Shown: positions 1 to 64,000 of the stretch, one piece after another
Position numbering within the stretch: position 1 is the stretch's first letter
Layout: the number at the start of each line of letters is the position of its first letter
Assembly: GCA_004123355.1 (NCBI GenBank)
Contig: SCHM01000002.1
Span: 9,397,569 to 9,461,568 of the forward strand
DNA from: Amphirosellinia nigrospora
Lineage: Eukaryota > Ascomycota > Sordariomycetes > Xylariales > Xylariaceae
Direction of reading: 5' to 3'
DNA length: 64,000 bases
Translations under genes and position numbers: made by a program
Notes under the pieces: generated by a model
Database searches by the model: none
What the model was told of the DNA's origin: nothing
What the model saw: the letters and a program-made list of their open reading frames with translations, nothing else

Positions 1-3000
1 TTACGCTTTCTCATGAAACCGTCAATCACAGATCAAGTGGTGGATCACCATAGGTTCGCTCCCACCTCTCAAAGGGTCTGTCGCTTCCTAAGCCCACTAA
101 ATGTCCACTGTGGCTGGACGAGCTGACTGCGCTAGGCGGGCATGGCAGTGCTCCGTGCAGGCCCCGTAGTTCTGGGGAGCGAGCAAGGCTGAAGAGATCT
201 ACTGTCCTAAGAAGGGAGTAGTTTGGACCCTAGAGTGGACTAGACTAAACTATAAGTCCTACGGCATACCTAGTCTATTTGGAGTCCTACAGAGATTATA
301 CTTGTCTACCATACCAGTTACTGGGTTTTCACCCAGTAAGGATTCAATTGCTATTGTGCGATTATCCCAATAAGCAGAAACAGAAGCAGAAATTGACTAT
401 ATTTTCAGATAGTCAATAAAGCTAGGCCCGACTGTTACCCAATGACTTGGTGTTGCTGACAGGTGGAGTACATTAGGTAGTCAGTCTGGTGTGTTCCTCT
501 TGTTGCCATGCAGCATCAGCACCCCGCTATGGAGAGCAAAGTACCTGCCAGTCGATGGCGGCCGGGTAACAAAATATTCCTTCGTTCTGGTGGTAATAAA
601 ATTGCAAACTGCCCACATGCGGTGCTAGTGAGATGAAGATAGCTTAGGTTCCACATCAACAATGGAGAGAACTTGAAGAAAAAAAGTACCTGCCCAGGGT
701 AGATAAGCACGCAGCTCGTACGATTAACATGGACAAAGGGATTACCTGGTAGCTTGTAGGAAACACAGAACATAATGATGTATCCTGAAGGCCGGGATGC
801 CACGTGTGATTCCGTATATAGTATCAGAATGAGAGCATGGGGAGAGGTACAACATCTTATAGTCTTATGCTGTGTTAGTTCGTCGGTCTCGTTAAGAAAA
901 GGCACATTAACTGACCTATCAAAGTAATGGTATTCTACATATCAAAAATAGCTACCGGATAGATAAGACTGCCAAGAAAAAGTATGAAAGCAGCACGGTC
1001 GTTTATTAAAACCAATTGCAACCTTCCATAGATTTTCTCAGCTGTATCATCCTGGATGCTTGTCGATGAGATTGCAGAGCTTCTCACTCATGATTACTGA
1101 TAGGTAATATTGGGAGCAGATAACTTCGAAATTCGCGGTGTAGTGATCTTCATAACAAAAGCACGTTCGGCGGATTCACGTACAAGCAGTGAAGCGAATC
1201 CATCAGTGTAGGCACCGTAATTCGCCCACTGATATAGGGAGAACTTCTCTACACGACTCACTACAGCCGTTCACCGCTCTTGATTTTGATGGAGTCCCTG
1301 ACCCCGCCATTTAAAGACTTGGCTGGCGCGTGGAACCCACCTAGTCAATAGGTGCCTGCTACCTACCTAAGTACCTATAGGGACTAACTCTCTCGAGGTC
1401 CTATGCCAGTAACGTCTTTTCTTGGTCGCTGTATTATTTTCCTCAATTATGGTCAAATAAAAGGAATTGATCGGGTTTAAACATGATCGAACACTACCCC
1501 GCTCGGGGCTCCAAAGTTGTTCAGCTTTGGAACGGTGCCCTACAACAATAAGCGCGGGAATATGAGGCTCAGCTAAGCTCAGCCTCCATCGGGGGTAAGA
1601 AAAGGTTCCCTGAACTGTGTGTGGAATCTGGTAGCTTGATTAACAGAGCTAAAACGTTGAACAGGCAGGTCTGAAGCAGAACTGCAGTAAATTTGCGCTA
1701 TCAAATCTCTAACAAACATCATGTACTCAATGTCTAGAAGTTATGAATGTTACCCAACGCCTTACAAAATAAGGCTGTCCCCGACTTACAGATGTGTGTC
1801 GGGGACTGAACACTTGACACCCCCAACCAGTCAAATCGTCTCTGGGCGTTCGATAGTGTCTAGACCAGGTCGGTTTGGGGGCCATTGACCATCGAGGGGC
1901 GGGCGGAATCTCGACAGCCGCACGGAGCTGCAAGAATCCGGGGTTCAAGCTAGAGATTCGTTGGGGGTCCTAGTTTTCGACGACGTGTCTACGACAAAAA
2001 AGGGGATTTTTGGATGCGAACAGGTTTAAATGCCTACTTTCTCGAGAAGTCGACAACTACAGATCGCATGTCTTCTATGTTGCTTTCGCTGCCTAGTCAA
2101 AGAGACAGGACAGGACGTTTCAGAGCCAAGACCAGGCGAGTCTCAAACCTCGCTTCGACACACCACAACGTGGCCTGCTTACGGGGTGTCTCCAGAAAAG
2201 CGCGGCGGATGTACCTGTAGAAGATGTCCAGTCGGCGTTCCCGTCCCAGTGTCGTATCTGATCTGCACCTTGCAGGGTCAACGACATGCATTCAACCCTT
2301 CTACTACTACACTACACTACCCGTTTCTGCTCGTTGTAGTTGAATTTCAGGAGATCCTGTCCAGTCCAGTCTGCTGTAACACTAGATTTCGCAACGTTCG
2401 CCAGAACCGACAAGGGACGCAATGTCAATTGCCATATTTGGAGATTCACAGGATAATATGGGATACATTCAATCCTAATCTGACGTTTTATCAATAAGAC
2501 ACCGGTCGACACGGCGCATCCGTTACGGCTCGTCCTTCTTCCTCTGCTTATGGGCTTCGCAATATGCAACACGTGCATATAAAACGTGGCTTCGAACCCG
2601 CTTAATGTTGATTTGCCCATATATGAGGCTCTTACATTATTTATTCATATCTGGTTTCGTGGGTAGCTCTATGTCCCATTTCCTCTATTCTATACCTTCC
2701 CTTCTCTATGTCTTGGATTATGTACATCCATCGGTCACTTGTACTGCTGAGCCCACGTGATAATGACTTCTTTCAAGGGCTGGGGCTACTGTCCCTTGAT
2801 TCTCCTACCATATAAGCCGCCTCGTTTTATGCCGTTCCATTTATGTGCCTGTCTCGGTACCTAATATGGGAGCTATGTGGTTTGGTGATGTACTATCTAA
2901 AATACGACGCTGAAACTTCGAGTGGGTGTGTGACATCACCCATAAACCTCGTATATTCAATCAGGTCGGATGATTCACTTCGAATTGTTTCACTCTATAG

Positions 3001-4453
3001 AAAGGTACTGAGGTAACAACACTCTGCCATCTCAACGAATCACAATAGAAATTGACATAAGTACAAAGAGGGAGGCAAATTGGCATTGATTAGTGGACAG
3101 CTTCAAGGCGTGGTTGTTGTATGGATAGTTGATATTGCTAACCTTAGTCATTCATCACGTCTCTCATGTATTGTAGCCGATTAGCATTCGCCCCTATAGG
3201 ATAATATGATAATAATTATAGTTGCATATAGCTGAAGCTTCACAATCCAACCTTGGACAAGTAATATGGACGTCGGACTGGCTACAATCCACATATGCCC
3301 TGTTAGGAGGCGTATGTTCTTTCCATTTAGTATCACACGGCCCTGCTCTACGATTTGTGCCAAGTCCTCATGCACTCGAATTGAGCTCGGCCAATATTAG
3401 CGATAATTTAATACTATCTGCTCCAAGCAACGCTCCTAAACCTAGCAGTAGAAGAGGCATGAGGAAACTCCGCGTGCTTTACGCATCTACGAACTCGCAG
3501 TAAAAGTATGAATTTTAGTCACAGGCTGGCGTCTATTGGTTCATCACTTGAGTGACCTTATTCGCCAACACGTTCTCGTCAGATTATCAGTGCACATATA
3601 TTTAATAGCTAACCAATAGGTAGGGATTGAACTGTCAAGCGGGCTTTCGTGATATTTCATCAAACGGCTTGCTCAGATTCTGGGTGTATAGTTTAGCTAA
3701 GGAGGTCACTGGGTTCCGTGATTTGGCAATCAGCCTGTAGTTTAACTCATCCGAGAAGGCAGTAGGTAATGTGTCTAGATCTAAACTCAGGGAGATCCCG
3801 ACATCTACAACCACAACTAGTGACACGACACTACTTCCTCTGCCTGAGATGGCCTCGAGTGCTATCTCGAGCCCTTAAATGACTTCGCTTCTTCTTGCCA
3901 ATAAGAAGACCATTGACGAGCGAATCCCAGAAAGCAACGCAAGCGACTTCAGGGTCCCTTGTGGGCGACACATATATCAGTACAGTAAAGAGTTGCCTTA
4001 GTTGGGATTAGGGGAAGTTATAGAAAGTCAGTTATTTTTCGAACTGTTTTGCTCTTATGCGATCCCCGCTCTCTCGGGCCCAAAAGCAAGAGCGGCTATT
4101 GGACGTAAATCTAGATGAAGATACCTGCAGATTGAGGCGGGTAGTAGAAATAGAAAACATAAATACTACAGCTTCTTCGCTACCTGGCAACCCATGTGAC
4201 ATATATCTGCTCAAGCCAGTAGCCTGATAGTTCAACCCATTCTCTCTATATTATTTGTGTGAGGGTAGTTTGGCCAGTACCCTTAACCGCAAGACGTGTG
4301 TTATATATATCCAGCATAGTACAAGAGGGCAAGGATATCCATGTATACGTCTAGAATCAAGGAGGCCCAAGTGCCCAGCCAGGTCACCCTGATGGAACAC
4401 ACCTGGTCAGCTGAAATGGTAAACAAAATTATCCCTCAAAAACCCTCAACAAC
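1..4453. other. Gene-poor stretch, left edge
   Basis: I find no protein gene here. The open frames are short, overlap on both strands and match no family I know. The stretch is of ordinary base composition, not strongly AT-rich, so heavy RIP is not evident. It holds two short perfect hairpins near 318-417 (listed separately) and several TACCTA/TAGGTA words, for example around 1361-1380. The first 450 bases are the most structured part; I could not tie them to a known repeat family. Confidence 0.5.
318..417. repeat. Two successive hairpins sharing a TTTTCA loop
   Basis: Hairpin 1 is TTACTGGG (318-325), loop TTTTCA (326-331), CCCAGTAA (332-339): a perfect 8-bp stem. Hairpin 2 is ATTGACTAT (392-400), loop ATTTTCAG (401-408), ATAGTCAAT (409-417): a perfect 9-bp stem. 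The stems differ but both loops contain TTTTCA. I see no gene next to them. They could be part of an unrecognised repeat or a structured RNA, or be coincidence. Confidence 0.5.
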
Positions 4454-4589
4454 GCCCGGTTAGCTCAATCGGTAGAGCGTGAGACTCTTAATCTCAAGGT
4501 TGCGGGTAAGCAAACATTCAAGAAAAAAAAATGTTATCGGTGGATTTGTGACTAACCTTAGCGTGAAGGTTCGACCCCCGCATTGGGCT
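4454..4589 (+). tRNA. tRNA-Lys(CUU) interrupted in the T-arm by 63 nt
   Basis: The gene folds as tRNA-Lys: acceptor GCCCGGT (4454-4460) with ATTGGGC (4582-4588), D-arm GCTC/GAGC, anticodon arm TGAGA-CTCTTAA-TCTCA (4480-4496, anticodon CTT at 4487-4489), variable loop AGGTT, T-loop TTCGACC (4570-4576) and 3' T-stem CCCGC (4577-4581). The 5' T-stem GCGGG (4502-4506) is separated from the T-loop by 63 nt. Taking the insert as 4506-4568 (GTAAGC...GTGAAG) and removing it gives a perfect 73-nt tRNA. There is no intron at the canonical 37/38 site. The A box and a B-box-like GGTTCGACC (4568-4576) remain intact, and T runs follow at about 4632. Whether the transcript matures is unknown. Confidence 0.85.
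4506..4568 (+). other. Spliceosomal-type intron-like insert inside tRNA-Lys
   Basis: The insert begins GTAAGC, contains the full fungal branch-site word TGACTAAC (4549-4556), and ends AG 13 nt after the branch adenosine (4555). A nearer AG (4560-4561) is only about 6 nt from the branch point, probably too close to be used. Its 63-nt length is typical of introns in this window. The exact ends are ambiguous by one base (4507-4569 is equivalent) because a G lies at both edges. It has a run of nine A near 4522-4530 and AACCTT (4554-4559), which is complementary to AAGGTT (4496-4501) of the tRNA. What is seen is the sequence; splicing by any machinery is inference. Confidence 0.6.
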
Positions 4590-5038
4590 CAATTCCTGAT
4601 GCCTCTCATTAAATGGGAGCAGCGACCAAACTTTTTCCTTTTTTCTTCATTATTCCTTCCCTTACTCATAGGCTCTATTCTTTTCATTTCATCCTGTTAC
4701 TTTCTACTCATTTTTCAACCTCAAGCTCAAATTTATCGCGTCTATTCCGATTTTGCTGCGATCTGGTACTAGATAACGATGTTGTATACCTATAGGTATA
4801 GACCTTTAACATGATTGCGTTTTACATATAGCGACAATACTAGATTATTTGATCCAAAGCAATATTTGCTGCTTTGATGCCATGCTAAGTTGCCGAGGTC
4901 TCCGTGTTGCTAACGTCGTTGGATTATGCAGGACTGGAGGGGCCACTACCTATGACCCTGATCTATATTCCCTCCGACGCGTCAGGGTTTGCATAGTATC
5001 CTTAGCATCACTTACGGTCAATTCAATTCAATTCAATC
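4590..5038. promoter_or_regulatory. Spacer between tRNA-Lys and 5039 gene
   Basis: T-rich runs just after the tRNA (about 4632-4650) could end Pol III transcription. The rest is the promoter and leader of the downstream gene. A pentanucleotide microsatellite (ATTCA repeats, about 5018-5037) abuts the start codon at 5039, so it would lie in the 5' leader. Confidence 0.4.
5018..5037. repeat. ATTCA microsatellite
   Basis: Three full copies of ATTCA (5021-5035) with partial copies on both sides lie immediately upstream of the start codon at 5039. This is a simple tandem repeat in the presumed 5' leader. Confidence 0.85.
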
Positions 5039-5624
5039 ATGGTAACAGAAACAAGCCAAGACGCGCTTCTTGAACGTGCCATTGACAATGCAGACGAGCA
5101 TACTCTACGTACAATCCTAAGGTCTATGTGTCAAGCCTCAGAAGCATGCCGCAAGGAAGCAATGGACCGGATGCTTGTGTCACGGAAGCGTGATATCATA
5201 GAATTATCCGACTCGTCCGACGACGACACCCAGAAGCGGGTCAAGACACAGCAGAAAGTCGAAGATACACGAGAACTGAGGTTCGAGATATGCAAGACTT
5301 GCGATAAGACATACGATGTTACACTCAACAACAATACCGCGTGTCAGACGCACACCGGTTAGCTGCCGATTCCTTTCAATGCCTGTGCGGCTATGTGGAT
5401 GTTGACACTTTGGTACCATTTTTCTAGGTGAACTTTATATGGACCCAGACGTTTTCTCAGACGATGACGATGTTAATTATGGTGGTCCTGGACTCATTGA
5501 TGTCCATACGGATTGGAGGCGTGAAGAATGGCCGCACGGGTTTATTTGGGAGTGCTGTGACAAGAATATTAATGAGACGGCCTGCCAAATTCAGAGCCAT
5601 ATTCCCAAAAAGCATCATGCCTGA
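5039..5624 (+). CDS. Conserved fungal hypothetical protein, Cys/His-rich
   Basis: Two exons: 5039-5357 and 5428-5624, with a 70-nt intron (GTTAGC...CTAG); the split Gly codon keeps the frame and gives about 171 residues. The N-terminal 45 residues look helical, followed by a basic/acidic linker with KRDII and a DSSDDD patch. The C-terminal half holds CKTC, ACQTH, an acidic FSDDDD stretch, WECC, then AC...H...HH. This spacing suggests metal binding. I recognise the layout (Cys pair, Asp/Glu-rich middle, GFxWxCC near the end) as a common Pezizomycotina uncharacterised family, but no function is known to me. The frame is intact. The first ATG after the ATTCA repeat is taken as the start. Confidence 0.7.
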
Positions 5625-7378
5625 ATCTAGTATGTGGAGCGCTTAGTTTGTTTCCCCGTAGGTAAAACTAACCTATCCACTACAGACCAACCATCCTCAC
5701 TTGATCGTTTTGGGATTGTTGCACTCTACCTAGTCTGCGTCTATGGTTGACCACGTCCAGATGTTTGGGGTGTGCTACGAATTGAAGCCCTGGTCGTGGA
5801 TTTAAGAGTTGCTGCGATGATGTTGTGTTCTGGGAAAATAATCACAACACTGGACGAACTACCTATAGGTACTAAGTAGCAGCAGAAACAGCACAAACAC
5901 ATACCCGTAGCAGCAACATAACTCGTACTTTTTAATGATTAGTAAGTTCCTACCATTTTTGTGACGATGTTCTTCGCAATTGGGTTCCTATCTAGTTTAA
6001 GGCAAGGTAGGTAGTCTCCACTTCCTCCTTCCATGTCTCATATGACCTATCTAGTTCCCAACGAACTGCATATGTGTGACCGCCTCCGTCCCTCATCGTG
6101 TTCCTCATCCAATTTGCACCCTCTTAGCACATGATTTATTTCTATATTTCACTCCTACTCCTAATTGTCACGTCTTCCAGTTTGCTAAGACTTAACCCGT
6201 ACCGAAGCACTCCTACGAATTAATCTCGCGGGTCACGTTCTGTTCAAATCAAGTAAGTACGTTGTCGAAAGTACTGGTGATTGCAATCTATGGATTCGCC
6301 CGTCTATTGACGGAGGCTGAATCAACCAAGTGAAAAGCTCCGTCTCATTGGAAGCTTCAGCATCACCTCATCAATTGCCAATTGGACGTTCCCCAGAGCC
6401 CGGTTCTATTCTCTCATCTGCCCCTACCCCTGTCTTCAACCCGCTCGCTGACTCGTCTAGCACCCTGATCTGTGTCGTATAGCAGGATCTCAGGTCAGAA
6501 ACGCAGGCCCAGTATATTTCGATCAGATTCCGATCTATCAAGGCCGGTCCAATCCAAGGTGGACCGCCCATGACCTCATAACAGTCACTAGCTGGGTAGT
6601 CTGCAGTTGCATCAAGCTCTGTGGTGGGCCGTGTGAAATCTTTTTGTACTACCAAATTTGTGCGGCCTTTTGGTGCCCGTGTCCTATTATCTACCCCCTG
6701 GCACTAACCGTCCTTCTCGGACCGTCTACTGGGGTTCATCGCGGGTGCTGTGGCTCTTGGAAGCCTCCCCGATTGAATTGTAGAAGGACAGTAGGTACCT
6801 GGGTAAAGGGCAAGACCCCGCTAATAACCCCGCGAAAGTCGCCGTGGCTCCTAACACCTGGCCAGAACCTATGGGAGCCTGGCGCCGAAGCGCCAGAGCT
6901 GATGGTCATAGTCCCCTACCTCCGTCTCCTTCTTCAACAGCTGAAGAGCATTTGGGACAGGAGGCCAGAAAACCCACAAAGGATTCAGTCGTCCAACAGC
7001 CTACACCCACCTTAATATATTTGTTCTCCGTAGTCTTTTTGGCCGTTGTGCTGGTAAGTTTTGTTCACAATGGCTTTTTATTCAGTTCCCAGATCCTCGC
7101 TAGGGGCTATCTAGCATGGACCCCGCAGCACGCAGCTGGGTCTATGCATGACATAGGTACTCTGGCGCAATGGAATGCATTGTACCCTTGCTGATTGCCC
7201 CTCCAAACCAGGTTGCCCAGCTCTTTCTCGCCGATAGCAAAGTCCAATATCTTCATATATTCACGTCGCATCCTTTTCAAAGGGCATTTTCCTCTCCCCG
7301 GCTGCCATTGTTGAAGATACTGTCTGTGAAAGTCCACACCCATTTGCGACCTTGCCGCCGATATCCCCAGCCCTCACC
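5625..7378. other. Intergenic, upstream of glucokinase
   Basis: No gene is supported. Several open frames of 60-120 codons occur between 6371 and 7380, but they overlap on both strands, lack family resemblance and have no intron structure. The last few hundred bases should hold the glucokinase promoter and leader. TAGGTA/TACCTA words are scattered through the stretch, for example near 5862 and 6790. Confidence 0.4.
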
Positions 7379-9104
7379 ATGACGGGTTCTCTGGTAGAAG
7401 AAACGAAGCGCATTGTTGCGCAATTCGATTACACGAACGATGATCTGAACAAAGGAGTGCAGGAGTTTCTGCGCCAGATGAGTATGATTAGCAAACCCAC
7501 CCAACATATTTGTCGCTCTTGAGCTGCATGTTAATGTTGTTGACAGACGAGGGACTACACAAAGATGGCACCAGCTTGAGCCAAATTCCGACTTATGTTA
7601 CTGGGGTGCCAAATGGCACTGAGAAGGTTATTGATCATTTTGTATTATGTATGTTCTACCTAAACTAACAACTCTATAGGGATTGTATATGGCCGTCGAT
7701 TTAGGAGGCACCAACTTCCGAGTCTGTTCAGTCCATCTCAATGGCGACACCACCTTCGACCTCACATACAGCAAGGTCGCTATCCCAAGAGAGCTGATGG
7801 TTGCCAAGACCTCCAAGGAACTATTTGGCTTCCTGGCTAAACAGATCGAACTCTTCTTGAAAACACATCACGAAGATCATTTCGAAGCACACATTCGCCG
7901 GCGCCAGAATTCGAAGGTAGCTGAAGGGTATGAGGAGGAGGAAATCTTTCAACTTGGTTTCACATTCAGCTTTCCAGTTCAACAATTTGGGATCAACAAG
8001 GGCTCCCTTATAAGGTGGACTAAAGGGTTTGATATTCCAGATGCAGTTGGCAAGGATGTCTGCGCTTTATTACAAGAGGAGATCGATCTACTTCATCTTC
8101 CTGTCAAGGTGGCGGCTTTGGTAAACGACACCGTCGGCACACTAATGGCACGTTCGTACACATCGCCCGGAAAGACTGGTACGCTTATCGGAGCTATATT
8201 CGGCACCGGGACAAACGGCGCTTATGTTGAGAAGATTACAAACCTCCAAAAGTCGGTGGATGGTGACTATGATAAGTCAACTGGCGACATGGTAATCAAC
8301 ACCGAATGGGGATCATTTGATAACCAGCTCAACGTATTACCCAACACCCCATATGATGCCAAGCTCGACCGGGACAGCGTCAACCCAGGTATACAAATTT
8401 TCGAAAAGAGAGTATCTGGAATGTTCCTGGGAGAAATCGTCCGTCTAGCCATTGTCGACTTATACGAGAATCCAAACCTATCTCTATTCAAGGATGCCAA
8501 TTCAAGCGCAGGTGGCCAGAAATCTGCTACGCGAATCGGCGACGGCTCAGGCTTACTCGAGCAATGGGGCCTTGATAGCTCATTGATGTCAATTGCCGTG
8601 GCTGATTCTACGCCTGAGCTTTCAAACTTGCGGAAGGAGCTTGACTCGCAACTCCAGATACGCTCTGTTTCAGTTGAAGAGGCACAAGCTTTTAAAGACA
8701 TCTCATATGCTGTCGGTCGCCGAGCGGCAAGGCTATCGGCTGTGGCCCTGGCCGGCATAGTAATCCAAAGCGGTAAACTCAAGGAGGCCAATGACGAACC
8801 CCTGGATATCGGAGCAGATGGCAGTCTCGTGGAGCACTACCCTAAATTCAGAGACATGATTTACGAAGCCTTCGGGAGTATTGAGGGTATTGGCGCTGAG
8901 AGTGCTGAACGGATCCGCATCGGAATTGCCAAGGATGGCAGTGGTGTTGGCGCAGCCTTGATCGCATTGGTGGCAGCAGGCATGGAGAAAAAGGGCGTAA
9001 TAGACGGGCTCGCGCGCTCAAGAACGCGGCAGCTCAAAAGCTTGTGGGAGCTATACCGTCTCTTGGCACATCAACGACGTTGGTATAGAAGAGATGGGTG
9101 TTGA
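7379..9104 (+). CDS. glkA: Glucokinase (hexokinase family)
   Basis: Phosphorylates glucose with ATP at the entry to glycolysis; cytosolic. Three exons: 7379-7481, 7547-7626, 7680-9104, giving about 535 residues. Visible motifs are the phosphate loop DLGGTNFR (about residues 68-75), the hexokinase signature LGFTFSFP followed by GSLIRWTKGF, the catalytic Asp in VNDTVGTL (about 211), FGTGTNGAY, and a C-terminal KDGSGVGAALIAL. MAVDLGGTNFRVCSV with SKVAIPRELM fits the glucokinase (GlkA/Glk1) branch better than HxkA. All intron phases agree. The tail after GMEKKG is unusual: about 35 Arg/Leu-rich residues that I would not expect, so the true end may lie elsewhere (a missing base in the AAAAAGGG run near 8988-8996, or an unrecognised intron). 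Confidence 0.92.
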
Positions 9105-9568
9105 TATAAATAACGATTGACTCTTCACGGTTATTCCTGTATAAGCATGTTTTGATGACTTAATGCAATCATGATTCTGAATAATTCTGTCCATCCCTAA
9201 GAGAACCCAACTCATACCAAAAAACAACAACCGTGCTACTACGATGTCTCTTGTTGTCTACATGATTCGTCTATTTAACTACACTAAGATCCTATGTTTT
9301 TTTCGTTGTTTGTTTGTCTTGCGACCCCATTACTTTTTGGCCATAGCTTTTCTCATCAACTCTTCTACTAGTTGAAGGCCGTTCTATAAACTTTCTTGTT
9401 CCTATCACCAAATGGTTATTGCGTTTACGGATGCTTTAAATAATGTGATGCTGGTTTGCTCTCGCCGGGACCGGGCAACATGTTTATCCGCTAGAATGAT
9501 TGAACTCTTTGCCTTGAGCATGTACGTAAGAAACAATGAGTTCTGAATTTGTCGCGGTCCTTCAAGTA
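9105..9568. terminator. Convergent 3' intergenic region
   Basis: This is the spacer between the 3' ends of glucokinase (plus) and the N-acetyltransferase gene (minus). It is T-rich, with runs of T near 9297-9320, as expected of fungal 3' ends. No gene is seen. Confidence 0.4.
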
Positions 9569-10783
9569 TCAATTACCAAACGCAGCGGCGGGATACGTGC
9601 GGTCCCGCTTCTTACGAGCAGAGGAGCTGCTCCGCGAACTCGCATTACTGCCGGGTACGGACAGATTGTTGGCCCCGGTTTTGCTTGATTGCATTTCCGG
9701 CGGTAAGTCGTTCCATTCTCTCTCGGGCCTCGAATTCTGGAATGATTGGCCCGGCGTGCTTCGACTACTGCTTGGTAGTGGGTTTGGAGGGGGACGGCTT
9801 GTTGGCGGTGGTGCAGTGGAAGTAGTGGGAGAGAAAGGGTTTTTGAAAGGAGTTCTATAGGTGGGGGCGGGGTACCACCCAGTGGTGAAGCTGGCTGAAT
9901 GTCAACGGGCAAGTTCGCGACAGCGGCCGTCACGCTGCTACCGGGGCCCGTCGCCTTGGTCTCTCTGTCTGTCCCAGTACTAAACCCAGAACCACTGAGT
10001 CCGAGCACGGCTCCGGGCCCAATCTCCCGGCGTACGATCCACGCGCTGTCCGGATGTAGCTTGTGATAGTACTTCTTAACCTCGTCAACGCGCGCAAAGC
10101 CCCGTGCCATGTACCATCGTAAGCCTTCATCGTTCTGCGTCCAGACGTGCGCCCACACCGTCTCGCACGCAAACTCACTGCGCGCTGCATCGGCGACAAC
10201 CTCATCCAGAAGCGCGGCCGCGAGCCCGAGGCTCCTGTACGGCGACAAGAGGACGAGGGATTGGATGTACAGCGCGTTCGGCTGCGCGGAGGGTGTCGTC
10301 GGGCCGCGGGGCACGTGAGCTGTCTACGGTGCCGGCATGGAAGGGGGAGGGCTCAGGACGGCAGACGAGACCCCCTATTACCTTCTCGGGCGCATTGGGG
10401 CCCTTCTTGTCGTCACGCCAGAGGATCACGCGGCTGAAAGCGCCCGACGAGAGAGGGTCCGAGAGCCGCGCGTAGAAGGAGTCGGGGTAGTTGACTGGGA
10501 GGAGGAGGGATGTGATGCGCCGCAGGGCCGGGATATGCTCGGGCTGGATGCGAGATATCGAGGCCTGTGGATGCAGGTTCGCTGGCCGAGATGGCGGTGC
10601 TGTAGCTGTGGGTTGTGTCGTTGTCGTTGTCGTTGTCGGTATCGGTGTCGATAATGCGGATGGAGGGGTAGTTGAAGCTGTGCCTCGTTTCGAGGCGGAG
10701 GGAGGGGCTGCGTACGTTGGCTGCTTTGGACGGAAAAAGTTGCGTATCGAGGATTGCGCATTAGTGTTAGAGGGGAGCGACAT
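9569..10783 (-). CDS. NAA50-like GNAT N-acetyltransferase with N-terminal PIP box
   Basis: GNAT-fold acetyltransferase resembling NAA50/San. The start is ATG 10783; an intron at 10327-10282 (46 nt, GTAGAC...GCAG) joins FHAGT to PNALYIQSLVLL. Family features are LPVNYPDSFY, the acetyl-CoA loop YRSLGLA (R-x-x-G-x-A) and VKKYYHKLHPDSAW, all aligning with human NAA50. Residues 10-17 read QSSIRNFF, an exact fit to the PCNA-interacting PIP consensus (Q-x-x-I/L/M-x-x-F/Y-F/Y), followed by RPKQP and a long Thr/Pro linker. The C-terminus changes frame near 9850: the natural-looking tail (SFQNSRPE..., ending KKRDRTYPAAAFGN, stop 9569) needs one extra base. NAA50 is known to act in N-terminal acetylation and cohesion; a replication-fork role here is inference. 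Confidence 0.75.
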
Positions 10784-12024
10784 GGTGTCGTGTGTTCTGG
10801 CGTTGTGACTTGCTAGGCGACGCGATAAATTATCTGTTAACAATCTGCGGCCTATTCTCGTATGACTGGACAGAAACAAATGCATAAGCCAACGATTCAA
10901 TGCGCCTAGATAGGATCTACAGACTGGGAAGTTGGAGACTTCCACTTGTCGTCTTCGGACAGGATTCGGACTTGTTGAGCATGTGCGTATGGTTAGTGTT
11001 CCCCCAACCCCGTCTCGGACGCGTTAAGTGCTTCAGGGTCGTGTAATAAGCAACGAGCTGATGGGGCAGCCCCACTTGACTAAGTTCTTCCCGAGAGCCT
11101 CAGCAATTGTTCGGAGACAGGGGTAGCGATCAATTTGGGCAGGTACCCCTTCGATCTTGATGTAGCACTTGTGCCATATGATAGATCTATATTTACCTGT
11201 ACCACCCTATTAAGTCGTTTGCCTACATCTAAGACAAGATGATAACTGCAGATTCCCGACATAGTATTATTATTATTGCGTCAAGGTACGATCAAGTCAC
11301 ATAATGTATACCAAGTAGTCTTTGCATTACCTATCAAGGGCACCTAAATGCCTTCCACTCATATTAAAGTCAGTCTGCCTCGCCTACTTAGGTACTTTTA
11401 AGTATCTATATGCGTGACCGGTTCTAGGTATGCATTCTTCGAACAATTACTGAAATAGATTCTATTACAGCACTCGCGAACAAAAGGCTCAAATACTACT
11501 ATGACCGATAACTAGAATTCCTAAACGAATCAGGTATGAAGAGGCCCATTCACGTCCCGAAATAACCACAAGTTCCGCATGAAGTGTTCCGTTCCAAACT
11601 TATTAGTGGTCTCTTAGTGGAGCCACGCTGCACAACAGTGGATGTGGTAGGTACCAAATTTCGACCCGGGCGCCACGCTACAGCGACCACCTGCCTTGTA
11701 ACCCGATACCTTAAAGCTGCACAGGCTCCGTTCACTGAGAAGAGATGCATACAGGTGTTATTAGCAGGTGGGTACTCCTTTGGAATTCTTTCATCATCCC
11801 TTCCGCTTAAGCCTGCATCAGCTCTGCCTTGTTTGCGAAAAGGAGGCTGTTGCTATCGGTGTGCAACTGTAGAGAGGATAACAATTTTATTGAAGTTTTT
11901 TTTAGCCCATCCAACTCCTTGATGACCATTCTCAACACGCTTCCCCCAGAATACACAACACCGATTCCTCTAGCTTCGCCGCATCGAGGTTTTAGGTACT
12001 CTATAAGCCATCCGTCCTTGCATC
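10784..12024. promoter_or_regulatory. Divergent promoter region
   Basis: Shared upstream DNA of the minus-strand acetyltransferase gene (start 10783) and the plus-strand Sgf11-like gene (start 12025). Open frames at 11080-11922 overlap on both strands and match nothing I know. ATT repeats near 11265-11278 and TAGGTACTTTTAAGTA near 11389-11405 are visible. Confidence 0.4.
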
Positions 12025-13234
12025 ATGGCATCGTCTATGAACACGGGCAAGGCAGGGGTCATCACCGCTCCTGACGATGCCGATGGTATGGATCAGCTTG
12101 TAAGTTGCCAGCCGTCCTCGCCTGTGCTACGCGACCCCAGCACCGTGACGGCCGCGACGCCATGCGTGATCACTGACATTGCCATGTAGACGCACGCCGT
12201 GCTGGATGATTTACTCTACAACATCGTGCACGACCTAGTAATCAAAGTCCACCGAGACGAGAAGATTGCCCGCGCTTCCACTGCCGCCATCCGCGTCGAG
12301 AAGCTAGCCGCTGATGCCTCCGACTCGTCTACCGTCGATGCCCGTCCCGACGTCAAGGTTGAGACCGATGCCGCCATATATGACGAGGGCAAGGTGCTGC
12401 TTAAGGGGAATCCGCTAGCCACCACCAAGGACATAGTCTGCCCACGGTGCCATCTACCCAGATTACTCTATCCAACCGATGGAAAGGGCGCGAGGAAACC
12501 TGATCCCAGCATCATCTACTGCAAGAAGCGCCCGTATATTGACAAGCCAGGCTACGACATCTATGGACAAACTTGGGTCGCGCAAGGGCCGGGCAGGGGC
12601 AAGAAGAAGAAGGATATGGAGAAGAAGATCGATCCGAACACCCCGGCCGATTCACCAACGCCTGGGGAGGGAGGTAATGCGGGAGGTGGTGCGGCATCGC
12701 GACCCCCCAACATGCTCTCATTTCCCTCGGCAACATGCAGTAAATGCAAACGGTGCATTCTAGTGACGCGGCTGAATAATCACATGGGATCATGTATCGG
12801 CAACAGCGGGAGGAACGCCAGTCGAGCCGCCGCTCAGAAGATTAGTAATGGCAACTCAAACGGCAACGGTGATGGGACGCCACCTTCTAGTCAAAAGGGG
12901 ACTCCACTACCAGGTTCCAGGGCTGCGAGTCCGAAAAAGCGAGATGGGGATGAAATGGACGAGGATGATGCCACAGATAATGATGGGCCCAAGAAGAAGA
13001 AATTAAAGCCGATGGTTGCAAGCGTGAACGTGAACAAGAAGATGGTCGTCAAGCCTAAAGCCGGGGCTGGTACCAAGAAGGAGAAGGTAAGGTCATGATG
13101 GCCGACTGACATCAGCCCCAAGGCTTACTCTTGCGCAGAAAAACGATGATGATGATGGACCTACAGTTGAGGTCGCCCCTAAAAAGAAGATGACGAAGGT
13201 GCCCAGTCCTGCCAAAAAGCTGAAAATGCAGTAA
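12025..13234 (+). CDS. sgf11: SAGA-associated factor 11-like zinc protein
   Basis: Probably the Sgf11-type subunit of the SAGA histone H2B deubiquitinase module, nuclear. Exons 12025-12099, 12190-13086 and 13139-13234 give about 355 residues in a continuous frame. The N-terminal helix (VLDDLLYNIVHDLV) suits the Sgf11 helix that packs in the module. GNPLATTKDIVCPRC then LPRLLYP (about 100-117) is a first Cys motif, and CSKCKRC...H...C (about 206-222) has the CxxC-H-C pattern of the Sgf11/Sgf73 finger. The C-terminus is low complexity, with Lys runs (KKKKLKP) and a short last exon ending KKLKMQ. I rely on remembered similarity of the GKV-LKGNPL-TTK-CPRC-LPRLLYP block to fungal proteins annotated Sgf11. 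An alternative is another SAGA-linked zinc protein. Confidence 0.65.
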
Positions 13235-13885
13235 AACCATTTATGTCGTCGCCACTGGCCAAGAGTATCGGGAAACCTCCAGTCACTAGTGGGAACACAG
13301 GGGATGATGCCGCATCAGAAAGCTCAGGGACTTTATCATCACCACCCGCTGCATAGCACCAAAATCTGGCACAACTGAAAAGTATGGCCCCGGATAAGGC
13401 CACTTCCACATCAAAATCCCACAACCGTGGAGTTCGGCCCACCCGGGACCGTTCCGGGAGTGCTTAAGACAAAACTTATTCCAACTTTATCCTCATCTGC
13501 ATTCTATCGTCTGTATAATGTCCAACGGTTTGCATTGAAAGGTGTTCAAGGTGTCTTTTACCAAGCAGGGTCGGGGCACTTCTGCATTGCACAGGGGATT
13601 TAAAACGGCGTTCTGGGCTCACGGGAACATGTATTCATAAGAGGGACATCCGTACATATGATAAGAAGCGCATTGCAATACATTTTACCTACCAACGCCC
13701 TTTATTCAATTTACTAACTCTTTGTTAATTTGCACACTGTGGTATCTATCTCGTAGCACGTTGACCTGAAATCTTCTACGCGCCAAAACGCCAGCTCAAT
13801 GCAATTACCGTAGAAGTAGACGCAGAACGGTTACTTGATGCTCCGTTAGCCGCCCCTCCTGCCAACACCCCACGCGCTGTGCTTT
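13235..13885. terminator. Convergent 3' intergenic region
   Basis: Between the stops of the Sgf11-like gene (plus) and the cyclophilin gene (minus). I see no gene. The part from 13235 to about 13450 stays open on both strands but has no family resemblance. Confidence 0.4.
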
Positions 13886-14453
13886 CTAAACTTCGTCCTC
13901 GATCGCTCTTGCGCGGATAATCTTGACCTCTTCAGCCGGGCGATCGTCCGTGCCCGTCTTGACGAGACCCATACGCTTGACGACGCCCATGCCACTCTTG
14001 ACGCGGCCGAAGATGGTGTGCTTGCCGTCGAGCCAGGGCGTGGGGCGAGGGTGATGAAGAACTGGGAGCCGTTGGTGTCCGGTCCGGCGTTGGCCATGCT
14101 CAGCACGCCGGCGCCCGTATGCCGCAGCTCGGGCGAGATCTCGTCGGCGAACTTCTCCCCGTAGATCGAGGTCCCGCCCGACCAGTCCCCGTCGGGTCCC
14201 CGCCCTGGATCATGAACGACGGGATGATGCGGTGGAATATCACGCCGTCGTAGTACCCCCTGGACGCGAGCGTGCTGAAGTTCTTACACGTCTGGGCGCG
14301 TGCGTCGTGTAGAGCTCGACGGTTATCGTTCCCTAACGAGGTGAAGTGTTAGACAGTTCACTCGCGAGCTATGTATATGTCGAGGGGCGCAGCATGTGCA
14401 GTGCTGGGGGATGTACGCACCATTGAGGTTTCGAGGGCCACGTTGGTCGCCAT
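13886..14453 (-). CDS. Cyclophilin, PPIL1-type peptidyl-prolyl isomerase (frame broken in this sequence)
   Basis: Peptidyl-prolyl cis-trans isomerase of the short PPIL1/Cyp1 class, which is associated with spliceosomes in other eukaryotes. Exon 1 is 14453-14421, intron 14420-14333, exon 2 14332-13886; the full protein would be about 160 residues. Recognisable blocks are [32 protein letters not shown] (split across frames), [21 protein letters not shown] and an [11 protein letters not shown] end. The catalytic Arg of FHRII and the QFFIT core are present. Three separate one-base losses disturb the frame, near 14294, 14178 and 14042, two of them in G/C runs. Because the protein is perfectly conserved in the three frames, I read this as sequence error, not a pseudogene. 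Confidence 0.85.
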
Positions 14454-14971
14454 TTTGGGGACACGCTTGGGCTGAATTTTTCAATTTCTGGGTAAGCTTG
14501 CTGCTTGGCTTTCGGTCAAATGTCGCGAGCTTGAAGCTTGGTGAGGATTGACTTGGAGCTCTGGAACTTTTTGGCGGGGCAACTGCTAGCTTAGGTAACT
14601 TTATCTACTTTATCTTATCGCTTTCCCTTGCCCAAGAAGGTGCCTAACGACATCCTACCTTATGAGCTACCTTTGATCAAGGGACTAAGCTACATACCAA
14701 TGTTGTACTAGTTTGGTTTCTCTTTCTAGGAAATGCTATACATCGCCCGTTCCGACAATATATATGTGGTGGAACGAAAAGATCATCGTGCCTGTAAAAT
14801 AGATTTTCGGTACATTGAAAGTAAGGTTAGTCCATGCCTTACGTTAAAACTTACGTAGGTAGTGTGCTACTTGGGTAGACTCGGCCACAACAAAAAGGCC
14901 ACATACTCTACTTTCAGCTCGACAGTATACCCAATATTGTATCTTCACTTTTGGCATGCACCAAGAATAAG
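14454..14971. promoter_or_regulatory. Divergent promoter, cyclophilin and SPP
   Basis: A 518-bp region between divergent start codons (14453 minus, 14972 plus). It contains TAGGTA-like words near 14596 and 14857 and several CTTT/TATC stretches. No gene is seen. Confidence 0.45.
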
Positions 14972-16775
14972 ATGGCGGCCAACAATTCCTCATTAATGCT
15001 CGTCTCGAAAGAGATATCGATAAGCAACATGACAGCCGGCATGGCCAATCAAACATTCTTCGAGAAATTAGCGGCTGCGCCAACTATACTACTCGAGCAC
15101 AAGGACTTGCTGGTCCTAGAGAGCCGTATCGTATTCACCGCACTTGCATGTATTTATATCGGGTGTCATGGAGCAATTCGTCGGCCCCCTTCAGCAAAGT
15201 TGCCCAAGACGAGCAAGGATGGAAAGAGTAAGGAGGCTGAGAACCGCGACGATGAGTACGTCCAAGGGCTGTTACTATCAGATGCCATCATGTTCCCAAT
15301 CCTAGCCGGTACTGTCCTGGTAGGGCTTTATTATTTGATCAAATGGCTCGAGGATCCGGATATTTTGAATAAAATCCTAAAGGCATACTTCTCGGTCATG
15401 TCGCTTGCAAGTCTAGGAAAGCTGTTCGCAGATGGCCTTCATTTCTTAACCGGCTTTTGCTTCCCCACTGTCTGGATCGGTCGAGACAAAATAGTCTATC
15501 ACATCGATTCCGAGAAAAGAAGACAATGGTATAGCGAAGACAGCACCGATAATCAACTATGGGACGACAAGAAGACCTTGCCCTTGCCTGGCCCTTTTTC
15601 TGAGCTCAAGTTCTCCGAGATAACTACTAAGTTGCTCTGGGAGATTCGCCACCTTTTATTAGAAGAATGGACCGTTCGATTGGTTGTGCATGGTATCGTC
15701 GACGAGAAGGTCAAGGTCAAATTTAACGACATATTTGGCTTCGTTCTTGCTCTTGGCGCAAACATTTTATATTATACGACCGGCTCGATATTTCTTTCTA
15801 ATGTCATGGGTTACGCGTTTTCGTACGCGGGCATCATCATCATGTCACCAACGACTTTCGTGACAGGAAGTTCTGTTCTATTTGGCCTCTTCTTCTACGA
15901 TATAGTCATGGTGTTCTACACGTAAGTCGTCTATGATTCATATTCATATGAATACTAACTCTACATAGCCCCTATATGGTGACTGTCGCTACCAAACTTG
16001 ATGCACCTATCAAACTCGTTTTTCAAGGGCCTACTAGAGCGAGTATGCTTGGACTTGGTGACATCGTTATCCCGGGCATGTTCATTGGCTTGTGTCTACG
16101 CTTCGATAATTACATGTACTACTATCGGAAGCAAAAGCTAGAGGAAGTCGAGCTGAAGACGGATGACGCATCTTCAGGCCAACTCGTTACGAGCAAAGAA
16201 ACACAACGCTTAGTTGTAAAGCCCGAGTATATCAACCCACAAGGGCAATGGGGCGACCGCTTCTGGAGTACCAAGCTCAGCAAGCTTTTTTCGCCCGACG
16301 CAACCCCGGCACTCAGGGCTTCCGCATTCCCCAAACCGTATTTTCACGCCGCAATGGTCGGGTACCTGCTTGCCATGGTAGCTACATTGGCGATGCTGCT
16401 CACCTTCAACCATGCTCAACCTGCATTGCTCTATCTCGTCCCGGCGTGGTCTCCGCCGTTTGGGCTACGGGCCTTGTCAGGGGCGAGATTCGAGAGATGT
16501 GGAAATACACTGAAGATGGCAGTCTAGATAAAACTGACGTGATTGTTGAGGTCGACGGAGAAGGGAATGTTATCAAGGACATCACACCCCCAAAGGAAAA
16601 AGATGAACAGAAGGACAAGAAGGAAGATCCTGACAAGAAACCGACAGAAAAAAACAACAGCTCGGAGGATAAATCCAGTGACGCGGTCCTGGAGACAGAG
16701 AAGGGAAGGACAGACAAGGCAGAAAAGTACCCGGTCTTCCTTCTATCTATTGAAGCGCCTGCTCCCAGCCAGTAG
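14972..16775 (+). CDS. Signal peptide peptidase, presenilin-type aspartyl protease (one frameshift)
   Basis: Intramembrane protease of the ER that cuts leftover signal peptides and tail-anchored proteins. Exon 1 is 14972-15921, intron 15922-15968 (47 nt), exon 2 15969-16775; about 585 residues once the frame is allowed for. The catalytic motifs are all visible: YD in FFYDIVMVFYTP (split by the intron), GxGD in LGLGDIVIPG, and PAL in QPALLYLVP. Several hydrophobic segments surround them. A one-base loss just after PAL near 16440 (GTCCCGG where GTCCCCGG is expected) moves the reading to a second frame that continues GVVSAVWATGLVRGE and a Lys/Glu-rich tail ending APAPSQ. ATG 14972 is the first in frame; Met at 15029 (MTAGMAN) is an alternative start. 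Confidence 0.9.
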
Positions 16776-17223
16776 GCAGATATATACTTTTTTGACGAAC
16801 TCTTAGGAGTAACTAGCAGAGCGACATATAGTATAGATGTTACCAGCGCTTTCGTTACGTGCGTTCCCGTTTTCCATATGCAATTGATTAAGTTGGCTCA
16901 TGAGTACGTGAGAGCCGCACGCTTCTAACATGTCTATATATGTATTTCGGCAGATATTGTTACCTTATCTTTAAGCTTTGTAAAGCTGGCTTACTGTATA
17001 AAGTTCGCTACCCACTAAAACCCGCAGCTGACAGCGCCGACAAGTGCTGCAACGCCAGGTGTCGTTGCTGCAGGTATATCTTGAATCCTCCTTTGACATC
17101 CTTCTGGTTCCAGCGTTACATAACGGCTGACATCTACAGGCCGAGAGACCCAGAATGCTCACGAGGCGGATTCATATCATATAGATTGTATGCGTTACAA
17201 TATCCACGTGCTACGAAATCATC
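16776..17223. promoter_or_regulatory. Spacer, SPP to PPTase
   Basis: Tandem plus-strand genes are separated by about 450 bp holding the SPP 3' end and the phosphopantetheinyl transferase promoter. Nothing else is recognised. Confidence 0.4.
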
Positions 17224-18253
17224 ATGGCGTCTAGTGAAGTAGAGATTATACAATATCTGGTAGATACTCGAGAATTATGGCCGGCTGCGACTCGGACGAG
17301 CGACCTCGAGACGGAGGTAAAACTCATGCTGATCTCACCTCACACTGCACTAGATAAATGGCACTGATATGGCGAACTAGGCGTCTCGTCCTCTCGCACT
17401 GCTCACGCCTGAGGAGCGAACTAAAGTGCTTAAATTCTACTTCGTAGCCGACGCCAAGATGTCGTTGGCCTCGCAACTTCTGAAGCATTGGGTCGTGAGC
17501 AAGTACGGCAGCGTGCCGTGGCGGGAAACCAAGCTCTCGGCCGACAAGAACGGGAAGCCCGTCTTCAAGGATGCCGCGGGACGGCAGCCCGTCGTGTTCA
17601 ACGTCAGCCACCAGGCGGGGCTGGTCACGCTCGTGGCGGCCCACGGCTACGACGCCGCCAACGGGGGGGACAGCAGCAAGGTCGACATTGGCACCGACAT
17701 CGTGTGCGTCAGCGAGCGCCAGCGCCGCGACCACCAGATGATCCGCACCGAGGGCTGGGCCCGCTTCGTCGACATGCACGCCGACGTCTTCGGCCGCTCC
17801 GAGGCCGCCTACCTGAAGACCGGGCTCACGGCGCTCCCCGCGTACGCGGCGCTCCGCACCGAGGACGAGAGGAGGGACTTCAAGCTCCGCGCCTTCTACA
17901 CCCTCTGGTGCCTCCGCGAGGCCTACGTCAAGATGACGGGCGAGGCGCTGCTGGCCGAGTGGTTGGGCGATCTCATGTTCCGAGGCTTCGAGTCGCCCGC
18001 GCCCGGCACGGCGTTCGCGCAGAGCAAGGACGACGATCCGAGGCAGATTATTCGCAGACATGACGTTGTGTTCAAGGGTAGTAAGGTCGAGGATGCGAAT
18101 ATCTGCATCCGCTCCCTGGGACCCGAATACATGACTTGCACGGCTGTACGGACGCCGGAGCGCAAGGAGGATGCCCTGGGCTGGGAGTTGGGCCCGCATG
18201 CTTTCCTTACTATTGATGAGATTGTGGCTCATGGTGAGGCTTCTTCGGCTTGA
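17224..18253 (+). CDS. 4'-phosphopantetheinyl transferase (NpgA/PptA type)
   Basis: Moves the phosphopantetheine arm from CoA to carrier domains of polyketide synthases, nonribosomal peptide synthetases and alpha-aminoadipate reductase. Exon 1 is 17224-17316, intron 17317-17380, exon 2 17381-18253; 321 residues, in frame throughout. Sfp-type motifs are an early FNVSHQAG block, IGTDIVCVSER (Mg-binding Asp in GTD) and the WCLREAYVKMTGEAL block (W-x-x-K/R-E-A-x-x-K). Filamentous fungi usually have one such broad enzyme, required for all secondary metabolites and lysine, so this gene is probably essential. The body of exon 2 is clearly GC-richer than its flanks. No biosynthetic cluster surrounds it here. 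Confidence 0.93.
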
Positions 18254-19551
18254 TATTTTCCGTCTTGATGGATCATGTCATAACCATATACGCTGTGCCT
18301 CGAGTGGTTTACTCTTAGCACTTTCCGCCTCGTTAGCGTTTAGCTATTGCCTTTCAGTTTTTCACGAGAATATCATACAGGGAGATGCTTGCTTGTTTGA
18401 GATAAAGACTTGATATTTTCGTTTTAATTGCTGTCGGAATCTCATTGAACAATCAACTATAGGAATAAGTAAAGACCACCATCGTTCCGCACAAGTGACT
18501 GGATTATGTTTGTAGGTCAGCCCTCCCTACATACAAGTGCTTTTTTTTGTGATTGCCAGACATGATAGTATAACAAGTACTCAGGAATATAGTGGCTCAC
18601 AGGCTGTAGAAATACTAAAGTACCTACCTCAGTAGGTAACTTCTATCTTCACATCTATTTTCACTTTATTGTGATGGATGGTGTAGGACCTTACACTGGC
18701 AATATCTCTCGGCCCAACGATTTACTCGAGCTACTGGAAGTCTTCATTCACGATAGTATAATATACATAATTCCAATTTGTTTACTTATATTTATACATC
18801 TCAAGATAAGGTTTAGGTTCCTTGGTCTAAAGTTTTAGATGTAAAATAGGGCATGAAGGAATGAGAATGACGGAGATAGTGTGGCATGTCTTACTAAAGG
18901 GTCGTCATACCTGAGGCAGATGGGTTCACCTAACTAGTAGGTAACCCGCAGAAGTCATCTACCCCTGGATATTAGGTAGTAGAGGGCTGAGACAATTCAC
19001 TGCTGATTGGTGGACTATAGGCTGGGGCATGGTGGGGTGGATTGGTTTTGGCGCCTACTATTTAGGTTATTGCACTCTCTCCCCCACCAGTTGCAGCAAC
19101 GGATCGGGAAAAAAACGTCATCTGGTAACCACGGCCAACTACGGCGGGAACATGCTGGGCTCCCTTCTCACAACTCCCTGATTAGCTCACTTTGTTTATG
19201 TCCACGTTTTTCGCAAGCAGCGCAGCGCAAGACGGCGAGCCTTGTCACGAGTCAATTCTCCGCCGCGCTCTGTGTCCGTGTCGTCCTCCAGAGCTGGTAT
19301 TCCCCGTTATAGACTGTCTTTCTTTCCCAGTATCTCGACCGTGCTGCATCCCTCGTCACCCTTCCGTCTAGGCCCATCGAACATATTTTATTTCTTGACA
19401 ATTATGTTACAGCCAGAGACCACTGATTCTACGTACTTGGCCGTATTCGTTATTCCCTAGTCTTACTATATTCCCCTTTCGCCTTCACGGCCCGCCCTCC
19501 GTATCGTGAAACGCCCGGTCGTGCGGTCACCCCGCCAAGCCTGTACCAATC
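18254..19551. other. Intergenic with TACCTA inverted repeat
   Basis: No gene is supported. It holds the PPTase 3' end, a short inverted repeat TACCTAC-CTCA-GTAGGTA near 18621-18638, another TAGTAGGTAAC near 18935, and the promoter/leader of the oxysterol-binding protein gene, which becomes C/T-rich from about 19260. Confidence 0.45.
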
Positions 19552-22500
19552 ATGTCTGAAGCAGGAGAGAGGTAAGAAGAGATTCCCACGCTTATTGATT
19601 GCTGTGCCACAGCAAGGTATACCATTCGGCTAGGCTTTGCATTGCCACGAGATCACCCGGTTGTTTGCAGCACTGCAATGCATGCAACAAATGCGCGTGT
19701 AAAGTATCAGTATCATACGAGCAATATGCTAATCGTCCCCTCAGCCAGCATAAGAGGTCCAAATCAGGAGCCTTGTCGCTGCTTCGCCGGAAGGACAAGG
19801 AACCCCGTAATGACGACGACGCCGTATCCGAGGACGGTTCCCACACCTCCGGTCTAGCCTCGCGCCCTACCACATCGACCTCACCACCAGCCGCTTCCCT
19901 TTCCCAACAACCTTCCCATCGAAGTTCGAGGATGTCAATGGGTCGAGTGCCCTCACGCGAGCCTCCGCACTCGGGTCCCGCTCTGACCCCATCTCGCTCC
20001 AATACGATGCTCGCTGATAAGGGCACGTCCCTCGAACAATCTGTCCGCAAGTTCAGAATCGTCGAAGCCTTGCGAAGCGGCAACACCGCTGCTATATCAA
20101 AGGCGATCCGTGAAACCTCCGAGAATGGGCCCCGCGCGAGTACGTCGTCGTTCAGTACCGCAGCTGGCCCTGCCCACTAGAAGACACAACGGTCCTTCAC
20201 CTAGCCATCCAGTGTGCCGAATACGATGTTGTAGAATATGTCCTCTCCAATGGCGCAGGGTACGTCGATGTGAATGCTAGGGATAAAGATGGGAATTCCC
20301 CTCTCCACGTTGCCGCCGCTCAAAGGCGAGCCCTATTGTTCGTCTCCTGCTAGAACAGAAGGATATCAATGATGCCGTCTCAAACAACCAGGGGAAACTG
20401 CCACTCGATGTGGCAAGAAATCCCGAAATTTTTCAACAACTCCAGCTGTCTCGCACATTGTTTGTGCAGGACAAAGTGAAGCAGGTTCAGGACCTTGTGC
20501 GGACAGGTGCTTATGAAACGCTCGGCGAGGTTCTCGAAGAACCTCGTGTCAAGATTATTCTGGATATCAACAGTGTTGAGCTACCCTGCGAGCCTACTAC
20601 AGTCCAATCAGGAGGCACCCTTCTGCACGAAGCCGCTCGTAAGAGAGACACAAAACTCATACAGGCCTTGCTGCTTCACGGTGCGGATCCTTTTCAGCGG
20701 GACCGCAAAGGCAAACTACCTCAACACGTGACCAACGACGACGTAACTCGTGCTATGCTCAAGAAATCGCCAGCTGCCGTAGCAGCCCAGCGAGGTATTC
20801 AGGAGAAGGCTGTACTCGGTCATGCGACTTCACAAGCAGGGCCAGTTGCTACAACCGGCGACCCACTCTCTGGACGAGATCCTCAGATGAAGGGCTACTT
20901 GAAAAAATGGACTAATTACCGCAAAGGCTATCAGTTACGCTGGTTTGTATTGGAGAACGGGGTTTTAAGTTATTATAAACATCAAGACGACGCCGAGAAT
21001 GCTTGTCGGGGTGCCATTAGCATGCGCATTGCTCGATTGCATATGAGCCCGGAGGAGAAGACCAAGTTTGAGATTATCGGTAAATCTTCAGTTAAATACA
21101 CACTGAAGGCGAATCACGAAGTAGAGGCAAAACGATGGTTTTGGGCATTGAATAATGCGATCCAGTGGATGAAAGACCAAGCGAAACAGGATGAGCGCCA
21201 AAAAGCACAAAGTGCTGAGATGTTGCGGCAAGCGAGAGACCACCTCGGGAAGCCTAGCGACGCATCTATTTCAGACCTACACAGCGAAGCTACAAGCGCC
21301 GGCGAGCCACGGAGTAGCGTAAACTTGACTCGACCACCGTCAGGTAAACAAATCTCGCGAACCAGTATTGCCGACAGTGGAGATGATGAATTCGTCGACG
21401 TCAACTCGAAAGGGCAAAACAACGGGACCCAAGGCATCCCTACCGATGTAGACGACGATGATGATGAGGAATATGTCGATACATCTAGCCGGGCCGAGGC
21501 GCCGAGCGCTACTAAGGATGCCTTCAATATTACTGCTCAGTCTGCGAGGCTACAATTAGACACGTTAGCGCAAGTAAGCGCAGCATTACAAGCCGAAGCG
21601 AACCGTAACCCAACCTTGTCACTAGTTGATCCGAAAGCAGCTCGAGCACTTGCTACATACGACTCTGCCCTCAAGAGTTTGAAGGGACTTATGGGAGATC
21701 TTCTAAGAATTTCTAAGGATCGCGACGCTCATTGGCAGTATAGACTGGATCAAGAAATTGAGATGCGACGTATGTGGGAAGAGAGCATGGCTAAGGTAGC
21801 TGCTGAGCAGGAAGTCCTAGAGGCAAGAGTCGGAGAAGCAGAAATCAAAAGGAAGATAGCTAAACGTGCCCTGCGAGAGGTTATGGAAGAAAGCCGTCCT
21901 ATTAGCCGTAGTAGTTTACATGAGGATGTGGCGGACACCCATCAAGAAGCGCTCAGGATGGCCAGAAATCACCGGCAGCCGTCTCTCGCAAGGCGACTGC
22001 TCTGTCCAAACTTTTAGATGCCTCGGAGGATTCGGAGTCGGAGCAGGAGGAATTCTTCGACGCCGTCGATGCCGGAGAAGTTGATGTGGAGCCGATGCCT
22101 CCTTCGGAAGTGGTGCCATCGAGCGACTCCAGACAAGATAATTGTCGTGTCAGGTGTGGATATAAGCAGCGCCTTCAAAGGCTATGAGAATGGTGTGAGA
22201 ACAAGACTCAAGTTAGATGAAGATAATAGACCCAGGGTTGGTCTATGGGTAAGCCTAGATTTTGATGTCCTTCTCCGTGCCCCGATCTTGTTACTAATCT
22301 CCGCTCCAGGGAATTCTCAAATCGATGATCGGGAAGGACATGACGAAGATGACTCTACCGGTCTCTTTCAACGAGCCGACTTCTTTACTGTACCGAACGG
22401 GCGAGGACATGGAGTACGCCCATCTCCTAGATCTTGCTGCTGACCGGGCGGATTCAATCGAACGCATGCTCTACGTTGCTGCCTTTGCTGCGAGTGAGTT

Positions 22501-23497
22501 TGCTTCGACGATTGGACGTGTAGCGAAGCCATTCAACCCTCTCCTCGGAGAGACTTTTGAATATGCTAGGCCAGACAAAGGCTATCGTTTTTTCATTGAA
22601 CAAGTCAGTCACCATCCTCCTGTAGGTGCCTGTTATGCAGAGGCGCCGCAATGGACATACTGGGGAGAAGCCAAAGTCGACTCAAGGTTTATGGGGAAAT
22701 CATTCGACATCTATCACCTTGGTACGTGGTTCCTAAAGTTGCGCCCTAAGGCCGGTGGCAAGGAAGATTTTTATACCTGGAAAAAGCCCAAATCACAAGT
22801 CGTCGGTATCATCACAGGTAACCCGGTTGTGGATAACTACGGTCTCGTAGAGATCAAGAACTGGACTACTGGGGAAATCTGCCTCTTGGATTTCAAGCAG
22901 CGAGGCTGGAAGGCATCGAGCGCTTACCAGCTTTCCGGGAAAATTCTTGATGCCGACGGCCGACCGCGCATCAGCATCGGGGGCCGCTGGAATTCGAAGA
23001 TCTACGCTCGTATGACACCCGGATATGAGGCAACGGTCGAAGAGCCTCAGGAGGCAACGGGTAGCATAAGTGACCCGAGCCGAGCTTTCGTCATCTGGGA
23101 AGCCCATGAACGACCAAAGGGCATCCCGTTCAATCTGACGCCCTTTGTTCTCACTTTTAACCACATAGATGATAATCTCATGAAATACATTGCACCAACA
23201 GACTCTCGGTACCGTCCTGATCAGAGAGCAATGGAGGATGGCGAGTATGACTTCGCAGCGACAGAGAAGAATAGGCTCGAAGAGGCACAGCGAGCCAGGA
23301 GAAAGGAGCGGCAGCAGAATGGAGAGGAATTTGCTCCCGCATGGTTTGAGAAAGCCGTATGTGAGGTGACAGGCGTGGAACATTGGAAGTACAATGAAAA
23401 TATTGGATACAGCGCGAGAAGTTTGGCAGTGGTGACGCGAGCGCATGGGATGGACTGGAACCTATTTACTCGTCTCACGACGAATAAGACCAAATGA
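19552..23497 (+). CDS. Oxysterol-binding protein, ankyrin-PH-FFAT-ORD (Osh1/Osh2-like; frameshifts)
   Basis: Lipid transfer/sensing protein at ER contact sites. Exon 1 is short (19552-19571, intron to 19744); another intron is 22249-22309. Domains in order: Ser-rich N-terminus with a LSLLRRKDK patch; ankyrin repeats (VLHLAIQCAEYDVV, GNSPLHVAAA, TLLHEAARKRD); a PH domain from MKGYLKKWTNYRKGYQLRWF; an acidic linker; EFFDAVD at about 22050, a good FFAT motif for binding VAP/Scs2; and the ORD with GDMxY-like and EQVSHHPP signatures (about 22593-22622). Length and order match Osh1/Osh2. The frame breaks by single missing bases near 20170, 20330, 21965 and 22125, mostly in C or A runs; conserved sequence continues without loss in the next frame each time. 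Confidence 0.9.
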
Positions 23498-24516
23498 TCG
23501 GCTCGCTGCGGATCAAAAAGACAGTCATTGCAGCAATCGACTCCTCTACTTACATGCTGCCTTCGATAGAACGTCCCCTAGAATAACGCTTGTATATTTA
23601 CTAGTAGCCAGCATACTCATACCCAAACAGTCTATACAATGATAATGCACATTCGATCATGCCTGCGACGAGCTACTGGATGACAGCTTTTCGACCACGT
23701 ATCTGTTAACCGAGGTCGTTAGGCATGCAAATTCAGTACTGCGAATTCGAATCATACCGAAAGCCGGCAAGCGAACTACATTCTCGGTACTTATATCGAA
23801 ATGCGAACGCAATAAGGGGGACGTCACAATCATTCCACTCTTCACAAGATAACGACGAATAGTTCTAATAGTGGCAAAATCATAAGCAACTCAAGTTTGT
23901 CACAAGACAAGCTGTTACATGCGGTACCGTAGATACCATCTGATGCAGGAACCTCTATGATTGCCAATTACCTTATGCCGTTTTATATAAATACCGACGG
24001 CACTATGAGTTGCGTGCAAATCCTAAAGTGCCTAGCCTAGATCCAAGGACCCACTTAAAACACCGAGCCTCGGTAAAACCTCTTTGCATCTCATTGGTAT
24101 CCTGATACTACATAGTAGGTATTACTAGTGGACCTTCTGATCATGAAACCGTTCGACCGTGATACCTATGGTGAATGACGAAAGATATTCTTACTTATGT
24201 GTTGAAGTATATTCTTTTCCCTAATATTCATTCACTGCGATTTCAATAGGTATTTGATTTGATAATAACTACAACAAGACTTACTTATATCACCGAGGAA
24301 AGGAGATTACTATCTAGCTCTTAGCGCGGGTTACTTACTCGCGTTGGCTTTTCGTTTGACACGACTTCCCCCTTCATCGCGATATCTGCATTAGAGAGCA
24401 TTCTCCGTGCCGCGCGACGCTATTTTCAGATTTGGCTGCAGACTTCAACAGATAAGGCGGGCGGCATAGTAATACGTATACCCATAACGTCATACTACCA
24501 CGACAGCAAGTAGACC
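23498..24516. other. Intergenic spacer
   Basis: Holds the 3' end of the oxysterol-binding gene and the promoter of the thioesterase gene. A frame at 23657-23845 (minus) is short and unrecognised. Nothing else is seen. Confidence 0.4.
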
Positions 24517-26247
24517 ATGACAGCAGGTCGCCCAACCCTCGTCAAGGCCCCGCCGGTAGACGAGTCTAAAGCACCCATCGAGAATGCGCTTGAGTTGACC
24601 GAGCTGAGTATAATCAGCCCTGTAGGTTGCTAAAACATGCACGTTGCGTATGGCTATAAGCGTTACTAATATGCGGCATGTAGGATCTATTTACGAATAC
24701 TCGTGAGCTGTGGCACCCACCTGGCGCGAGAGGCTTGTATGGCGGGTGTATTATTGCCCAGACACTGGCTGTATGTCATCACTTTCTTATAGCTACCAAG
24801 TATAGCATCTCGTAAATTCCTGATCTCAGCGAGGGATCCGAGAATGACGACCCGTGGGCGGCGAAGTGTAGTCGAGACACTGATATGTGACCCACCTGCA
24901 AGCCCCCTACTCGAGCCTACGGCATCGTCTCGCATACTACTATAGTAGAGAAAAGATAGCTTTCTTTGCACACAGGATCCAAATGCTTGACAAGACTAAT
25001 TCCCTTTACAGGCAGCGCAGCGCACCGTCCCCCCAGACTTCACGGTACACTCGTACCACTGCTTCTTCGTGCTCGCAGGTGACTCTAGCGTGCCGATTCT
25101 CTACCACGTAGAGCGGGTGCGCGAGGGCCGCTCATTCTGCACACGGACGGTGCAAGCACGGCAGCGGGGGCACGCCATCTTCACGGTGACATGCTCGTTC
25201 ACCAAGGACCGCAGCGGCGGGAGAAGACGGTGACGCACGCGGCGCCCATGCCCGAGGGCGTGGCGGTGCCTCCCGACGGGTACGAGGAGCCGACGCTGGT
25301 GGGCACGGAGAAGTCGCCCTTCGAGCATTTCAAGTGCCCGCGCAACGACTTCGACATGCCGCCCGAGAGGCGCAAGATCTGGCAGTGGGTGAAGGCGCGA
25401 GGCAAGATCAGCGAGGAGGGCGGCCACCAGGCGCACCTCAGCGCGCTGGCGTACATGAGCGACTCCTACTTCATCGGCACCATCTCCCGCATCCATCGCC
25501 TTTGGCGTTTCCCCTTCCGCCCCGAGGAATTGGAGCATCTGGACCCGAGGTCAGGGCGCACATCAACAAGCTCAACGATACTGAGGGCGCCGATAGCCTC
25601 GAGGCGATGCGGAATCGGCCGAAGGTTGGGATGATGGTCAGCCTCGATCAGTGAGTCCGCGCCACACATGTTCGATCGAATCTTCTTCTCCTCTCATCTC
25701 ATCTCATCTCATCTCACTCATCCTCGTCTCAACTTTTGGGGAAGTGTGGGGAGGGAGTGAGAGGGTATTAGACGCATCGGACTTTTGCGCTAACATAATA
25801 TTAACGCACAGCTCGATATATTTCCACAACCCGAAAAAGGTCCGCGCCGACGAATGGATGTTCACGGAGATGGAGAGTCCCTGGGCCGGCGACGGCCGTG
25901 GCGTCGTCATGCAGAAGATCTTTAGCAAGGACGGCACGCTACTCGCTACCGCCATTCAGGAGGTGAGTCAACCGACTTTTTCTTTCTCTGGCTACCTACC
26001 TGCTCATGTCACTTTTTAACCGTTAACCCCGCTTCTCCGGTCTTAACATTTATTTCTCCCCTGAGGGAAAAGGAGTCATTCAGCTTGCATCGTCTCACAG
26101 CATCAGCCTTAGCGCGGTGATCTATTGATCTGGCATAAGCTGAAAATAACATGAGAAACATACATACACATACTGACTCGACGTGTTGGGCTATTATAGG
26201 GCGTTGTACGATTGAAACAGGAGAAAGAAAACACCCCGAAACTGTAG
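24517..26247 (+). CDS. Peroxisomal acyl-CoA thioesterase, TesB type (two frameshifts)
   Basis: Hydrolyses acyl-CoA to free acid and CoA; likely in peroxisomes, since the protein ends in PKL, an accepted PTS1 variant. Five exons: 24517-24621, 24684-24770, 25012-25650, 25812-25962, 26200-26247. A double hotdog fold is indicated by the N-terminal ELWHPPGARGLYGG block and the catalytic set LDHSIYFHNP (Asp), MESPWAGDGRG and AIQEGVVRLK (Gln), as in E. coli TesB. The Asp-His pair spans intron 3, and the Gln lies just before intron 4. Two single-base losses break exon 3, near 25223 (GGG for GGGG) and near 25548 (CCC for CCCC); with both, the exon phase fits exactly, which supports sequence error. Intron 3 contains an ATCTC tandem repeat. 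Confidence 0.9.
25692..25721. repeat. ATCTC microsatellite in an intron
   Basis: Four tandem ATCTC units with partial flanking copies lie inside the third intron of the thioesterase gene, in a pyrimidine-rich stretch. Confidence 0.8.
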
Positions 26248-27007
26248 GCTATATTCTGAGCGTCACCTGCATCCGAATAGATACAGGCTCGGAGCGGTAT
26301 GCTTAAATGAGGAGCATATGACAGACGGAGCCCAAGATGGGGTTTAGATGGTACGGGGATTCATGGCGCATCACTATTTTTTTTTCATCTTTTTTATTGC
26401 ATGAAGAACCTTTAATATGTTTTCCCGTTTAGATTTTATTATTTACTAGAAAGTTACACTTATACGTAAAGTGATGGAATAGTGGAAGGGAAGTAGAACT
26501 TCGGAGATAGAAGATACATGGCTGATGTCCGGCAAGTGGTGGGATGATCCAGCACACAAACAATACCCATGCTTTTTGTTATACTTTTTAAACTTCTTAT
26601 CCCTCGATCATAGAGGCTTACATACCATACCGTGTCTCTTCGCGAAAGGCACTTGTCTGTTTCCCTGTAATTTCCGCTATTGTTAGACATTGGAAGTCAG
26701 GCCAACGAGCAAAATGACAACAACACAGGTTTGTTAGGACTCAAATGCAACTGACTGCATGCACCCCGTAGGTATCGGTGAGGCGCATTCACCACTGTTC
26801 CTACACCGATCAGCAATACGCCGCCGTCTTGGAAGCAAGACAAGACAGTTACATACATGCCCCCCTCACCATCGCAGATTGATACCCTCTTGGCAATCGG
26901 CATATGCGCTGCGCGCTCACAGCCAACTATACCGGACAAACATGTTCGTTTGACCCAAGGTTACAAGCAAGGAAGGAAGGAAGGATGTGAGAGAAGGGGG
27001 GCGGCGC

Positions 27008-27026
27008 TTTTTTTTTTTTTTTTTTT
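27008..27026. repeat. Poly-T tract
   Basis: Nineteen consecutive T, preceded by GGGGGGCGGCG and followed by GGTGG, with GGAA repeats just upstream. It may be a simple-sequence expansion or, read on the minus strand, an old poly-A tail; no element is attached that I can identify. Confidence 0.8.
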
Positions 27027-30000
27027 GGTGGAAACAAACAAAAATGAAGGATGAGAGGGAGGGAGGGAGACTAGAGAAATTGTTGGTTATTGGGATTCAT
27101 GGAGCGAGATGAGCTCTGATGCTCTGACACGGCGCAGTTGGTTCCTTGGCGTCCGTCACGGCTGACTTTTATATATACGGTGAGTTTGGATTCGGCGGGG
27201 AGAGGCACGGTAGTATCTATGTAGCGTATGTATGATATGATAGTGGTAGGGCGAGTTGTCTGACGTGAGTCGGTTTTGCATCAGACGCTGCTGCTGTCAC
27301 GGTTAGATAGGACTTTGCTCGTCATGGTGGAGGTCTTGGGTAATATCACAAGTACACTAGTTAGTGCCAGGCAAAGACGTCAAGAACAGACTTCCTCTAG
27401 CGTAGCTAGTGTAGACTTTTAGTTTACAAGGGCGATTATTAATCGGCCGGCTATATTGGCCATAGATTGTATAAGAAGAGGATGTATTTTATGTAAGTTC
27501 GTTAGGCTACCTACTTAAGTATAGGCATCCCACTAAAACCTATGGCCCCCAACGTTAGGCCTATTAGGAATTCGAATTCCTGCATCTGGGATTCCAAACG
27601 CAATGCGCCTGGACCTACGGTGGATAGGGCCGTCGTAGTAGTGTGAGGGTTCGGCGTGCTCCCTAACTCGGTTGGGGGCGCGGTGGTGGGATTCCCCCAA
27701 AAGCGAAGTTCGCACTAAGAAGACAAGCTCGCGATGACTGCCGAGGGACGTTACGGGGCGGGGAGGGGAGTGCGTTTTCTGAAAATGGATTCGACTGTAT
27801 TAGGTATTTCCCGAGAGCGAGTGTAAGCACACAGCCAGCAACCACAGTGCTGTACAATAAGCAACCTGCAGTAGCCAGCCAGCCAGCTTCATCCCATCCC
27901 ACTTAGAGTCACTTAAAGCAACATGATCCTTGATTTGAACTCTGACGTGAACAAGTTCCAATGCTTCTACCATATTTACATACATGTCATATCAAATCTC
28001 TTTGAACGAAAATGGTTCCTTGAGCCCTACTTTTATTTAGCGGACGCGCGCAGTTCGGTCGCCGGAATCCGGCCGTTTCTCTTACTAGTTCATCCCACTA
28101 CCCAAGCCGCGTCGACTGCGTTCGAGAATTCTATCATTCACATATCCCCGGACTCCGAACTAGCAACCCGCGCGATAGCAGGTGTACTATACTTAGCTGG
28201 TTGTGAGGGGCCAACGAGAGAAATATCATGTTAAAATGGTTCTGAAAGGATTGGAACCCCAGCGGGACTTTGTGAGTGTAGATAGTGTGTACTAAGTCCG
28301 GTCACAGATCGTAGTGGTAGCATGGCAGGCAGGTGATCTGACCGTTTAGTATTAGAGGGTTGGGTTGACTGTTTAGCTTTGACTATCTATCTAGATAGAG
28401 TGTGTACCAAGCTATTCTTGAAGAAAGCAGTAGCACAGTATAGCCGTAAACCGTATTGGACGACGTATTGGAACGTATTCACCATCTATCTACTACCTCG
28501 GCACGACCTTCGCTGGAGTTGGGCGAGCGAGTATGAGTAAACTCCTGGGGAGTGGCGTGACACGGAATTATGCCGATTGGCGAATTGGCGATATAGGCCG
28601 AGTTGGTTGGGGCAAAGCAGGGCAGTGGAAGCTGACAGCTTGCAGCGAATGCAACCCTTTACATGGGCAGTCCTATCTTCGCGAGCGAGAGCGTTTTTGG
28701 AATCTTCGAGTTTATAGGTCAATTGTTTTGATATAGTGACATGCAGTCGAGTCAAACAAAGCAAAAGGGTCAGTTGTCGGTACCCTCTCAATTAACTAAT
28801 GACATGGGTATACTTGGTATAAATGAATCATGCATAAGGTCAACCACATATGCCGCAGGCAATAAATACATAAAATGCACGCCTCCCATTTTTTCCGCTG
28901 TAGGCTGTCTAAGGTTGGCTGATGTAGTTAAGGAGGAAGTCATCATATTACGGTAGAAGACTCGAAGGAAATTCATTTGACAGATTGAAGCGGACATGAG
29001 CGTGTCCTTCGAGGCCAAGGATGGACCCACGCGGGACTCACAAAAAACGTGCTGCCAAGACGGCTTAACCCATGGCTTCTCTCCTGCCAGCTGCTATTAA
29101 TGCATTCTCCGTCCCAGCTTTGTTTCTCTCCGCGCCCAGTCGGAGTACGGAGTTGGATGGAGGAGGATCACCAGGAGGATTTAGACTACCGCTGCCTGGG
29201 CGTCGCGCCAGTATTTTGCTTTTGGCTGGCGACTCTCTTAGCTGGTACACCAAAACCTCGCCATTCCGGTAGATGACGTTCGATAACGCATTGGCGTCCG
29301 ACGTAAAATCGGTCTTGGTGTATCCTGAGGTTTCACTCTTGTCCTCTGTTATGTTACTTGAGTACCAGTGATATCCGAGCAGTGTCGGGAATAGCATGGC
29401 CATGTCAGACTGCGGGATAATCAGAGCAAGACGGGCATTGTGCGGGAACAGCTATTACCGGCGATAGGCTGGGTAGTATGATGGCGCTGCTCGAGATGTT
29501 GGGCCTCTGACTCCAGCTCCAGCTCGGATGTAAGAAAGGAAGCTCACCACCTACAGTTGGAGGCGATTCCTCAATGTGAAGTCTAAGATCAAGGAGACTC
29601 GATGCAAAGAGAACTAAGCGAAGTAGCGAGGCTGCGCATAATATTATTCTGCTGTGATATAATCGCGACACCGACGGCACGAAGGAGATACCACAAGACA
29701 TTCAAATTATCGTCTTCAACCTCCTCTCCGGCCTCTCTTCTGTGGGACAAATGATGCTGAAAGAGTCAGGCGCCTGGGGAAAACCTGATTCACCAGGGCT
29801 CGGATTCTAGTCGGGCAAGGACTTCGGGCGCGAGATTGACCCGCCAGTCCGCTACCGAGCCCCGATCGACTGGAACAGCAGGAACCTAGATGGTTTAAGT
29901 CTTGGCGACGGGTAAGAGTCATGACATGAGCTTTAATAGGGGTGCTCCATGAATACACTATACTGGAGACAGTCCAATCTATGAAACCTTAGTAGTGATC

Positions 30001-30465
30001 TCACCAGGCCACTGATGAGAATTCTACATACAGCAGTATACTTGACCGGCGGACCAGGTCCGATAGATGAAGTAATCATTGTAGGTATCCACTGCTCGGC
30101 GATGCACAAAGCTCTCGGAGCCGACACGCATGTCTCTATCCCCAATGATCCCCAATGGCAATCGAATAGTCAAGAATGTACCCATAACGGATAGGATTGA
30201 AGAGATCAATAGCCGTCATATTCGTGCGTTTTCGCTCGTCCGTCCATCGCCGCTCTCATTTCCCAGTGTGCTGTATATGTATCGTAGCGTAGTTGCAAGG
30301 AAGGTTGTCATCATGACGCCTGGAGGGCCACCAGTGCTGTTGTCATTATTAGTGCATATATGCATAGCACAAGGGACCTAGGTACTTAAATGGCACTTTG
30401 GCGGACTTTGGTGGGCCTAGGGCGATGCCGAACCCAGAACAGACAGGAAGACCAAGTGGATAATA

Positions 30466-30490
30466 GATAGTGGATAGTGGATAGTGGATA
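30466..30490. repeat. GATAGTG tandem repeat
   Basis: Three head-to-tail copies of GATAGTG plus a partial fourth, in the middle of the gene desert. Confidence 0.85.
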
Positions 30491-31610
30491 GCTCACAATG
30501 ATGGGAATTCAACCCAAACTTTAGCAGTTGGCCATGGTTCGTACGGTAGCTTGTTGATCGACCAAACCCACCATTTTTATCAGCATTCAAGGTAACTAAC
30601 TAACTATATTAGTACATAGCACATAGCACAGTACTCTACAGACTCGAGGCTTATATGCAACAGCAGAACTCGATGTCACAAGGATGTCAAGCGAATAAGC
30701 TGGCCAGTTCTACGGCCAGGCTCCGCATTTAAGACTATATTTCCTTTCTAGGCAATAAGCATACATTACGCTTTACCATTGTGGATTTTATATGCCGTTT
30801 TGCAACGCCGTTCGTGTATTTCATTTCATTCCCCACCAGCCCAAGCCCAAGCCCAGGCCTGTGCAAAGTACATGGCACTGAGTGTCATGTCTACTGTAGA
30901 CTGTGGAATCGGAGTTTGCCAATCGGCCGTTAGAAAACACCGCATCGCGCTCGGATAGTTAAACTGTAAAGGCGCAAGCACAGCAGACCAGATCGGAACC
31001 CTTGGGCCCCGCTGTACACACCTACGGTATTCGAATGCTTTAGAACGAATTGCGAATTGGGGAGGGAGTTTAATCGGCGTCTCGGTGAACCACAACAATA
31101 TGACCTGGTCGTGAATAGTTGTTGAAGATGCCGCCGCACGGGTTCTATACCTTCGCATGGGCCAGCTGAGCCATCCCTTGCTCAGAAGGAGTCAGCCAAA
31201 AGAACTTGGAATTATTTTTGGGCTTTTGTGCAACACTATAGGTTAGCATAATAACTACCGTACTGTACCTAATGTACTACTTTGAACAGTACAACTAATG
31301 GTCCTTCGAGTGGATGGTGGATGGGTGGATGGAATCTTACTGACAGGTGCCCGTCGCTGGTTTAACCCGCCGGTCACCTTAAGTCGCCGTCAAAGTCCCC
31401 CATGTATTTGCATGTATCCTCTAGTCACTCCAGTCCCCTCCTAGCTCGGCTGTTTCCAAGACTGCTGGACGACAAGTATTGCGTAGTCACTCTATTGTCA
31501 TGGCCTTGCGCAGCCCCGTTGGCGTGCCCTTGAACCCAACATAGCGAATTATACGTAGGAATTTACGTGGTTTGACAGAGTTGATATAAAGACGAAGTCA
31601 CCAGCTTCCT

Positions 31611-31680
31611 AGCAGTGGCCCCCTCTTCTTTCCAACCTCCTCTACTGAATCTCTTCCGCTCCACTAACTACGGTCACGAA
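31611..31680 (+). promoter_or_regulatory. CT-rich tract upstream of Zn2Cys6 gene
   Basis: Pyrimidine-rich DNA on the plus strand, of the kind often seen just before fungal transcription starts. It lies about 600 bp upstream of the ATG at 32301, implying a long leader if used. This is inference from composition only. Confidence 0.3.
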
Positions 31681-32300
31681 GTACTTCTTACCTGCATCCC
31701 AAGATAATTTGGCCCCTCCTGCTCTCCATAAAAGACGACAGACAACAACTTGGACCATCCGAACTCTGGCCTTTGGGGATCATTCCAACTTCACATACCA
31801 TAAATACATTATTGATCAACTTGACCAATATCTACAACAACAACTTTTCGCTCTAGGGGAGCTTACTGTTGAGTACCCTGTTCGTTTTGAGACTCATTAG
31901 AACCCTGGGAAACTTGGAGCTACGGGAATCGACCTCGTCAGCACCCAGGCTTGGCCCACATCTCGGACATAAAGCGACTCGCCGATCCATTTCCATGCCC
32001 CTTCGGGCCCTATTTCGCCCTTAAGCCAAAGTTGCCGGGCCTAATAATAAGAAGAGGAGCATCACATAATCGTCACTGCAGCGATGCTTCTGAGCATTAT
32101 TAATCCCCTCTAAGAAATCGCTTTGTGTTTACCGATTACTTTTTGATTTGTCCTCCGCACCCCCACGGACACACTCACCTGTTTTTGCAACACCTAGGAA
32201 TTTATTTTTTAAACATTATCAGTGGTTCACGGAGCCTTTACCCTTTCTATCTCGCCCCTTAGTTTCGCTCATCCACAAGTTGTATAAGTGACAACCCAAA

Positions 32301-33526
32301 ATGGAAAGTGGCATACCGACACCTCCCATAGAAGAAAATATGAAGACTTCGACGACACAAGCTCCTACACGGAGGAGTACAGCACCTAATACCAAGTCTG
32401 TCAAGCCGATAAGTCGTGGACAAAGCGATCAGCCACTCACTTAGCTCACTCACCTATTCGCGATCATGTACCACTCTCGCCTCATGGCACTGACAATAGA
32501 CACAAGCGAGTATGGAAGGCTTGTGAGCGATGTAGAATGAAGAAGACAAAGGTTTGTCAAACCACAAACTAGGTTGTATCATAGTGCTTACATTTTGTAT
32601 AGTGTGATGGGGAGTTTCCGTGTAAAAGGTGCAAAGATGATGGATTAGTATGCACAGCTGGGACACGAAAGAAGACAGAATACAAGCAGTTACCTAGGGG
32701 GTACGAACAAATGATGCTCAGCCATATAGGAGACAAGCTAACTCGCTAATAGCTACGCTGAAGTCCTAGAGAATACCCAGTTTGCATTGATAGCGACAGT
32801 CCATAAACTTTATGCCATGGTCAGGAATGGGCAGTCCTGGGACTTGGGAGAACCCGAACTTAACGATAGAGGCCAACCAATTATTCATAATATCGCGACT
32901 AAGCTGGGATGCATACGGCCTAATGCGGACGCCGACCTACCCCTCACTCAGTCTTTCCGGAGGACGAAGCCGGCCTTACGAAATTAGCAGCAGAATTAGA
33001 AGTCCAACAACTGGACAGGGAAAGAGAGGCTCAGACAGTAGAGGTGAAATGCGAGACGGAAACAACTTGCTCCCGAACGGAACGAGCTAGTTCTTCAGAA
33101 ATCGACCATTCGGATTTTGAATACGACTATCGAAAAGTGCTTATGAGTGCCCAACAACAGAACCTTCAGACCCTCTCACCCCAAAGCTTTACTTCATCAT
33201 ACAACGAATTTGAACCGAGCTCGATACATAGCGATGTCGACCCTTCGACGAACCTTTTCGCCGTTCAGTCCCCGACAGCACCGACCTCTTATCCAACCTG
33301 GCATATGAATAGACCTCCGTCGATGAATATTCCACAGCAGTACGCCCCGCCAATGGATATCAATATGGCAGAAATTATGTTAAGTCAGGGGTTGGTCGAG
33401 TCGGAGTTTGGCACCATTAAGCCTCACATGATCAATGTGCCCAATCCAGAGGTCATGTTGGGTGTCGGTGACCCAATGATCGCATATTCTGGCTACAATA
33501 ATATGGATTCGCTTCAGTCTGTATAG
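32301..33526 (+). CDS. Zn2Cys6 transcription factor, Fcr1-like (two frameshifts)
   Basis: DNA-binding regulator with a binuclear zinc cluster of spacing CX2CX6CX5CX2CX6C. An intron (32552-32602, 51 nt) falls inside the cluster, directly before the third Cys; a second intron is 32701-32752 (52 nt). After the cluster come YKQLPRGYAEVLENTQFALI and a region with GEPELNDRGQP and IATKLGCIRP, then a Ser/Pro/Gln-rich C-terminus ending MDSLQSV. The block following the cluster is what many fungal genomes label fluconazole resistance protein 1 (Fcr1)-like; the target genes are unknown. Single missing bases near 32430 and 32948 break the frame; conserved sequence resumes in the neighbouring frame (HKRVWKACERC; FPEDEAGLTKLAAELE). 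It stands alone in a desert. Confidence 0.85.
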
Positions 33527-36500
33527 TTGGTTGCTTGGATGGAAACATAAACATCGGGAATACATCCTCCCAGGGGAAAGAGGAGGACATATGTCTTGCA
33601 ACATATCACGGCTCTGCATGGTAGTCACGAATAACGCACGGCGCTTGGGTGGTCAACATATGACTCTAGTTTACATGGGTAGAGGGGCGAATGTTGGGAG
33701 GAATACGTGTATAACGAAGCGTTCGGGGGGTGCATCACTGGCGTTGTTGGGCGGCATACTGAATGGCAATCTGGTTCTCTCAAATGTCTGGCGCGGATGT
33801 AAGGGGGTGTCAACACATCCGTATACTGAGCGAGTTGTTAGGCCAAATAATTACTATTAATTACTGGGCGTGAGTAACAGACACTCGCGTCCAACAAGCA
33901 AGCCGCCTATACTCTTTAATTGGTGATCTGTCGTAACATCCCTACCTTGGTATTTGGAATTGCCATGTGCCGCATATGCGTATATGGCCCTCCAACATTT
34001 GCATTGGAATACTATAACCATGGTTCACTCGCTCAATCCTCACATGCTCCTACACACACGCCAAAACATCAGAATGTACTGATTAACGATCAACATTGAA
34101 CCTCGCAGCGGCCACAATGGCCGTTCCCTATGCCCTAACCAGCAGTGCTTCTATCCTGGCTAACAACCATTAAGAACCCTGCATCCCGCTCTCCGCGCTC
34201 CGCAATTGCCATCCGAAATCCGCAAGTGTTTAAAATGCGTAGATATTTCAGGAATAGGCAAGCCTCACATACGACATGATAAGAAGCCCAAGCGTCACAC
34301 CAAGGGTGAAGCCACCCTAAACTGTCGCAGATGGCTCAATAAAGACAAACAATAAAAGTGTTACAAGTGCAACTGTTCGCCCTGCTGACGAATCGACTGT
34401 CCGCAATTGATGACACTGTTGCACCCGGCACACGATGATCCATTATGCATTCATTCCACAAATCCTGCCGTGCGGGAAGCAAGGGACGACCTGTTCACAA
34501 GGAGACCGCTGGATTTTCAACGTACAAAGAAAAACTACCATGCCGTGTGGTGTAATTACTCGTGTGTCTCACACGTATTGCTTGTAGGCGAATGTTCAGG
34601 GGTGTATTGTTACCAGCAGCTCTCAAAAAAGCACATTGCAGCGTTACGTTTGCTTCGCCACAATTAATTTACCTACCTAGGCATCAGCGTATCACTTTGA
34701 GCGGCTGATGCCCAAGTCAATGGGGGAGGAGGGCACGTAAACTACCAAATCCCACCTGTACGGCAAATACGACCAAATCTTAGCATCATTACAAGCCGGC
34801 CGAGACATATACGACTTGGTTCAGCATACCAGGACGTTGTCATTTAAGAAGCTTGCGTTGCTTGCATGCTGCGCCTGTTTACTAGGCAGGGGGGTTGGTC
34901 AACCAGATGCTACACTAGCAAAGGAGGCATCAAGATAGTATAGGAAACTGACAGGGAAAGACGTGATAGGGCAGATTGACAGCAGACGCTAGCTATAAGC
35001 TAGGTAGTTCAGATGACGAACAACCTGGATACCGCGCCGGCGTGACGGGTAACAAATTGCTTCAAACCGCCATGATAATCTGATAAATCAAGCCTTAGTG
35101 TCCCCCAGACAGGCAGGGCTTCTAGGGATGGGTTTGATAGCTCTACATAGTAGGCTAGGCGGACTAATAATACTTACTTAAAACAGCGGGCATGCGTGGT
35201 ACTTTTCTGGTATTAATATTGCTGAGACACGCGGTATGAATTCACGATCCGTAGTGGCAAGTCACTTCGAACAGATAGTGTACAAAAACACAGCCCTATA
35301 TTGAGTAACAATGTTTCAATATGCCAAGCCTGCGATACCTACGCAGCCAACCTGGTACCTATGAGGACAAGTTCAGCAAATTATGCATGGCAGGATCCTA
35401 TTTGCATAACTTGCTCATGGGTTCAATGGTTCCACAATCATCGATTGGTACCTGCTGGCATTAGGTATTAAGTCCGATCGCAAAGGATGAGCAAGAATAG
35501 TTCAAACCCGCCGCGGATCTCGCATGTGCTACTCCTCTACGCTGCAGCAGTAGTGCGAAAGGACTCTCTTTCGCTCCTTGTCTTACCCCACAAGAATACG
35601 CGGAAAACTTACAAGGTTCACCCCAAGCTCTTCCCTCAGAAACGCCCAGGAAATTGAACGCATAAGCCGAACAAGCGCGGACCATCCGCGGACGGACGAA
35701 TCATGCCCACACACGGGAATTAGCGATCGTCCGACTCGCCGTCTCTGGTCAAAGTGCCCCCAAGGTTGGTGTGTGCCACGGACGCACACCAAAAAAAACG
35801 AAACCCGAATGCGACAAATCCGATCATTCTCGGCCATTCCCGAGCTTGCCTTCTCTCAAAATTGCACCCGCTCATACGGTTAAGGTTCGGCGCTCGATGG
35901 GCAGCTTTCTGATTCTTAAAGGCTCTATCTAATCTGTGGGTATCTGACCACGAATTGTCCACTTGACGGAATTCCGCAACTCCACGGCGGCACGGAGCTC
36001 TTACATAACGCCGACGCGAGTGACGGAACACGCCAAAAACGAAACAGATGCATATCTGTGCACTAGCTTTGTATGGAACAAGCAGAAGAACGGCGATCGT
36101 GGACTAAAGTAGGCGTCTACTCTGCTAGTACTTCTGAAGCAATTTTGTTTAGAGTAAGTCACCACGTGGCAGTGCCGTGTGTTATTAATTCCATCCGACC
36201 CCCTGGGTAGGATCGTGACAAAGCGGCCGGCAACTTTTCACGACGGGATTGTAAGCACCCATCGGCGATTGGCCGCCTCACTCATTCAGGGTACTTTTTC
36301 TTCCTAGACTTGGACATCCATTAGATAATCCACGCTTCCGCGCTGTGGAGGCTCAGGCGGGAAATCCACTGTCGACCTTATTATTTAGAGCGTTAACATA
36401 GAGCTACTCCAGTAATGATATCCTTTGAGGATAAGCTCTCATAGCTAAGTTCCAAGAAAAGTCCAAGCCCTCCAGCCTCGCTCGGCGGGCAACGCCGAGA

Positions 36501-37947
36501 GAAGTCCATGCCCTATCATCATCGCAGCGGAACAAAACAGTGCGCACTCATCGATGTCGCTTATTCAGCGAGGCCCGATCGCCCACACGCCCGATCAGGC
36601 CCCGATAGACTGGTATAACCCAAAGAGAGCAATCGGGTTACACCCAAAACCCCGACCAATGACGATCCCCTGCCGAGACCGACGGTCTGGCTCGTCCACC
36701 TACAGTGTGTCCTAGCCTATACTGTTCCCATCTTAGTCTCACTCGACCCATATATGATTCATAATCTCAGGGAAGAAAGTACTGTGAAGTCTCCTTCTTG
36801 TAACGCACAACTGACAGGGGAGATTGTGGCAACGGCAATGCGACTGTATCATGGCACGGACGTAGACATGGATACGGCACCGATGTTGTGATGACGAGGA
36901 CTTGAAAGACATCGGGGGCGGAGCGTTTGTCTCTCGACCCAGGATCGTGAGCATGCCACGATAGGACAATGGGACATGTTTAGGTCTCTCTAGGCGTGAT
37001 TTCGGGTTTAGTTGGCTAAAACCCGGCGATCTACATATTGCTTCGGTCTGACTCAGTTGACACGACATATGCGCCTCAGATGGAGATATGATATTAAGTG
37101 GGATGCGGATCTCGGCCGCACGCACATGTGAGATCTCCTCCCCCATTGAATCTGATAACGCTATGCGACGGTTGAGTAATAGGTGAGAGAGAGTATCTTT
37201 GCTCACCGTTGCTAGAGTCATCAAACTGGTTCGTTTATGAGGCTACATATGCACAGTGTTTTCTCGCTGCTAACAGGTTCGGTTGTAACCACCGCTTACC
37301 GCCTATCTCAGATGAAGTAGATGCGGTGTAAGAGCGTTGCTACTGGCCAATTCGTCAGCTAAGCCCGTCGAATCCTGACGTTGCCTGACCTGTGGCAGTT
37401 GAACGTAGATCTTTCACCGTTACTTACGAGCACTTCTAGACACCTTAGACAGCTGAACTTCACTTAGTCTGCTTGTTCTTGGTATCGTGTGTTTGTCAAG
37501 TTACCTCTATAAAGATAAACTTGACCACGCTATCGATGATGCTACCATTCTTCGCCACCAGAGCCCCCAGAGTTCAAGGTTTTGTTTGCCATGAATGATT
37601 CATCAATGTCTCCTCCCAGATAGGACAATCTCAAGCTACAGCTCTCTCTCTGCCCAGCTCTTGAGCGAGAATATGGGCTAATAGATAGACGCACCAAACG
37701 GAATATTTCTATCACGCCATACAATTACCAACCCCTGAAGCCAGCGGTCTGTCTCCCTTAGTTCTTGAAATAATTACGACCTTCTAAAGTCGGACAAGGT
37801 GCCTCTTCAACGGAAACGTGTATACTAATATGCATATCGCGCTATTCTTTCAAACAATTTTTATTTGCCAACTTAACGACGAAAAAAAGGAAAAGTGGCA
37901 TAAGCAACTAAACGCAGCGAGGACGAAGGGAACCAAAATAAAAGAAT
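33527..37947. other. Gene desert, about 4.4 kb
   Basis: No supported gene. Frames reach 161 codons (36739-37224, minus) but have unlikely composition, no family match and overlap others. TACCTACCTAGG occurs near 34671. The first 300 bases should be the 3' end of the regulator gene. Confidence 0.4.
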
Positions 37948-38018
37948 TGCATCAGCCGTGAATCGAACACGGGGCCCATCGATGGCAACGATGGATTTTA
38001 CCACTAAACCACTGATGC
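37948..38018 (-). tRNA. tRNA-Gly(GCC)
   Basis: On the minus strand the 71-nt gene starts GCATCAG and pairs with CTGATGC before a discriminator A. The D-arm holds GGTTTAGTGG, the anticodon arm CCATC-GTTGCCA-CGATGG region shows anticodon GCC, and the T-arm is CCGTG-TTCGATT-CACGG. It has no intron. An intact tRNA such as this shows that the interruption in the tRNA-Lys gene is specific to that gene. Confidence 0.95.
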
Positions 38019-40695
38019 TGATATTCCAGTAAGGATAATGAGTATTCGCACTACGTCATCTCATAACTGTGGATAGACTAGAAGGTCCAGACTTATAGAA
38101 TGCCATCAAATAATGTTGCCATCATTGCGCAGACGTGCAAAACTCCGTGTGATATTGCGATAACTCTCTAATGGTCGTCAGCATCCCTTACAGTCGATTC
38201 TCGATCTGTCGATAGATGACCGAGGAAACCCGTCTGGGAGTGGTAAATAGACCTTTGGTATTCGGAATCAGTGCCAGAGTACTTGGTGGTTACGCGCTGC
38301 GAAACTCCTCTTCACCATGCTGTTGAATGGGATCTGACGAATTGATTAATCCGCATAGTGCTATACGATAGCGCTTCGTTTCTAGATACGCAGGAGATTG
38401 CGCGTTCTCCTGTCCAGGCTAACCAGACGCGAGCGTAATAGCTAATGCTATTCTGACACACAGAGGCTTAAAAGGCGGACCTCTTCAGTCACCTTTGCGT
38501 TGAATGAGCAAGCTTCTGACGCCGTCTCCTTGGCTTTTTACATCTGTAAATGGCCAGCCTTAGTGGTTATGGTGCACTTCTGAAGCTGCGTTTCGTGTCA
38601 CACGAGTTTTATCTCACCATGATGCGTTTTTTTATTTCCAACTCCCGTGTATTCGGTCATGGTCTAAGTTGATACAATCACAAGGCAAGTCGACATATAC
38701 GTAAGACGCAAGGTTAATAATCATACCAACTGGTGGGAGTACGATACGTAATTTCACCATGACTCGGTAACAAAAATACCAGCGACGAGGTTTGGTAGGT
38801 AATCCCTCCTTCGGTTATCTCCTTGTTTGATAATTGCATCACGAGTATCGATATTCTGTTTTCTCTTAGCGTCATGTTGCAGAAGCCTCTCACGCTTCTA
38901 GAACAACCCAAACTACACCCAAATGTTGAGAAATAACTTGGGGCCTTGCATTGCTCAAGGATAATCATCTTACTTGTCAGCATGCTCTGAAGCCATCTAC
39001 GCTATTTGTCTAACCCATGTGTTTAACTTACGTGGCCTTGTCATGGACGTATTTCTTAGAAGAGGCACAAGCCCAGGGGGATGTAGACTATTTGCTGAAT
39101 GAGTCGTTGCATAGAATGTGAAGTAATAAGAGAATGATTCTGCACGGATAACTCGAGGACGTTACCAAGTACAAAATGTCGCTAGCTGTAGAACATCGTC
39201 TTGATTAGTGCTGATGTGAGTCAATCAAACACCAACAGGACCGACACCGCTCAGTTCTTCTAAAGGAGTGACTATTCTTACGAAGGATGGGAACATTCCC
39301 AGCGCAGGCATTATTCAGGAGAGCAACGATCTACTTACTAAGGCATAACTTCGGGCACTATAAACTAGAGAGACTCGCTTTCTTGTAGCGATTTGGAACT
39401 ATACCTCCGACCTACTCTAGTTTTTTGGTCCCAAACACTCTTTCCATTATTCTTGCCTTATTAAAGGATTCTTCCGGCTCTTACATAGCCGCGTTCTTGC
39501 TGCTAAATGTCTGTCGGCGACGTCTGACGGGGAGAAATAGCTGTCGTTATTTCACTAGCTGTTTTCTCACAAGGTCTCTGTTCCACAACTTAACATGATA
39601 TCATGTATACGGTATACGAGTGTGACTCTGTACAACTTTAACTCACCGCTATTCACCTGACCTCCTATAGTACACCGAGACACCGAGGCAGCTATACCAT
39701 AGTGAAGCCGAGGTTGAATTAGGCAAGGAGAAGCGAGGCTATTCGGACGTACAAGTTATAGATCTCGTACTGAACCGAATAGTGGTTAAGACCTTCAGGG
39801 CACTGTGATTGATTATTCTAATTCAACTATCTCTCTCAGCGTTGCTATCAAGCCCCTGAGATGAAATACACACCCTGTTGTCACATCGAGTTTCTACAGT
39901 TGAGTCATATAGACACCGGCGAGAAATCGCTGTATGTTGGCCTGCCACGTCAATTTCCTGTACACGCTCGCTTAAATCTCATATTAATATGGATATTACT
40001 TACATATAAACTGGGCTATGCAATACCACTCATTCTACGTAGTGGCTAGAACGGATGCGGCCCAAGGGTATATTATGACACAAAGGATTAAAGCCAGGAG
40101 ACCCTTCGGTATCAGGTGTCTTACTCCGGAATGTCAGCTACTTGCTGCGAATCAGAAGAGATAACGCTTTCTCATAACTTATAGCCGTCAATTGTTAGAC
40201 CTAGCAATTAGTGCTTTAGCCATAGCCAATGCCGACTTGTTGCTTCCAAGTAGCTCGAGAGGAAACAAGATCAATTGGCCAATCAACATTGCTCCTATTA
40301 AAGGATTAAGGGGCATATTATCCCTGTTTCCAAGTAACTCGACGTCTGCCGCAAAGTGGGCCACAGCAACCCGATTATCGTCAGGCACCACCCCTGAAGA
40401 TATGATAAAACGCACATTCAGCAGGTGCATACGGAAGATGTTATCTCGCCAAGTTGACGTTATAGACGACCAATCAATAGTCCTTGATCAGAGACTAGCC
40501 GTGCAACCATGTTGAGATGATTTTTCCCACACGACCCCGCGCATCAACTTAATCCGACTCCCTGGTCCGCTGGTGATTACATTGCCCATTGACGGCGCCG
40601 GCTCATCAAAAAGCTCGCCGGGGGTTACCACTCACCCGGGTCATATCATACCAGCAAGTTTTGATCTCAGTGGCCGAGATCCGATTACATACACT
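38019..40695. other. Intergenic, upstream of NCS1 permease
   Basis: No gene I can support. A 107-codon plus frame and an 80-codon minus frame overlap at 40188-40515 and neither is recognised. The last part holds the permease promoter; a frame in phase with the permease extends upstream to about 40573 without an ATG before 40696. Confidence 0.4.
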
Positions 40696-42431
40696 ATGAC
40701 AGTTCCACCGCCGACGCAGAGCGATAAGGCAAACCACGCGGTGGTGGGCGATATCGAGAAGGGCGCGATTCACGATGACGTCAAGGACGATTCGATTCTT
40801 TCCTCGGGATTGAAAGCCACGGCCCTCAAATACTTAACGACGGGCTCCGTGGAGCTGCGTGGGGTTTTACCTATACCGCTTGAAGAACGGACGTCCACTC
40901 GATATTCTACTTACGTGAGTTATTTCAGGGGTTGTTTTCTTTCCTCTAGACTACTGCCGATGGGGGAGAACGGATGTCATTCTAGCTATAGAATTTACTC
41001 GGGAGCCGTATACTACTATCCCGAGAATAGACATAAATATCATCATCTAGAAAGAGTCCTGCTGACGTTTAATGCTTGAAGTTCTCAATCTGGTTTTGTA
41101 TGAATGTGAATGTTCTTGCTATCACGTTTGGCATGTTAGGCCCTACGTATGGCCTTGGTCTTCGAGACTGTGCGTTGGTAATCATCTTCTTCTGCATATT
41201 AACGGCGTCGATACCTGCATACCTAGGGACGTTGGGCCCGAAAACCGGTCTGCGGCAGATGATCCAGGCGCGATTCAGCTTTGGGAGATACGTTGTTTCA
41301 GTGCCGGCTATCTTGAACCTGGCTACTCTCACCGGATTCTGCGTTATCACCTGTGTCGTTGGAGGACAGTGCCTCTCAGCTGTGTCCGATGGGTCCGTCA
41401 CCCCAGTTGTCGGAATTGTCATCATCGGGGTCCTGTCCCTCTTGATCGCGTTTTGGGGATACAATGTCCTTCATCAGTACGAGCGCTTCGCGTGGATACC
41501 TGCCGTGATCGCCATCGCCATTACGACAGGAGTCGGCGGCTCACATCTCCATCAGCAAGTCCCGACGGGGGCGGCAACAGCCGGGGGGGTGTTCTCATTT
41601 GGCATGAGCATTGCTTCTTATATGATACCCTTTGCGACACTGGCGTCTGATTTCACGACATATCTGAACCCCCAATTCCCAAGGTACGTCACTCCCACAA
41701 GCATACACGCCCTCCTCTGATGCTAACTCGATATTAGTTGGAAGCTTTTCCTAATCGGCTTCGCCGGCCTCGTCCTCCCGACCGTTCCGCTCATGGTGCT
41801 AGGAGCTGCCATTCAAGGCGCACTGCTGAACGTGCCCGCCTGGAACGAGGGCTACGAGACGAACTCCGTCGGCGGAGTCCTGGCGGCCATGCTATTGCCG
41901 AGCGGCGGCTTCGGTAAGTTCGTAGTCGTCGTCCTTTCCCTCTCGCTGCTGGGCAACAACGCGGCCACGATGTACTCCATAACGCTCAACTTCCAAATCC
42001 TGGTGCCTCAGCTCGTGCGCGTTCCGCGATACGTCTTCTCCATCGTCATAACGGCCATCTTGATACCCGTCTCGATCAAGGCTGCGGCGGGCTTCTTCCA
42101 GAACCTCCAGAACTTCATCGCCCTGATCGCGTATTGGTCGGCAGCTTTCGTCGCCGTCCTGCTCACCGAACATGTGGTTTTCAGAAGGGGCCGCTACGCC
42201 ACGTATAGCCATGATGCTTGGAATTCGGCGTCGTTGCTGCCCTGGGGAGCCGCCGCCTTGACTGCGTCTGTGCTTAGCTTTGCTTTGGTGATCCCGAGTA
42301 TAGCTCAAGTATGGTTTACGGGACCTATAGCGAAAAGGACGGGGGATATCGGGTTCGAGCTGGCTTTTGTAACGACCGGAATTCTCTATTTGCCACTCAG
42401 GGCCTTGGAAAAGCGAGTATGTGGGCGTTGA
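40696..42431 (+). CDS. NCS1 nucleobase permease (purine-cytosine permease type)
   Basis: Plasma-membrane symporter of the NCS1 family, most like fungal purine/cytosine permeases (Fcy2/FcyB) or vitamin B6 carriers. Exons 40696-40914, 41082-41683 and 41738-42431 give about 504 residues with all phases consistent. After a charged cytosolic N-terminus (ERRT-type LEERTSTRY), membrane segments follow with FSIWFCMNVNVLAITFGMLG, GPKTGLRQMIQARFSFGRY (a conserved NCS1 loop), NLATLTGFC, SFGMSIASYMIP and LLGNNAATMYS. The frame is intact. The substrate cannot be decided from sequence. The neighbour at 42982-44997 is also a transporter, placed tail to tail. ATG 40696 is chosen as the first Met; upstream sequence stays open but lacks an ATG. 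Confidence 0.88.
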
Positions 42432-42981
42432 CGTCTAGCTGCATTGTACGGTAGTCGCTTGAAGGTGTCATGTATTTTGCTATTATATATTATCGGGAAT
42501 GGGCTAGCGTTGCGGTAGCACTCAAAGTTTACGTTGGCTCGCAACGTGGAATCTCTCTTGGCTTACTGGATGCTGGGAAATGCAGGTGAGTTGATATCCT
42601 CAGCAAGTCAGGTATACTTATTGTAAGTATACTCGCCATATGACGAAATATTGTTCGATACAGTGGTAATCTAATGCCAGGCCACTTCAATACTGGGTAT
42701 TAATAAAGTCAACAAGTTGAAGTAAGACATTTTCTCTACCTGATAATCCTCTAAATTTATACATTTTGCCATTTATGGTGTGGCTGATAGAAGTATTTTA
42801 CTAGAACACAAGACATTCGTAGAGACAGACTAAGGGTATTTCCCCTGCTGGTGTTTATGGAGCTGGCCTTAATATCTGTTGCAATAAATCTACCCAGGTC
42901 CATCTGATATGATAAATGTATTCAAATCACCGTCATAACTCGTGGCTGACTGTTCAGGGCCGTATCAAGGAAGATCCTCCA
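42432..42981. terminator. Convergent 3' region with perfect hairpin
   Basis: 550 bp between the 3' ends of two transporters. It contains GTATACTTA-TTG-TAAGTATAC (42612-42632), a perfect 9-bp stem with a 3-nt loop. It may help separate the two converging transcripts; that is inference. Confidence 0.5.
42612..42632. repeat. Perfect short hairpin
   Basis: Stem GTATACTTA/TAAGTATAC with loop TTG, near the middle of the spacer between converging permease genes. Confidence 0.8.
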
Positions 42982-44997
42982 TTACGTAGATGAAGCCTTG
43001 CTCGTGGAGCCACTTTCCACATCAAGTTGCTTCTCTCGAGACACCTCAACACCTTCAATGCTGCCGTGGTGCATGTGGTGCTGATACAATGAGTTAGTTG
43101 CTTTCATCCTTTGGGACGCCGGAACATTACTTACCGCAATATTAATCTTGGGACCCTTAAACCATTTGTGTGCATCGACAAAGAACCAAATTATAACAAA
43201 TAACAGTGGTGCTCCCTAGCCGCAGCATGTCATCATTAGTACACGAAAACTCCAGTTGAAGGGCCAGGGGCCACTACTATACGTCATAGTCATAAGGATT
43301 TGGTGGTAAGACTCACATAAACTAAAGCCGTCCAATTCATGTTTAGAGGGGTGAGATTCGCACCATTTTTCTGGGGGAAATTGAAGAATGGTACGATGAC
43401 GACGACAAAAGCGCACCCAAGAGCACCAATGGGCATGCTGAACGCACCAAGGTGCCACGGTCCTCTCCGGAAATTATTTCGCACAAATGCGATCTTAATA
43501 AAGATAGGGATGGAGAAAGCAACGAAGGCAGCAATCGCTCCAATGCTAAAGATGGCGCTGATCGCGGTGCCACCGAAGATCAACAGCAGCAATAGAATGC
43601 CGATAGTCGTATTGAACCATACTGCGTTGACGGGTGTCAATGTGTGCTTGTTGACACGCTTCAAAGGTTTACTGAGAGGCCCAAAGCAATCGTCTCTAGC
43701 GTACGCAAAACAAACTCGCGACGCTGCCACCATGCACCCCTGTCCCATGGAGAAAGCGCAGACAATCGTAAGCGAGAGCACAACGAGCGCGGCTTTCTGG
43801 GGTAGCACTTGGACAAGATATGCGGCCCATGGCTGCCCAAGGGGTGTATTGATTACAGCGTCGATGTCGGTAATAGTATATGCGATCAAAGTGTTTAGGA
43901 CAAAACCAAAAACGGACCCTGATGCGGCTGTCATGATGATGGCACGGGGAGAAGCGACCGAGGCATTGGAGCACTCTTCGGCAAGATGGAATGGCGCATC
44001 GTACCCGCTCATGGTCCAACAGATGGACAGAAACGACATCAAAACTGCAACTCCATCCGGCCAGTCTGTGAAATTTTCAATACTCCAAGCCACGCTGCTG
44101 GGTTGGAACTTGGGTACGTTGTGCGTCGCCGTTGGAATGATGATGATTGTAGCAATGAGTGCTAGGATGTTAATGGTGGTGCCGACAGAGTTGAAATGTG
44201 CGATCCATAACGTCGGCATGCTGCTAATGCAGGCGTGAAGTATCATAAGAAAGCTAGTGAGGAGGAAGGTCTGGTATGAAGTTGGTGTGTAACTGGGATT
44301 GACGATACTCGCTGCCGCTAGTATCATTGAGGCTAATATATGTTGTCAATCGTATTATTCTCGTCGTACTCGAGGTCCAATAGTGCTTCACTTACCACCT
44401 CCCCAGTTAACACTGGGAGCACCGGTGACTTGGACGAACCAGTTCGACCATCCCGTTACCCAAGCAGCTAAGGGGCCATATTTCGGTCCGGCAAGAACGG
44501 CTGCGGAGTAATAGAGTCCGCCGGAGGTGGGCATACTGCTAGCTAACTCGGCCATTGATGCGGCAATCTACATAATGTTAAACACAGATTCTCGTGCGAA
44601 GTGATGCGGCCTAGCCATGATGACTTACACAGAGGATAAAAACGACGGACACCAGCCATCCCCACGTATTCGCAGCAGGTCCCGCTATCCACCCATTATA
44701 TCAGTCATGATCCTTTATCCAATGCTTTTACTCTCACTGCTTACCGTAGCCTATGCCGTACCACATCGTAGTGGCAACGCTGGGTAAGAGTCCCATGACA
44801 GCAAAACTGACAGCAAACGACGTCCACGCCGAGAACTCGCGCTTGAACTCTTGCTTATAACCTAGAGCAGCCAGGCCCGCTTCATCGCCCGACATGTCGG
44901 TGAGGTGGTCCGGTGTGTCGCCGTCGGCGAACACTGTTGTGACATGCTGCGCAGCGTCGCTGGGACGGCCGCCACCCCCATCGTGACTAACAGACAT
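42982..44997 (-). CDS. APC-family permease, GABA/choline type
   Basis: Amino-acid/polyamine/choline permease of the plasma membrane, closest in pattern to fungal GABA (GabA/Uga4) and choline (Hnm1) permeases. Six exons on the minus strand: 44997-44745, 44684-44629, 44567-44396, 44332-43317, 43215-43135 and 43080-42982; 558 residues, all phases correct and no frameshift. Family blocks are FSAWTSFAVSFAVMGLLPS, MAELASSMPTSGGLYY, WVTGWSNWFVQVTGAPS, SGYDAPFHLAEE, and the end HKWFKGPKINI. About twelve hydrophobic segments are evident. The substrate cannot be fixed from sequence. It shares its 3' side with an NCS1 permease, so the pair may serve nitrogen-source uptake, but coregulation is not shown. 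Confidence 0.92.
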
Positions 44998-47900
44998 CTG
45001 GAGTTCTTGACTGCTATGACTCGGGGTCGCCTAGTGAACGGGGGATATCGCGCGGCACTAATACAGCACAGGATTAAAGAGCATTCAAATCTACTCGATT
45101 CGCCGTCTTTTTTGAATCCAGCGGCGCAGCGTATGGTGTATTTCGCCGGAGCCTGATATCGTCGCTCAAAGGGAATTAAAACGAAGGCAACATTGTTCCG
45201 AGCATCGAGTGGGCGCCACCGCCATCATATAGCCAGCTACTGCGACTACGGTATTGGCCGCCTGCTCGAAAGTCTGTAGCGCAAGAACTCTTGCAGATCG
45301 AGGGACATAACTGACAAGGGTTCTATCTCTGGTGATACGACCTTCGGCGCATATCACTGCAGCGCAATACGCTTTGTAGCTAGTGTACGTACCCTGAGTT
45401 GATCCTGAGCTCATCTGACCTGGGCCAGTCTCTCAACGTCTTATCTCTTCCCGACTCTAGTCCGGCGGCACTTGTCCGGTCTTGGCGATTTGCATTAGGG
45501 GTCGAGATACCGCAAATTGCAACTTACCAGGGATTAATACAACTTGTTCCTAGTCCTAGAAGAGCCCGAATTGCGAAGTTCATCGAGCATATACTTCGTT
45601 ATCGTCGAACCAATCGCCCTCTATCATATGAAACATATGTCATGACGCACTTCATGTTCTGCATTGTTCTAGAACTTGTTGTGGCGGGGAGATTATTGCC
45701 GGAGTGGGAGAATCATTGCTTTACAAGACAGTAGGTATCTGGTACTTGGGCTTACCTTAGGGTTACATGCACAACCCAGGCGGCCTATTAGAACAGGTTA
45801 GAACAAGCTATTAAACCTGTGGGTTATCTTCAACCAACTGCACTCCCATGATGCAACCAACCAATGAGACTGTTGAATATACCCCCGCATTTTCGACTTT
45901 CTACTGTAAGTATGTGTTGAATACAGTAATAAGCCCTGCTGCAGAATATAGTGTAGCTTGTAACAGAGCGTACCGCTGAATCTGATGCACAGTCGGACAG
46001 TAGTATCATTGCGATTGAGTTGTGGTAGTAGGTCGTTGATTGTAATTCTTAGTTGATATAAGTTTGGGTTTCGGGCTTGGCAAAGTATAACGAAGCTGTG
46101 AGACTAATGTATTGGTAGGTATTGCGCAACATGTGCCTGTATTCTAATTCATGACGAGGTGTTTGCCCGAACGCACCAACGATCCTTAGCGCCTGGCGTA
46201 CCTACTTAAGTGTGTCGTCAGACGCTGCGGACTAGGTCTGCTTCGGCCTGTACTTGCCTTTTGCGTCCTCTAGTAGCATCACTTCTTACCTAAGGTATTT
46301 TCTTGCTCGTACGTTTTGGCTGCCGGCTACCCGGCCACCGCGGCTACCAGCCCTCGGTCCTTGAGTAACACGACGCGTCAGCCGATCGGACGGACCAGGT
46401 AGGCGCCTCTGCTGTCGTTAAACTATCTGCCGGCTGTAATGTGGCTTGGCAATGTGTCCTAGGGCCGGCGGAAAGTCCTGGGGTAATACCTAAGTTATGA
46501 GCTAACATAACCACACAACCCGAGACCAGTGGCTGCTTATATATATGGTATCTCAATTCAGGTTGCGATATATAATACCAGGGCAAAGCTACATACATAT
46601 GTATATAGCCGCGAACTTCCTGGTAACTCTGCTCATACCTCGGTGGGTGACTGGTTTTGGTATGTATGACATCCCTATGAGCAACTCTTACAAGCGAGCC
46701 ATTCAGAGTAGGTCTTTGTCTTATAAATACTTACCTATCCAACCTCACACGAACTACCTTAGCTTCTACTTGTGGATAGTCTGTCAATACACTAACTAGC
46801 TAATACTTGTGTAGTGTGGTGTTGTTGATCGGTGGTCGCTTGCTGGACGCTAATGGATCTCAAAGTCTCACTCTCACTCCCCCTCCCCCCTTTTTAAATT
46901 TTGAATGGGTTTATCCGTAGTTCATCTACTATAGTGAGTATAAAGACCTATTGACACTATTGCCGCAAGTCTGTTGGCTAGGTTTTTTTTCTTTCGGACT
47001 GACTGTTAAGCTCTTGTTAACCCTAGATGCGGTATTGACTTAACGTACGTAAGTTGAAATGTCTGTCTTGTACTTGCGCCGAGTTTAACTAGGTGGCTAA
47101 TGAGAAGAGAAGCCGTGAACTTGCCTCGCCGACAAAGACATAGTCGCCGTGCTACTCACTACTTGCTTCTTGTATTGGTAGGCAAAAGCGACGAGCGCCA
47201 AAGTGTCCGTGTTCAGGAACTCTCGAGTGTTCGTGATTATGTAACCTTATGTAGACGTTTACAATTAATTTTGCGGCACGAGCTCTCCGGGTCAGAAGTT
47301 GAAGTCATAACAACTCTTGTAAACAATGCCGCGTGATATAGTAATACTACTGTCTAAAAAGACAGGGTTTCCTCAGACATAAGCATATTTCTATAGGAGA
47401 CTGAAGCAAGGTTCCAGTTCGTTGGGTTTTATATTACGTCGCGATCACCTGTCATTGCAGCGTAGGCCTCGGGACTAAGTTTGGTTGGTATATTCTTCGT
47501 TGCCAGAATGACGCATGACGCAGATCCAGTCATCCCTATTCGGACTGGTACATGTACTAGGACCTCGAGCGCCTGGCTTGCTGCCTACCCCAAAAGGGGT
47601 GATGCCGAGACTGCATCAAGGGGCTGCAGTGATACTCAAAAGGACACCTGTTTTCGAGGCTGCTGTCAATCTTCCAATTAATGAGTTAAGGTGCTATCGA
47701 GTGTTATCTTTTCAGGTACGGCGCATCTCCCATCGACATTTGAGCTGAACTATTTTATGTTTTATCATCGCTTTTTTGCGCTACGGTGCTGGCAATGTTA
47801 TAGATCCACGCTAAAACAGAAGATAGGCGGATGGAGTGGAGCCGATCCCTGGGCCAGGAACCTATTACCGATCAGTACTTAGAGTAGCGCAACAGCCTCA

Positions 47901-48298
47901 GGCCTTCAGGCAGCCTAACCTGGGTGCTACCGAGTTGAAGGGCTGTGGCCCACCAAAGCCACCCGACTGGGTTGACGTGCCAGCTTTAATGTTGTCATTT
48001 CCTGTACCAATTTATGATAGTGGTGTAATTTTCTCTCCTTTCGAGGCATGGCACCGGCATAATTCCTTGCCCTCGAATTCCAAATGCTAAACTACTGCCC
48101 ACCTACACAACGCGACAAAATAACAACATCGTCATCCTCATCGCCACTGCCACACGACCAACATTGACATCGACATAATACAAACGGCCACACGCTGCTC
48201 CTTACCCTAGGTCTCTCTACATCACCATTCGGCCAGATCCGGCCAACCCGTCCTGTTCTTCCCGCCGGGTGCATCGCGAGCCCTCGACGTCGGTCGCA
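44998..48298. other. Gene-poor region between permease and EFR3
   Basis: Divergent upstream region of about 3.3 kb. Frames of up to 111 codons (45399-45734, plus, no early ATG) are not recognised. No tRNA or repeat family is seen. The last 200 bases, C/A-rich, are the EFR3 leader. Confidence 0.4.
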
Positions 48299-51200
48299 AT
48301 GAACGCCATCCAGCAGAAATGCCGTCCCAAACACCAGGTCCTGGTCCTCAAGTGCTATCCCCGGACCACGAAGGGCGCCGTCGACATCAAACCCAACTCG
48401 AGCGAGCTCAGCTATCTCCTATTCTATGCCACGTCGCGACGTTCTAAGATTCAAAATTGGCCAGTTTCTCGAGAAGAAGACGGCTAGCGATGTCTGGAGG
48501 CTACGCATTGGGTGAGTCTTGTCCCTCTTTCGCCAGTTCGTCTCGTTGTAAATATCCGTATAGTTGCTTATGCTCTGATCCCTAGCAATGTCCAAGTCAC
48601 CCTGCAGATTTTGGCTGCTTTGATCGAGAAATCTCCGAAAGACCTGCCCCTCTTCGCGCAGAATGTTCTCAAGATCCTCGGCTTATCCTTCGCTCCAACG
48701 ACATCACTATGGTCGAGGCCTCTTTGCCCACTTTCGAGACCTTCTGTGAACATCACGATGTGTCTTCACTCTTTGCCGACCAAGCCTATCTCCACCAATA
48801 TGAAGACGTGGTGCGCGCGTATGCGGCGTGTGCTTCAACTCGCGTGACACCCGGAAAGGGGACACCTAGTAAATCGGTTGCCCTCCGTTGGCGGAATGCT
48901 GGCCTGGGGCCATCAAGAGTATTGCGGCCTCAGATGCTTTGTCTTCGTCATCCGGTCGTCAGCTCGATGTTCTGGTACCCATGGTTCTTGAGAACCTGTG
49001 GACTGACGAAGAAAACTTCCTAGATGTCTTACTACAGCGTGCTGAGATGGAGCAGAAGGTCGATCCAAACGCGTTGTTGCGACGTAGAACGAGTGTGTCA
49101 ACCGTGAGGACTGCCGAGACGGGGGGCGACGTGAACCCTATTGCCATCTCCGGCACATCCGGTGACATCGATAAGTTGGCCGAGGAAGATACTGGTGTGG
49201 CAGCGATCCAATGCCTGAAGCAGATTTTCATAATTCCAAATCGAGCGCAACTCGCGGGAGCTACCACGGCTCTGCTGAAATTCACCCGAGAGCGTATACA
49301 TCAGAAAGAAGTGGTGGTGAAGTCCCCTGACGGTCGCCGTGACGCTGGGTGGGCAATCAAGATATTCGACCTAATTACGAGGTGGGCGCCGGTACAAGAT
49401 CGTTATATCATTATGATTACGGCTATGGATGCGTTGTTGCGGACGCCTCCAACTGGTGAAAATATTGATGAGCAGGTCGTGCTAGCAGCCATTGTCGGCT
49501 CCCTACTGCGCTCGGATATAAACTTAATAGGCTTGAGCGTTATTGACGTTCTCCTCGGACTGATACAACACATGAAGCGAAGCCTGCGCCATTGCGTTAG
49601 TTCGCGGGACGGGACTTTATCTAGCACAAGTCGCGGGGACGAACCGGTATCCGACGGTCTCGAGCAAATCTCCTCGCAGCAGCGTAATCTGCTAAATCGT
49701 ATCGAGCGATGCATGGGCGACCTTGCGACTCACGTGTACTATGCAGATCAGATCTCGGATATGATTTCAGCAGTCTTGTCACAGCTGAAGCCACACCCTA
49801 CCAACCAAGACCATACGACAGCAACGGAGAAGCCTAGCAACACAAATGGTCCAGCTGCCTCGACAAGTAATGTTTCGGAAGAACAAACTCAACTGGACAG
49901 TTACTTTGCGAAAGATCTAGCCAAGACAACTGCCCTTAGGGCCATTCGGTCGATTTTATTAATAGCCAACCCTAAGACGAAATTGAGCGGGAATATCAGT
50001 CTGAGAAGAAATAGAGTTCCTATCCAAGTGTGGGAAGGTACTCATTGGCTACTGCGCGACCCTGACGGTCAGGTTCGCAAGGCCTATACGGATGCTGTCA
50101 TCACTTGGCTTGACAGGGAAACTACTAGAGCCGATCTTCGAGCTCGAGATGAGTTAGGCCATGATTCCTCGCGAACGAACAACCGCGAAGTTCTTCCCGC
50201 CAACGCTGGTCGCCGGGCTGTCTCAAATACCTCCAACAGAGAGAAGCCTGCCAAGCTACCCCGGTCCTACTTTCTCCTCCTCCTCCACCTCGCTATCTAT
50301 GACACGCACTACAATATATCGAATTCGATGCAGACGTTAGCTCTACTTCATGTTTTGTTAACCAAGCTTGTTACTAGGTTAGGAGTAAATGCTGCTAGAT
50401 TCGGTCTCCCTATGGTTTTCAGACTGCAGGAAGATATACAAGAAGTAGACACACCATTGTCGAAGGTCCGTTTAGGGTGCCTCTGCCATGGCTATTTTGG
50501 GCTGTGAGCGAACAGTTTGATTTCGAATCTTCGGTCATGGCGAGCAATTCAAAACGAAATTGCACGGCGGCGGCGTAAAAGTTTTTGGGTTGAAGGAGTG
50601 AACGTTCCCACACATTACTAGAATCCATTGGATCCCTGGGCTTCCAAGTCCACAGTCGAAAATATCCATCCACGAAGTCGAAACAGAAAGCCTTCTACCG
50701 TTTGATGACGAACGACGATGATTGAAGCATCTGCACCAATTATCGAGATTGGGCCATCTCTCCACCTGTGAGCCCTGCCGCATCACCAGGTCGAGGGATT
50801 CCAAATCCGATCCTAGGTTCGACGCTCAGCACAATTCCTCCTGCCGATGAGCAGGATGAATTACCGGCTAAGTTCAGAGAAGAAATGTTGATGGAATGGA
50901 CCCGGGAAGCTGCTATCGCAGCCATACAGGAAGGGAGCAAGTCCGCGTCGCTCAGTGGATCTAAAACCGGGACAACAGCTACGAAGAGAAATCGTCTTGC
51001 TGTGAGTGGGCCAGTGGTAAATGGTTATAGCTCGAGCAGGCCTGGTTCAGCCTACGCAGCGCACAGTAATCTACGCCCATCATCGAATGCTGGCCCACAC
51101 GCGGTTCGCAAGTCAAGCGTGCAGAGCCGAAGCTCCGGGAAAAGCGGTTCTAGTAGAGGCCTCGTTGCCTCTGTCGAACAGCTTAAATCCGCACTCAGCG

Positions 51201-51720
51201 GCGAGCCGGCAAGGCCGCAAACTTTTCACGCCGTCCAAGAAGATGATGACAGTAGCGACAGTATGGTTAGCTACGAATTCTCTCCTTCAGAGCTCTCCTT
51301 CAACCCGCAAGCGCCGGACGGTAATGAGAGCAATGAAATAGGACAAGCCCAATCGCAGCCAAAATCTCGTGAGCCCAAAGTCGTTGGCAACTCTGGCGGT
51401 CCATTAACTTCGCATCCCATGGATGTGAGCGATACCGATGAAGATGAAGTGCCCCCGGTCCTCCACTTCCTGCCTCCTACATTGGGAAATCCCCAGAACC
51501 AGGCACAGGACCGGAGCAAGCACCTAGAATATCGATCCAAGATCACGCCATTAAGGCCTCCAAGCGAAGCATCAAGAGCCGAGATGGTGAAAACGCCATC
51601 TCCAACAGTTTTGGTAATTCTGATGGTACAGGCATCATGGATCTCCAGTCGTTACTGAGGGGCATTGATAGCAAATCTCAACAGAACACGATCGGCAATC
51701 TTACTAGACCCCCTTACTAA
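48299..51720 (+). CDS. efr3: EFR3, plasma-membrane anchor of the PI 4-kinase complex (many frameshifts)
   Basis: Holds the Stt4/PI4KIII-alpha complex (with Ypp1) at the plasma membrane, supporting PI4P synthesis. Exon 1 is 48299-48511, intron 48512-48585. The start MNAIQQKCRPKHQVLVLKCY and SELSYLLFYATSRRSKIQ are hallmark Efr3 blocks; a long helical-repeat body follows (NVQVTLQILAALIEKSPKDL, LDVLVPMVLENLWTD, SLLRSDINLIGLSVIDVLLG), then a Ser-rich tail. Conserved sequence jumps between frames about ten times, for example near 48453, 48470, 48684, 48907, 50470, 50540, 50620, 50640, 50712, 50755 and 51610, always explained by a missing base. The natural stop is at 51718-51720 (end NLTRPPY). It is the worst-affected gene in the window, yet no domain is lost, which argues for sequence error. 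Confidence 0.9.
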
Positions 51721-52252
51721 TAAGGGCCGGCAATCTGCCCATGCCAAGCGTTTCCGGGTACTTTGATAGGTATTTATTATGAGGTGAGATCAAGCAAGGT
51801 GTTAGGAAGCATGTAAATAGAGACAGGAACATGGAGTTCAAGGACCACTTTTATTCCGTTTGTAGTATATACTTGTGTCTAACTGCACAAATTAGATTTA
51901 TTCTTGGCGACTAATTTAGAAAAAAATTAGAATAGAGCCTTAGGACGTAAGGAAACACATGTCACCAAGTCAACTCCTGGGCTGCAAGTGGGTAGTCAGA
52001 GACGTTGCTCGCTGTTACAATAATCTTAATTGTTGTGCACAAATTGGTTTCGAAATCTTGACCTTGACTTGAAAGAAATGAATAGATCTGACTTCTCAAT
52101 CACTGATATATCCATTGAATACGTAAATGCCTTTAAACCTTACCCCACTACGTTATCGATAATGATATAGTTCAACTTTCCAGCACCGCTTGGCTTAGAT
52201 CAACCTTCCAGGTGGGAGGGTATGTCGCTAGAGATATCTGGTTGTATCTGCC
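51721..52252. promoter_or_regulatory. Spacer, EFR3 to ATP12
   Basis: About 530 bp with the EFR3 3' end and ATP12 promoter. No gene is seen. Confidence 0.45.
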
Positions 52253-53458
52253 ATGAAGCCGTCTACACAAGTCACACTGCGGCTTGCAGCTCGCAAAATA
52301 AGCCCGTCGCCGAGGCACTACACCCCTCTCCTCGCTGCCCGTCACATCCACTCCACATCCGCCTCACCTGCTACCGTCTCCCCGATCCATGGCACAGGAC
52401 CGCCGCCACAGCCTCCGCGCCCGGCCGCCGACAGCGCCGGTGCACGCATCGAGCGACGGAAGAAGCATGCCGCACTACTAGAGAGGGCACAGGAAATACG
52501 GGCGTCGACCCGGTCCGCCTCCGCTGCCACGACAGAGGACAAGAACACACAATCGGCCGTGGCCAACCCGCTCGCGCGGCGGCGGTTCTGGAAACATGTG
52601 CACGTGCGCGAAGTAGACGGGGCGTTGGAGGTCCACCTCGACACACGCCCGCTGCGACGGCCGACGAACAAGGAAATCATACGCATACCCGCGACGAAAC
52701 CGCTGCTCGCCGGCGCGCTGGCGCTCGAGTGGGACCTGCTCGTCTCGGCGCAGCAGGCTACGAGGCAGCATCTCATCCCCCTGACGAGCCTCGTGTGTCG
52801 CGCGCTCGACATCGCCGACGACGACGCGGGCCGGGACGTGAGTGAAAAGACGAGAGGGGAGGAGAAGGAGGAGGAGGAGAACGCCGTGAACGAGAGTCTG
52901 CGGACGGGCATCGCCCGCATGTTGATGCGCTACCTCGACACGGACTCGCTTCTCTGCTGGGCCCCGCCGCCGCGCCACGGCCACGACGCCCCGGACGCGG
53001 CGGGGAAGACGCTCCGGGAAATCCAGAAACAGGCGGCCGAGGAGGTCGTGGCGTACCTGAGCACCCACGTCTGGCCGGGCATCGAGATCGAGCCGGCCCT
53101 CGACAGCGAGGGCATCATGCCCCGCGGCCAGAAGCCCGAGACTCGCCAGGTCATCGAGGGCTGGATCGTGGGGCTCGGCCCGTGGGAGCTGGCTGGCCTG
53201 GAGAGGGCCGTGCTTGCTGGGAAGGGGTTGCTGGGCGCGGTGAGGCTGCTTGTTGAGTGGAGCGAGGGCTTCGTCGGCGTGGGGGGTGAGGAGAGATCGT
53301 TCGGTGTCGAGGAGGCGGCTAAGATGGCGAGTATCGAGGTCGATTGGCAGATTGGGAATTGGGGCGAGGTGGAGGATACGCATGATGTTGAGAAAGAGGA
53401 TCTACGACGCCAGCTGGGGAGCATGATACTCCTTGTTAGTGGTACAGGGGGGAAATAA
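52253..53458 (+). CDS. atp12: ATP12, F1-ATPase assembly chaperone
   Basis: Mitochondrial chaperone that binds free F1 alpha subunit during ATP synthase assembly. Single exon, 401 residues, frame intact. The N-terminus (Arg/Ser-rich, almost free of acids for about 60 residues) is a typical presequence. The core begins RRFWKHVHVREVDGALEVHLDTRPLRRPT and continues LALEWDLLVSAQQATRQHLIPLTSL; the C-terminal half has LRYLDTDSLL-like MLMRYLDTDSLLCWAP and the WELAGLERAVLAGKGLL block, all Atp12 hallmarks. An acidic insert (GEEKEEEENAV, near residue 205) interrupts the region before the RYLDTD block; its 39-nt length preserves the frame. Coding DNA is GC-rich. Confidence 0.95.
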   Translation: MKPSTQVTLRLAARKISPSPRHYTPLLAARHIHSTSASPATVSPIHGTGPPPQPPRPAADSAGARIERRKKHAALLERAQEIRASTRSASAATTEDKNTQSAVANPLARRRFWKHVHVREVDGALEVHLDTRPLRRPTNKEIIRIPATKPLLAGALALEWDLLVSAQQATRQHLIPLTSLVCRALDIADDDAGRDVSEKTRGEEKEEEENAVNESLRTGIARMLMRYLDTDSLLCWAPPPRHGHDAPDAAGKTLREIQKQAAEEVVAYLSTHVWPGIEIEPALDSEGIMPRGQKPETRQVIEGWIVGLGPWELAGLERAVLAGKGLLGAVRLLVEWSEGFVGVGGEERSFGVEEAAKMASIEVDWQIGNWGEVEDTHDVEKEDLRRQLGSMILLVSGTGGK

Positions 53459-54167
53459 ATAGGTGTCAGTGAGTGGTGTGTATGAATAATGCGTGTAGAC
53501 TAATGCTGAATATGTCACAAAAGGCGTTAGCTATACGTAGTGTACAAAGCTAAAATAAATTCAATATATCAGGCGTGTGATAGTAACGCAAGAAGAATAC
53601 CAAGATGACTAGCCCTGATTATGACCAGAAGTTGAACCCATAGTGATCACTGACTTGTAACGTTCAGTGCAATAACTTCGACACGCTTATAAATACCTGG
53701 GTAAGTTGTGGATACATAAAGAGTAATTGCGAAATTAGGAAGGAAACAGAGACTCAACAGGCTGGACGGTGTTGAAATATCCATGATCATCGTCTCAAGC
53801 AGCGTCGTTTTTTGTAACAAGTTCTATTGTCCTCGCTCGTCCTGCTCACAGCGTATTTGGTTCAGCTTATAATCTCAGTATATAGTAAAATTCATCTATG
53901 CTATAGTTACTTATACAAATCCTAAACTAATTTTCTGACTGATAATGCGCTCAGGAGCTAGGTCAGTCAGATGTTTGAGGCCGGCCTCATTTAACATCGA
54001 TAATCAATGCTATCAATTGCTTGCTTGGTATCCATATCTGTGTCCAACACCAATGGTAACCCTTTAGTTCTAACCCTCGCAGTTGCCGACATCATTACAA
54101 GCCACCTGCTCTGGCCGATCAGAGTGGTTGATCGAGATGATAACATCTGAGCGGTGTTGGACGAGGC
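53459..54167. other. Convergent 3' intergenic region
   Basis: Between ATP12 (plus) and the secreted-protein gene (minus). It is AT-richer than the neighbouring genes; no gene or repeat is recognised. Confidence 0.45.
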
Positions 54168-54724
54168 TCAACACCCCCACCCACTGCAGGTTGTCGGATT
54201 CAGATCTTTATCGCAGCACTCCAAGGCGTTCCGGAGAGTGAAGTTCAGGACGTCAGAGGTCTTGAAAGTGTATTCCTGCTCGGGTCCCCGGTATGGATTA
54301 TTAAAGAAGGGGGAGATCCAAATCTTGGCGCCGTCCTCGTCGCACAGGAGCTTCGGGTCGTCGTTTCTGCCCACGGTGATGGTCTTGCCGTTGTTTGATG
54401 GTATCGCCCATGCACATACGAGTGCTCCCAAGGCGTCGGCCGGCTCTAACCCAGCAGTCGACTATGTGATTCGAAGTTAGTTGTGGTGACCCTAAGCGTG
54501 ATGTACAGAGCACTATATTCACTCTAAGAGGGGCCTTGATACTCTGGACGCCGCCGTAACAAGAAGAATATGACTCTGGAAAGACTTACACCGCAACTAC
54601 CCCATGCGCCATAATAATCAGGTGGAGGAGGAGGAGGGGATTTCTTGTCATCATGAGGCATAGCTAAGGCCTGGAAGCCGAAAAGCATGCAAAGATGCGA
54701 GATGGAAAGGACTGTCGATCTCAT
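54168..54724 (-). CDS. Small secreted cysteine-rich protein
   Basis: Two exons, 54724-54590 and 54461-54168, with a 128-nt intron (GTAAGT...CATAG) at phase 0; 142 residues. The N-terminus MRSTVLSISHLCMLFGFQALA is a clear signal peptide with an ALA cleavage site, followed by a short KKSPPPPPPDYYG linker. The mature part has seven Cys (GSCG, LVCAW, LLCDE, ECCDK, TTCSGWGC), suggesting up to three disulfides and one unpaired Cys. I recognise no enzyme motif. Such proteins are often effectors or antimicrobial/cell-wall proteins in fungi, but function here is unknown. A second in-frame ATG lies 15 bases upstream (54739). The other strand and the upstream extension show nothing better. Confidence 0.75.
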
Positions 54725-55501
54725 GATGTGTGTATGCAAGTAGATGTGACGTTTGCCGGCGAATAACGTTTATCAAACCCAAGGACCCAATCAAGCGAAT
54801 TCACACAAGGGACAACTTGGCCGGTATGGGGATTCTTTATGTTAACAGTTGTAACTTACTCATGGTGGCGTGCGCCGCGTTATATGTTATATAGCCAGGC
54901 GTACTTCGAAACTCAGGAGGTTATGATAAGAGTTACAACTAAAGTACACAAAGCCCCATGTAATCTCACAGCCAATGAATATAATAGGGAGGTTAGAGAC
55001 ACTAACATTTAGATCGCGCTGTCGAGGGATAACAAACCGGAGCCTTCGTGGTTTTCCCAGGGATAGGATCGGATGTAACCTAGTAACTACCATATCCAAA
55101 TAAGGGGTCATGCGGCTCTTAATTACCTATGACAACAAACATCCTTACGTGTAACATAAGTGGCTTCTTCGTTTGTGAAAACGAGAAATGCCGGCTATTA
55201 TTAAAGAAAGTATTGCTCAGTTTACATTCACCAAGGTAGCAGGTGATTTCTCCTATCTTATCTAAGTTGTTGTAGATTGGTGTATGTTGCCGCGGTTGCC
55301 TGCGGGAACTCGCGTTTGTGCCTTCCAGCAAAAGAGCAGTACACCCCACCTAGGATACCAAAAACCACACCAACCCAACTCAACTTCTCCTACCTACATC
55401 TAGGTAGGCATGATAAATACCTAGACTTGGCTTTGTTCCATACCAGACGAACTCTAACTCTGAAATCGAATGTGGATAAGGCCATCGTGCCTGAAACTTG
55501 A
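54725..55501. promoter_or_regulatory. Divergent promoter region
   Basis: Shared upstream DNA of the secreted-protein gene (minus) and the 55502 gene (plus). Around 55389-55424 are closely spaced TACCTA and TAGGTA words forming loose inverted repeats. Confidence 0.45.
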
Positions 55502-57096
55502 ATGATGGATGGCAGCTATGTGCCACCTTTTCGTCGCCACCAGGCGGTCGGCGACTCGAGCGATGCACCTCCAACTGAAGGCACCCCCAACAACCACTCA
55601 CATCAAAGCGGCCGAAATAACGGCAACCGGCAAGGATATCGAGGATACAATCGCCGCGGCGGACGAGGTGGAGAACAGAGAAACTTCTTCCAAAAACACC
55701 AGCCCCAGGTCGATGAATCGGACCTCTACCACCCACGCGATATCCACAACTATTTCTGGGCGGTCTAGACGGCGCCGAACGTGCAAGTAGCAGCACGTTT
55801 CATGATTCCAAAGACGGCCCAGAGCAGCTCTCTCATGTGTTGCTCTTCTACCTCGCAAACCCGCGCTGGGCCAATGACCGCATTGTCTTTGCTAAGTCTA
55901 AACTGGCGCTACTTCCCGAGTATGCAACGAAGAAGGCAGAGGCTGGAGAATGGGAAACGGAGACGGCACTTGACGGCTCTCGAGCAGCGACGAACGGATT
56001 GAAAGATAGTGTGCCCAGGGACCAGGATGCCGCAATGGCTTACAATGAACATGGAAGTGAGACCGTGGCCCAAGCCAACGAGTCCACATCTACAGAGGCT
56101 CAGGATCTTGCATCCTTGCCTGATAAGAAGCAGAGAAGTTTGGGCGATGAACCTAGCGGTGAAAAGGACAGCCCCAGTTCCATTCGCCTTGCCGATTCGG
56201 CTAAGGAAGTCGAACAGAAAATTACGCAAGACCGGGATTCGCTCACGGGAGCTCAAGAATTAAACTTATTTAGTAATGATGGATTGGAACAGTCCGCCCC
56301 CGGAGATGATATCAAATACATGAAGCGAGAAGACGAATGCGCAATTACAAAGGTCGAGGGAGTTGCCAATTATGAGGCCCAAGATACCCCTATTCCAGCT
56401 CCTGCGCCTACTAGTCGCCTAAAATACACAGATATCCGCCTGGAGGAGGCGCAAACATCTCTGGCACCCAACCAATCCATTGCGTCGGAGGGCAATTCGA
56501 AGTATACCGATATCCGCACCATTCCAGCAAACCAGTTCTACCATGAGCACGAGCGTTTACCCTCTGCGCCCGTATTCCCCGCCATCGCGCCAATCGACTA
56601 TGTACCCGCAAACCCGCTTCCCATCGCTCTTTTCGAACAACAACGAACCCCGGACCTCCGAAACCGCAGTGAAGCTCGGTTCGCATTTAAGGGTTGGTTC
56701 AAGATCTCGCGGATCAACATCCTAGCACCGCATTCCGCCGAGCTCGTCCGTATGTTACAGCAGAAATGGGCGCGTAAGGACCGTTTCGGTAACGTGATAC
56801 CTAGTAAACCTCGCGATGCGTCCGCTTGGAAAACATCACTTGCCATGGAATGGGCCGTCATTGGCTTCCAGCTTTTGGAAGGGGAGGATGCCCCGCCGAC
56901 GCCGCAGATCGTGAGAGTACCTGAGCCTGAGCAGCCTATTGCGAAGAGTGTTAACGAGATGCTGTCTGATATGAGACTGAATGGTAGCGCTGAGGATCGA
57001 CAGAAGGGCGGCCATCATGCGACGGTGAAGCCAGAGGAAGACAAAGTCACCCCTGAATGTAACCCGGGCGAGGGTATCCCGGCCCCGGAGAAGTGA
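55502..57096 (+). CDS. Conserved fungal hypothetical with N-terminal RGG segment (one frameshift)
   Basis: I do not recognise a named family. The N-terminus is Gly/Arg/Asn-rich (GYNRRGGRGGEQRNFF), as in RNA-binding RGG proteins, followed by DLYHPRDIHNYFW. One missing G near 55755 (TGGG for TGGGG) then shifts the frame; the continuation GGLDGAERASSSTFHDSK leads into HVLLFYLANPRWANDRIVFAKSK. A long acidic, low-complexity middle carries KYTDIR twice (about 56421 and 56502). A conserved-looking C-terminal region has FAFKGWFKISRI, ELVRMLQQKWARKDRFGN and SLAMEWAVIGFQLLE. The real protein is about 530 residues with one exon. ATG 55502 and 55505 are both possible starts. Function is unknown; RNA binding is suggested only by composition. 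Confidence 0.75.
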
Positions 57097-57642
57097 GGTG
57101 GATAAGTAAGAACTCACGTCAGTCTACCCTCAACTCCCCGAACCAATTAAACAGACGTGCGAAGATGCGAAAAGATCTGCTCTGTTAATTACTGAGACCT
57201 CAGTCCGATGGGGCTACTTTCCTTGTGTAACAAAATACTTGCCTACTTCTGACTGCTTCGGTTCGTTAAAAGGGTGTGCGCATGTAGCATAGATGGCTTT
57301 CTCACGATGTAACGAATGAAAGAAAAGAACATTGATTATGACTCCTATTGCCTTGCCTACTACTCGTTTTATACTAATCCCCTAGAATAAATTTGCGTTC
57401 CAAATATGGCGACAGACATAAACTAGAACCGAGTGCGGAGAGTCTGTTGTTTTAAACATGTTGATAGATATGAGACTGGAGCCAGGTGAAAAGTTCTTGC
57501 AAACATTAGGCTGTCATACTTGAATGCTTGCACAGATTCTAATAGTACGATAGTCCCCACCTAGTCAAAAGTCCCATACCCTTACTACCAATGGTCTCCG
57601 TTCGCAAGTCGGGGCGTCGGCGCCTGTCTACTCCCACCTAAA
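57097..57642. terminator. Convergent 3' intergenic region
   Basis: About 545 bp between converging genes; no gene or repeat is seen. Confidence 0.4.
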
Positions 57643-58601
57643 TCATAGGTGCCCTTGAAGAAACTTGAGGACGGTCTCGTATCCGCGCTTGTACTCGGTC
57701 TTCACCCGCTCGTCCTCGAGGTCTGAGCGCGCCGCCATCCAGCCGTGAATTTGGTCGGGGAACGTCTCGACATACTTGGGAGCGGTCAAGTTGGCCTCGA
57801 ACTTTTTCACATCCTCGGGGTTCTCGTCCTTCGAGGCGAGGAGTGCCAAAGGAATTTTGATCTTCTTTGCGTCCTCGGGGTCCACCATTGCTGGTGTACT
57901 TCGATGCCGGCCTTAAAGGGGTTTTCTGGTGAGGCCGTCACTAGAGAGACGACTTTGCCGCCCCAGCAGAACTGTAAGATGAGAGACATCAGCAAGTGCT
58001 ATCATACTAGAAATTCATAAATGACCTTAGATGGCCTGTGGTCATGTGTATAGATGATACTCACGCCTAGAATAGCCCACTCTTTGATGCCGGGGTACTT
58101 CTCTGACAAGGCCTTGACATATCCGGGGATCTGCGACGCAACTCCAGGGGGCGGGTTCTTCTGGAAGAACCCGCCAAGGTTCTTCTCTGCTTCTCTTCGG
58201 TGTCGGGCGGGAACCATTCGATGGGACAAGGCTCGCCCTTGAACCAGTCCGGGATAAAGACTCTGTACTTGGTCTCGCCCGACACGGCCATGATGTCGGC
58301 GCCTTGCACTGTCTGTGGGTAGTATCCGAAGATGTCGTAGATGGTGATGATGCCCTTGGTTGTGTCTGAGGGGCCCGTGACATCTACGATAATAAATAAC
58401 AAATGCTCAGTATTTGTCTCCATCGGGCACGACCGCTAAACCAGATATCTATATCTCTTTTGAAGAGGAGATGTTGTGCTTACAAGTCTTGTAGCCGCCT
58501 AGCTCTTCATACTGGCCCTTCGCGTCGTAGCCTTTTGATACAATGGGTGGGATGTTACAGCAGGCCTCGCTGTGACCGTGTTGGGCTGGCATGGTCGACA
58601 T
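57643..58601 (-). CDS. Dienelactone hydrolase family protein (two frameshifts)
   Basis: Alpha/beta hydrolase of the DLH family, cytosolic; substrates in fungi are mostly unknown. Exons 58601-58484, 58383-58065 and 57971-57643 give about 248 residues when frame losses are allowed for. The catalytic set is visible: Cys in FCWGGK at the start of exon 3, Asp in ASKDENPEDV, and His in DQIHGW. The N-terminal SEACCNIPPIVSKGYDAKG and GIITIYDIFGYYPQTVQGAD are typical of the fungal members. Single missing bases near 58183 (exon 2) and 57891 (exon 3) break the frame, and adding each back fits both intron phases. A second ATG at 58592 is also possible. Confidence 0.88.
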
Positions 58602-59850
58602 CTTGGCGGTATGTGCGAGGGCCAATCGTCTACGGCAAAAAGTGTCGGTCTGTGATGTGATGCTCCTGGAGCTTGTGGATGCGTGAAGATGGGTTTTGGT
58701 GTTGGGAAGAGGAAGCTGTGGTTTATCTTGGTTGGCCCCGATATTTTGCAGTTTCGGCAGGTGCCTCAAGAGTGATGCAGATATGGGCAAGGGTGGATTT
58801 GATACAAGTGTCACAAAAGAGCTCTTAACAGTATGCCCTGGCCAGGGAGTCATGGTGATGTATTCAATCTCATCTCTACTAGGTAGATACTTCTTATTCT
58901 ACTATTATTAAGCCATTGTGAGAACCATTCGCCAAACGTATACATATTTTAGGAAAGAATAGGTAGTTCTAGATACCAAAGTTGTATTGCAGTGAGGGGT
59001 TAATCGCGGGGTAGGTAGTTTAAGCTGTGATATGATTGTGATGTCATTATATATGGTTACACTGCACTTAAAAGTTGTGGCTTTGATTCTGAAGTGGCTG
59101 GGTGTGGCTATAACTATGGAAGGTTAACTTACAAGTAATTCGACTGGAACAGACTACTTAACTACATATGTCTCAAACTCAACTCTAACCGCCGAAGAGG
59201 TCATTGGATCTCAACAACTCTTCCGTCGCCACCCTAGGATAACTCGAATACCCGCTGCAGAATATTGCTCGATCGCCATCCAATCATGAGCAGTGTGATA
59301 ATTACAAGTACTAATCTACTCTTTAGTATCGTCGCTTATTTTGTTGATTGTGTCCCATCTCACCACTAGCGTTTCGTCCTTCCCAGTGCTTCAGCGGATT
59401 ACGAGAGATTGATGAGTTAGGCGTGTATTCGAATGAGATACCTCGACACCGACGTTACATTCAAAGGTCACACACCTTTAGCTTATACCAATGAGAACAG
59501 AAGGAAATCCTGTACCAAGTTTTGCCTTTACGCCGGTCTGTCCGCTTGCTACCACCAACACTGTTTTTTGACCTCTCCCCACAAAGCTAATATGCTTACT
59601 TAGAGAGGCCTGATCGCCTATTATGCCCTAACCTTCGTCACGCCAGCTCCTCTTTCTTCTCAAGCTCTTCGTTGCTTAGCCAATCATCCGTCGACATGTT
59701 GCGTGTGTATTCAAACGCTACGCGGACCACTATATATTCCAGATTAGCATGACCGCCTTGCGGGCTGGAACTATAAGCCTCCAAATTATATGGTCTCCTG
59801 ATGTTGTGCTATCTAGTATACAGAATCTTCGATTATTGCGGATCTCGGAT
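58602..59850. other. Intergenic spacer
   Basis: Upstream of the dienelactone hydrolase gene and downstream of the Nudix gene (both minus). No gene or repeat is seen. Confidence 0.4.
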
Positions 59851-60803
59851 TCACGAATCAGGGCGTCTTGCGCACAACTTACTGAACTTCTCGTCATCTA
59901 GCTTGAGCCTCGAAAGGGCTTCTGCTTCGCTAAACCAATGCGTTGAAAACTTCTCGCGATCATCCTGTATTGGCATGCGGGCTTCGTCCCGCTTAAGACC
60001 GTCACGCGGCTTGGCCGCATACCAATGAATGTTACGCCACGCGCCAGTCGCAGGGTCCGGGTCTGCAATGAATACATCAGTCACACAAGCAAACTCAACC
60101 TAGAATGCGCCAGGGACGCATATATGTGTGTCTGACGTACTAAAAGAATGTTAGTACGGTTAACGAAAGACGAGAGTAGCCGGGCGCGTTACAGCTGGGG
60201 CAGCTGACCCTTTCTGGTGCGCCAATGACGAGAGTGTATATCTCACTTACCACTCACTGACTCCAATCATCTCATTGCTGAGACTTCTTGTGATACCAGT
60301 GCTCGGCTCTTCAATGCCACATCTCATCGCCCCCGTTTCGGTAGCTAGCCTCGATGGCGTTGACCTGGAAGCAAACCGCAGTCGTAGAGGACGAACCGCA
60401 ACACCAGTTTCTTCAGATGTCTCGCGAATTGCCGCATCAAGGTGTCCTTCTCCAATATCTTTGCGACCTTTTGGAAGCTGGTATATGCCGATTTTCTTGT
60501 TGTAGACGACAAGCACCTCGGGCAGGGGTCTTCTGCTTTGTTTATCGTGACTGTGCCGCAACTGACGATGATCTCGTCGGATTTGTGGTAGCATCCCTGC
60601 TTTCTAATCTTTTCCCACACACTTTCATCCTTCCAATTGACGGCACTGTCGCGAACTTGTATGTCCCGTCTACTCAGTTCTTTGTAGTTAGCGAACTTCG
60701 AGAACACTTGTGCTTCGCACTGAGCCTCGCACTCTCCCACACGGCGCACCGTCCTTCTCTTTCCAGCTGCAACAGGGCTTTTCTCACACAAATCGCGCGC
60801 CAT
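59851..60803 (-). CDS. Nudix hydrolase (frameshift; splice site uncertain)
   Basis: Hydrolase of nucleoside diphosphate-linked substrates. The Nudix box is complete (GX5EX7REUXEEXGU): GRKDIGEGHLDAAIRE then TSEETGV. It is preceded by SDEIIVSCGTVTINK and DPCPEVLVVYNKKIGIYQLPK, which are split between two frames by one missing C near 60520. The last exon (about 60099-59851) starts VEFACVTDVFIADPDP and ends LCARRPDS. The intron from about 60257 has GTAAGTGAG after SEW, but the phase fits only if another G is missing (GTGGTAAG for GTGGGTAAG). The N-terminal 50 residues from ATG 60803 look unusual, so the true start may be later. Fungal relatives with this layout are uncharacterised. Confidence 0.7.
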
Positions 60804-63486
60804 GTTTTTCCACTAATGAACTAGGAGGAAGTATGGTATTTCACTCTTGAGGGAAGCGTATCTTCTTATTCTCTCGTCGTGGTCTATAACCATTTTCGAG
60901 GCGCAGTTGACCGACTTTAGATAAATGTCTCACCGGTCAGGCTGCAGTTAAATATTTGCGCCGGTCAATTAGGACCGTAAGCTGGGCCCCATGGGATGCC
61001 GAATCACGATCAGGGACTGAGCATTATCACCAATTTCCTTTTGTCTGAATTTCCTCCCTCTTTGCTCACAAGGGGCGGTTGGCTGAGCGGCTCAAGTGCG
61101 CAGGGATATCCCTTGCAACAACCCTGCTTACCGGTCGCTCTCAAACATGCCACTTCGAGGAATGCCTCCTTCGTCTACGCTACTTCCTTCTATGGCCTAA
61201 GGGTACGGGTAGTTTTCGAGTAAATACTGTGGATCCATTGGTGGATGGTGTGCCATTAGTAACGGCATTCAATGCATCACACGTTTGACCAACGACGGTA
61301 CCGACAGTTTGGCTGACCCACCAATTCCCAAACTCCCAAACCGACGACCGAGGTGGCTCCGGACCGGCAGTACCTATGAGAGAGAGCCGCTTCGTATTGT
61401 CTCCGAGGCTACGTCACGCGCTCCATCAGGTCGCCATGCTACTCGAAGGGACACAATATGCATTCGCAAAATCACCCCTAAAGCTGACACCATAAGCTTG
61501 ACACTAAAACAGTGTAATCGAATAAGTAGCAGGACGGCATCTAGAATGGTCACATGTCTCGAAAACTTCGGATACGGCACAGGCCGGAAAGTGATGTTTT
61601 CTGTCATGATCTATATGCTGATATTAAGCTAGTAGTACTCATCAAACGTGTCCAAAGCTACAGTAATGGTTCTCGACTCGTACCGAATTTTGCGCTATTA
61701 GTCGCCCTCCACATCTCCTTGTTAACGCCGTTATGTGTGACCAACATTGGAAGCCATGTGCTCAACACAATGCCAAGTATGCTAATACACTTTGGATACT
61801 GTTGTACTACCCACATCAAAAATGTCAGGTAAGGAACACCAACGGGACAAACGAAACGAGGATGCAATCTGCCGATGGCTCTGCACGCTCGGCCCCACCT
61901 TAGTTTCATTGAACTTATCTTATGTCTGTGCAATTCGCGAATCGGACTGAAGCCCCGAGGGCTGAATTTTAAAGCAGCATATGTCGTCTCGATGCTATAT
62001 CGAAGGTAAAATTCCACCACGAGACCTGCTCGTATGTTTCGAGAATGCTTAGCACGAGTACGAGTACTGATATGATAGTGAAAGCTGGGTTCTCCCTTGA
62101 TCCGCTGATGTTCGCACGTTTCAAATTATAGTAAGCCGGTCGAGCTCTGCCGATAGTATGTGAATTTCATATCATTAACCTTTCCTGACACGCCTTTTGT
62201 GAAAGGTCGAAAAGTCTAATTTGCGACCTATCGCCGACGATAAAAAGTGATAAATACAGTAATATATTTCTCTTAGGGATACCAACTGTCAGCGGCGAGC
62301 GATTTAGCTGATCTATGCCTTACATAGGCCATCAGATTTGCGATATACGCGCTCTCATTCGGGTAAATCCTTTCTATGGTTTATGAGGACGTATGCGAAT
62401 GGCACACCGGTTACTCCTAGATCCTCGTCTTAGACCAGTAATTCGGCGTCTCTCTCCTCGCGCCGGCTGACCCATTCTGTTAGCTTAATGCCGATTTGTG
62501 GATCTTCGGCGTGCGGCCGCCGCACGCATCCCTAATGTCGAAAACGAACATACAACTCTGTACTTACGCATGCAGGATCGCTGTTTTGCCTTGCTCTTTC
62601 GCAACTGTCAGGATAGAGCTACCGCCTCTTAAAATCCGCAAGTAGTGCTTCTAGAATGCGTGGAATTCGTTCGCCATATAAGACGGATGTCACGGCCCCA
62701 TGAAAACATAAATGCTTTTACTATTATATTGTTATGCACTATTTCATTGATTCATCATGCGAATACTTTGCCTCCCTGAGGGATTTTGGCCATGAACTGG
62801 TACTTCTCGATGTCAATGAATCATACCAATGGCTTGGCCTATAACACAATTCGCGAACCTGGTATTACAACACGGCTGTACTTCCAATGGCTGCTTCTCA
62901 TGCCTCAATGACAAATAGCAATCGAATCCTCGGTCTTTGGGGGCGTGACCAACCTTGGAACCGACCAGAACAAGTTCTGCAATCTCACCGGTCAAAGCGT
63001 GCAATGCAGTCGGTCATAACATACTGGTATATAACTCCGCATGTAGTTTGTGTTGCAAGGACGCCGCAAGAGACCATTCATGACGGACATGTCCTGGACC
63101 CGCATAGAGGCTACCGAGTCACGATCTGGGATCACATGGGGGCTTCTTCTAGAAAATATGATGAATCATAAGTTGAGAACCGCAAGTTGCGGGATTAGCC
63201 ATCACGTTGAACCCACCCCGCATCGACTTCGCAAGGAGGCATCACATCCTCGACGGAGCCGAATAGTCGGAGGACCCCTCTCGAGAGGACCCGTCCCTCG
63301 TATGAACATGCACGATAACCCGCTGTCGCTTGGATCCTCTGTACGTCAACAGGAGGTATGGCGGTGACGAGCAACGTGCTACCAATCCATAACACCACGA
63401 TCGTATGATTTTCTCGGGCATTACAATCACCATCACGGCTTTTGGTGTTGAGCTATGAGCTGAGATGGACAGTCATGCTTGCTAAG
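60804..63486. other. Gene-poor region near right edge
   Basis: No supported gene. A tRNA-like box A (TTGGCTGAGCGG, near 61079) lacks a matching acceptor stem and is not called. Frames of 90-120 codons at 61285-62020 are on opposite strands and unrecognised. Confidence 0.4.
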
Positions 63487-63735
63487 CTATTGGAAACAGA
63501 AAAGATCGTCGCGTAAAATCCCATATGACCACTCTATCATCTCCGTATATGAGGTAGGCTTTGGTAAAAGAAGCTGTTGGAATTTCCGGGCATGGTCGTT
63601 CCTCGACCAATCTCTACCAGCACCATACTTCAGAGATATCAGGTACGTAATTTCGAGATGTGGGATGAAGAACGTGGCCAGAGTAGCGCCATAAATCATA
63701 TCAATGCACGCGACTAACCAAAGTCTACTAGACAT
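63487..63735 (-). pseudogene. Possible fragment of a membrane receptor-like gene
   Basis: An 82-codon frame whose first half is hydrophobic (IDMIYGATLATFFIPHLEI), followed by LISLKYGAGRDWS. The YGxGR pattern after a hydrophobic segment recalls the extracellular loop of fungal rhodopsin-domain (PTH11-like) receptors. No second segment of that family could be found around it, so if it is related it is a remnant or an exon of a broken gene. This is a weak call. Confidence 0.25.
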
Positions 63736-63803
63736 GTGGACTAACCCCGAACGCCGGCTGAATGCAAGTAATATCGCTTGAGATGCCCAAGGCTACCCGT
63801 ATC

Positions 63804-64000
63804 CTATGCTCCCAAGTGTGCAAACTCCTTGTTAAATGCTCGCCCGATAACCATGCGGCGGATTTCTGAAGTCCCTGCGCCTATCTCGTACAACTTGGCA
63901 CATTCGGGGTGTCAGTTCTCGGCTATGTTGCAACACATAAAATTTGGTTGCAAGGGAAAACTCACTCTCTCAGTATCCTAGAGGCGGGCATCTCCTCGAC
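63804..64000 (-). CDS. Acyl-CoA dehydrogenase, C-terminal exons (cut by window edge)
   Basis: Partial gene; the rest lies beyond 64000. The exon at 64000-63966 reads [11 protein letters not shown] plus a split codon, then a GTGAGT intron, then the last exon [27 protein letters not shown] ending at the stop (63806-63804). [19 protein letters not shown] is the C-terminal FAD/CoA-binding signature of acyl-CoA dehydrogenases (isovaleryl/short-chain branch). The branch site CTGAC is present, but no AG stands before the expected Asp-Ala; GAATGTGCC where GAATAGTGCC would fit suggests one missing base at the acceptor. It acts in mitochondrial or peroxisomal fatty or branched-chain acid breakdown. Confidence 0.85.

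Follow-up and report, generated by a model that had tools for sequence, protein, structure and literature searches.

The window, a stretch of 64,000 nucleotides of Amphirosellinia nigrospora (C4:9397569-9461568 of the 48.1-Mb assembly that was searched as the genome), contains a tRNA gene split in the T arm. Rfam model RF00005 gave a full-length tRNA match at 4454-4589 on the plus strand (49.6 bits), with the T-arm insert modelled as an insertion, and the anticodon CTT identifies the gene as tRNA-Lys(CUU). ARAGORN did not call it, even with anticodon-loop introns of up to 120 nt permitted. With the tRNA numbered by hand, the insert lies between positions 52 and 53 (Table 1). Because GGT stands at both ends of the insert, four registers of excision yield one identical spliced product, and one of these four registers is GT..AG. 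The first-pass annotation had described a 63-nt GT..AG insert with a GTAAGC donor, a branch word, and an AG 13 nt further on, and both the RF00005 match and the signals within the insert bear this out. Its statement that the A box and a B-box-like element survive also holds; the latter, which reads across the junction, survives because the last base of the intron is a G. When the flanks are joined, all four tRNA stems form, and the spliced body differs from the intronless copies described below at one base, an acceptor-stem C to T that gives a G-U pair, so that the description of the product as a perfect tRNA-Lys was right about the stems and slightly too strong about the sequence. The acceptor of the window copy is AAG, and a competing TTAG lies 7 nt upstream of the insert end.

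Table 1. Features of the split tRNA-Lys(CUU) gene in the window (window positions) and related loci in the genome
Feature	Coordinates	Strand	Remarks
5' exon, tRNA-Lys(CUU) positions 1-52, anticodon CTT	4454..4505	+	RF00005 match
A box TAGCTCAATCGG	4461-4472	+	inside the window 5' exon
63-nt insert between tRNA positions 52 and 53	4506..4568	+	spliceosomal-type signals
Donor GTAAGC	4506-4511	+	
Branch word CTAAC, branch A at 4555	4552-4556	+	sole CTRAY, 13 nt before the 3' end
Acceptor AG	4567-4568	+	context GAAG
B box GGTTCGACC	4568-4576	+	intact across the exon junction
3' exon, tRNA positions 53-73	4569..4589	+	
3' trailer, common to all eight tRNA-Lys(CUU) genes	4590..4631	+	alignment
Covarying trailer hairpin	4604-4618	+	
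T5 and T6 runs, candidate Pol III terminators	4632..4644	+	sequence
L002	C4:1512508	minus	59-nt insert, GTGAGT..CTGAC..CCAG
L003	C1:5977560	minus	59-nt insert, GTGAGT..CTGAT..CTAG
L004	C1:5363267	minus	55-nt insert, GTGAGT..CTAAC..GCAG
L008	C5:3030425	plus	63-nt insert, GTGAGT..CTGAC..CTAG
L041	C1:12141474		damaged tRNA 5' half, then GTGAG donor; no 3' half within the 120 nt inspected

A genome search with the window gene returned nine places, its own locus among them. Three are intact intronless tRNA-Lys(CUU) genes (L005, L006, and L007) with identical 73-nt bodies. Four further tRNA-Lys(CUU) genes (L002, L003, L004, and L008) are split at the same site as the window copy by inserts of 55 to 63 nt that have other sequences. 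The joined bodies of L002 and L003 are identical in sequence to the three intronless copies and, like that of the window gene, fold with all stems. The body of L004 has lost one C, which leaves a 6-nt T loop on folding; since the loss lies in a run of C, a sequencing error is possible. L008 carries two G-to-A changes (one of them in the A box) and a deletion, and its joined body forms a 3-pair D stem and a 4-pair T stem; it is also the one exception among the eight genes in its 5' exon sequence. L003 is the sole split gene without a blemish, the window copy, L002, L004, and L008 each having some, and the working genes may thus number two to four of the five. The first-pass annotation had suggested that several intact tRNA-Lys(CUU) copies, together with a lack of spliced reads, would mark the window gene as a dead copy; three intact intronless copies supply half of that picture.

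The inserts were compared with spliceosomal introns. Donors fit GTRAGY in all five (GTAAGC once, GTGAGT four times), and each insert contains exactly one CTRAY word, with the branch A 13, 13, 13, 9, and 13 nt from the 3' end. For spliceosomal introns, the accessible text of PMC5832005 gives a distance of 6 to 36 nt between branch site and acceptor, and all five inserts pass a CTRAY test over that range (branch A at 9 to 13 nt). The acceptor is YAG (CAG or TAG) in four of the five, the window copy with its AAG being the fifth. Insert lengths of 55 to 63 nt compare with a median of 61 nt for 22 coding introns of the genome, which were collected by a frame-based heuristic whose filter included the motifs and admitted 45 to 94 nt. 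Among 1,459,380 genomic segments with a length of 55, 59, or 63 nt, 13 had the arrangement GTRAGY..CTRAY..AG (∼9e-6); when random genomic 63-mers were put in the place of the insert, 15 of 485,972 were removable by such signals, register ambiguity being allowed (∼3e-5). By these sequence tests, the inserts would qualify as spliceosomal (U2-type) introns, except that the acceptor of the window copy departs from YAG. The absence of T4 runs was dropped as evidence for introns, because four of the five tRNA introns but also 15 of the 22 heuristic coding introns are without one.

Exons and insert cores have diverged to very different degrees. In all 10 pairs of split copies, the exons differ at 0 to 4 of 73 aligned columns and the cores at 23 to 37 of 55 to 68, a contrast that is marked in every pair (Fisher p of 5e-9 or lower). 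Core similarity was equalled by 39 or more of 200 shuffles in six pairs and by 4 to 11 of 200 in the other four, where the compared part includes the branch word. As a pattern of sequence conservation, the contrast between exon and core speaks for selection on the split genes. If an intronless copy had converted a split gene across the site, the intron would have been lost, so that conversion does not easily explain alike exons in split genes. Concerted evolution could contribute to the likeness. A single fresh insertion cannot account for five genes that share one insertion site and have retained their splice signals and, for the most part, their tRNA bodies while the insert cores diverged. 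Between the two outcomes offered by the first-pass annotation (splicing in a new way or a freshly inactivated copy), the five-gene family favors the former and disfavors the latter. A resemblance between the window intron and the U6 intron described below (2 of 200 shuffles as high) was set aside as 1 of 15 comparisons, with the branch word in the compared part.

The 3' trailer offers a second, weaker line for selection beside the exon/core contrast. In the alignment of all eight genes, five of six hairpin pairs show two-sided changes, a score reached by none of 500 shuffles in a control that takes no account of relatedness among the copies. Three of the six two-sided cells, read from the alignment by eye, fall in split genes (one in L004, two in L008); one pair is broken in L002 and one in L008. 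The trailer also reads GCxxC-C in all five split genes versus GCAAC-G in all three intronless ones, a difference that fits one gain, or one loss, of the intron. A structured trailer precedes the T run in all eight tRNA-Lys(CUU) genes; behind many other tRNAs of this genome, a T run follows within 10 nt. At window 4580-4602, the first 8-nt block of the trailer is complementary to the tRNA 3' end (GCATCGGG/CCCGATGC in the intronless copies), and this pairing would be an alternative to the acceptor stem. It was not retained as a conserved structure: 92% of its cells are paired, and covariation is not above that of shuffles.

These data bear on whether the split genes are degenerating or already inactive, one copy having received an intron or intron-like insert and then spread by duplication while the cell relies on the three intronless genes. 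We consider this unlikely. Dead copies should decay evenly, and the family has not: the bodies of L002 and L003 equal the intronless ones despite cores that can scarcely be aligned, all five inserts retain donor, branch word, and AG, and the trailer hairpin carries compensatory changes. The intactness of the three intronless genes and the damage to the bodies of L008, L004, and L041 do fit such a history, as does the supposition, in the accessible text of PMC4090602, that eukaryotic D- and T-arm insertions, which mostly affect one of many synonymous copies, mark pseudogenes (with nucleomorphs and Cyanidioschyzon as exceptions).

A different history, also unlikely in our judgment, would leave splicing as proposed and have the introns arise independently, by repeated intron or introner-like insertion at a hot spot in the T arm. 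The cores indeed share little in the six pairs noted above, and the GGT at both insert ends resembles a short target duplication. Against repeated gain stand the four pairs with greater core similarity (branch word included), the equal distance from branch site to intron end in four of five inserts, the trailer that sets intron-bearing apart from intronless copies, and the lack of any relative of the window insert elsewhere in the genome. The first-pass annotation had raised the possibility that a copy of the insert elsewhere would reveal a short transposon. No second copy of the 63-nt sequence was found, nor of its 29-nt core with up to three mismatches, in a genome search that skips very common words and for which, of the five inserts, the window insert was used; the insert is thus not a short high-copy transposon, and transposon and introner were both rejected on its single-copy state. 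Group I and group II introns were rejected on size alone. The viral and prokaryotic DNA of viral_contigs and genome_contigs gave no match to the window locus.

Whether the split genes can be transcribed as tRNA genes was judged from their promoters and T runs. The A box is intact in the window copy, L002, L003, and L004 and altered in L008, and the B box is present in all five. In 39 of 56 tRNAs called by ARAGORN, the nearest downstream T run is T4 or T5, and the L002 intron contains TTTTT from its sixth base, which could therefore end Pol III transcription early; the other four introns are without any T4 run. An intron-containing Pol III transcript is plausible given the A box in four genes, the B box, and the four introns without T4. 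The T5 run in L002, which would hinder Pol III, and the long, structured trailer could instead mean that these loci are no longer tRNA genes and belong to Pol II transcripts or regulatory RNAs in which the likeness of the spliced form to a tRNA is incidental. This seems improbable: the A box (in four of five), the B box, and the downstream T run are retained, the bodies of L002 and L003 are kept to the base, and the trailer is common to the intronless, presumably active copies.

A precedent for an mRNA-type intron lies in the same genome. The U6 gene (L061, C4:5776924-5776774, minus strand) contains a 51-nt intron (GTAAGC..TACTAAC..ACAG) directly after ACAGAGA, so that one Pol III transcript of this fungus is very probably a substrate of the spliceosome. 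A second U6-like copy (L062, C4:10119272-10119370) is intronless and differs in its ACAGAGA region. Other noncoding RNA genes yielded no such introns: none among 33 5S matches, of which none exceeds 132 nt (47 of 2127 candidates scored), none indicated in the one SRP RNA match (285 nt versus a 293-position model), and none in the 5' stem of the one U3 match.

Further split tRNA genes were sought with the ungapped B-box pattern AGGTTCGAVYCC, which occurs at 54 places versus 29 for a reversed control. Among these 54 (53 places plus one in L050), T-arm splits were present in the five tRNA-Lys(CUU) genes only. The pattern detects only AG/GTTCGA junctions, and the Rfam tRNA search of the genome scored 63 of 1644 candidates (at least 58 matches), so that other split tRNAs may be missed. 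Among the matches listed, 14 other Rfam tRNA matches exceed 80 nt; ARAGORN places an intron at 33-40 in nine and none in five, and the latter are, by our reading, Ser and Leu tRNAs with long variable arms. Several further loci came to light. L042 (C4:7897850-7898450) holds a pair of oppositely oriented tRNA-Ser(GCU) genes separated by about 90 nt, and L082, upstream of AGGTTCGAACCC, is a tRNA-like sequence with an unusually long middle that ARAGORN calls tRNA-His with a 31-nt intron. At the dispersed loci L067, L079, L086, L087, L098, L105, L107, and L108, a B-box-like word is embedded in sequence of the type CTGCAGGTTCGAGCCCTGTAG; these stretches resemble one another and are possibly repeats or transposon ends. 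Within the window, the ATP12 protein at 52253-53455 is 83% identical to the versions of Xylaria castorea, X. acuta, and X. longipes, in line with a probable position of the fungus close to Xylaria within the Xylariaceae.

Canonical eukaryotic tRNA introns interrupt the gene at position 37/38 and are removed by the Sen endonuclease. They resemble the tRNA-Lys(CUU) inserts in residing in nuclear tRNA genes and in requiring exact removal, and they are present here, the tRNA-Lys(UUU) gene (L043) having an ordinary anticodon-loop intron; two lysine tRNAs of this fungus would thus be spliced by two different machines. The tRNA-Lys(CUU) inserts differ in position and signals, and they have no bulge-helix-bulge. 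The review used for comparison is that of Yoshihisa (PMC4090602). T-arm introns also occur in archaea, nucleomorphs, and the red alga Cyanidioschyzon merolae; according to the accessible text of PMC4090602, those of archaea and C. merolae have a bulge-helix-bulge and those of the Guillardia nucleomorph measure 3 to 24 nt, as against 55 to 63 nt with spliceosomal signals here. That the tRNA splicing endonuclease excises the present inserts through a bulge-helix-bulge, as in archaea or Cyanidioschyzon, is hardly credible despite those non-canonical T-arm introns and despite a central 4-bp helix in a single register of the window gene (outer helix 2/3, inner 0/3) and of L003 (2/3 and 2/3), because none of the five genes has full central, outer, and inner helices in any of its four correct-product registers, predicted precursor folds are unlike between copies, and the conserved features are those of spliceosomal introns. 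A Sen-type intron was accordingly rejected, the site being 52/53 rather than 37/38 and no complete motif appearing in five genes by four registers.

Spliceosomal introns in fungal noncoding RNA offer closer parallels. The U6 gene of fission yeast has an mRNA-type intron that is spliced and is thought to stem from reverse splicing, and fungal U6 introns share with those of tRNA-Lys(CUU) a short GT..AG form, a fungal branch site, and a host gene normally transcribed by Pol III (PMC10484740, accessible text). Unlike a tRNA, U6 sits in the catalytic core of the spliceosome, which explains how reverse splicing could hit it. In the accessible text of PMC5832005, U3 spliceosomal introns are reported for the vast majority of the Pezizomycotina analysed, and a paper on repeated intron insertion into fungal U6 is cited. 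Fungal U3 genes resemble the tRNA-Lys(CUU) family in having spliceosomal introns in a structured noncoding RNA and, in some genomes, both intron-bearing and intronless paralogues; however, the introns of U3 paralogues are almost always very similar by the same text, whereas the tRNA-Lys introns barely align. Among the matches listed in the open-access literature available to us, none describes a spliceosomal intron in a tRNA gene, although earlier reports may exist, and the main text of PMC4090602, in its accessible part, contains no word beginning with "spliceosom." Five split tRNA genes with five different introns are, as far as we know, new.

We conclude that a subfamily of nuclear tRNA-Lys(CUU) genes probably carries functional spliceosomal introns in the T arm that are kept under selection. 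The A and B boxes would direct transcription of the split gene by Pol III. From the transcript, the major spliceosome would take out 55 to 63 nt as a lariat after reading GTRAGY, the CTRAY branch site, and AG, and the joining of G52 to G53 would restore the T stem. Maturation to an ordinary tRNA-Lys(CUU) would then be completed by RNase P, tRNase Z, and CCA addition. A single gain, for which reverse splicing is a possible route, probably placed the intron in an ancestor of the intron-bearing copies, and the introns would have diverged afterwards almost everywhere but at their signals.

How much the cell depends on the split genes is a separate matter. The genome has three undamaged tRNA-Lys(CUU) genes that lack the intron, so that the cell may not need the split ones; three such genes might be enough for growth, and the split genes may be a reserve. 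AAG makes up 3.2% of 3007 codons in seven frames of the window, and the three intronless tRNA-Lys(CUU) genes are fewer than the seven for Val(AAC) and the six for Ala(AGC) in the same partial tRNA sample. Codon usage and intronless copy number are only suggestive here.

The family has implications beyond this locus. Removal of nuclear tRNA introns is customarily assigned to the Sen endonuclease, and these genes bear on the view, expressed in the accessible text of PMC4090602, that eukaryotic T-arm insertions mark pseudogenes. Working genes could escape tRNA finders; ARAGORN missed the window copy. Five cores at one site are natural replicas for testing how introns enter noncoding RNA. Kept spliceosomal signals in tRNA genes would show the spliceosome working on a tiny, tightly folded Pol III transcript besides U6, and the mRNA-like introns at one shared site suggest that it helps to make a transfer RNA. 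It is reasonably likely, if somewhat less so than intron function itself, that the spliceosome is a tRNA-processing enzyme in this lineage: of the eight tRNA-Lys(CUU) genes, two to five would have to rely on the spliceosome to excise a T-arm intron from their Pol III transcripts before they could supply the tRNA for AAG codons. This would be a third way of tRNA splicing beside the Sen endonuclease and self-splicing, and part of AAG decoding would be tied to spliceosome activity.
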